The notes under the pieces: generated by a model
Seen by the model: the letters and a program-made list of their open reading frames with translations, nothing else
Told to the model about the DNA's origin: nothing
Databases searched by the model: none
Part shown: piece after piece, positions 1 through 32,126 of the stretch
Position numbering within the stretch: the stretch's first letter is position 1
How the letters are laid out: every line of letters begins with the position of its first letter
Program-made: the position numbers and the translations under genes
Origin: Myxococcaceae bacterium
Lineage (GTDB): Bacteria > Myxococcota > Myxococcia > Myxococcales > Myxococcaceae
DNA: 32,126 nt
Assembly (NCBI GenBank): GCA_019686135.1
Contig: JADGHL010000053.1
Coordinates: 1 to 32,126, forward strand
Direction: 5' to 3'

Positions 1-1
1 C

Positions 2-445
2 GAGCTGGATCGCCACGGCCCGCACCCCATCCCGGTGGTGCAGCGGCCCGCGCAGCCTCCCACGGTCGTGGTGGTTCCGACCCCGGCACCCACCACGCCG
101 CGTCCGCCCCCGCCGCCGGGTCAGCCCACCTACCAGAACCCGCCTCAGGGCACGCCGATGTACCCGATCCCCGGGCCGCAGCTCGAGCAGCTCAAGGGCT
201 CCATCAGGCGTGAGGCCTTCTCGCAGAACCGGCTGCAGGTCCTCGACGCGGCTGCGCGCAGCCACTACTTCACCGTCGCCCAGGTGCAGCAGATCCTCCC
301 GCTGTTCGACTTCTCGAACGATCGCCTCCAGGCGGTCCGGCTCCTCCGCCCGCGGATCATCGACATGCAGAACAGCTATCAGCTCTACGCGTCCTTCACG
401 TTCTCGGGCGACAAGGACGAGCTGAGGAAGATCCTCGGCCAGTAG
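2..445 (+). CDS. DUF4476 domain protein, 3' part (5' end outside window)
   Basis: The frame is open from the first bases, so the gene starts left of the window; 147 residues are visible. The first ~60 residues are Pro/Thr/Val-rich (runs such as PRPPPPPGQP) and look like a disordered linker. The last ~85 residues, from about LKGSIRREAFSQNRLQVL to the end, match the DUF4476 pattern: helical repeats with 'F..NRL.VLD.AA....FTVAQV..IL..F.F...RL.AVRLLRPRI.D'. The family is common in Myxococcota, often at the C-terminus of secreted or lipid-anchored proteins, and has no established biochemical function. The N-terminal export signal cannot be checked. It converges on larC across a stem-loop. Confidence 0.75.
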   Translation, partial: ELDRHGPHPIPVVQRPAQPPTVVVVPTPAPTTPRPPPPPGQPTYQNPPQGTPMYPIPGPQLEQLKGSIRREAFSQNRLQVLDAAARSHYFTVAQVQQILPLFDFSNDRLQAVRLLRPRIIDMQNSYQLYASFTFSGDKDELRKILGQ

Positions 446-473
446 GTCTCCTCCGGGACCCTGGCTTCATTGG

Positions 474-499
474 GACGGCGCCGCAGTCGGGGCGCCGTC
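474..499. terminator. Stem-loop between convergent genes
   Basis: A perfect 9-bp inverted repeat, GACGGCGCC (474-482) and GGCGCCGTC (491-499), encloses an 8-base loop. It lies between the stop of the DUF4476 gene (445) and the stop of larC (509), the usual place for a bidirectional terminator. The T-tract is weak on either strand (TCTCGTCGCTTT on the plus side), so termination efficiency is uncertain. Confidence 0.55.
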
Positions 500-508
500 T
501 CGTCGCTT

Positions 509-1684
509 TCACCGCCGGCGCCACACAGCCAACGCCTCGGCGATGACCTCCTTCACCGGCACGTTCCGCTCCCTCGCCCGCGCACGGCAGTCCTCGAACT
601 CCGGCTGCGCGTTGATGACGGCGCCCTCTTTGAGCGCCAGCTTGATCCGCACCTCCCCGAAGGCCGTGGCCACCGTCTCGAAGCGGCGCTCCAGGGCCAG
701 CCGCTCGGTCCGGTGGTAGCGCACGCCGATGGTGGTCGACTCGCGCAAGAGCAGGTCGATCAACGGATCGCGTCGGTCGCTCGGAGCCACCACGGTGAAC
801 AGGTGCCCCGGCCGGCTCTTTTTCATCACCGCCGGGACCACGAAGGCGTCCAGCGCGCCCGCCTCCAGCAGCCGTTCGATCAACGCCCCGAGCAATTGCG
901 GGCTGGCGTCGTCGATGTTCGCTTCGATGATCCACACGCCCTGCTCCGCGCCCGCCTCCGCAGTGGCCAGGGTGCCACGGAGCACGTTCGCGCGGTCCGG
1001 CAGGTCCTTCGTCCCCACGCCGTAGCCCACCTTCTCCACCCGGAGCTCCGGAGCCGGCCCGACATGCGCCAGCGCCTTGAGGATGCCGGCTCCCGTGGGA
1101 GTGGTGAGCTCGCCGACGCCCTCGAATCGCACCGTGACGTCGCGGAGGATCTCCAGCGTCGCGGGCGGAGGCACCGGCATCGGGCCGTGCGCGGTGCCGA
1201 CGGTGCCGCTTCCCATGGGCGGCGGCGCGCTCAGCAGCGTCGGGTTCCCGAGCAGCTCCAGCACGACCGCCGCCGCGCACACGTCCACGATCGAATCCAC
1301 CGCTCCGACCTCGTGGAAGTGCACCTCGTCCACGCCCACGCCGTGGATCTTCGCCTCCGCCTCGCCGATCACCGTGAAGATGCGCTGCGCGCGGGCCTTC
1401 GCCTCGGCGCTCATCGTGGCGCAGCCGTCGATCATCCCGCGGATCTCGCGGAGCGCCGTGTGGTGTCCGTGCGCCGCCGCCTCGTCCACCACGACATCCA
1501 CATGGGTGCCGCCGATCGCATGGCGCACCGCACGCGTGACCTGAAGCCGCCACGGCGGCAGCGGCAACCCGGCGAGCGCGCGCTCGATCGCCTCCGGCGC
1601 CACGCCGAGGTCGATCGCCAGCGCCATGAACATGTCGCCGGCGATTCCGCCGATCGGCTCGAGGTAGAGCACGCGCCTGCTCAT
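509..1684 (-). CDS. larC: Nickel pincer cofactor biosynthesis protein LarC
   Basis: The 391-residue protein begins MSRRVLYLEPIGGIAGDMFM, the characteristic LarC (DUF111) N-terminus with the G-I-A-G-D-M motif, and continues with the family's 'HFHEVGAVDSIVDV' and 'PTGAGILKAL' blocks. LarC is the CTP-dependent enzyme that inserts nickel into the pyridinium-dithiocarboxylate pincer cofactor used by LarA-type racemases. In Lactiplantibacillus plantarum LarC is made by a ribosomal frameshift joining two ORFs; here it is one uninterrupted frame. Its ATG overlaps the larB TGA by 4 bases (ATGA), so the two are translationally coupled. Neither larE nor larA is in the window. Confidence 0.93.
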   Translation of the reverse strand: MSRRVLYLEPIGGIAGDMFMALAIDLGVAPEAIERALAGLPLPPWRLQVTRAVRHAIGGTHVDVVVDEAAAHGHHTALREIRGMIDGCATMSAEAKARAQRIFTVIGEAEAKIHGVGVDEVHFHEVGAVDSIVDVCAAAVVLELLGNPTLLSAPPPMGSGTVGTAHGPMPVPPPATLEILRDVTVRFEGVGELTTPTGAGILKALAHVGPAPELRVEKVGYGVGTKDLPDRANVLRGTLATAEAGAEQGVWIIEANIDDASPQLLGALIERLLEAGALDAFVVPAVMKKSRPGHLFTVVAPSDRRDPLIDLLLRESTTIGVRYHRTERLALERRFETVATAFGEVRIKLALKEGAVINAQPEFEDCRARARERNVPVKEVIAEALAVWRRR

Positions 1685-2433
1685 CGCCGCCCCTTCGTCC
1701 GCGACACCAGCGCCGCGTAGAAGCCCCCACCAAACCCGTTGTCGATGTTCATCGTCGCCACGTTGGAGGCGCAGGAGTTCAGCATCGCCAGGAGCGCCGC
1801 GAGCCCCTGGAAGCTGGCGCCATACCCGACGCTGGTGGGCACCGCCACCACGGGGATGCCGACCATCCCGGCACAGGCAGAGGCGAGCGCGCCCTCCATC
1901 CCGGCCACCACCACCGCCGCGTGTGCCGTCTGGATCTCCTCGCGGCGCTTGAGCAGCCGGTGGATGCCCGCCACGCCCACGTCGTAGATCCGCCGCACCG
2001 TGGCGCCCATGGCCTCCGCGGTCACCGCCGCCTCCTCCGCCACCGGCAGGTCGCTCGTGCCGGCAGCCACCACCGCCACCACGCCCGCGCGCGGGCGGCC
2101 CTGCCGGAGCTCGAAGATGCGCGCGATGGGGTGGTACTTCCCCTTCGGCCAGCGGGCGAGGAGCGGCTCGGCCTTCTCCGCCGACAGCCGCGTCACCAGC
2201 ACCGGCTGCTTGCGCTTTGCCAGTACGCCCACGATCCCGAGGAGCTGCTCCACGGTCTTCGGTTCGCCCAGCACCACCTCCGGGAACCCGGCGCGGAGCG
2301 CGCGGTGGGTGTCCACGGTGGCGTAGCCGAGGTCGGCGAAGGGCAGATCCTTCAGCCGCGTCACCGCGTCCGCTACGCGCACCTTCCCTGCACGCACCCG
2401 TTCGAGCAGACGGGTCAGCTCCCTCTCGTCCAT
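1681..2433 (-). CDS. larB: Nickel pincer cofactor biosynthesis protein LarB
   Basis: The 250-residue protein has the PurE-like (AIR carboxylase) fold of LarB in its C-terminal half: 'VAAGTSDLPVAEEAA', 'RIYDVGVAGIHRLL', 'VVVAGMEGALASACAG', 'PTSVGYGASFQGLAALL' and 'LNSCASNVATMNIDNGFG'. The Cys in LNSC corresponds to the conserved LarB cysteine that attacks the nicotinic acid adenine dinucleotide substrate. LarB carboxylates and hydrolyses NaAD to pyridine-3,5-biscarboxylic acid mononucleotide, the first step toward the nickel pincer cofactor. It is directly upstream of and overlaps larC. It lies 66 bases downstream of cheC on the same strand, so read-through from the chemosensory operon is possible. 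Confidence 0.93.
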   Translation of the reverse strand: MDERELTRLLERVRAGKVRVADAVTRLKDLPFADLGYATVDTHRALRAGFPEVVLGEPKTVEQLLGIVGVLAKRKQPVLVTRLSAEKAEPLLARWPKGKYHPIARIFELRQGRPRAGVVAVVAAGTSDLPVAEEAAVTAEAMGATVRRIYDVGVAGIHRLLKRREEIQTAHAAVVVAGMEGALASACAGMVGIPVVAVPTSVGYGASFQGLAALLAMLNSCASNVATMNIDNGFGGGFYAALVSRTKGRR

Positions 2434-2499
2434 GCGGCGGCGGAACCTAACGCAGCGAATGCGCGGGGGCTGCAGTGTTCCGTCTGCCGCCTCTGACAG

Positions 2500-3099
2500 T
2501 CAGAGTCCGAGCGCTCGGAAGAGCCTCGGCATCGTGGCCGCGTCCGGCGCGACGAAGAACCGGCCGGAGAAGCCGGGTGCGTTGGAGGCGGTGAAGCGGG
2601 CCTCGATCACCACGGCGCGCGCGGTGCCGCGGGTCACGCCCACCAGCTCGGCGACGACTCCGCGCGCGTTGCCGGAGAGCAGATGCGGCACCGACGGCAA
2701 CAGCCGCAGCCGCGTGAGGTTGCCGATCGCCGAGAGGCACGCGGAGGCCACGATGTTGCCCACTTCCGCGAGCGCGCTCACGGCGTCGACCACCGAGGCG
2801 CCGGTGCGCGGGCCGCACAGGAGCTTCGCCAGCACGTCGGCGTCGTGGTCGCTGAAGACCAGGACCATCTGGCCGGTGACGTCGCCTTCGATCGCCAGCG
2901 AGATGCAGAACACCGGCTTGCTCTCGCCGAAGCGGACCACCACGTCGTCGACGTTCGCCGCCATCACGTCCGGGACGTCGATCCGCACCTCTCGCCCGCC
3001 CATCAGCCGCGAGAGCGCGTTGGCCGCATTGCCGCAGCCGATGTTGGCGATCTCGCGCAACGCGTCCAGCTGCAGGTCATTGGGGAGCGCGGAGATCAC
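2500..3099 (-). CDS. cheC: CheC-family chemotaxis phosphatase
   Basis: This 199-residue protein starts at a GTG (3099-3097) that overlaps the cheA TGA by 4 bases. An earlier start would overlap cheA much further. It carries two copies of the CheC/CheX/FliY phosphatase signature: 'DALREIAN' near the N-terminus and 'SALAEVGN' in the middle (D/S-x3-E-x2-N), with nearby prolines, and the 'IGCGNAANALSRLMGG' helix. CheC proteins dephosphorylate CheY~P. Position and family match DifG of the M. xanthus dif operon. With no cheB, cheR or cheZ visible here, this is the only evident signal-termination enzyme of the pathway. Confidence 0.88.
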   Translation of the reverse strand: MISALPNDLQLDALREIANIGCGNAANALSRLMGGREVRIDVPDVMAANVDDVVVRFGESKPVFCISLAIEGDVTGQMVLVFSDHDADVLAKLLCGPRTGASVVDAVSALAEVGNIVASACLSAIGNLTRLRLLPSVPHLLSGNARGVVAELVGVTRGTARAVVIEARFTASNAPGFSGRFFVAPDAATMPRLFRALGL

Positions 3100-5963
3100 G
3101 CGGCGAGCAACCTCGGGACATCCAGGATGAAGACGGGACGTCCGCTGCCGAGAATCGTAACCCCGGAGAGGCCCGGCACCATATCGAGCGGCCGCGACAG
3201 CGCCTTGAGCACCGCCTCCTCCTGACCCAGGAGCCGGTCCACCGCCAGCGCCACACGACCGGTGTCCGCCTCCATCACCACGTAGGGCCGCAGCCCGATC
3301 CGCGGCGGCGCGGGAACCTCCAAAAGCTCCCCGAGCGAGTGCACCGGCACCAGCCCCGTGCCCCACGGCAGCATGGGACTCTGCCGACTGCGCGAGAGCG
3401 CCGATTCGTCGGCTTCCGTCGCCCCGAGCACCTTCGCGATCGGCAACCCGAAGACCTCCTCGCCGACCTGGACCAGAAGGAGGTTCACCACCGCCACGGT
3501 GAGCGGCAACCGCAGCGTGAATCGCGTGCCCTTCCCCTTCTCGCTCTCGATCTCCAGCGTCCCGCCGAGGTTCTCGACGGTGCGCTTGACCGCGTCCATC
3601 CCCACGCCGCGCCCGGAGATGTCGGAGACGTCGCGGGCGGTGGAGACCCCCGGCATGCAGGCGAGCTGGAAGGCCTCGCGGTCGGTCATCCGCTCCGCCG
3701 TCTCCTGGGTGATGAGGCCACGCTCGAGCGCCACCGCCTTGAGCTTCGCCGCGTCCATCCCGCGGCCGTCGTCTTCGATCTCCAGAACCACCCGGTCGCG
3801 CAGCCGGCGCACGTTCACCAGCACCCGGCCCCGGGGCGGCTTATGGGCCTGCTCGCGCTCTTCGGCGGATTCGATCCCGTGGTCGATGCAGTTGCGCAGG
3901 ATGTGGAGGAGCGGATCGCCAAGCTCGTCGATGATGGCCCGGTCGAGCTCGATCTCCGCGCCGGTGATGACCAGGTCCACCTCGCGGTCGCGGCGTCGGG
4001 CGACGTCGCGCGCCACACGCGGCAGGCGATCCATGATCACCGCCAGCGGCGTCATCCGCGCGCTCATCACCTTGTCGTGCAGGTCCTTCACCAGCCCGTG
4101 CAGCCGGTCCACGCTCTCCTCGAGCAGCGGCCGCGCGTTCTGCGGGATGACCTTGCTCACCTCGCGGATCCGCGCGGTGGCCAGAAGGAGCTCGCCAACC
4201 GTGTCGAGGAAGTAGTCGAGCAGCTCGGTGCGGACGCGCACGGTGCGCGCGGGCTCGTGGCCCACCGCCCTGGGGAGGTCCGGAGCCGCACTGGACCCCT
4301 GCACCGGCGGAGCCACCGGCGCCGCCTCGAGCACGACCTCCTTCAGCGCGACCAGCTCCACCTCCGGGACGTTCGCCAGGGCTCCGCGGATCGCCGCCTC
4401 GCCGCCCTGCGTCTCCAGCTCGAGCGATACCAATCCGTCCGGGATCCGCCCGGCCTTCAGCTCCTCCAGCGCAGGGCGAAGGTCGAACACATTTCCCAGC
4501 GCGGAGAGCCGTCGGTGGACCAGGAACGCACGCACGCCCGGCGTGGGGCAGCTGGCCGCCACCTTGAACTTCACCGCGAACCGCGGAGGTAGCCCCAGCG
4601 TCGACGTCGGCGGCGCGTGTGGTGGCGCCACGACGCTTGATGCCGACATCCCCGACGCGCGTGCTGTCGCCGGCGCTGATGAGGCTGATGCACCCGACGC
4701 CGACGCGCCTGACGCCGTTGCGCCTGACGCCGACGAACCTGACGCCAATGCGTTTGACGTCGATGTACCCGACGCCGATGCGCCCGACGCCGACGCACCT
4801 GATGGCGACGCGCCCGATGTCGATACTCCCGGCGCCAACACGCCAGACCTCGATGCGCCGGGAAGCGATGCGCTGGACGTCGACGCTCCCGGAGTCAACG
4901 CACCCGGAGCCGGGGCGCTGGACGCCGATGCATCCGATGCGCCGGGAAGGGATGCGGCCGATCCCGCCACGCCCGACGCGGACTCACCCGGAACCGGTGC
5001 GCTCGACGAGTTCAGTCCCGCATTCGATGCGCCTGACGCGGACGACGCCGCCGGCGCACTCGAGGAGGAGTGTTCCACGCCCGACGCGCCCGATGCAGAT
5101 GCACCCGGAGGCGACGCGCTCGGCGAGTCTGCTTCAGGTACCGGCGCACCTGACGAGGACTGCTCCGGCACTAACGCGCCTGACGCAGATGCTCCCGGCG
5201 CTGATGTGCCCGGCACGCCCCGAGAACGCCCTCCCGGAACCGATGCACCGTCCGCGGACGCCTCCACCGACGCGCCCGATGAGGAAGGTTCCGGCACGCA
5301 TGCGCCCGCTGCAGATGCACCCAGCGCCGGCGCACCCGACAAGGATGTTCCCGGCTTCGGTGACGCGCCCGCGGGCGCTCCGGACACGGAGGCAACCGGT
5401 GCGGACGCCCCCGGAGCCGACGCATCCGCCGAGGACGCTCCGGACGATGACGCGGCCGCCGCAGATGTTCCCGGGGCTCCCGGCGCGAGCACATCCGGCG
5501 CGGCGCGGCCAGCGCCATCCGTCGTCGCGGCGGGCGGGCTCGCGGTGGCGACGATGACCTGCGCCACGCGGGTCCTTTGCGGCTCGCGGCCGGTGAGCTT
5601 CGCGAAGCGTTCGGAGAGCTGGACGATGAGGCCGTGGGCGTCGTCGATCGGCAGGCCGTCTCCGGCCGCCTTGACCTGTGCCAGGAGCGTGTCGGACGCG
5701 GAGAGGAGCAGGTCGATGAGGGAGCGCTCGATCAACCCGGTGTCGTTACGGAGCAGATCGACCAGGTCCTCCACGCGGTGGGCGAGGGTGGCGATCGCCT
5801 CGTAGCCCATGGAGGACGCCATGCCCTTCACCGAGTGGGCATGGCGGAACATCGAATCGATGACCTGCGTGTCGCGTTGCTGTTCGAGCCGCACCAGCTC
5901 CTGGCCAAGCGCCTCGAGGTGCTCGGTCGCCTCGCTGACGAAGAGACCGAGGTATTTCGACAT
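3096..5963 (-). CDS. cheA: CheA-type histidine kinase with long low-complexity linker
   Basis: 955 residues from ATG 5963 (MSKYLGLFVSEATEHL, the typical CheA start). Domains: Hpt/P1 at ~1-110 with phospho-acceptor H43 in AHSVKG; a Ser/Ala/Gly/Pro linker at ~141-452; a P2-like CheY-binding domain at ~460-548; P3 dimerisation at ~573-640; P4 ATPase at ~645-810 with N-box HILRNCIDHG, G1 DDGRGMD and G2 GRGVGMD; and a P5 CheW-like domain at ~815-955. It should autophosphorylate and pass phosphate to the CheY encoded upstream. The linker makes it longer than an ordinary CheA (650-700 residues); the FrzE kinase of M. xanthus is known to carry an Ala/Pro-rich linker. It ends in a GTGA overlap with cheC. 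By gene order it is the DifE equivalent. Confidence 0.93.
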   Translation of the reverse strand: MSKYLGLFVSEATEHLEALGQELVRLEQQRDTQVIDSMFRHAHSVKGMASSMGYEAIATLAHRVEDLVDLLRNDTGLIERSLIDLLLSASDTLLAQVKAAGDGLPIDDAHGLIVQLSERFAKLTGREPQRTRVAQVIVATASPPAATTDGAGRAAPDVLAPGAPGTSAAAASSSGASSADASAPGASAPVASVSGAPAGASPKPGTSLSGAPALGASAAGACVPEPSSSGASVEASADGASVPGGRSRGVPGTSAPGASASGALVPEQSSSGAPVPEADSPSASPPGASASGASGVEHSSSSAPAASSASGASNAGLNSSSAPVPGESASGVAGSAASLPGASDASASSAPAPGALTPGASTSSASLPGASRSGVLAPGVSTSGASPSGASASGASASGTSTSNALASGSSASGATASGASASGASASSAPATARASGMSASSVVAPPHAPPTSTLGLPPRFAVKFKVAASCPTPGVRAFLVHRRLSALGNVFDLRPALEELKAGRIPDGLVSLELETQGGEAAIRGALANVPEVELVALKEVVLEAAPVAPPVQGSSAAPDLPRAVGHEPARTVRVRTELLDYFLDTVGELLLATARIREVSKVIPQNARPLLEESVDRLHGLVKDLHDKVMSARMTPLAVIMDRLPRVARDVARRRDREVDLVITGAEIELDRAIIDELGDPLLHILRNCIDHGIESAEEREQAHKPPRGRVLVNVRRLRDRVVLEIEDDGRGMDAAKLKAVALERGLITQETAERMTDREAFQLACMPGVSTARDVSDISGRGVGMDAVKRTVENLGGTLEIESEKGKGTRFTLRLPLTVAVVNLLLVQVGEEVFGLPIAKVLGATEADESALSRSRQSPMLPWGTGLVPVHSLGELLEVPAPPRIGLRPYVVMEADTGRVALAVDRLLGQEEAVLKALSRPLDMVPGLSGVTILGSGRPVFILDVPRLLAA
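4608..5543 (-). repeat. Degenerate short-period repeat encoding the CheA linker
   Basis: About 930 bases encode residues ~141-452 of CheA, made almost wholly of Ala, Ser, Gly, Pro and Val. The unit is roughly five codons (S-G-A-S-A variants), most regular at 4680-4823, where the period is 15/30 bases. Units are diverged rather than identical, which suggests old slippage or duplication kept under selection for composition. Confidence 0.8.
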
Positions 5964-5980
5964 GTCGATCGGCAACGGCG

Positions 5981-6349
5981 CTAGGCCTCTCCCATCACTT
6001 TCTTGACCACCGCGAGGACGTCCTCGGCGCGGAACGGCTTGACGATGAAGTCGGACGCGCCGGCCTCGATCGCCTCCATCACCAGCGACTCCTGCCCGAG
6101 GGCGGAGCACATGATGATGACCGCGTTGCTGTCGCCCTTGATGATCTCCCGCGTGGCCTCGATGCCGCTCTTGAACGGCATCACGATGTCCATGGTGACC
6201 AGGTCCGGTTTGAGCTCCTTGAACTTCTCGACCGCTTCGAGCCCGTTCGCCGCCTCGCCCACCACCTCGAAGCCACCAGACGCGAAGATGTCCTTGATCA
6301 TGTTCCGCATGAAGATCGCGTCGTCGACCACAAGGACCCGTTTAGCCAT
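5981..6349 (-). CDS. cheY: Single-domain CheY response regulator
   Basis: The 122-residue stand-alone receiver has all landmark residues: acidic pair D9-D10 in VVDDA, phospho-acceptor D54 in LVTMDIVMP, the switch hydroxyl as Ser82 (IIMCSALGQ) and K104 in FIVKPF. It has no output domain, so it acts by protein binding, as CheY does. It sits 17 bases upstream of cheA and downstream of cheW. In the dif layout this is DifD, which in M. xanthus acts as a phosphate sink rather than a motor regulator; whether that holds here is inference. CheC is the likely phosphatase. Confidence 0.93.
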   Translation of the reverse strand: MAKRVLVVDDAIFMRNMIKDIFASGGFEVVGEAANGLEAVEKFKELKPDLVTMDIVMPFKSGIEATREIIKGDSNAVIIMCSALGQESLVMEAIEAGASDFIVKPFRAEDVLAVVKKVMGEA

Positions 6350-6388
6350 GGAACGCCCCGCCTCCGACTGGGTTGGCGCAGCCTACTA

Positions 6389-6844
6389 TCATCCCCGCAA
6401 AGCGGGTGTCGAAACTCCACCGAAGGATTGAACTACCAGCCCGTCCACCCCGTCAGGGTCCAGCACCGTCACGGCCCAGCCCCGCAGACGCGCGACCCCC
6501 CGCACCGCCGGCGATGACTTCCCCGGCGCCGCGGTGACCTTCTCGATCGAATCGATTCCGTCCACGTCCGACACCAGCAGCCCGAGATCCCGGCGGCCGC
6601 GGTCCAGAAGGACCACGCGGTCGGTGCGCAGCTTCGGATCGACCGGAACGCCGGGCCCGAGTCCGAGCAGCCCGCGCAGCTCCACCACAGTCACCACCCG
6701 GCCGCGCAGGTTCATCACCCCGCTGACCACCGGGGGCGCGCGCGGAACGCGCGTGAAGCGCTCGGGCGGCACGACCACCTCGCGGATCGCCGCCAGCGGC
6801 AGCGCGTAGCGATCCTTGTCGAGCCGGAAGATGACGTGACGCAC
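6389..6844 (-). CDS. cheW: CheW-type coupling protein
   Basis: The 151-residue protein is a single CheW/SH3-like domain: 'FRLDKDRYALPLAAIREVV', the 'VSGVMNLRGRVVTVVELRGLLGL' core, and 'LLVSDVDGIDSIEKV' followed by 'VRGVARLRGWAVTVLD'. It should bridge the receptor signalling tip and the P5 domain of CheA. The GTG start at 6844 is only two bases from the TAG of the MCP gene, indicating coupled translation. The last ~15 residues (VQSFGGVSTPALRG) extend past the usual domain end. It corresponds to DifC in the dif order. Confidence 0.92.
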   Translation of the reverse strand: MRHVIFRLDKDRYALPLAAIREVVVPPERFTRVPRAPPVVSGVMNLRGRVVTVVELRGLLGLGPGVPVDPKLRTDRVVLLDRGRRDLGLLVSDVDGIDSIEKVTAAPGKSSPAVRGVARLRGWAVTVLDPDGVDGLVVQSFGGVSTPALRG

Positions 6845-6846
6845 GG

Positions 6847-8193
6847 CTAACTGAGGCGGAAGCGGCTCACCACGTTGTGGAGCTCGACGGAGATGTTGGC
6901 GAGCTCCTGTGCCGCGGAGGTCATGCGGGAGACCGAAGCCTCCTGTTCGCGGATCGTGCTCTGGACGGTGTCGCTGGAACCGGCGTTCTCCTGCGCGACC
7001 GAGCTGATCTGCTGGATGGCCTTCACCATCTCCTCGGAGCCCTTGAGCTGTTCGCGTGCGGCCTCGGAGATGAGGTGGACCTTCTCCGCGCCCTTGCGCG
7101 CGGTGTCGGTGATCGCGGAGAGCGACCGGACGATGGTGTTGAGATCCTCGCGGCCTTCGGCCAGCTCCTCGATGCCCTCCTTCATCGCGGAGACCACCTG
7201 GCTCGACTGCCCGGAGATGTCGCGGGCGAGGCGGCTGATCTGCTCGGCCGAGCGGCCGGCGCTCTCGGCGAGCTTGCGCACCTCGTCCGCCACCACCGCG
7301 AAGCCGCGGCCGTACTCGCCGGCACGCGCTGCTTCGATGGTGGCGTTGAGCGCGAGCAGGTTGGTCTGCTGCGCCACCTGCGTGATGACGTCGACGATCT
7401 TGGAGATCTCCTGGGTCTTCTCGCCGAAGGCGAAGACCTCGTGGCTGGAGGTCTCGATCCGACTGAACACTTTCTTCACCTTGTCGCCGGCGAGCAGCGC
7501 CGCGCGGGACGATTCGTCCGCCGCCTGCGAGGTCTCCGCGGCCGCGCGCGCCGCGTCCTCCGCGCTTACCGCCGTGCGCTCGATGGACTGCGCCATGCCG
7601 GTGATGACGCTGGAGGCCTGGGCCACCAGCTCGCTGGTGGCCTCCGCGCCGCGCGCGATCTTCCGCATCGACCGGCCCACGTCTTCAGTGGAGGCGTTCA
7701 CCGCCTCGGCGGACTGCCCCAGGTCGTTGGCCGACTCGGACACCGACTGCGCAGTGCGCTGGATGTGTCCCACCAGCTCGCGCAGGTTCTCCTGCATGTG
7801 GGAGATCGCCTTGGCCAGTTCGTCGATCTCGTCGGGGGCGATGGTGCGCGGCGTCTGGACCGGTTTGGACAGATCGCCGCGGGAGATCTCCAGCGCGGAC
7901 CGGGAGAGGTCGCGGACGCGCGCGACGCGCGTGAGGAACGAGAGCAGCACCGACGCGGCGACCAGCGTCACCACGACTCCGGCCGCCCAGCGCAGGTAGC
8001 CGGGCTCGCGCGGGACCAGCTCGAAGGTGAGCCCGAGCGCCGCAGCGAGGATCAGGTACCCGGTGAGAATCTTCGCCTGCAGCGAGAAGACCCGGCCCTG
8101 CACGCGATCGTCGGCGCTGTGCACCAGGCGGTGCACGGGGGCGGGGCGCGGATGGAGCGTGGAGGGGAGCTCGTCGCGGTTGAAGCGGCGCAA
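6847..8193 (-). CDS. Methyl-accepting chemotaxis protein, DifA-like
   Basis: 448 residues from TTG 8193, preceded by AGAAGG at a 5-base spacing; further upstream the frame has no receptor-like sequence. A ~45-residue N-terminal segment precedes two membrane helices (around [18 protein letters not shown] and [18 protein letters not shown]) separated by a very short loop, so there is almost no periplasmic sensor. Then come a HAMP linker ([18 protein letters not shown]) and a long coiled-coil MCP domain with the hairpin tip around [22 protein letters not shown]. xanthus DifA likewise has a minimal periplasmic loop and relays type IV pilus signals to exopolysaccharide production. The same role here is inferred from gene order only. 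Confidence 0.9.
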
Positions 8194-8227
8194 GGATGCC
8201 TTCTGGCAATGGGAAACGACGGGCGAA

Positions 8228-8256
8228 GATCTACTTGCGCCCCATGGATCGGTCAA
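8228..8256 (-). promoter_or_regulatory. Candidate sigma-70 promoter of the chemosensory operon
   Basis: On the minus strand TTGACC (8256-8251) is followed after 17 bases by TAGATC (8233-8228). The -35 matches 5 of 6 consensus bases and the spacing is ideal; the -10 matches only 3 of 6. The predicted start near 8221 would leave a ~28-base leader containing the AGAAGG ribosome site before the TTG start at 8193. This supports the chosen start, because longer forms would begin upstream of the promoter. Confidence 0.45.
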
Positions 8257-8438
8257 TTCGCCGTCCCGCTGCGCACGCACTCTCCACGGCCGGGAAGGCG
8301 CCTGAGGGCGCATCTCCTACACCGGGCGATGGAAGGCCGGCGCCTCACGGAGCGGCAGTCCGAGCCCGCCCCGCGGGACCATGCGGTGGCCCGGCCTGGT
8401 CCTCACCGTGACCTGAAGGACCCCGCACCAGGAGCACC

Positions 8439-10373
8439 ATGACGCAGCACCGGTCCGCCGCCGCCCAGGTTCGGCTCCTCCGCCCGCTGGAGCCCGCGCG
8501 CGATCATTTCCGCGACAGGCAGAGCGGGAATGCCGTGGTGGTGGTCGGCTACGAAGACTTCCTCTGTCCGTACTGCCGCCGGCTGCGGCAGGTCTATCTC
8601 CGGCTGCGGGAGGCGTTGGGTGACCGGCTGGTCTACGCCTACCGGCACTTCCCCAACGAGCGCGCGCATCCCGGCGCGGTGCTCGCGGCACAGGCCTCCG
8701 AGGCGGCCGCGCGCCAGGGGCGCTTCTGGGAGATGCACGACCGGATCTTCGATCACGAGCTGCCGATCGGACGGCCCGAGCTCTTCGAGATGGCGCGCGA
8801 CCTCGGCCTCGACCTCGTGCAGTTCGAGCGCGACCTCGGGTCCGACGAGGTCCGCGCGCGCGTGCAGGAGGATCTGGAGGACGGGAAGCGAAACGGCGTC
8901 ACCGGCACGCCGACGCTGTTCGTCGACGGCGTCCGCTACGACGGCGCGTGGGACTATTACTCGATGCTCGAGTCGCTGGAGCGCCCGATCGCCGCGCGCG
9001 TGCGCCGGTCGGCGCAGGTGTTCGCCAGCCTGCCCGCGTCCGCGGCCCTGGTCCTCCTGCTCGCCGCGGTGGTGGCGTTGCTCATCGCCAACAGCCCGCT
9101 GGCGCCCGTGTACGAGCGGTGGATGTCCACCGAGCTCGGCGGAGGTCTGAAGGGGCGGGGCCTCTCCCTGACCGTGCGCGAGTGGTTCTCCGAAGGGCTC
9201 CTCGCCGTCTTCTTTCTCCTCGTCGGCTTGGAGATCCGCCGCGAGCTCACCCGCGGCGCCTTGAGCGACCACCGCGCCGCGACGCTGCCGATCGTCGCGG
9301 CGTTCGGCGGCGTCGTCATGCCGGCGCTGCTCTACCTCGTCCTGAACCCCGGCCCCTCGGCCAGAGGATGGGCCGTGCCCACAGCGACGGATGTGGCCTT
9401 TGCGCTCGCGCTGCTCGCGTTGCTGGGGGATCGGATCCCCATCGGCCTGCGGGTGTTCGTCGCCGCGCTGGCGGTGGTGGACGACATGTTGTCCGTGCTC
9501 ACCATCGCCGTCTTCTATCCGGGCACGCTCGAGCCGCGGTTCGCGATCGGGGTGATCGGCGCGCTCCTGCTGCTGGTCGCGCTCAACCGCGCGCGAGTCT
9601 ACGTGCTGTGGCCGTACCTGGCGACCAGCGTGGTGCTGTGGGGTTCGCTGCATGCGCTCGGCGTCCACAGCGCGCTCACCGGAGTGGTCCTGGCGATGTG
9701 CGTGCCGACGCGCCCCGCGCCGGACGTGGGGCCGCTGCTCGCCCAGGCGACCACGGCGCTGACGTCGCTCGAGCAGGAGGAGCGCGAAGGACGCCGCGCG
9801 GGGCGCACCGAGCAGAGCATCGAGAGCGAGCCGGTGTGGGAGTGGGCGGCGCGGAACCTCTCCGCGGCGAGCGCGCGGCTGCTCTCCCCGGCCGAACGCC
9901 TCGAGCGCGCGGTGGCGCCGTGGAGCGCATACTTCATCCTCCCGCTGTTCGCGTTCTCGGCCACCGGGGTGCGCTTCGACATCGGCCTCTCCTCGCCGCA
10001 TGCCGAGCGGCTCTGGTTGGGCGTGGTGGTGGGTCTGGTGATCGGAAAGCCGCTCGGGGTGCTGGTCGCGTCGGCGCTTTCGATCGGGACCGGGCTGGCG
10101 ATGGCGCCGGAGGGCGTGTCACGCCGGGACTTCGTCGGCGGCGCCTGTCTGTGCGGCGTCGGCTACACCGTGGCCGTGCTCATGGCGGATCGCGCCTTCG
10201 GGCCCGAAGACGCGGCGGTGGCGAAGCTCGCGGTGCTGGCCGGTTCGACGCTCGCGGCGGCGCTGGGGATGCTGGTGCTGCGCCGGCCGGCGGTTGATCA
10301 GACGCCGGTGGACCAGCCGCGGGTGAAGGCCGCGCGGCGGCGTGGGCGCCTGCTCAGGGCATCTGCGCCTTGA
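8439..10373 (+). CDS. nhaA: DsbA/thioredoxin-fold domain fused to NhaA Na+/H+ antiporter
   Basis: 644 residues from ATG 8439, with AGGAG five bases upstream. Residues ~30-185 form a DsbA-like domain: redox motif C43-P-Y-C46, 'HFPNERAHPGAVLAAQASEAA', and the cis-Pro loop GTPTLFVDG (P158). No signal peptide precedes it. Residues ~190-620 are NhaA: 'LLVGLEIRRELTRG', 'ATDVAFALALLALLG' (D318), an Asp pair D348-D349, 'ILPLFAFSATGV', 'GLVIGKPLG' (K537) and 'GVGYTVAVLMADRAF'. The Asp pair and Lys fit electrogenic Na+/H+ exchange, but the usual DDLGA context reads DDMLSV. A hydrophilic insert lies at ~440-495. NhaA N-termini face the cytoplasm, so the redox domain is probably cytosolic. Confidence 0.9.
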   Translation: MTQHRSAAAQVRLLRPLEPARDHFRDRQSGNAVVVVGYEDFLCPYCRRLRQVYLRLREALGDRLVYAYRHFPNERAHPGAVLAAQASEAAARQGRFWEMHDRIFDHELPIGRPELFEMARDLGLDLVQFERDLGSDEVRARVQEDLEDGKRNGVTGTPTLFVDGVRYDGAWDYYSMLESLERPIAARVRRSAQVFASLPASAALVLLLAAVVALLIANSPLAPVYERWMSTELGGGLKGRGLSLTVREWFSEGLLAVFFLLVGLEIRRELTRGALSDHRAATLPIVAAFGGVVMPALLYLVLNPGPSARGWAVPTATDVAFALALLALLGDRIPIGLRVFVAALAVVDDMLSVLTIAVFYPGTLEPRFAIGVIGALLLLVALNRARVYVLWPYLATSVVLWGSLHALGVHSALTGVVLAMCVPTRPAPDVGPLLAQATTALTSLEQEEREGRRAGRTEQSIESEPVWEWAARNLSAASARLLSPAERLERAVAPWSAYFILPLFAFSATGVRFDIGLSSPHAERLWLGVVVGLVIGKPLGVLVASALSIGTGLAMAPEGVSRRDFVGGACLCGVGYTVAVLMADRAFGPEDAAVAKLAVLAGSTLAAALGMLVLRRPAVDQTPVDQPRVKAARRRGRLLRASAP

Positions 10374-10463
10374 TTTCGCGCGTCTCCATCCGCACGCGGG
10401 GTTGCCGCCCGCGCCCGCCACCGTCGCCACCGCTTCCACGGGCCGGCGTCGGCGCCAGAAGGC

Positions 10464-11423
10464 TCAGGGCGCGAAGTGGTCGAACCCACGAGGCGGCTGA
10501 ATCGCCTCGCCTCGGTCGTCGACGAATCGCCGCTGCCGCGACCTCGCGAACTCGCCGACGCAGGTCACCCGGTGGTTCGACCGCTCCGCAGCGCGCTCGA
10601 ACGCGTGCGCGCGCCCGGGCGGTACGGCCAGAATCAATTCGTAGTCTTCGCCGCCGGAGAGCGCGAAGTCGCGGGCGCGATGTCCTGCGAAGCGGCGCAA
10701 CGTCGCGCTCATCGGCAAAGCGTCGACGTTCACGCGAACGCCCACGCCCGACGCATCGCAGATGTGCCCCAGGTCCTGGGCGAACCCGTCGGAGATGTCG
10801 ACACACGCGGACGCGAACGCGCGCGCCAGAAGGCCCAGCTCCAGGCGTGGTGATGGGCGGAGCTGCCGGACAACGAGTGCCGCCGGTGCGCCCGCGACGA
10901 GCCCCGCCCGCGCCTCCCCCAGCGTCCCCGAGACGTAGAGGCGATCTCCGGGCCGCGCGCCCTTCCTCAACAGAGCCTTGCCGCGCGGCACCTCCCCCGC
11001 GACGGTGAGGGTGATCGCCAGCCTCTCGGCGCGCGTCATGTTCCCACCGACGAGAGCGATGTCCGCGCCGCGGGCCAGCTTCGACATGCCGCGAGCCAGG
11101 CCGGCGAGCTTCACGTCGTCGACCCAGTCCGGCACCTCGAGCGCGCAGACGAACCACGACGGCCGTGCGCCCATCGCCGCCAGATCCGAGAGGTTGACCG
11201 CGAGCGCCTTGTGGCCGATGTCCTCCATCGAGAACGCCGCGCGGGAGAAGTGAAGCGCCTCGACGACCGAATCGGTGGTGACGCACAGCTCGCAGCCGCG
11301 GGAGGGGCCCGGGAGCACCGCGCAGTCGTCGCCGACTCCCACGGGGACCTGCGCGCGCGCGAAGTGGCGGACGAACGCCGCGATGCGATCGAACTCGCCC
11401 GAGCGCCCGCGCGAAGAGGTCAT
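10464..11423 (-). CDS. thiL: Thiamine-monophosphate kinase ThiL
   Basis: The 319-residue protein has the ThiL/PurM fold signatures: GEFDRI near the N-terminus, the metal-binding 'VGVGDDCAVL', 'HKALAVNLSDLAAMGARP', 'ALVGGNMTRAERLAI', 'DISDGFAQDLGHI' and 'GGEDYELILAVP'. ThiL phosphorylates thiamine monophosphate to thiamine pyrophosphate with ATP in the cytoplasm. The start is ATG 11423, with GGAGGAG about 11 bases upstream. It is the last gene of a minus-strand run after the GTPase and kinase genes, 66 bases downstream of the kinase stop. It converges on nhaA. No thiamine-synthesis neighbours or TPP riboswitch-sized leader are present. Confidence 0.92.
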   Translation of the reverse strand: MTSSRGRSGEFDRIAAFVRHFARAQVPVGVGDDCAVLPGPSRGCELCVTTDSVVEALHFSRAAFSMEDIGHKALAVNLSDLAAMGARPSWFVCALEVPDWVDDVKLAGLARGMSKLARGADIALVGGNMTRAERLAITLTVAGEVPRGKALLRKGARPGDRLYVSGTLGEARAGLVAGAPAALVVRQLRPSPRLELGLLARAFASACVDISDGFAQDLGHICDASGVGVRVNVDALPMSATLRRFAGHRARDFALSGGEDYELILAVPPGRAHAFERAAERSNHRVTCVGEFARSRQRRFVDDRGEAIQPPRGFDHFAP

Positions 11424-11439
11424 CGCCGACGAATCTCCT

Positions 11440-11458
11440 CCGCGGCCCGAAGCCGCGG
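11440..11458 (-). terminator. GC-rich hairpin between kinase gene and thiL
   Basis: A perfect 7-bp stem, CCGCGGC (11440-11446) and GCCGCGG (11452-11458), with a 5-base loop lies in the 66-base gap between the kinase stop and thiL. It has no T-tract, so it may be a weak attenuator or simply leader structure. It sits directly against the thiL ribosome site on the minus strand. Confidence 0.3.
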
Positions 11459-11489
11459 CCTGCTGTAGACGGCAGACGGAAGACGGACG

Positions 11490-12992
11490 TCAGAACCGAT
11501 CCGGCACCGCCTCCTGCACCGCGGGCGGCAGCACCGTCGTCGTGCGCGGCTGTGGCGGCGTGGCCGGCAGGACCACGGTGAAGCGCGACCCCCGGCCGAC
11601 CTCCGAGGACACGCGGACCTGCCCACCGTGTCCATTGACGAAGCTCTTGACGATGGCCAGGCCCAGCCCGGCGCCGCCGAACTCGCGGGTCGACGAGTTG
11701 TCCACCTGGTAGAAGCTCTCGAAGATCTTGTCGAACTGGTCCTGCGGAATGCCGACGCCGGAGTCCTCGACGATGATGCGGTAGCCGTCCGCGCCCAATT
11801 CCGGCTGCGGGCCGACCTCGGAGAGGAACAGCGAGACCGTCCCACCCTTGTTGGTGAACTTCACCGCGTTGGCGAGCAGGTTCACCAGCACCTGCTTGAG
11901 CTTGTCCCGATCCGCGCTCACCCGGAGGTTCTGCGTCGGCGGCAGCCGTGTCTCGAGGATCACGCCCTTCTTCTGCGCCTGGGGCTTCACGCTGGTGACC
12001 GATCCGTGCACGAGCTCCAGCACGTTGAGCGGCTCGAAGTTCAAGCGCAGCTTGCCGGCTTCGATCTGCGAGACGTCGAGGATCGACGAGATCAGCTTCA
12101 GCAGCGTCTCGCCCTTCTCCATGATCGTCCGCACGTACTCGACCTGCTCCGGGTTGAGCGGCCCGGCGAGGCCCTCCGCCAGCATCTCCGAGTAGCCGAT
12201 GATCGAGGTCAGCGGCGTGCGCAGCTCGTGGGAGACGGTGGCGAGGAAGCTGGACTTGAGGCGGTCCAGCTCCTTGAGCCGGGCGTTCATCTCCTCGAGC
12301 TTCTTGTTGCGCGCCTCGAGCTCCTTGTTGGACTCGAGCGTGGCCTCGATGTGCATCTGCGAGGTCAGGTAGGTCTTCTGCCCCGCGGCGACCAGCGTCT
12401 CGAGCAGCTGGCCGAAGTGCGCCATCACCTTCACCACCGTGCCCTCGGGGGCGCGGCGGATCTTCTCCATCATCGGCGTGGCCCTGGCGACGTCGAAGCC
12501 CTGGTCGATTTCGGTGAGCGAGAGCGGGAGCTCTTTCAGATCGTCCGGCGTGAACGGGCCGAACACCACGCGGCCGAGCGAATCTCCCTCCCAGCGGATG
12601 GGCGTGACCAGGTAGCGCAGGCCGGTGAAGCACGGCAGGGCGATCATCCCCGGCGGCGGTTCGCTGGACAGCGGCATGCGGGCGCCGTGGGAGGGCGAGA
12701 TGGGCCCGTCCTTCACCCGCGAGACCGTGGCGGTGCAGCGGTGCCGGCCCTCGGGGAAAGAGAAGACGTAGCCACAGAAGTCGCCGTTGCCGATCTTGAT
12801 GTCGGCCAGCTTGGCGCCCTTCTCGTCGAAAACCTTGATCCCGACCTTGTAGAGCTCGACGAAGTTCTTCACCAAATCGGTGAAGGTCTGCAGGTCGAGC
12901 ATGTCTCGGAGCGTGAGCTTGCGCTGGAGCACCGACTCGCGGCGCCCCGTGCCCTCGACGAGCCGGAGGGTGTCGCGGGTGGGATCGCTCAT
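11490..12992 (-). CDS. PocR-domain sensor histidine kinase
   Basis: 500 residues from ATG 12992, which overlaps the GTPase TGA by 4 bases. The N-terminal ~25-205 resembles a PocR ligand-binding domain: 'DMLDLQTFTDLVKNFVELY' and cysteines C73 (DFCGYVF), C86 (RHRCTATV) and C121 (LPCFTGLRYLVTPI). A coiled coil (~212-245, KELEARNKKLEEMNARLKEL) leads to HisKA with H255 in ATVSHELRTPLTSIIGYSEML. HATPase_c follows: N-box NLLANAVKFT, G1 DSGVGIP, F-box FESFYQ, G2 GAGLGLAIV. No transmembrane segment is visible, so it is a cytosolic sensor. No cognate response regulator is adjacent. The PocR domain of Salmonella PocR senses 1,2-propanediol; the ligand here is unknown. Confidence 0.88.
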   Translation of the reverse strand: MSDPTRDTLRLVEGTGRRESVLQRKLTLRDMLDLQTFTDLVKNFVELYKVGIKVFDEKGAKLADIKIGNGDFCGYVFSFPEGRHRCTATVSRVKDGPISPSHGARMPLSSEPPPGMIALPCFTGLRYLVTPIRWEGDSLGRVVFGPFTPDDLKELPLSLTEIDQGFDVARATPMMEKIRRAPEGTVVKVMAHFGQLLETLVAAGQKTYLTSQMHIEATLESNKELEARNKKLEEMNARLKELDRLKSSFLATVSHELRTPLTSIIGYSEMLAEGLAGPLNPEQVEYVRTIMEKGETLLKLISSILDVSQIEAGKLRLNFEPLNVLELVHGSVTSVKPQAQKKGVILETRLPPTQNLRVSADRDKLKQVLVNLLANAVKFTNKGGTVSLFLSEVGPQPELGADGYRIIVEDSGVGIPQDQFDKIFESFYQVDNSSTREFGGAGLGLAIVKSFVNGHGGQVRVSSEVGRGSRFTVVLPATPPQPRTTTVLPPAVQEAVPDRF

Positions 12993-13723
12993 CGCCCACC
13001 CCCGTTGCCGGCGGCCTTGTCCGGGTCCCTCCCCACGACCGGACCGAATCGCTCCTCCAACTCCGTCCCCTTCACGTCGATGTTGTGGAAGATCTGCCCG
13101 AGGAACTCCCCTTCGGTGAGGCCGACGTTCTTCGACAGCTGCGCGCGCGCCTCGAGGCTGCGCCACGCGCCCTGCAGCACGTAATAGAGCGTCTCCAGCA
13201 CGCCCTCGCAGCGGATGGCCACCGCGCCGATCACCGGCTCCTTGCCCCTGCGGCGGGTCTCTTCGATCTCCGCGTCGCTGCGGGTGTCCGGCAGATCGCG
13301 CTTGTTGAACTGGATCACCACCGGCGTCTCGCCGGGGTCGAGCCCGTTCTCCCGCATGTTCTCGTGGAGGTTGCGCCAGTAGGCGTTGTTCTCCGCGCTG
13401 GCCGAACGTCGACTGTCGGCAATGAAGGCCACCGCGTCCGCGCTCTGCAGAACGATTCGGCGGGTCGCGTTGTGGATCACCTGTCCGGGGACGGTGAACA
13501 GCTTTACCTTGACCTTGAAGCCGTTGGCGGTGCTGAAGAACACCGGCAGGAGATCGAAGAACAGCGTTCGATCGTCATGGGTCTCGACCGTGAGCAGGCG
13601 GCCGCGCACCTCCGGGCGCGTGCGGGCGTGGATCATCTGGAGGTTGGTCGTCTTCCCGGACAGACCGGGCCCGTAATAGACAACCTTGACAGTGAGCTCG
13701 CGCTGCGCCTGGTTCAGTTGCAC
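12989..13723 (-). CDS. MglA-like small Ras-superfamily GTPase
   Basis: The 244-residue protein starts at GTG 13723 (MQLNQAQRELTVKVVYYGPG). It has G1/P-loop GPGLSGKTT (18-26), the bacterial MglA-type 'DRTLFFDLLP', G3 as VPGQV (78-82) and G4 NKRD (140-143). MglA family members use TVPGQ rather than the eukaryotic DTAGQ, as here. A C-terminal extension of ~50 residues (GLTEGEFLGQIFHNIDVKG...) goes beyond the ~195 residues of MglA. MglA controls polarity and motility in M. xanthus; SofG is a second family member there. This one is encoded with a PocR histidine kinase rather than an MglB-type GAP, so its regulator is unknown. Confidence 0.85.
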   Translation of the reverse strand: MQLNQAQRELTVKVVYYGPGLSGKTTNLQMIHARTRPEVRGRLLTVETHDDRTLFFDLLPVFFSTANGFKVKVKLFTVPGQVIHNATRRIVLQSADAVAFIADSRRSASAENNAYWRNLHENMRENGLDPGETPVVIQFNKRDLPDTRSDAEIEETRRRGKEPVIGAVAIRCEGVLETLYYVLQGAWRSLEARAQLSKNVGLTEGEFLGQIFHNIDVKGTELEERFGPVVGRDPDKAAGNGGGR

Positions 13724-13960
13724 GTAGACTCGAGCCCGGCCATGTCTTCTGGGAGTGACGGATCCCCCCGGGACGCAGCGCAGTTATAGACGGCGGAGGC
13801 GAGGCGCAGAAGGGTCAACAAGAAGGCGGGCAGGCGGACAGGCGGATGTGGGACGGCGACGGATAGCGAGGTGAGGTTCGGGATTCACCGGCCCGGTGTC
13901 AGCGGTTAGGATCAACCCGGCGCCAGGACGCCGCGTCCCTGAGATCCGGAGGAGGTTGGG

Positions 13961-14497
13961 ATGACGATGAAGCAGGTCGGAGAGGTGAATGACGCAGCGA
14001 CCGCCGTTCTGCCGCCTGATCTGGGGAACGAGCCGGACCTGGCCGCGGAGCTGACGTTCCACCCGCCGACCGACGAGGACATGAACCAGGTCGCGTCGCT
14101 CCGGGCATCGTCCGAGCCGTGGGCGAGCCGGGGCGAGAAGCCTGAGCAATCGCTCGAGGCGCTGACCAAGCTCCGCCCGTTTATCCAGGTCGCGAAGCTC
14201 CGGGGCGATGTGGTCGGCTACGTCACGGTCGAGCGGGATGGCCCGGTTCAGGGGGCCGCCTACATGCGCAACATCGTGGTGAAGCCGGACCTGCGGCAGC
14301 GCAAGCTCGGCACCCGGCTGCTCGAGCAGGCGATGCAGACCGCGCGGGACATGCACCGGCGCACGCTCGCGCTGCGCGTGGATCCCGCCAATGGCCCGGC
14401 GGTCAGCTTCTACCGCGCCAACGGGTTCACCACGGTGGCCACGGTGGTGTCGAAGAAGAGCGGCAAGCTGCGGCTGTTGATGTCGCGCGAGCTGTAA
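13961..14497 (+). CDS. GNAT-family N-acetyltransferase
   Basis: The 178-residue protein has a GNAT core in residues ~35-175: 'VVGYVTVERDG', the acetyl-CoA binding strand-helix 'RNIVVKPDLRQRKLGTRLLEQAM', and the C-terminal 'LRVDPANGPAVSFYRANGF' block typical of RimI-like enzymes. ATG 13961 is well supported by GGAGGAGG five bases upstream. The substrate cannot be told from sequence. The first ~30 residues are an acidic extension outside the domain. A strong terminator follows 30 bases after the stop, so it is probably monocistronic. Confidence 0.85.
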   Translation: MTMKQVGEVNDAATAVLPPDLGNEPDLAAELTFHPPTDEDMNQVASLRASSEPWASRGEKPEQSLEALTKLRPFIQVAKLRGDVVGYVTVERDGPVQGAAYMRNIVVKPDLRQRKLGTRLLEQAMQTARDMHRRTLALRVDPANGPAVSFYRANGFTTVATVVSKKSGKLRLLMSREL

Positions 14498-14525
14498 CTT
14501 CTTCGGCGCACGTTCCGACGTTCCG

Positions 14526-14562
14526 ACGGCCGCTCCACAGACGGGGCGGCCGTTCGACTTTT
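14526..14562 (+). terminator. Intrinsic terminator of the GNAT gene
   Basis: An 11-bp stem (one G-U), ACGGCCGCTCC (14526-14536) with GGGGCGGCCGT (14543-14553), and a 6-base loop are followed by TCGACTTTT. This is a good rho-independent terminator on the plus strand. It insulates the promoter of the next gene. Confidence 0.7.
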
Positions 14563-14574
14563 CGGCGGTCCACT

Positions 14575-14603
14575 TTGACGCACACTTATACACTTTGTAT
14601 AAG
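14575..14603 (+). promoter_or_regulatory. Strong sigma-70 promoter for a leaderless transcript
   Basis: TTGACG (14575-14580) is separated by exactly 17 bases from TATAAG (14598-14603). Both hexamers are close to consensus, unusually so for this GC-rich window. The expected transcription start is 14610-14611, i.e. at or one base before the ATG at 14611. The mRNA should therefore be leaderless; no Shine-Dalgarno sequence precedes the ATG. Confidence 0.7.
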
Positions 14604-14610
14604 TGTGCGT
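14578..14610. repeat. Perfect 15-bp inverted repeat covering the promoter (likely operator)
   Basis: ACGCACACTTATACA (14578-14592) and TGTATAAGTGTGCGT (14596-14610) are exact reverse complements around a 3-base centre. The palindrome covers the -35/-10 spacer and the -10 hexamer and ends one base before the ATG. This is the geometry of a repressor operator. As an RNA hairpin it would lie upstream of the predicted transcript start, so it most likely acts as DNA. Confidence 0.75.
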
Positions 14611-15045
14611 ATGAGTCGTCCGTCCTACAAGAAGGCGCTGGAGGATGCGATCGCCGAGTACGAGTCCCTCCGCCGCGAGCGGGACGCGCTCGAGGCGCGG
14701 ATGGCGCAACTCGCGCAGACGATCGGCTCGCTCAGCCGGCTGTGCGGGCTGAAGGCCGGGGTCGAGCTGGGCATCACCGACGCGTGCCGCGCGATATTGC
14801 GCAGCTCGAAGCGCGCGCTGACTCCCACGGAGATCCGCGACCAGCTCCAGGCGATGGGGTTCGATCTGTCGAAGTACGCCAACGGGCTGGCGGCCATCCA
14901 CACGGTGCTCAAGCGGTTGCACGGCGCGGGCGAGGCCGACCTGCAGGAGACGCCGGAGAGGAAGCAGGGCTACGCGTGGAAGGGGACCTCGTACGTGCCC
15001 TTCGACATCGCGACGCTCATGAAGCTCTGGGACGACAAACGCTGA
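14611..15045 (+). CDS. Small coiled-coil / winged-helix-like protein
   Basis: 144 residues from ATG 14611 (MSRPSYKKALEDAIAEYESL). A TTG at 14575 is in frame but would be translated through the promoter palindrome, so it was rejected. Residues ~1-45 form a charged coiled coil (EYESLRRERDALEARMAQLAQTI). Residues ~58-125 look like a winged helix: 'TDACRAILRSSKRALTPTEIRDQLQAMGFDLSKY' and 'AAIHTVLKRLHGAGEADL', followed by a wing-like 'GYAWKG'. Similar uncharacterised proteins occur in several environmental phyla. It may be the repressor that binds the palindrome in front of its own gene; this is inference. It converges on the hydrolase gene with six bases between them. Confidence 0.75.
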   Translation: MSRPSYKKALEDAIAEYESLRRERDALEARMAQLAQTIGSLSRLCGLKAGVELGITDACRAILRSSKRALTPTEIRDQLQAMGFDLSKYANGLAAIHTVLKRLHGAGEADLQETPERKQGYAWKGTSYVPFDIATLMKLWDDKR

Positions 15046-15051
15046 GAGCGG

Positions 15052-16101
15052 TCACGCGTCGCCGTTTGCAGGCGTGGCGTGCCGTTCGAGGAACTCCATC
15101 ACGCGGGGATACAGCTCCTCTGGCGCGTGCCGGCCGAGCATGAGATCGCCATGCCCGTAGTCCGCGCGAAAGCCCGCTTCGCGCCCGGCGACGACGACTT
15201 CGGTGGGGCCGCGGACATACCGCGCGGTGTGGCGGACGGCGTCCGGCGGCGCGAGCAGGTCGCACGCGCCGGCGATGAGGAGCGTCGGCACGCGCACCGC
15301 GGCGAGGCCCCGCTCGTAGTCGAACTTGCGATCGCCGCTCTGCCAGCGTCCGGTGGTGATCCAGTCGAGGAACTGGCGCCCCACTCCGCCCGCGACGTCC
15401 GCGCCCACGTTGACGAGCGCCTTCTTCCGGGTGTCCTCGTCGAGGTTCTCGGGGCACACGAGGTACCGCATGAACGAGTCGGGCGGTGGCACCACCACGG
15501 CCAGCTTCGCCAAAGACTCCAGCGGTATCGACGGCGCGGACAGAAACGGGCGCACCAACCGGGCGAACGGTTTGAGCCCCTTCTGCACGGCGTAGGTCGT
15601 GGGGCTGCCGATGGCGGCGATCGCCCGGATCGGCGCGGCGGGGTTGCGCCCGACGTGCGCGAAGGCGAGCAACCCGCCTTTGGAGTGGCCCACCCAGAGC
15701 ACCTCTTTCGCGCCCGCCTCCCGCACCGTCCTCAGCGCGGCGAGGACGTCGTGATCGACCTGGCGATCGAAGCTCGAGGTGTGCGCTCGGCCCGCTTCAC
15801 CGCGGCCGCGGAGCTCGAGGATCCACGCCTCGAAGCCGCGTTCGGCCAGCCGCCGCGCGAGCGTGAACCGCTCGTCGAAGTCGAAGGTGAAGCGGTTCGC
15901 TCCCAGCCCGTGGCAGAGGACGACCGGCTCGACGAAGCGGCGTCGACCTCGCGGGTGATAGCGCGCCAGCGCCACGCTGCAGCCATCCGCGGTCGCCACC
16001 TTGTGGAGCGCGTCCGGCTCGAAGCGCAGACGCCACCGCTCGAACCCGAACGGCAGCCGGGCGGCTCCTCTCATCCAGCGTGCAGCGGCGACTTCATCCA
16101 A
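15052..16101 (-). CDS. Alpha/beta hydrolase
   Basis: The 349-residue alpha/beta-hydrolase has oxyanion motif LCHGLGANRFTFD (~62-74), nucleophile elbow GHSKGG with S140, likely acid D281 (LLIAGACDLLAPP) and base H317 (DYGHGDLMLG). The pattern resembles lipase/acid-lipase and PHA-synthase-like hydrolases. The substrate is unknown. No signal peptide is seen, so it is likely cytoplasmic. The start is TTG 16101 with AGAGGGG nine bases upstream. An alternative ATG at 16074, without a ribosome site, would remove nine residues. It lies 83 bases downstream of the helicase gene on the same strand. Confidence 0.82.
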   Translation of the reverse strand: MDEVAAARWMRGAARLPFGFERWRLRFEPDALHKVATADGCSVALARYHPRGRRRFVEPVVLCHGLGANRFTFDFDERFTLARRLAERGFEAWILELRGRGEAGRAHTSSFDRQVDHDVLAALRTVREAGAKEVLWVGHSKGGLLAFAHVGRNPAAPIRAIAAIGSPTTYAVQKGLKPFARLVRPFLSAPSIPLESLAKLAVVVPPPDSFMRYLVCPENLDEDTRKKALVNVGADVAGGVGRQFLDWITTGRWQSGDRKFDYERGLAAVRVPTLLIAGACDLLAPPDAVRHTARYVRGPTEVVVAGREAGFRADYGHGDLMLGRHAPEELYPRVMEFLERHATPANGDA

Positions 16102-16184
16102 CGTCGGCGTCCCCTCTCACATGTTCGTCGTCTTTCATCGTAGCGACCACCCGAACGCGCGGCGGAGACATGGCGAGCTCCCGG

Positions 16185-18152
16185 TCAGCCGGTCGCTCGC
16201 CCGGCGCCTTCGAACCATGCACGGAGCGCCTCGAGCGTATCCACCCGGCGCGCCGGCGGGAGGCTCCTCAGGAAAGTCCGCCCGTAGGCTCTGGCGCGGA
16301 GCCGCGGATCGAGGATCGCGACGACGCCGCGATCGCGCCTGGAGCGGATGAGCCGCCCGAAACCCTGCCGGAGCGCAATCGCCGCCTCGGGGAGCTGGTA
16401 CGCGCCGAATGGATCCTCTCCGCGCTCGCGCAGCAGATCGATGCGCGCCGCCACGCGCGGATCGCCGGGCGAGGCGAACGGCAGCTTGTCGATCACCACC
16501 AGCGACAGCGCCTCGCCGGGCACGTCCACGCCTTCCCAGAAGCTGTGCGAAGCAAACAGCACCGACGGCCGCTCGCGAAACGCCTCCAGCAGCGCGCGTT
16601 TGGGGCGTTCGCCCTGAAGGAGCACCTGGTACGGCAGCCGGTCCTTCGCCGCCGCCCACGCCGCCTCCATGTTCCGAAGCGAGGTGAACAACGCGAACGC
16701 GCGGCCGCCGGTGACTTCGCACAGCGCCACCAGCTCGTCGGCCACGGCGCGCGCGAAGCCGGGCGCGTTCGGTTCGGGCAGATGATCGGGCACGTACAGC
16801 GCGGCCTGCGCGGAGTAGTCGAACGGCGAGGCCACCGAGACGGTCGCGTACGGCACGCCCTCGTCCGCGGGTGACAGCCCCATCCGGCGCGCGAAGTAGT
16901 CGAAGCGGCCCTCCGCCGTGAGCGTGGCGGAGGTGAAGACGACGGTGTCCACGTTCGCGTAGAGGCGCCGCCTGAGGTCGTCGCCGACCTCGATGGGCGC
17001 GGCACGCAAAAACAGCCCGCGCCCGCGCGCCTCCGCCCAGAACACGTGGCCGGGCTCGTCCGCGCAGGCGAGCAGCTCCAGCTGTTCGGCGATCTCCCCA
17101 GCGCGCCGGGCGATCGACGCCAGCTCGGGCGCCTCCTCCGCACGCGGAGCGCAGAAGGCGTGGAGGCTCTGAAGCGCGTCGACGAGCTGGGCCCGCTCCG
17201 TCGCGGCGCCTTTTAGGCTTTGGGCCTCCAGCCGCACCGCGCCGTCGTGCGCGAAGCGAAGGAGCACGCTCGCACGGTGGATGAAGGCGTCGGCGTGCCA
17301 CTTGAGCCGTGCGGCCAGCGCGCCCAGCGTGTCGGCGCCCGGCGCGTCCGGCTGAAGCGCGCGCTGGGCGTCACCGGCCAGGTCCTCGATGCGGTAGTTG
17401 GAGACCTGGAACCCGAAGAAGTCGGTGGCCACCTCGTCGATCGCGTGCGCCTCGTCGAACACCACCGCCTCGTAGCGCGGGAGCACGCCGGTCTCGGACC
17501 CGCCCGGCCGTGAGCGCAGCGCGAGGTCGGCGAAGAAGAGGTGGTGGTTGGCGACGACGACGTCCGCGGCCTCCGCGCGCCGGCGCATGCGCGTCACGAA
17601 GCAGCTCTCGTACAGCGGGCACCTCGCGCCCAGGCAGGTCTCGGACGTCGAGGAGAGGTCCTTCCAGGCGGGGAGGTCCTCGGGGAGATCGAGCTCGGCG
17701 CGATCGCCGGTCTGGGTCCGCTCCGCCCACGCGGCGATCCGCGGCCAGGCGGCAACATCCTCCGGCGTGTCGAAGCGCAAGGACGCGGCCCGGGCCTCGA
17801 AGCGGTGCAGGCACAGATAGTTGGCGCGGCCCTTCACGTACGCCGCCTCGAATTCGAGCCCGAGCACGTCTCGCAGAAGCGGAACGTCCTTGAAGAAGAT
17901 CTGCTCCTGCAGGTTCCGTGTCGCGGTCGACACCACCACCCGCCTGCCGGAGAGGATCGCCGGGACGAGGTACGCGAGCGTCTTTCCGGTGCCGGTGCCC
18001 GCCTCGGCGATGAGGTAGCTGCGGTTCGCGAACGCCTCCTCCACGGCGCGGGCGACCTCGAGCTGTTCGGGGCGGTGCTCGAAGCCCGGGAGCGCGGCCG
18101 CGAGCGCGCCGTGTTCGCCGAGGATGCCGTCGACCGAGAGCAGTGGCTTCAA
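16185..18152 (-). CDS. DinG/XPD-family ATP-dependent DNA helicase
   Basis: About 655 residues from a probable TTG at 18152 (KPLLSVDGILGEHGALAAAL). The same frame stays open to 18263, but that extension is low-complexity and does not look coding. SF2 motifs: Walker A AGTGTGKT (51-58), 'VVSTATRNLQEQ', DEAH box VVFDEAHAID (~233-236), 'VFTSATL', and motif VI 'QGFGRLIRSRRDRGVVAILD'. Four cysteines (C114, C173, C178, C184) in YLC...ETC...ARC...ESC match the 4Fe-4S cluster of XPD/DinG helicases. The family unwinds 5'-to-3' and acts in repair and R-loop resolution. It is closer to the DinG/YoaA type without a nuclease domain. Confidence 0.9.
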   Translation of the reverse strand: MKPLLSVDGILGEHGALAAALPGFEHRPEQLEVARAVEEAFANRSYLIAEAGTGTGKTLAYLVPAILSGRRVVVSTATRNLQEQIFFKDVPLLRDVLGLEFEAAYVKGRANYLCLHRFEARAASLRFDTPEDVAAWPRIAAWAERTQTGDRAELDLPEDLPAWKDLSSTSETCLGARCPLYESCFVTRMRRRAEAADVVVANHHLFFADLALRSRPGGSETGVLPRYEAVVFDEAHAIDEVATDFFGFQVSNYRIEDLAGDAQRALQPDAPGADTLGALAARLKWHADAFIHRASVLLRFAHDGAVRLEAQSLKGAATERAQLVDALQSLHAFCAPRAEEAPELASIARRAGEIAEQLELLACADEPGHVFWAEARGRGLFLRAAPIEVGDDLRRRLYANVDTVVFTSATLTAEGRFDYFARRMGLSPADEGVPYATVSVASPFDYSAQAALYVPDHLPEPNAPGFARAVADELVALCEVTGGRAFALFTSLRNMEAAWAAAKDRLPYQVLLQGERPKRALLEAFRERPSVLFASHSFWEGVDVPGEALSLVVIDKLPFASPGDPRVAARIDLLRERGEDPFGAYQLPEAAIALRQGFGRLIRSRRDRGVVAILDPRLRARAYGRTFLRSLPPARRVDTLEALRAWFEGAGRATG

Positions 18153-18347
18153 GGGAAGATCCCGCCGGCCAAAAGACGCCGCCGCGGGCGCGCGGGAGCC
18201 TACACCGCAGGGCACAGGTGGCCAGCGCTCACGCGCGCTCCGCCCCGCCCACCGTCCGGCCAATCAGGCAGGCGCCCCGCCGCGGGTCGACGGAACGCTC
18301 CGGCGGTCCGTACCTTCGTCAAGGCGGACGCCTGAAAGGAACCAGCC

Positions 18348-18755
18348 ATGCGCATGAACGTCCATGACGCCCTGCTCACCTTGTTCGCGGCCGGCGCGAT
18401 CGGCTTCGGCGCGTGCAACGGTCCGCCGGGCGAGTCTTATCGGCGCCCGGTCGATCAGGTGCAGGCGGCCTCACGCGGGGAGCAGCAGGCGCGCGACCAG
18501 CTCCCGATGAACGCCGTGGGCGGCAGCAGCGTCGCCGGCGGCGGCCTGAGCGATCCGGGGGACATCCAGACGGGCGGCCCGCGCCCACTCGGAATCGCTC
18601 AGAACAACGCCCCTCCGCAGGGCGTGCCCTCCGCGACCGAGGAGCAGGATCCGCAGAGCGACTTCAACGTCCAGGGCCAGGGCAATCCGAAACCGGGGTT
18701 CGACACGCAGGCGCTCCAACGCGCCCTTGAGTCTCGAAAGCCGGTGGCGCGCTAG
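18348..18755 (+). CDS. Small putative lipoprotein, unknown function
   Basis: The 135-residue protein is preceded by AAGGAA seven bases before ATG 18348. A short hydrophobic N-terminus (DALLTLFAAGAIGFGAC) ends in C23, an imperfect lipobox (F-G-A-C). The mature part is Gly/Gln/Pro/Asn-rich and probably disordered, with no recognisable domain. Its TAG stop lies inside a perfect 16-bp palindrome (GGCGCGCTAGCGCGCC, 18746-18761) shared with the convergent gene's 3' end. It is divergent from the helicase across 195 bases that hold no obvious promoter or RNA. Confidence 0.65.
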   Translation: MRMNVHDALLTLFAAGAIGFGACNGPPGESYRRPVDQVQAASRGEQQARDQLPMNAVGGSSVAGGGLSDPGDIQTGGPRPLGIAQNNAPPQGVPSATEEQDPQSDFNVQGQGNPKPGFDTQALQRALESRKPVAR

Positions 18756-18763
18756 CGCGCCGC

Positions 18764-19513
18764 TCAAGCCAGTTGCCGCACCATCAGCGCGAGCGCCATC
18801 AGCGCGCCGATCAACATGATCGCCGCGGCCACGATCTGCCAGAGGGGGATGCGGCCCGGCGCCGCGGTGCGAGCGCCCCGGAGCGCCTCTCCCGCGGCCG
18901 TCGCGCGGCGGAGGATCTCCTCGCGCCCGCGCTGGGCGATCGGATCCATCGGAGCGACCACCGACCGGATTCGGTAGAGCCGTCCGACCGCGGCCAGCTC
19001 GCCGCGCTCCCTGGCAAGTCGCACGAGCGCCTCGTGCCGGGACTCGTCGTCCCAGGCCGCGAGGGCGGTGCGGAACGCCTCCGCCACCTCGGCGGAGGGA
19101 AGCACCTCCTCGGGCCGGAAGTTCACGAACGTCAGCCCACAGTGCGGGCACGTCTCGCTCTCCGGCCGCCGCACGCCGATGCACTTGGGACAGCGGTCCG
19201 CGGGGACGGCGAATGGATCGTCCGAGGCGGCGGCTTCGGCGGCGAGCTGGACGGCGTCCTCGACCGCACGCAGCGGGATGACCCGCGCCGCGGAGTTCGC
19301 TGGAGGGTCTGCCGGCGGCTTCGACGGCGGGGCGGATGGAGCAGCCGGCGCGGGTGGGCTGGCGGAAGGTCGTGGCTCCGGCGTGCTGTTCCCGGCGAGC
19401 TCGAGCGTGCCCTCGGCGCCGCAGTGCGCGCAGGTGAGCCACAGCCGGTCACCCTCCACGCGGAACGAGGAAGCCGCCGCCTGCCGTTCGCAGGATGCGC
19501 AGAGGAACTTCAC
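18764..19513 (-). CDS. Zinc-ribbon protein with C-terminal membrane anchor
   Basis: 249 residues from GTG 19513, which overlaps the protease TGA by 4 bases (GTGA). An N-terminal zinc ribbon (C5-x2-C8 and C28-x2-C31) is followed by a Pro/Ala/Ser-rich linker (~44-75). A second four-Cys knuckle (C108-x2-C111 and C122-x2-C125, CPKC/CPHC) and a helical region (~135-215) come next, and then one membrane helix at ~223-245 (IPLWQIVAAAIMLIGALMALALMV) at the very C-terminus. The zinc-ribbon half should be cytoplasmic with a tail anchor. Function is unknown. Coupling to an intramembrane protease makes it a candidate partner or substrate. Confidence 0.75.
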   Translation of the reverse strand: MKFLCASCERQAAASSFRVEGDRLWLTCAHCGAEGTLELAGNSTPEPRPSASPPAPAAPSAPPSKPPADPPANSAARVIPLRAVEDAVQLAAEAAASDDPFAVPADRCPKCIGVRRPESETCPHCGLTFVNFRPEEVLPSAEVAEAFRTALAAWDDESRHEALVRLARERGELAAVGRLYRIRSVVAPMDPIAQRGREEILRRATAAGEALRGARTAAPGRIPLWQIVAAAIMLIGALMALALMVRQLA

Positions 19514-20457
19514 GGCTGCACCGCCTGCATCGGGATGGGCACGATGCACAGCACCAGCACGATCAGGCAGATCGCGCAGACGAGCTTCCGCGAACGCGTG
19601 AGCGGCTCCTCGGGGTGCAACACCGGAGGATGGCCGAAGCCGATCACCGACGCCGTCACCGCGAACCAGACGATCCACGACGCGCTGTGGAAGAGCGCGA
19701 GGTACAGCAGCCCCGCCGAGACGAGCCGACCCATGAGCTCGGCGCGCCGGCCGAACACCGCGAACGCCAGGTGCCCGCCGTCGAGCTGACCGATCGGGCA
19801 GAGGTTGAGCATGGTGACCAGAAGCCCGAACCAGCCGGCGATCACCACCGGGTGGACGTAGACCTCCTTGCCCGGCGGCAGCGGCCCCAGCACCAGCCAC
19901 TGGAGCCCGCGCATCAGCAGGTTGTCGCCGTAGATGACCGGCATCGGCCCCACCGCGTGCGGCTGCCAGGTCCCCGCCATCTGCTCGGTCACGTAGCGGA
20001 TCAGATCCTTCGCGAGCGCGACCAGCGACCAGTCCACGGGCGTCCCCGGCGGCGCGTCGGCGACGGTGGACATCGACAGGCCCCAGAGGATGACCGGGAT
20101 CGCCACCGCCACGCCCGCGAGCGGCCCCGCAGCGCCGATGTCCACCAGCGCGTTGCGCGAAGGGATCCGGCTCTTGATCCGGATGACGGCGCCCAGGGTC
20201 CCGAAGCTGAGCGGAAAGGGGATGAAGTACGGCAGCGTCGTCTGCACCCCGTGGATCCGCGCCAGCACGTAGTGACCCATCTCGTGGGTGCCGAGGATGA
20301 GCACCGCGCAGAACCCGTAGGCCAGCGGCCCGGTGAAGTCGCCCTGGGAGTTCTGGTTGAAGACGAAGTAGCAGCCGACGGTGGTCACCAGCGTCGCCGC
20401 GACCAGGCCCAGGTTCACCAGCGGCCGGTCACCGGGGAGGAGGAGAGATCGCGCCAT
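19510..20457 (-). CDS. M50-family site-2 intramembrane metalloprotease
   Basis: The 315-residue polytopic membrane protein has the zinc site HEMGH (H58, E59, H62) in 'LILGTHEMGHYVLAR' and the third ligand D226 in 'NLCPIGQLDGGHLAFAVFG', diagnostic of site-2 proteases. About six hydrophobic segments are visible. There is no PDZ domain of the RseP type. It resembles the plant EGY / bacterial 'site-2 protease family' group. Such proteases cut transmembrane helices of anti-sigma factors or other single-pass proteins. The start is ATG 20457. It overlaps the downstream zinc-ribbon gene. Confidence 0.88.
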   Translation of the reverse strand: MARSLLLPGDRPLVNLGLVAATLVTTVGCYFVFNQNSQGDFTGPLAYGFCAVLILGTHEMGHYVLARIHGVQTTLPYFIPFPLSFGTLGAVIRIKSRIPSRNALVDIGAAGPLAGVAVAIPVILWGLSMSTVADAPPGTPVDWSLVALAKDLIRYVTEQMAGTWQPHAVGPMPVIYGDNLLMRGLQWLVLGPLPPGKEVYVHPVVIAGWFGLLVTMLNLCPIGQLDGGHLAFAVFGRRAELMGRLVSAGLLYLALFHSASWIVWFAVTASVIGFGHPPVLHPEEPLTRSRKLVCAICLIVLVLCIVPIPMQAVQP

Positions 20458-20504
20458 CGGAGCGGAGGTCTGGCTAGCAGGCCGGGCTCCGTATTTCCAC
20501 GGGC

Positions 20505-20532
20505 TTGACTCCGCCCCCTCCCCTGCTAAGAC
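20505..20532 (+). promoter_or_regulatory. Candidate promoter for the small lipoprotein gene
   Basis: TTGACT (20505-20510), a 16-base spacer and TAAGAC (20527-20532) with an extended TGC in front make a plausible sigma-70 promoter. It would give an ~80-base leader before ATG 20618. The -35 is strong and the -10 moderate. Confidence 0.45.
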
Positions 20533-20617
20533 CCCGGTCTGCTTGAGGGGGGCTTAGCCGCCAGAGCGGTGATCGCCTAACCAAGTCCACACGACGTCTG
20601 CTGGAGGGATCCACACA

Positions 20618-20968
20618 ATGAAGAAGGCTTTCCTTGCAGTTCTTGCCGCGTCGAGCCTCACCGCCTGCACCTCGGTCGAGACCGCCACGGTTTCTGCGTC
20701 GGAAGTCGCGACGAACGGTGGCGAGGCAGTCGCCGTGATCCAGGGCACCGCGATCGGTCTTACTGCGATCTTCCACATCGTCGAGATCGTGCAGTCCGAC
20801 CTCGACACGGCGGTCAACAAGCTCGTGATCGCCGAGGCGAAGGCGATGGGCGCCTCGCGTGTGGACCTCAAGTCGGCGATGACCACTCCGCGTCACGGCA
20901 TCTTCGCGCTCGCCGGCGGCATCATCGGCGCGCCGATCGCGATCGCAACCGGCATCGCGGTGAAGTAG
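20618..20968 (+). CDS. Small lipoprotein, unknown function
   Basis: The 116-residue protein has a clear lipoprotein signal peptide: MKKAFLAVLAASSLTAC, with lipobox LTAC and C17. GGAGG lies about ten bases before ATG 20618. The mature part has an Ala/Val-rich stretch, a helix-strand region (DLDTAVNKLVIAEAKAMGASRVDL) and a Gly/Ala/Ile-rich hydrophobic C-terminus (FALAGGIIGAPIAIATGIAV) that may insert in a membrane. Residue +2 is Thr, not Asp. No family was recognised with confidence. It has its own promoter and terminator, suggesting an abundant single-gene transcript. Confidence 0.75.
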   Translation: MKKAFLAVLAASSLTACTSVETATVSASEVATNGGEAVAVIQGTAIGLTAIFHIVEIVQSDLDTAVNKLVIAEAKAMGASRVDLKSAMTTPRHGIFALAGGIIGAPIAIATGIAVK

Positions 20969-20988
20969 TCCTCCTCCTTCCCGGAACG

Positions 20989-21026
20989 AAGGGCCTTCCT
21001 GGTGACGGGGAGGCCCTTTTCCTTTT
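20989..21026 (+). terminator. Intrinsic terminator after the small lipoprotein gene
   Basis: AAGGGCCT (20989-20996) pairs with AGGCCCTT (21011-21018), extended inward by three more pairs including a G-U. TTTTCCTTTT follows. It ends only 14 bases before the next gene's GTG start, so that gene depends on read-through or on a promoter inside the upstream gene. Confidence 0.75.
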
Positions 21027-21040
21027 CAGGAGCTCTCGCC

Positions 21041-21859
21041 GTGCGCCGCCCCGCCCGATCCCCGCTGACGATTCCGCTCGCCTGCGCGTGCGTGTGCGCG
21101 CTCGCGCTCTGCGGCTGCCCGAAGAAGGAGGAGCAGAGCGCCGAGGACGCCGAGGCGCTGCTCGCCCGGGCCAAGGGCGCGCTGGCCGAACGCGAGAAGA
21201 AGCTGCGCAGCTACCACCTCGAGGGCACCGTCGCCGAAGCCGGTCAGCGGGCCGACTTCACCTTCGACTACCGCGCCCCCAACCGGATGAAGGGGACCGT
21301 CCGGGTCGAGGACAAGAGCGAACGGACGTACTCGTTCGACGGCGATCGACTCTTCGTCCTGGCGCCGGAGGAGAAGACGCTCGTCCAGAGCGAGCTGCCG
21401 AAGGATTCCCAGCAGAGCGCGGTGATGCTCACCCAGCTCTTCGGCCAGTTCGCGCCGGAGGGCTACCGCGCCCCGGTGCTGGAGCTGGCCCATGCCGACG
21501 CGCGCAAGGTCTCCCGGCCCGAAGCGCCCGAGGCGGTCGAGATCAGCAGCGCGACGAAGGACGAGAGCGGGGACACCATCACCGTCACCTACGTATACCG
21601 GTGGCCGTCGATGGATCTGCTCGAGAAGCGGCTCACCGAGAACGGCAACTCGATGACCCTGCACGTCGACGAGGAGCTGTGCGACGAGCGGCTGAAGCTG
21701 TGCGTGCCGAAGAAGCTCACCCAGAAGTACGGCACCCAGCCGGGCGCGGTGACCACGCTCTCCCGGATCGACTTCAACGTCTCCCTGCCGAACGATGCTT
21801 TCACGCTGCCGCTGCCCGAGGGCTACACGCTCAAGCGGCAGACGCAGCCTCAACCCTAG
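21041..21859 (+). CDS. LolA-like putative lipoprotein
   Basis: 272 residues from GTG 21041, with AGGAG eight bases upstream. A GTG at 21002 would extend it into the terminator stem and lacks a ribosome site. The signal peptide (SPLTIPLACACVCALALCGC) ends in a lipobox-like LCGC with C26. The mature protein begins with a charged helix (AEDAEALLARAKGALAEREKKL). It continues as beta-strands like the LolA/LolB fold: 'SYHLEGTVAEAGQRADFTFDYRAPNRMKGTV', 'TYSFDGDRLFVLAPEEKTLV'. Two Cys near the C-terminus (ELCDERLKLC) could pair. A role in lipoprotein or lipid handling is inferred from fold resemblance only. Confidence 0.7.
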   Translation: MRRPARSPLTIPLACACVCALALCGCPKKEEQSAEDAEALLARAKGALAEREKKLRSYHLEGTVAEAGQRADFTFDYRAPNRMKGTVRVEDKSERTYSFDGDRLFVLAPEEKTLVQSELPKDSQQSAVMLTQLFGQFAPEGYRAPVLELAHADARKVSRPEAPEAVEISSATKDESGDTITVTYVYRWPSMDLLEKRLTENGNSMTLHVDEELCDERLKLCVPKKLTQKYGTQPGAVTTLSRIDFNVSLPNDAFTLPLPEGYTLKRQTQPQP

Positions 21860-21895
21860 GCTGCGCACGGCGCCGGCCGGACGCATCCTCCCTGC

Positions 21896-22825
21896 ATGGA
21901 GGCAGGCGAGCCCACCGCGGTGCTCGTCAACACCGCGTCGCGCGGCGGCCGGGAGCGCTTCGCCAAGGTGAAGGCGATCGCCGAACGTTCCGGTACGCCG
22001 CTCGTTGCGGTGGAGGCGATCGACGTGCCGGGGACGATCCCGGACCGGATCCGAACCGCGCTGCGATGCGGCGCGCGCCGGGTCGTGGTGGGTGGCGGCG
22101 ACGGAACCCTGAGCGCGGTTGCGGACGTGGTGGCCGGACAGGACGTGCGGATGGGCGTGCTGCCGCTTGGCACCGGGAACGACTTCGCGCGCTCGCTGCG
22201 GATCCCCGTGGACCTCGAACAGGCGGCGGCGATCGCCCTGGGTGGTTCCGTTCGGCGGGTGGACGTGGGCGTGGCGAACGGGCGCGTGTTCCTCAACGCG
22301 GCGAGCATCGGCCTGAGCTCGGCGGCCACGCGGCGGATCTCCGACGCGCTGAAGAAGCGGCTTGGGCGCGGGGCGTTCGCGGTGGCGGCAGCGAGCGAGG
22401 CATGGAGCCACCGGCCGTTCGCCGTGCACCTTCAGACGGACCACGGTAGCGAACGGATGGACGCGCACCAGGTGGTGGTGGGCAATGGGCGCTACCACGC
22501 GGGCGGCCGGCTGGTCTCGCCGGAGGCGTCGCACAGCGATCGCCGATTGGACGTCTACGTCATCCGTTCAGCCCAGGCGGCGAGACCGGGCGCGCAGACC
22601 GATGGCGCGAAGGCGAAGGACCTCTGGATGCTGCTCCGCGTGGCGATGCTGCTGAAGCGCGGGAGACACGTGCGACACCCGGCGGTGCTCCATCTGCGTT
22701 GCGCCCGCGCACAGCTCACCGCCGAGCCGGCGCAGGAGATCGATCTCGACGGTGAGCTGGTCGGCAGCACGCCGGTCGCGTTCAAGGTACGCCCCGGCGC
22801 GCTGCAGGTCTTGGTCCCGGCGTAG
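21896..22825 (+). CDS. YegS/DAGK-family lipid kinase
   Basis: The 309-residue diacylglycerol-kinase catalytic-domain protein has 'VLVNTASRGGRERF' at the N-terminus, the nucleotide loop VVVGGGDGTLSAVADV (~63-78), 'GVLPLGTGNDFARSL' (~87-101) and the C-terminal substrate-lobe pattern 'EIDLDGELVGSTPVAFKV'. Members phosphorylate diacylglycerol, phosphatidylglycerol or sphingoid lipids at the membrane inner face; the substrate here is open. The start is ATG 21896, with no Shine-Dalgarno sequence but only 36 bases after the preceding stop. It converges on the amidase gene across a small hairpin (CCGGCG/CGCCGG at 22826-22840) without a T-tract. Confidence 0.88.
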   Translation: MEAGEPTAVLVNTASRGGRERFAKVKAIAERSGTPLVAVEAIDVPGTIPDRIRTALRCGARRVVVGGGDGTLSAVADVVAGQDVRMGVLPLGTGNDFARSLRIPVDLEQAAAIALGGSVRRVDVGVANGRVFLNAASIGLSSAATRRISDALKKRLGRGAFAVAAASEAWSHRPFAVHLQTDHGSERMDAHQVVVGNGRYHAGGRLVSPEASHSDRRLDVYVIRSAQAARPGAQTDGAKAKDLWMLLRVAMLLKRGRHVRHPAVLHLRCARAQLTAEPAQEIDLDGELVGSTPVAFKVRPGALQVLVPA

Positions 22826-22841
22826 CCGGCGAGCCGCCGGG

Positions 22842-25670
22842 TTACGCGCGGCGGCGCCGGAGGAACGGGACCACCGCGAACAGGGCGAGGAGCTCGAGCC
22901 CGGGCACCGACGCGCAGGTGCCTTTCACCGAACCTGCCGAGCCGTTGTCGGACGGAGCCGGGGCTTCGCGGTGCAGGGTGATGCGGCCGCTCACGCTCTC
23001 GCCGTTCATCCCCGTGGCGAGCGCTTCGATGGTGTTGTCGCCCACGGCCAGCGGCACCGTCGCTGCGAAGCCGCCCGCGCCCACCTGCTCCGCGGTGATC
23101 CCGTTCACGGTGACCGACTGCACTTCGAAGCCGCTCACGCTTCCATAGATGGTCACGCTCTCCGCGTTCACCGTGGCGCCGTCCTTCGGATCGATGAACT
23201 CGATCGCCACTTCCGCCGGCTTGGGGTCCTCGCCCTCGGTCATCGGGAGCTGGAGCCTGAGGCGCTCGTCGTCGGGCACGGACACGGTCTCGAGGTGGGT
23301 GAGGAAGCCCGGCGCCTTCGCCTCGAGCAGGTAGTCGCGCGGCACGTCGGTGAGCTCGATGCTGTAGCTGCCGTCCTGGCCCGTCACCGTGGACGCCACC
23401 TCCTCCCGGGTGTTCACGTCCAACAGCCGCACGGTCACGTCCGGAATCCGCGACGCCTCGTCGTCGGCGAGGTGCGCGAAGCCGGCGATGCCCGCGTGGA
23501 AGGTCGCCTCCACCTTGTCCACCGAGGTGTTTCCGGCCTTGTCGGTCGCGGACACCTCGATGGTGTTGAGCCCCGGCGAGAGCTTGATCTGCTGTTCGAA
23601 CTTCCCGTTGACGACGTCGACCTTGGCCGGAGTGCCGCCGTTGATGGAGAGCGTCACCTGGTCAATCGCCCCGCCCTCGTCTGAGGCGTCGCCCTGCAGG
23701 GTGAGGATGGCCACCTCCAGCGAAGCGCCGTCACCCGGGAACGTGATGCCCACCTGCGGCGGGGTGGTGTCCGCCATCGGCGTGCCGGGCTTCAGCTCCA
23801 TCGAGCCCCAGATGATGGTGCCGCTCGAGACGGTGCGGGTGACGCTGGCGTTCTGGTAGCCAGTCTTCTCCGCGGTGATGGTCCAGGTGCCCGGGTTGAG
23901 GTTGAAGCTGTAGACGCCGTCGGTGCCGGTGACCATCGACTGGCTGGTGCCCTGCACCTTCACGGTCACGCCTGCCACGCGGTCGGAGGTGTTGCCGTTC
24001 TGGTAGATGACGCCCTTCACCGTGCCCGGGTTGGAGATCGGGTTGATCTCCATCGATCCCCAGATGGTGGCGCTGGCGGTGACGGTGCGGGTGACCGAGT
24101 TGGAGGAGTAGCCGCTCTTGGTCACCGTGGCCGTATAGGTGCCCGGCGGCAGACTGAAGGTGTACACGCCGGTGCTGCCGGTGGTGACCTGCTGGCCGTT
24201 CACCTTCACCACCGCGCCGGAGACGCGGTTCGAGCTGCTCCCGCCCTCGTAGATGATGCCGGTGAGGGTGCCGTTGTTGGAGACCGGGTTGATCTCCATC
24301 GACCCCCAGATGGTCGTACCCGCGGTGACGGTGCGGGTGACCTGGTTGGAGGTGTAGCCGCTCTTGGTGACCTTGGCGACGTAGGTCCCGGGCGGCAGCG
24401 TGAAGCTGTACTCACCGGTGCTGCCCGTGGTGACCGACTGGCCGTTCGCGGTGACCACCGCGCCGGAGACGCGGTCCGACGTGTTGCCGTTCTTGTAGAT
24501 GACGCCCTTGAGCACGCCGGTGGTGTTGCCCGGGCTGGAGCCCAGCACGAGCCCCATGTACTTGGTCCAGTTCCAGCCGGAGCCCGGGTCCGTGTGACCG
24601 CCGGTGTTGCAGCTCGGCGAGACCTCGCTGTGGCCGATGATGTGCGTGCGGTTCTTGGGGATCCCGTGGCGATCGGCGATCCACCGGGTCAGCTTGGCCG
24701 ACTCGGTGTACATCGCGTTGGTGTACCAGGTGGACGGCGCCGAGACGTACCCCTCGTGCTCGATGCCGATCGACTTCGAGTTGTAACACTGCGCGTGCCA
24801 CGCGGTGTCCGCGTGCTCCACCATCTGGGTGATCTGCCCGTCGGAGGAGCGCACGCAGTAGTGCGCGGAGACGTTCGAGTTCGGGTTGAGGAACCAGGAG
24901 ATTGTCCCCGAATACGACCCCTGCATCGTGTGGATCACGACATACGTGTAGCTGCTGCGGCCGTTGGTGTAGTTCGGCGACGCCTTCCACTGGTACGCGC
25001 CCGGGTACTCCTTCACCGCGTCCTTGTGCTGGGCGACGGGGGCGTGGCGGATCCAGTCGAAGTGGTTGGGCCTGAGGGTGACGGTCCCGTCGTTGCGCTC
25101 GGCGACGAAGCCGCGGTCGATGGTCTGGAACACGTCCGCCGCGTAGTCGGCCCCCTGAAGCGCGGACTCCACGCCCGGAAAGAGCGAGACCGCGTGGAAC
25201 CAGTCGGCGGGATCGTTCGGGTTGAGGTCGCCGTAATCGGAAAAAGACTGGTCGGCGAGCTCACGCAGGAACGCCGCCGCAGCGCGGATGTTGGCGGCAT
25301 CGTCCAGCTTCACGCGGCCCACGTCCACGCCGGCGATCGCCGCGCCGCGCGGGAGCGCCTCCCAGTCCGCGCGATCCACCAGGTTCATCAGCCCGTACCC
25401 GCCGGTGATGGACGCCTTCGGGCCGGGGTTGGAGACGCGGGTCTCGACGTACGCGATCGCCTTGAGGATTTCGATCGGCACCTGGTACTCGCGAGCGGCC
25501 TGCTCGAACGCGTCCTCCAGCTTCGACGTCCCGCGCGCCGGGATCTCGGGCGCGGCGGAAGTGGCGGCCGGCGAACCCACACTGAGCGCGAGGTCGGCCT
25601 CGGTTCCGCAGGCTCCCAGCAACGAGACGGCGAGCGCGACGGCGGCAGTGACGAGGTGGCGGCAATTCAT
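22842..25670 (-). CDS. Lipoprotein lytic transglycosylase / N-acetylmuramoyl-L-alanine amidase with MYXO-CTERM-like tail
   Basis: 942 residues from ATG 25670, with AAGGAG upstream. The lipoprotein signal ends LGAC (C21). Residues ~50-185 resemble a lytic transglycosylase: 'ILKAIAYVETRVSNPG' with candidate E76, and 'GGYGLMNL'. Residues ~240-375 are an Amidase_2 domain with H247 (YVVIHTMQG), E305 (GIEHEGY), H359 and D361 (GGHTDPGSGWNW). Three 82-residue carboxypeptidase-regulatory-like repeats span 387-632. A Bacterial-Ig-like segment (~637-725), another regulatory-like domain (~727-810) and a final Ig-like domain (~820-900) follow. The C-terminus has C919, a hydrophobic segment and RRRR, as in MYXO-CTERM signals. 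It should cut both glycan and peptide-stem bonds of peptidoglycan at the cell surface. Confidence 0.88.
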   Translation of the reverse strand: MNCRHLVTAAVALAVSLLGACGTEADLALSVGSPAATSAAPEIPARGTSKLEDAFEQAAREYQVPIEILKAIAYVETRVSNPGPKASITGGYGLMNLVDRADWEALPRGAAIAGVDVGRVKLDDAANIRAAAAFLRELADQSFSDYGDLNPNDPADWFHAVSLFPGVESALQGADYAADVFQTIDRGFVAERNDGTVTLRPNHFDWIRHAPVAQHKDAVKEYPGAYQWKASPNYTNGRSSYTYVVIHTMQGSYSGTISWFLNPNSNVSAHYCVRSSDGQITQMVEHADTAWHAQCYNSKSIGIEHEGYVSAPSTWYTNAMYTESAKLTRWIADRHGIPKNRTHIIGHSEVSPSCNTGGHTDPGSGWNWTKYMGLVLGSSPGNTTGVLKGVIYKNGNTSDRVSGAVVTANGQSVTTGSTGEYSFTLPPGTYVAKVTKSGYTSNQVTRTVTAGTTIWGSMEINPVSNNGTLTGIIYEGGSSSNRVSGAVVKVNGQQVTTGSTGVYTFSLPPGTYTATVTKSGYSSNSVTRTVTASATIWGSMEINPISNPGTVKGVIYQNGNTSDRVAGVTVKVQGTSQSMVTGTDGVYSFNLNPGTWTITAEKTGYQNASVTRTVSSGTIIWGSMELKPGTPMADTTPPQVGITFPGDGASLEVAILTLQGDASDEGGAIDQVTLSINGGTPAKVDVVNGKFEQQIKLSPGLNTIEVSATDKAGNTSVDKVEATFHAGIAGFAHLADDEASRIPDVTVRLLDVNTREEVASTVTGQDGSYSIELTDVPRDYLLEAKAPGFLTHLETVSVPDDERLRLQLPMTEGEDPKPAEVAIEFIDPKDGATVNAESVTIYGSVSGFEVQSVTVNGITAEQVGAGGFAATVPLAVGDNTIEALATGMNGESVSGRITLHREAPAPSDNGSAGSVKGTCASVPGLELLALFAVVPFLRRRRA
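23775..24512 (-). repeat. Three tandem 246-bp coding repeats in the amidase gene
   Basis: Units lie at 24512-24267, 24266-24021 and 24020-23775, each 82 codons. Each starts with a GVIY/GIIY block, carries a PPGTY- or NPGTW-type strand, and ends with TIWGSMEINP or a variant. Their similarity at the base level points to duplication within the gene. Confidence 0.85.
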
Positions 25671-25846
25671 GAGCTGCTCCTTCGTGCGGGGCTCCCCTTT
25701 TTCGCGCCGAAGGAATTCCATGCGGGGTCGAGCGGCGGCAAACGGGCTGCCACCCGGAAGTCGCCTTCGCGTGACACCGCCTTCGCGTTTGTTGTGGCGG
25801 GTGAGTCGTGAGTGGGCGCTGACGCGCGGCCGGATGGGCGACGGAC

Positions 25847-26086
25847 TTAGCGGGTGCGCCTGGAGGTGCCGAGGATGGTCTTTCGCACTTCGTCCGGGGT
25901 CTGGCCTGCCGAGTCCGCGACCACGCACGAGACCCAGGCGAGATCGGCCAGGCCCTGCAGCACCCTGGCTCGTTCGGCGTCGCTTCCGGAGGCGAGCTTG
26001 TTGGCCGCAGCGGTCACGAAGCTCGAGGCCAATGACTCGAACAGGTAGACGCGGTTCTCGATCGTCTCGGGCTTCTCTTTCGCCAT
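25847..26086 (-). CDS. Small hypothetical protein
   Basis: 79 residues from ATG 26086 (MAKEKPETIENRVYLFESLA); a GTG at 26104 would add six residues. Neither start has a good ribosome site. The protein is predominantly helical with a mid-length Ala-rich helix (ASSFVTAAANKLASG) and one Cys (VSCVVAD). No signal peptide or membrane span is seen, and no family was recognised. The gene lies 24 bases after plsC on the same strand, likely in the same transcript. The codon pattern is like that of its neighbours, which supports it as a real gene. Confidence 0.55.
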   Translation of the reverse strand: MAKEKPETIENRVYLFESLASSFVTAAANKLASGSDAERARVLQGLADLAWVSCVVADSAGQTPDEVRKTILGTSRRTR

Positions 26087-26110
26087 GCGCGCAAGTGTAT
26101 CCACTCGCGC

Positions 26111-26899
26111 TCAGCGCTGGCTGCCTCCGGTGACGCCGGGTTCGGCGAGTGCGGCTTCGAACAGCGCCCGTACCCGTCTCGCGAGCTCGTCCGGATTCTC
26201 GCCGAACTGGGCGGGGGAGATAGGTTCGAGCACTTCCACCTGGATGTCTGAGCGCGCATTCACGAAGGGTCCGTCGCCCCGGATCAGCTGCGCGGTGCCT
26301 TTGAGGACCACCGGCACCACGGGCACGTGTTCCTCCATCGCCAGCGCGAACGCGCCGCGCTTGAAGTCGAGCAGCCCGCGCCCACCGCTGTACGTCCCTT
26401 CGGGGAAGATCAACACCGGCATCCCGCGCCGCAGCCAGTTCCGGCACGCCTCCATCATCCGGCGCGTCGAGCCCGGGCTCCCGCGCTCGAGGCGGACGTA
26501 CTTCGCCATCCGCATCAGCCAGCCGACCACGGGCACCGAGAACAGCGAGGCCTTGGAGACGAACTTGTAGGGGTGGAACAGCCCCATCGCCGCGACCACG
26601 TCCGCCATCGACTGGTGGTTGGCGACCAGGACCGCGGGACCCGGCGGCAGGCGCTCGCGGCCGCGGACCTCCGCCCGCCACAGCGGGGAGGCGCGCAGGT
26701 ACAGGAAGGTCCAGCGGCAGATGAACGCATGAATCGCCCGCCGGTCGCGATCGAACGGCAGGGTGAAGAGGAAGATCAGCGTCCCCAGCAGAAGGCAGAT
26801 GGGCGCGGTGACGGCGAACAGGAGCCAGAACCACGCGGTGGTGATGGCCGCGCCGGGCGTGACGCGCACAGCCGGCTCTTCGGGCGCGGAGGCCTCCAT
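26111..26899 (-). CDS. plsC: 1-acyl-sn-glycerol-3-phosphate acyltransferase (PlsC family)
   Basis: The 262-residue protein has the acyltransferase signature NHQSMAD (H95-x4-D100) after a hydrophobic N-terminal span (~20-48, TTAWFWLLFAVTAPICLLLG), followed by 'FPEGTYSGGRGLLDFKRGAF' and a 'VPVVPVVLKGT' strand. PlsC acylates lysophosphatidic acid at the inner membrane to form phosphatidic acid. Several paralogues are usual in myxobacteria, so lysophospholipid specificity is not certain. The start is ATG 26899, ten bases after the SDR stop, which suggests an operon with lspA and the SDR. Confidence 0.88.
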   Translation of the reverse strand: MEASAPEEPAVRVTPGAAITTAWFWLLFAVTAPICLLLGTLIFLFTLPFDRDRRAIHAFICRWTFLYLRASPLWRAEVRGRERLPPGPAVLVANHQSMADVVAAMGLFHPYKFVSKASLFSVPVVGWLMRMAKYVRLERGSPGSTRRMMEACRNWLRRGMPVLIFPEGTYSGGRGLLDFKRGAFALAMEEHVPVVPVVLKGTAQLIRGDGPFVNARSDIQVEVLEPISPAQFGENPDELARRVRALFEAALAEPGVTGGSQR

Positions 26900-26908
26900 C
26901 TCCGCCGG

Positions 26909-27700
26909 TCAGCGCTTCGGCTCGGAGAGCGACGCCGCCATCCGCATCCCGTACGCGGTCTCCAGGCCGCCGTCGACGACGAGCGTCTGGCCGTTCACGT
27001 ACCGCGACTCGTCGGTACACAGCCACTCGATGGTGGCGGCAATCTCATCCGCCGGCGCGATGTAGCCGCTCGGCACCTGGCTGGCGATGTTCGCCTCGAC
27101 CATGGGCCACGCCTCGCCGATGTAGAAGCGCGACGAGTCGGTGTCGATGTAGCCGGGGTTCACCGCGTTCACGCGGATGCCTTCGCCGGCGAGCTCGTTG
27201 CAGAGGTACTTCACCAGCACCTCCATCGCGCCCTTCATCGCGCCGAGGAAGCCGTGGAACGGGATGGGCATCCGCGAGTCCATCCCGGAGACGGCGACGA
27301 TCTTCCCCTTGCGGCCGGCCATCAACGGCAGACACTGCTGCACGCCGTAGAGGAAGGCCTTCACGGTCACGTTGAAGGTCTTGTCCATCTGGTGGAGCTT
27401 CATCGCCGTCAGCGGCACGAAGGCGGTGGACGCCGCGTTCGCCACGAACACGTCCAGGCCGCCGTGCACCTCCTTGATGCGCGCGAACACCGGGCCGAGG
27501 CTCTCCGGTTCGAGCTGATCCGCCACGAGCGTCGTGCACCGGCGCCCGAGCGCACCGACCTCCTTCTCCAGCGACTGCGCGGCGGCGGCATCCCGCCGGT
27601 ACGTGGAGACGATGTCGAAACCGCGGCGGGCAAGCCTGAGCGAGACAGCGCGGCCGACGCCGCGGGAACCTCCGGTGATCAGCGCAACGGGAGCGGACAT
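26909..27700 (-). CDS. Short-chain dehydrogenase/reductase, FabL-like, catalytic Tyr absent
   Basis: 263 residues from ATG 27700. NAD(P)-binding motif [10 protein letters not shown] (9-18), 'NAAS' (88-91), Ser138 in IVAVSGM, Lys156 in [13 protein letters not shown], and the 'VNPGYIDTD' and '[11 protein letters not shown]' blocks place it in the SDR superfamily, nearest the FabL-type enoyl-ACP reductases. The tyrosine expected four residues before Lys (YxxxK) or seven before it (Y-x6-K of FabI/FabL) is missing: Leu152 and His149 sit there, and no Tyr lies between 138 and 156. Activity is therefore uncertain. It is in an operon-like run with lspA and plsC. An imperfect 41-bp duplication lies in its leader. 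Confidence 0.82.
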
Positions 27701-27709
27701 GGCGCCGTC

Positions 27710-27784
27710 CCATACCACGCGCGGTGTGCGGCCAGGAGACCTCCGCCCGGCCATACCACGCGCCGTGTGCGGCTAGGAGACCTC
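27710..27784. repeat. Imperfect tandem duplication, 34 bp at 41-bp period
   Basis: Copies at 27710-27743 and 27751-27784 differ at 2 of 34 positions. The right copy contains the lspA stop codon and its last codons. The left copy lies in the 72-base gap before the SDR start, where the stop-equivalent triplet reads TGG instead of TAG. A recent local duplication is the simplest explanation. Confidence 0.85.
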
Positions 27785-28330
27785 GGTCGGCGGTGGCGAG
27801 GCGGGCGGCGACGGCGGCGCGGGCGGCTGCGCGGATGTGGCGCGTTCGGGCGGGCGCTTGATTCCGGAAAGGACGAGCAGCGCCGCGCCCCCCATGATCG
27901 CCAGGTCGGCGACGTTGAAGATCCCCGACCGCAACGAGCCGATTCCCAGGTTCATGAAGTCGACCACGCGCCCGTCGTTGACGACCCGGTCGACCCAATT
28001 ACTCAGCCCGCCGCCGACCAGCATCGCCAGCCCCGCGGTGGCCACCGCGTTCAGCTTCGGGCTGACAAAGAGCAGCACCAGCATCGCCAGCAGCAACACA
28101 CCCACGCCGACGGTCAGGACCCAGAACTGCGCGGTGCCGTGCATCCGCCCTCCGAGCCCGAGGAACGCGCCCGGGTTCTCCGCGTACGTGAGCCGGAACA
28201 CATCCGCGAGGAAGGACCGTGTCGGCACCGACTTCAGATGTTCGACGGCGATGTCCTTGGTCAGCCGATCGCACCCCACGCACAACGAGAGGACCGCGGC
28301 AGCTAAGAGAAGACGGTGCAGGCGACGCAT
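27773..28330 (-). CDS. lspA: Lipoprotein signal peptidase (signal peptidase II)
   Basis: The 185-residue protein has the LspA signature: 'YAENPGAFLGLG', 'GGGLSNWVDRV' and 'GRVVDFMNLGIG' with catalytic D124, then 'FNVADLAIMGGAALL' with catalytic D142. Four membrane helices are visible. It cleaves prolipoproteins before the lipidated Cys, which fits the several lipoproteins encoded nearby. The last ~25 residues are Pro/Ala-rich (PPAPPSPPASPPP), beyond the normal end of LspA. The stop codon lies within a local 41-bp tandem duplication, so the tail may have changed recently. The start is ATG 28330. Confidence 0.93.
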   Translation of the reverse strand: MRRLHRLLLAAAVLSLCVGCDRLTKDIAVEHLKSVPTRSFLADVFRLTYAENPGAFLGLGGRMHGTAQFWVLTVGVGVLLLAMLVLLFVSPKLNAVATAGLAMLVGGGLSNWVDRVVNDGRVVDFMNLGIGSLRSGIFNVADLAIMGGAALLVLSGIKRPPERATSAQPPAPPSPPASPPPTEVS

Positions 28331-28495
28331 GCCGCACCCGTATCACGCCGGCCGCGCGCGGGCGATGCGCTCTGCGGAAGGCCTGCTCCCCGGCTCGTCG
28401 AGCCAGCGCGACTGTCTGTTCGCGCGCAGACGCGGGGCGGTGCATTCCCTACACGTGTGGTGGTGACGGGTCGGTTTGAACTACGAGACCCACCG

Positions 28496-29404
28496 ATGCG
28501 AATCGCGATCTCCGGCGGGACGGGGTTTCTGGGGCGGCCACTGGTGCAACGCCTGAGCGCCGCCGGCCACGAGTGCCTGGTGCTCACACGACATCCGCTC
28601 GCGCAGCGTTCGCTTCCGCACGGCGCCACCCCAGTGGAATTCGTCGCCGGACGGCCGCTGCCCGCGGAGCGCATCGCCGGCGCCGAAGCGGTCATCCACC
28701 TCGCGGGCGAAACGGTGGGGGTCCGCTGGAACGACGAGGTGAAGCGGCGGATCCGCGATAGCCGCGTGCAGGGGACGCTGGAGCTGGCGAAGGCGGCGCG
28801 CGAGGCGGGCACGGTCCGGCACTTCATCTCGGCGTCGGCGGTCGGGTTCTACGGGAACGATCGCGGCGCGGAGGCGCTCACGGAGGAGAGCGCGCCGGGA
28901 CACGACTTCCTCGCCGAGGTCTGTCGCGAGTGGGAGGCCGCCGCCCGGACCGCAGCCGAGGGGTCGGATCGGATCCGCGTGGTGACCCCGCGCATCGGCG
29001 TGGTGCTGCACCCGGAAGGTGGTGCGCTCCGGCAGATGCTCACGCCGATCAAACTGGGCGTCGGCGGACGGCTGGGCACTGGCGCGCAGTACGTCAGCTG
29101 GATCCACCGCGAGGACCTGCTCGGCCTGTTCGTCTTCCTCCTCGAGGCGAAGGACCTGCACGGGCCCATCAACGCCACCGCGCCAAAGCCGGTCACCAAC
29201 GCCGAGCTGACCCGGGCGATCGCCCGGAAGCTCCGGCGGCCGGCGATCGTCCCGGTCCCATCGCTCGCGCTCCGCGCGCTGTTCGGCGAGATGGCGGAGA
29301 ACCTGCTCGGCGGCCAGCGCGTCATCCCGCAGCGGGCGCAGGAGGCAGGTTTTACGTTCCGCTTCCCCACCCTCGCCGCCGCGCTGGACGACCTGCTCGG
29401 CTGA
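28496..29404 (+). CDS. TIGR01777-type NAD-dependent epimerase (SDR39U1-like)
   Basis: 302 residues from ATG 28496 (MRIAISGGTGFLGRPLVQRL). Upstream in-frame sequence is not conserved in character and was excluded. Nucleotide motif SGGTGFLG (6-13), 'AVIHLAGETVGVRWNDEVKRRI', 'FISASAVGFYGN', 'RIGVVLHPEGGALRQMLTP' and 'YVSWIHREDLLGLFVF' are typical of the TIGR01777 family, followed by the DUF1731-like C-terminus (NLLGGQRVIPQRAQEAGFTFRFP). The physiological substrate is unknown. The 165 bases shared with divergent lspA hold no clear promoter or RNA gene. Confidence 0.9.
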   Translation: MRIAISGGTGFLGRPLVQRLSAAGHECLVLTRHPLAQRSLPHGATPVEFVAGRPLPAERIAGAEAVIHLAGETVGVRWNDEVKRRIRDSRVQGTLELAKAAREAGTVRHFISASAVGFYGNDRGAEALTEESAPGHDFLAEVCREWEAAARTAAEGSDRIRVVTPRIGVVLHPEGGALRQMLTPIKLGVGGRLGTGAQYVSWIHREDLLGLFVFLLEAKDLHGPINATAPKPVTNAELTRAIARKLRRPAIVPVPSLALRALFGEMAENLLGGQRVIPQRAQEAGFTFRFPTLAAALDDLLG

Positions 29405-29456
29405 ACGCGCTTTGCCGGATCCGCGACCCGGCCGATGCTCAAGTCCGGGAGGGAAG

Positions 29457-30047
29457 ATGATCGTGCGGCGTATTGCGTTGTCTTTGATGCTGATCGTCTG
29501 CCTCGGCGCAACCGGTGTGGCCGAGGCGCGCGTTCGCTCGTCGGAGCTGGCGGTCGGCGGCGGCCTTTTGATCGGCCCCGGAATCGACCTGAACGGTGGG
29601 CCCACTGCGCTCAAGCTCAACTTCCGCGGCTGGCTGACGGCGATGGAGCGGGATCAGCTCGAGCTGGGCCTGGTGCTGCCGTTCGGCCTGGGCTTCTCGG
29701 GACGAAGCCAGGGCAACGTGGACATTTCGACGACCCTCTTCGAGCTCGCACCTTCCGCCCGCGTGCTCGTCGCCCTCAACGAATACGTGCGCCCGTACTT
29801 CGACTTCGGGCCGGGCTTCTCGGTCGCGTCCACCGAGACGGTGGTCCGCATCTTCAACCTGGAGTCCCACGACACCGACTCGCGGACCTCCATTCTGCTC
29901 CGGATCGCTGTAGGGGTGGAGATCCTCCCGCTCCGCAAGCAGGGCCTGGTCCTGATGGTCGAACCCGTGGCGATGAACCTGCGCTTCTTCGGTGGCGCGA
30001 CACAGGCGGAGTACGGGCTTCTGTTCGGCGCCGGTTACCAGCTCTGA
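29457..30047 (+). CDS. Exported beta-rich protein, probable outer-membrane barrel
   Basis: 196 residues from ATG 29457, with GGGAGG about four bases upstream. The signal peptide MIVRRIALSLMLIVCLGATGVAEA has a likely signal-peptidase-I site at AEA. The mature part alternates amphipathic strands (ALKLNFRGWLTA, QLELGLVLPFGLGFSG, YVRPYFDFGPGFSVAS, LVLMVEPVAMNLRFFGG) and ends YGLLFGAGYQL, with terminal aromatic/hydrophobic strands as in small outer-membrane barrels. No family was named with confidence. It lies 52 bases after the epimerase and 45 before the phosphoesterase on the same strand. Confidence 0.7.
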   Translation: MIVRRIALSLMLIVCLGATGVAEARVRSSELAVGGGLLIGPGIDLNGGPTALKLNFRGWLTAMERDQLELGLVLPFGLGFSGRSQGNVDISTTLFELAPSARVLVALNEYVRPYFDFGPGFSVASTETVVRIFNLESHDTDSRTSILLRIAVGVEILPLRKQGLVLMVEPVAMNLRFFGGATQAEYGLLFGAGYQL

Positions 30048-30092
30048 GGGCAGCGCGCCGAAGACGGCGGTGTTATCTCCGGTCCCACCGCC

Positions 30093-31304
30093 ATGGTTCG
30101 CTACATCCCCTTCTTCACCCTCGCCTTCCTCATCCTCGGGGCCGGGCACGTGTACCTGTACCGGCGTCTGGTCCGCGACACCACGCAGGATGTCCGCCTG
30201 AGGCGGTTCGGTCTTCTGGTGACCGTGCTCCTCGCGATGGTGCTCATCGTCGGGCGCATCCTCCAGCGTCTCGCTCCGGGCACCTTCAGCGATGTGGTCG
30301 CCGGAGTCGGCTACGTGTGGATGGGGGTCGCGCTCTTTCTGTTCCTGACTCTGCTGTCCTTCGACGCGGTCAGGGGGGTCCAGCACATCGTCCGCCGCTT
30401 CCCCCGGCAGCGGCCGTCGTCAACGCCTGCCGCGTCCGGTTCCGCCGCGAGCGTGACCGATCCGGTCGATCCGTCGCGGCGTCTGTTCCTCGCGCGCGCG
30501 TCTGCGGGCACGGCCGCGGCCATCGCCAGCAGCGCTTCGGGATACGGCGCCTGGCGCGCGTACCATCCGCCGTCGATCTCCGAGGTCGTCCTCAAGGTGC
30601 CGAAGCTTCCCCGGACGCTGGAGGGCTTCACCATCGTCCAGCTCACCGACATCCACGTGGGCAACCTGATCGAACGCCGCTTCCTCGACGAGCTGGTGCG
30701 CGTGGCCAACTCGGCGAAGCCGGACCTGGTGGCGATCACCGGCGACCTCGTCGATGGCGGCGTGGACGAGCTCGGGCGTTCGGTCGCGGCGCTCCGCGGG
30801 CTGAAGTCGCGCTTCGGCAGCTACTTCGTCACCGGCAACCACGAGTACTACGCGGGCGTCAGGGAGTGGACGGCGTTTCTTCTCAGCGTGGGCGTGCAGG
30901 TGCTGCGCAACCGGCGCGTTCCCATCGGCGATGGCGGCGGCACGTTCGATCTGATTGGCGTGGACGACTGGCGGGGCGGGCGGTTCACCGGCGAGGGCAC
31001 CTATGACCTGGACGCGGCGATCGCCGGAAGGGATCCGGACAAGGCGGCGGTGCTGCTCGCGCACCAGCCCGCCAACTTCGACGTGGCGCGGACGAAGGGC
31101 GTGGACGTCCAGCTCTCCGGCCACACCCACGGCGGTCAGCTCTTCCCGCTGACATTCCTGGTGGGGCTGGGCTGGGAGTACTCCGCCGGTCACTACGAGC
31201 GGGACGGCGCGCACATCTACGTCAGCCGCGGGTGCGGGTTCTGGGGTCCGCCGATGCGCGTAGGCAGCCCGCCGGAGGTGGTGAAGGTCGTCCTCACGAC
31301 CTGA
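30093..31304 (+). CDS. Membrane-anchored metallophosphoesterase with internal twin-Arg motif
   Basis: The 403-residue protein has three hydrophobic spans (~5-22, ~39-56, ~70-90), a basic loop, then SRRLFLAR (128-135) followed by a hydrophobic Ala-rich stretch (~137-150). After that comes a calcineurin-like phosphoesterase domain (~180-400) with LTDIHVG (D186, H188), ITGDLVDGG (D218), TGNHEYY (N249, H250) and LSGHTHGGQLFP. These are the dimetal ligands of YkuE-like enzymes. Substrates of this membrane family vary (UDP-diacylglucosamine-like or unknown). Topology suggests an extracytoplasmic catalytic domain. It is likely co-transcribed with the TetR gene 32 bases downstream. Confidence 0.88.
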   Translation: MVRYIPFFTLAFLILGAGHVYLYRRLVRDTTQDVRLRRFGLLVTVLLAMVLIVGRILQRLAPGTFSDVVAGVGYVWMGVALFLFLTLLSFDAVRGVQHIVRRFPRQRPSSTPAASGSAASVTDPVDPSRRLFLARASAGTAAAIASSASGYGAWRAYHPPSISEVVLKVPKLPRTLEGFTIVQLTDIHVGNLIERRFLDELVRVANSAKPDLVAITGDLVDGGVDELGRSVAALRGLKSRFGSYFVTGNHEYYAGVREWTAFLLSVGVQVLRNRRVPIGDGGGTFDLIGVDDWRGGRFTGEGTYDLDAAIAGRDPDKAAVLLAHQPANFDVARTKGVDVQLSGHTHGGQLFPLTFLVGLGWEYSAGHYERDGAHIYVSRGCGFWGPPMRVGSPPEVVKVVLTT

Positions 31305-31336
31305 CGGCGGAGGTGCGATAAGGTCTCCCCTCCAGC

Positions 31337-31993
31337 ATGAGCAAGGACCCGATCCGGCGCGATCCAGAACCCGTCAAACGCGAGATCAAGCAGGAGCGGG
31401 CGGCCCGGACCCGCGAGGAGATCCTCGAGGCGGCGATCAAGCTCTTCGCCCGCCGCGGCATCCTGGCCACCACGATGTCCGAGCTCGCCAAGGCGATCCG
31501 GATGACGCCGGGCGCGCTCTACTGGCACTTCCCCACCAAGGAAGACCTGCTCCTCGCTGCGATCGAGGAGCTCAACCGGCGTTACGTCGACGAGTTCAAC
31601 GAGCTCATCACCGAGGGCCGCAAGCTCCCCGCGCACGAGCAGCTGGTCCAGTTCTTCCAGCGCACCCGCGCCTTTCTGCGCTACCACCGCGAGTACGGCA
31701 TCTTCTTCGGCATGGTGGCCGCCGAGGCCGCGGACACCAACGAGCGGATCGCCGAGGCGCTGCGCAACGCGCTGTCGCGCTACGCCGGCGTGGTGCGCGG
31801 AATCATCCGGTACGGGCAGGAGAAGACGAAGGAGTTCCGCACCGACGTCGACGCCGAGGTCCTGGCGCACGCGCTGATCGGTTCGTACCAGGGGATGATC
31901 ATCCACCAGAACCTGTTCCACGCGTCGCTCCAGTACGACGCGCTCACCGCCGCGCTGGACCGGCTGGTGACGGAGGGGCTCAGGCCCCGCTGA
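31337..31993 (+). CDS. TetR-family transcriptional regulator
   Basis: The 218-residue protein begins with a basic leader (~1-25), then the TetR HTH: '[48 protein letters not shown]' spans ~25-72, read here in parts. The ligand-binding half (~80-215) is helical, resembling TetR_C regulators of lipid and efflux genes ('[21 protein letters not shown]'). The target is unknown. No clear palindrome sits in the 32-base gap to the phosphoesterase gene. Its last 14 bases overlap the end of the convergent FKBP gene. Confidence 0.9.
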
Positions 31994-32126
31994 CCTCAAG
32001 CAGCTCCACCTCGAACAACAGCGTGGCGTCGGGAGGAATCACCCCCGGGAACCCGCGCCGGCCGTAGCCCAGTTCGGGCGGGATGGTGAGCCGGCGCACC
32101 CCGCCCACCTTCATACCCGCCCCGCC
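31980..32126 (-). CDS. FKBP-type peptidyl-prolyl isomerase, C-terminal part
   Basis: Only the last 48 codons and TGA are in the window. They read [19 protein letters not shown], then [20 protein letters not shown], the signature end of the FKBP fold ('G.K.GG.R.L.IPP.LGYG......IP....L.F.VELL'). FKBPs catalyse cis-trans isomerisation at proline. The N-terminal part, including any signal peptide, lies to the right of the window. The 3' end overlaps the tetR gene by 14 bases, tail to tail. Confidence 0.9.

Follow-up and report, generated by a model that had tools for sequence, protein, structure and literature searches.

The element at positions 14575–14613 of the analysed stretch of Myxococcaceae DNA (32,126 nucleotides, hereafter the window) is probably the combined promoter and operator of a leaderless regulator gene that represses itself. 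RNA polymerase would use the forward-strand promoter TTGACG-17-TATAAG and start transcription at approximately 14610–14611, such that the message begins at the AUG or within one base of it. The encoded protein, presumably dimeric via its N-terminal helix, would use its winged helix to bind the dyad TTATACA-CTT-TGTATAA and, because this dyad covers both spacer and -10, would exclude polymerase, leading to a low, self-limited protein level. In the closest relatives the same switch would drive a two-gene operon of the regulator and a PCMT-like methyltransferase, and the window copy would be an orphan gained by horizontal transfer, retaining the switch but not the enzyme. Two features are shared with the class of leaderless autoregulated repressors: a predicted dyad operator that overlaps the gene's own promoter and is conserved with the gene, and a -10 element near enough for a predicted start at the initiation codon.

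A previous sequence-only reading had described a TTGACG-17-TATAAG promoter, an exact inverted repeat with 15-bp arms around three bases over the spacer and -10, an ATG directly following the repeat, and an AT-rich site in a GC-rich window, all of which are borne out. The -35 element TTGACG (14575–14580) is separated by a 17-nt spacer (14581–14597) from the -10 element TATAAG (14598–14603), which lacks the final T and is therefore omitted by a strict sigma-70 scan. The strandless 33-bp perfect inverted repeat (14578–14610), with 15-bp arms ACGCACACTTATACA and TGTATAAGTGTGCGT around the 3-bp centre CTT, covers the last three bases of the -35, the spacer and the -10, and its right edge abuts the ATG start codon (14611–14613). 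No other perfect inverted repeat in the window (loop ≤8) is as long; the runner-up has 10-bp arms, and the longest arm in Markov-1 simulations of the window (n = 40) was 13 bp. The G+C content of the 33-bp site is 0.39 versus 0.70 window-wide, and 20 of 32,093 33-mers in the window are equally AT-rich. Within the repeat, the predicted operator core CTTATACA-CTT-TGTATAA (14585–14602, forward strand), the right half-site of which is overlapped by the -10, corresponds to the family consensus TTTAnACA-N3-TGTATAA. The core TATACANNNTGTATA occurs once in the window when up to two mismatches are allowed.

A perfect 15-bp stem would be stable in read-through RNA, and where transcripts run in from the upstream GNAT acetyltransferase gene (13961–14497, forward strand) the inverted repeat could conceivably function as an attenuator or terminator hairpin in the RNA. 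This is extremely unlikely, however, as a T-run is absent on both sides, the terminator scan made no call and Rfam yielded no match. Furthermore, what homologues conserve is a core dyad in the DNA, imperfect and lacking long arms, and a transcription start at the ATG leaves the repeat outside the main transcript. Just past the GNAT gene, a separate GC-rich inverted repeat at 14526–14553 (ACGGCCGC/GCGGCCGT, 12-nt loop) is perhaps the terminator of that gene; the terminator scan found no qualifying site there.

The predicted start at 14610–14611 is based on the spacing from the -10, with the same geometry seen in 16 homologues. The best Shine-Dalgarno-like match ahead of the ATG is the 4-nt TAAG, which itself lies within the -10. 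In 17 copies (the 16 homologues and the window, where the distance is 7 nt), the -10 is located 6–10 nt from the start codon and no real ribosome site is present. Because of this spacing, leaderless expression looks conserved, and the leaderless geometry claimed from the window extends to these 16 homologues. The alternative, whereby the geometry is coincidental and transcription begins further upstream to give an ordinary leader, finds a precedent in the homologue L071, where the distance is 19 nt and a GAGGT ribosome site is present; the short spacing kept in 17 copies devoid of a real ribosome site makes it very unlikely. The genomes listed with leaderless genes by Zheng et al. include Acidobacteria and delta-proteobacteria.

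The proposition that the palindrome travels with the gene holds for the core, found in two other phyla, but not for the perfect 15-bp arms. Homologues in Acidobacteriota and in one Gemmatimonadota MAG share TTGACA-N~10-TTTAnACA-N3-TGTATAA upstream, with the half-sites 5 bases apart in one Terriglobia clade. In many homologues the motif falls at -25 to -31 relative to the start codon and is individually unlikely when compared with dinucleotide shuffles; as it was derived from the homologues themselves, there is some circularity in these per-sequence values, and less in the clade count and in the rarity elsewhere. In a 13-member clade that includes the window protein (support 99/93), whose proteins are about half identical to it, 12 of the 13 copies match the motif at 12 or more of its 14 bases. 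The window copy has 13/14, and the exception, L021, has 10/14. When 15 copies are anchored on the right half-site, the -35, the left half-site and the right half-site/-10 stand out from unconserved upstream DNA, with a mean of 0.09 bits per column in the latter versus 1.39 in the left half-site. The -35 is conserved as TTGAC(A/G), although it lies outside the motif used. Promoter function does not explain conservation of the left half-site, since this sits in the spacer. More than a third of the wider homologue set has no clear site, and the operator is therefore not universal. In other copies the outer arms are no more symmetrical than under permutation (p 0.11), though long arms are also found in L091 (7/8) and L088 (6/8), and compensatory changes between the half-sites of the core are not significant (permutation p 0.14). 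As judged from these alignments, it is just the core TTTAnACA-N3-TGTATAA that is conserved, with the perfect 15-bp arms peculiar to the window copy. A second conserved palindrome, ACGTTACGTAYGTACGTAACGT, is found approximately 135–140 bp ahead of Terriglobia homologues (L024:2861, L025:2868, L026:2866 and L027:2865), with 14-bp perfect arms in L024 and one change in L027.

We searched 18 gene-bearing genomes with the pattern TTTRNACANNNTGTATAA, allowing up to one mismatch. The site was found at the family gene in 12 of the 18, with just three strays (G433, G200 and G871). In the window's genome the sole site at this threshold is that at 14585–14602, and three looser two-mismatch matches are no more than were obtained with a reversed-pattern control. 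At the level of sequence, the site is a putative autoregulatory self-site as opposed to part of a regulon. An exact motif search of viral contigs returned 94 stretches; with only one match per stretch in a collection this large, the result carries little weight.

The gene at 14611–15045 (forward strand) encodes a 144-residue protein, and homologue N-termini align at the ATG at 14611. A coiled coil and a winged-helix-like domain had been proposed for the protein, and structure prediction agrees. The AlphaFold2 model, based on 46 family members (mean pLDDT 85), contains a coiled-coil-like helix (residues 3–45) and a predicted winged helix (55–123) made up of helices 55–65, 72–81 and 92–105, the last being the predicted recognition helix, and a two-stranded wing (109–123). 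Using Foldseek and VIA-align, residues 50–127 of the model fall among DNA-binding winged helices, the top match being Zur (3mwm; Z 11.0 over 71 residues, 3.2 Å), followed by Fur, PerR, BlaI and MecI domains and linker-histone globular domains (Z 9–10). At the level of the model, these matches indicate common folds, not family membership. No Fur profile is among the Pfam matches, mainly the winged helix aligns, and beyond it the model shows just a short helix where the Fur family has a metal-binding dimerisation domain. A PDB sequence search with the family profile returned mainly coiled coils and, weakly, Zur. The nearest Pfam profile is HARE-HTH (PF05066), matching residues 56–98 and also several homologues, at 16 bits versus a cut-off of 25.9 (20.4 bits for the best homologue scanned). 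The family had been put forward as uncharacterised, and it has no name in the sources consulted: searches of NCBIfam, PHROGs and PADLOC yielded nothing meaningful, Pfam no match above the cut-off, and literature searches returned nothing on it.

BlaI and MecI repress their own operons, and their operators carry TACA/TGTA half-sites like those of the window core. The modelled winged-helix fold resembles both (1sd4, 1okr, 2d45 and 1xsd; Z 9.0–9.7). The likeness is one of fold only, as Penicillinase_R (BlaI/MecI) is not among the Pfam matches at E values up to 1; the probable dimerisation part is here the long N-terminal helix, and there is no sensor partner gene. The fold similarity to linker-histone domains, together with the imperfect -10, as found at some activated promoters, could point away from a repressor and towards an autoactivator, or a protein of DNA-bending or nucleoid type. 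We consider this distinctly unlikely: a dyad over spacer and -10 is in the typical repressor position, the -35 is good and the spacer measures 17 bp, and a nucleoid protein needs no unique conserved dyad.

The most conserved stretch of the protein is the third helix of the winged helix, the recognition helix, which reads NxLAxIHTVLKRL in site-bearing members and DPMASVTTVLNRL in multi-copy paralogues, which have no site. A winged helix could bind other sites, and the dyad might be the operator of another host regulator, with the encoded protein acting elsewhere. This is unlikely given that the window's genome has this one site only, that the site accompanies the gene across phyla, and that the recognition helix varies together with the presence of the site. 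The multi-copy diverged paralogues (L045, L047, L050, L051, L075, L078 and others) occur in Terriglobia and have the same layout, another recognition helix and no palindromic promoter.

Returning to the putative self-repressing regulator, a PCMT-like SAM methyltransferase of approximately 290 residues is encoded directly 3' of it in each of the 11 clade relatives for which downstream DNA is available (L020, L021, L022, L023, L055, L088, L089, L090, L091, L093 and L094). The regulator stop and methyltransferase start mostly overlap or abut, and the seven methyltransferases scanned match PF01135 with E values of 1e-14 to 6e-22. In L089 (1246–1579) the methyltransferase match is split over two reading frames, probably a frameshifted copy or else an assembly error. 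The 32-kb window contains no such methyltransferase gene, and its place is occupied by a convergent alpha/beta hydrolase gene (15052–16101, reverse strand). The window gene shares clade and promoter core with the winged-helix/PCMT family; with no methyltransferase downstream, it counts as an orphan within the protein family and not as a copy of the operon.

Distribution of the regulator is consistent with acquisition from elsewhere. A MglA-like gene adjoins the GNAT homologue in 19 of 20 genomes of the same family, as it does in the window (in the last, the contig ends there), and because this adjacency is common to family relatives, the contig belongs to this genome. The gene for the 144-residue protein is single-copy, and among 60 and 189 genomes searched in the phylum it was found in one each, in both cases the window's own. 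Elsewhere the family is sporadic, being present in 10/396 Acidobacteriota genomes and 1/249 Gemmatimonadota genomes, in 41/200 genomes of one acidobacterial order, where many are diverged paralogues, and in 11/162 of another. This sporadic distribution, together with the absence elsewhere in the phylum, fits horizontal acquisition by the window genome. Among relatives, none was found with the hydrolase adjoining the GNAT gene, so these provide no clean empty site. Since the window is devoid of the enzyme gene and the regulator is absent from the other genomes searched in the phylum, the window copy looks like an acquired orphan regulator that kept its promoter-operator; the methyltransferase may have been lost, may never have arrived, or may lie elsewhere in the genome. 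The search patterns were chosen with a seed alignment (A1) containing six made-up rows, with random changes outside a core of assumed variants; A1 served that purpose only, and each match was verified by tblastn using the real protein. Later analyses used real sequences (alignments A2 and A3; in A2 two GTG starts are written as M). Single-protein searches of genome contigs, viral contigs, plasmids and phages gave no match, and weak matches in the window's own phylum were rejected as chance after inspection.

The regulatory logic proposed here is already known, while the regulator family is apparently undescribed. Lambda cI and Tn1721 tetR are mobile leaderless repressor genes, autoregulated through operators overlapping their own promoters, and their products control other genes too. 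The proposed logic of a leaderless autoregulated repressor is the same in the window; the protein families are unrelated, and the window regulator has a single self-site. Lambda cI transcribed from PRM and Tn1721 tetR are the best-studied leaderless mRNAs of phage or transposon origin (PMC9938897). CvkR, a small MerR-type DNA-binding regulator of type V-K CRISPR-associated transposons, is likewise linked to mobile DNA and expressed from a leaderless mRNA; a short palindromic motif, AnnACATnATGTnnT, is found at the promoters it controls, and it represses cas12k and tnsB without binding the core of its own promoter (PMC9938897). CvkR and the window regulator thus have in common a small leaderless regulator (predicted in our case), a promoter palindrome and a link to mobility (putative in our case). 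They differ in that CvkR belongs to the MerR family and the window gene instead has the site at its own promoter.

More tentatively, and with rather less confidence than in self-repression, the family may represent a self-contained, transferable regulator cassette whose promoter, operator and start codon are merged within approximately 40 bp. Such a cassette might control a winged-helix/PCMT-type methyltransferase operon, the purpose being, for example, peptide or protein modification, with the regulator also persisting alone as a self-limiting orphan. The promoter accompanies the gene and no host ribosome-binding site would be needed, which fits the suggestion that leaderless messages aid gene function after horizontal transfer. 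What this apparently undescribed regulator family offers is a readable predicted operator whose conservation spans phyla, together with a co-transcribed methyltransferase. Specificity (recognition helix versus half-site), leaderless expression and autorepression are testable with one 33-bp DNA and one 144-residue protein.

In a few copies the site is further removed from the gene, the distance being 160–183 nt in L089, L091 and L094 and about 100 nt in L092. In L091 and L094 (loci L104 and L105) a small ORF of 57–59 codons begins 8–9 nt past the site and overlaps the regulator start at ATGA. From this arrangement, the switch is seen to have remained at the front of the transcription unit in the long-distance copies. 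The small ORF itself is apparently leaderless and encodes an Arg-rich product with a Trp-rich end, which might serve as a leader peptide or as a methyltransferase substrate.
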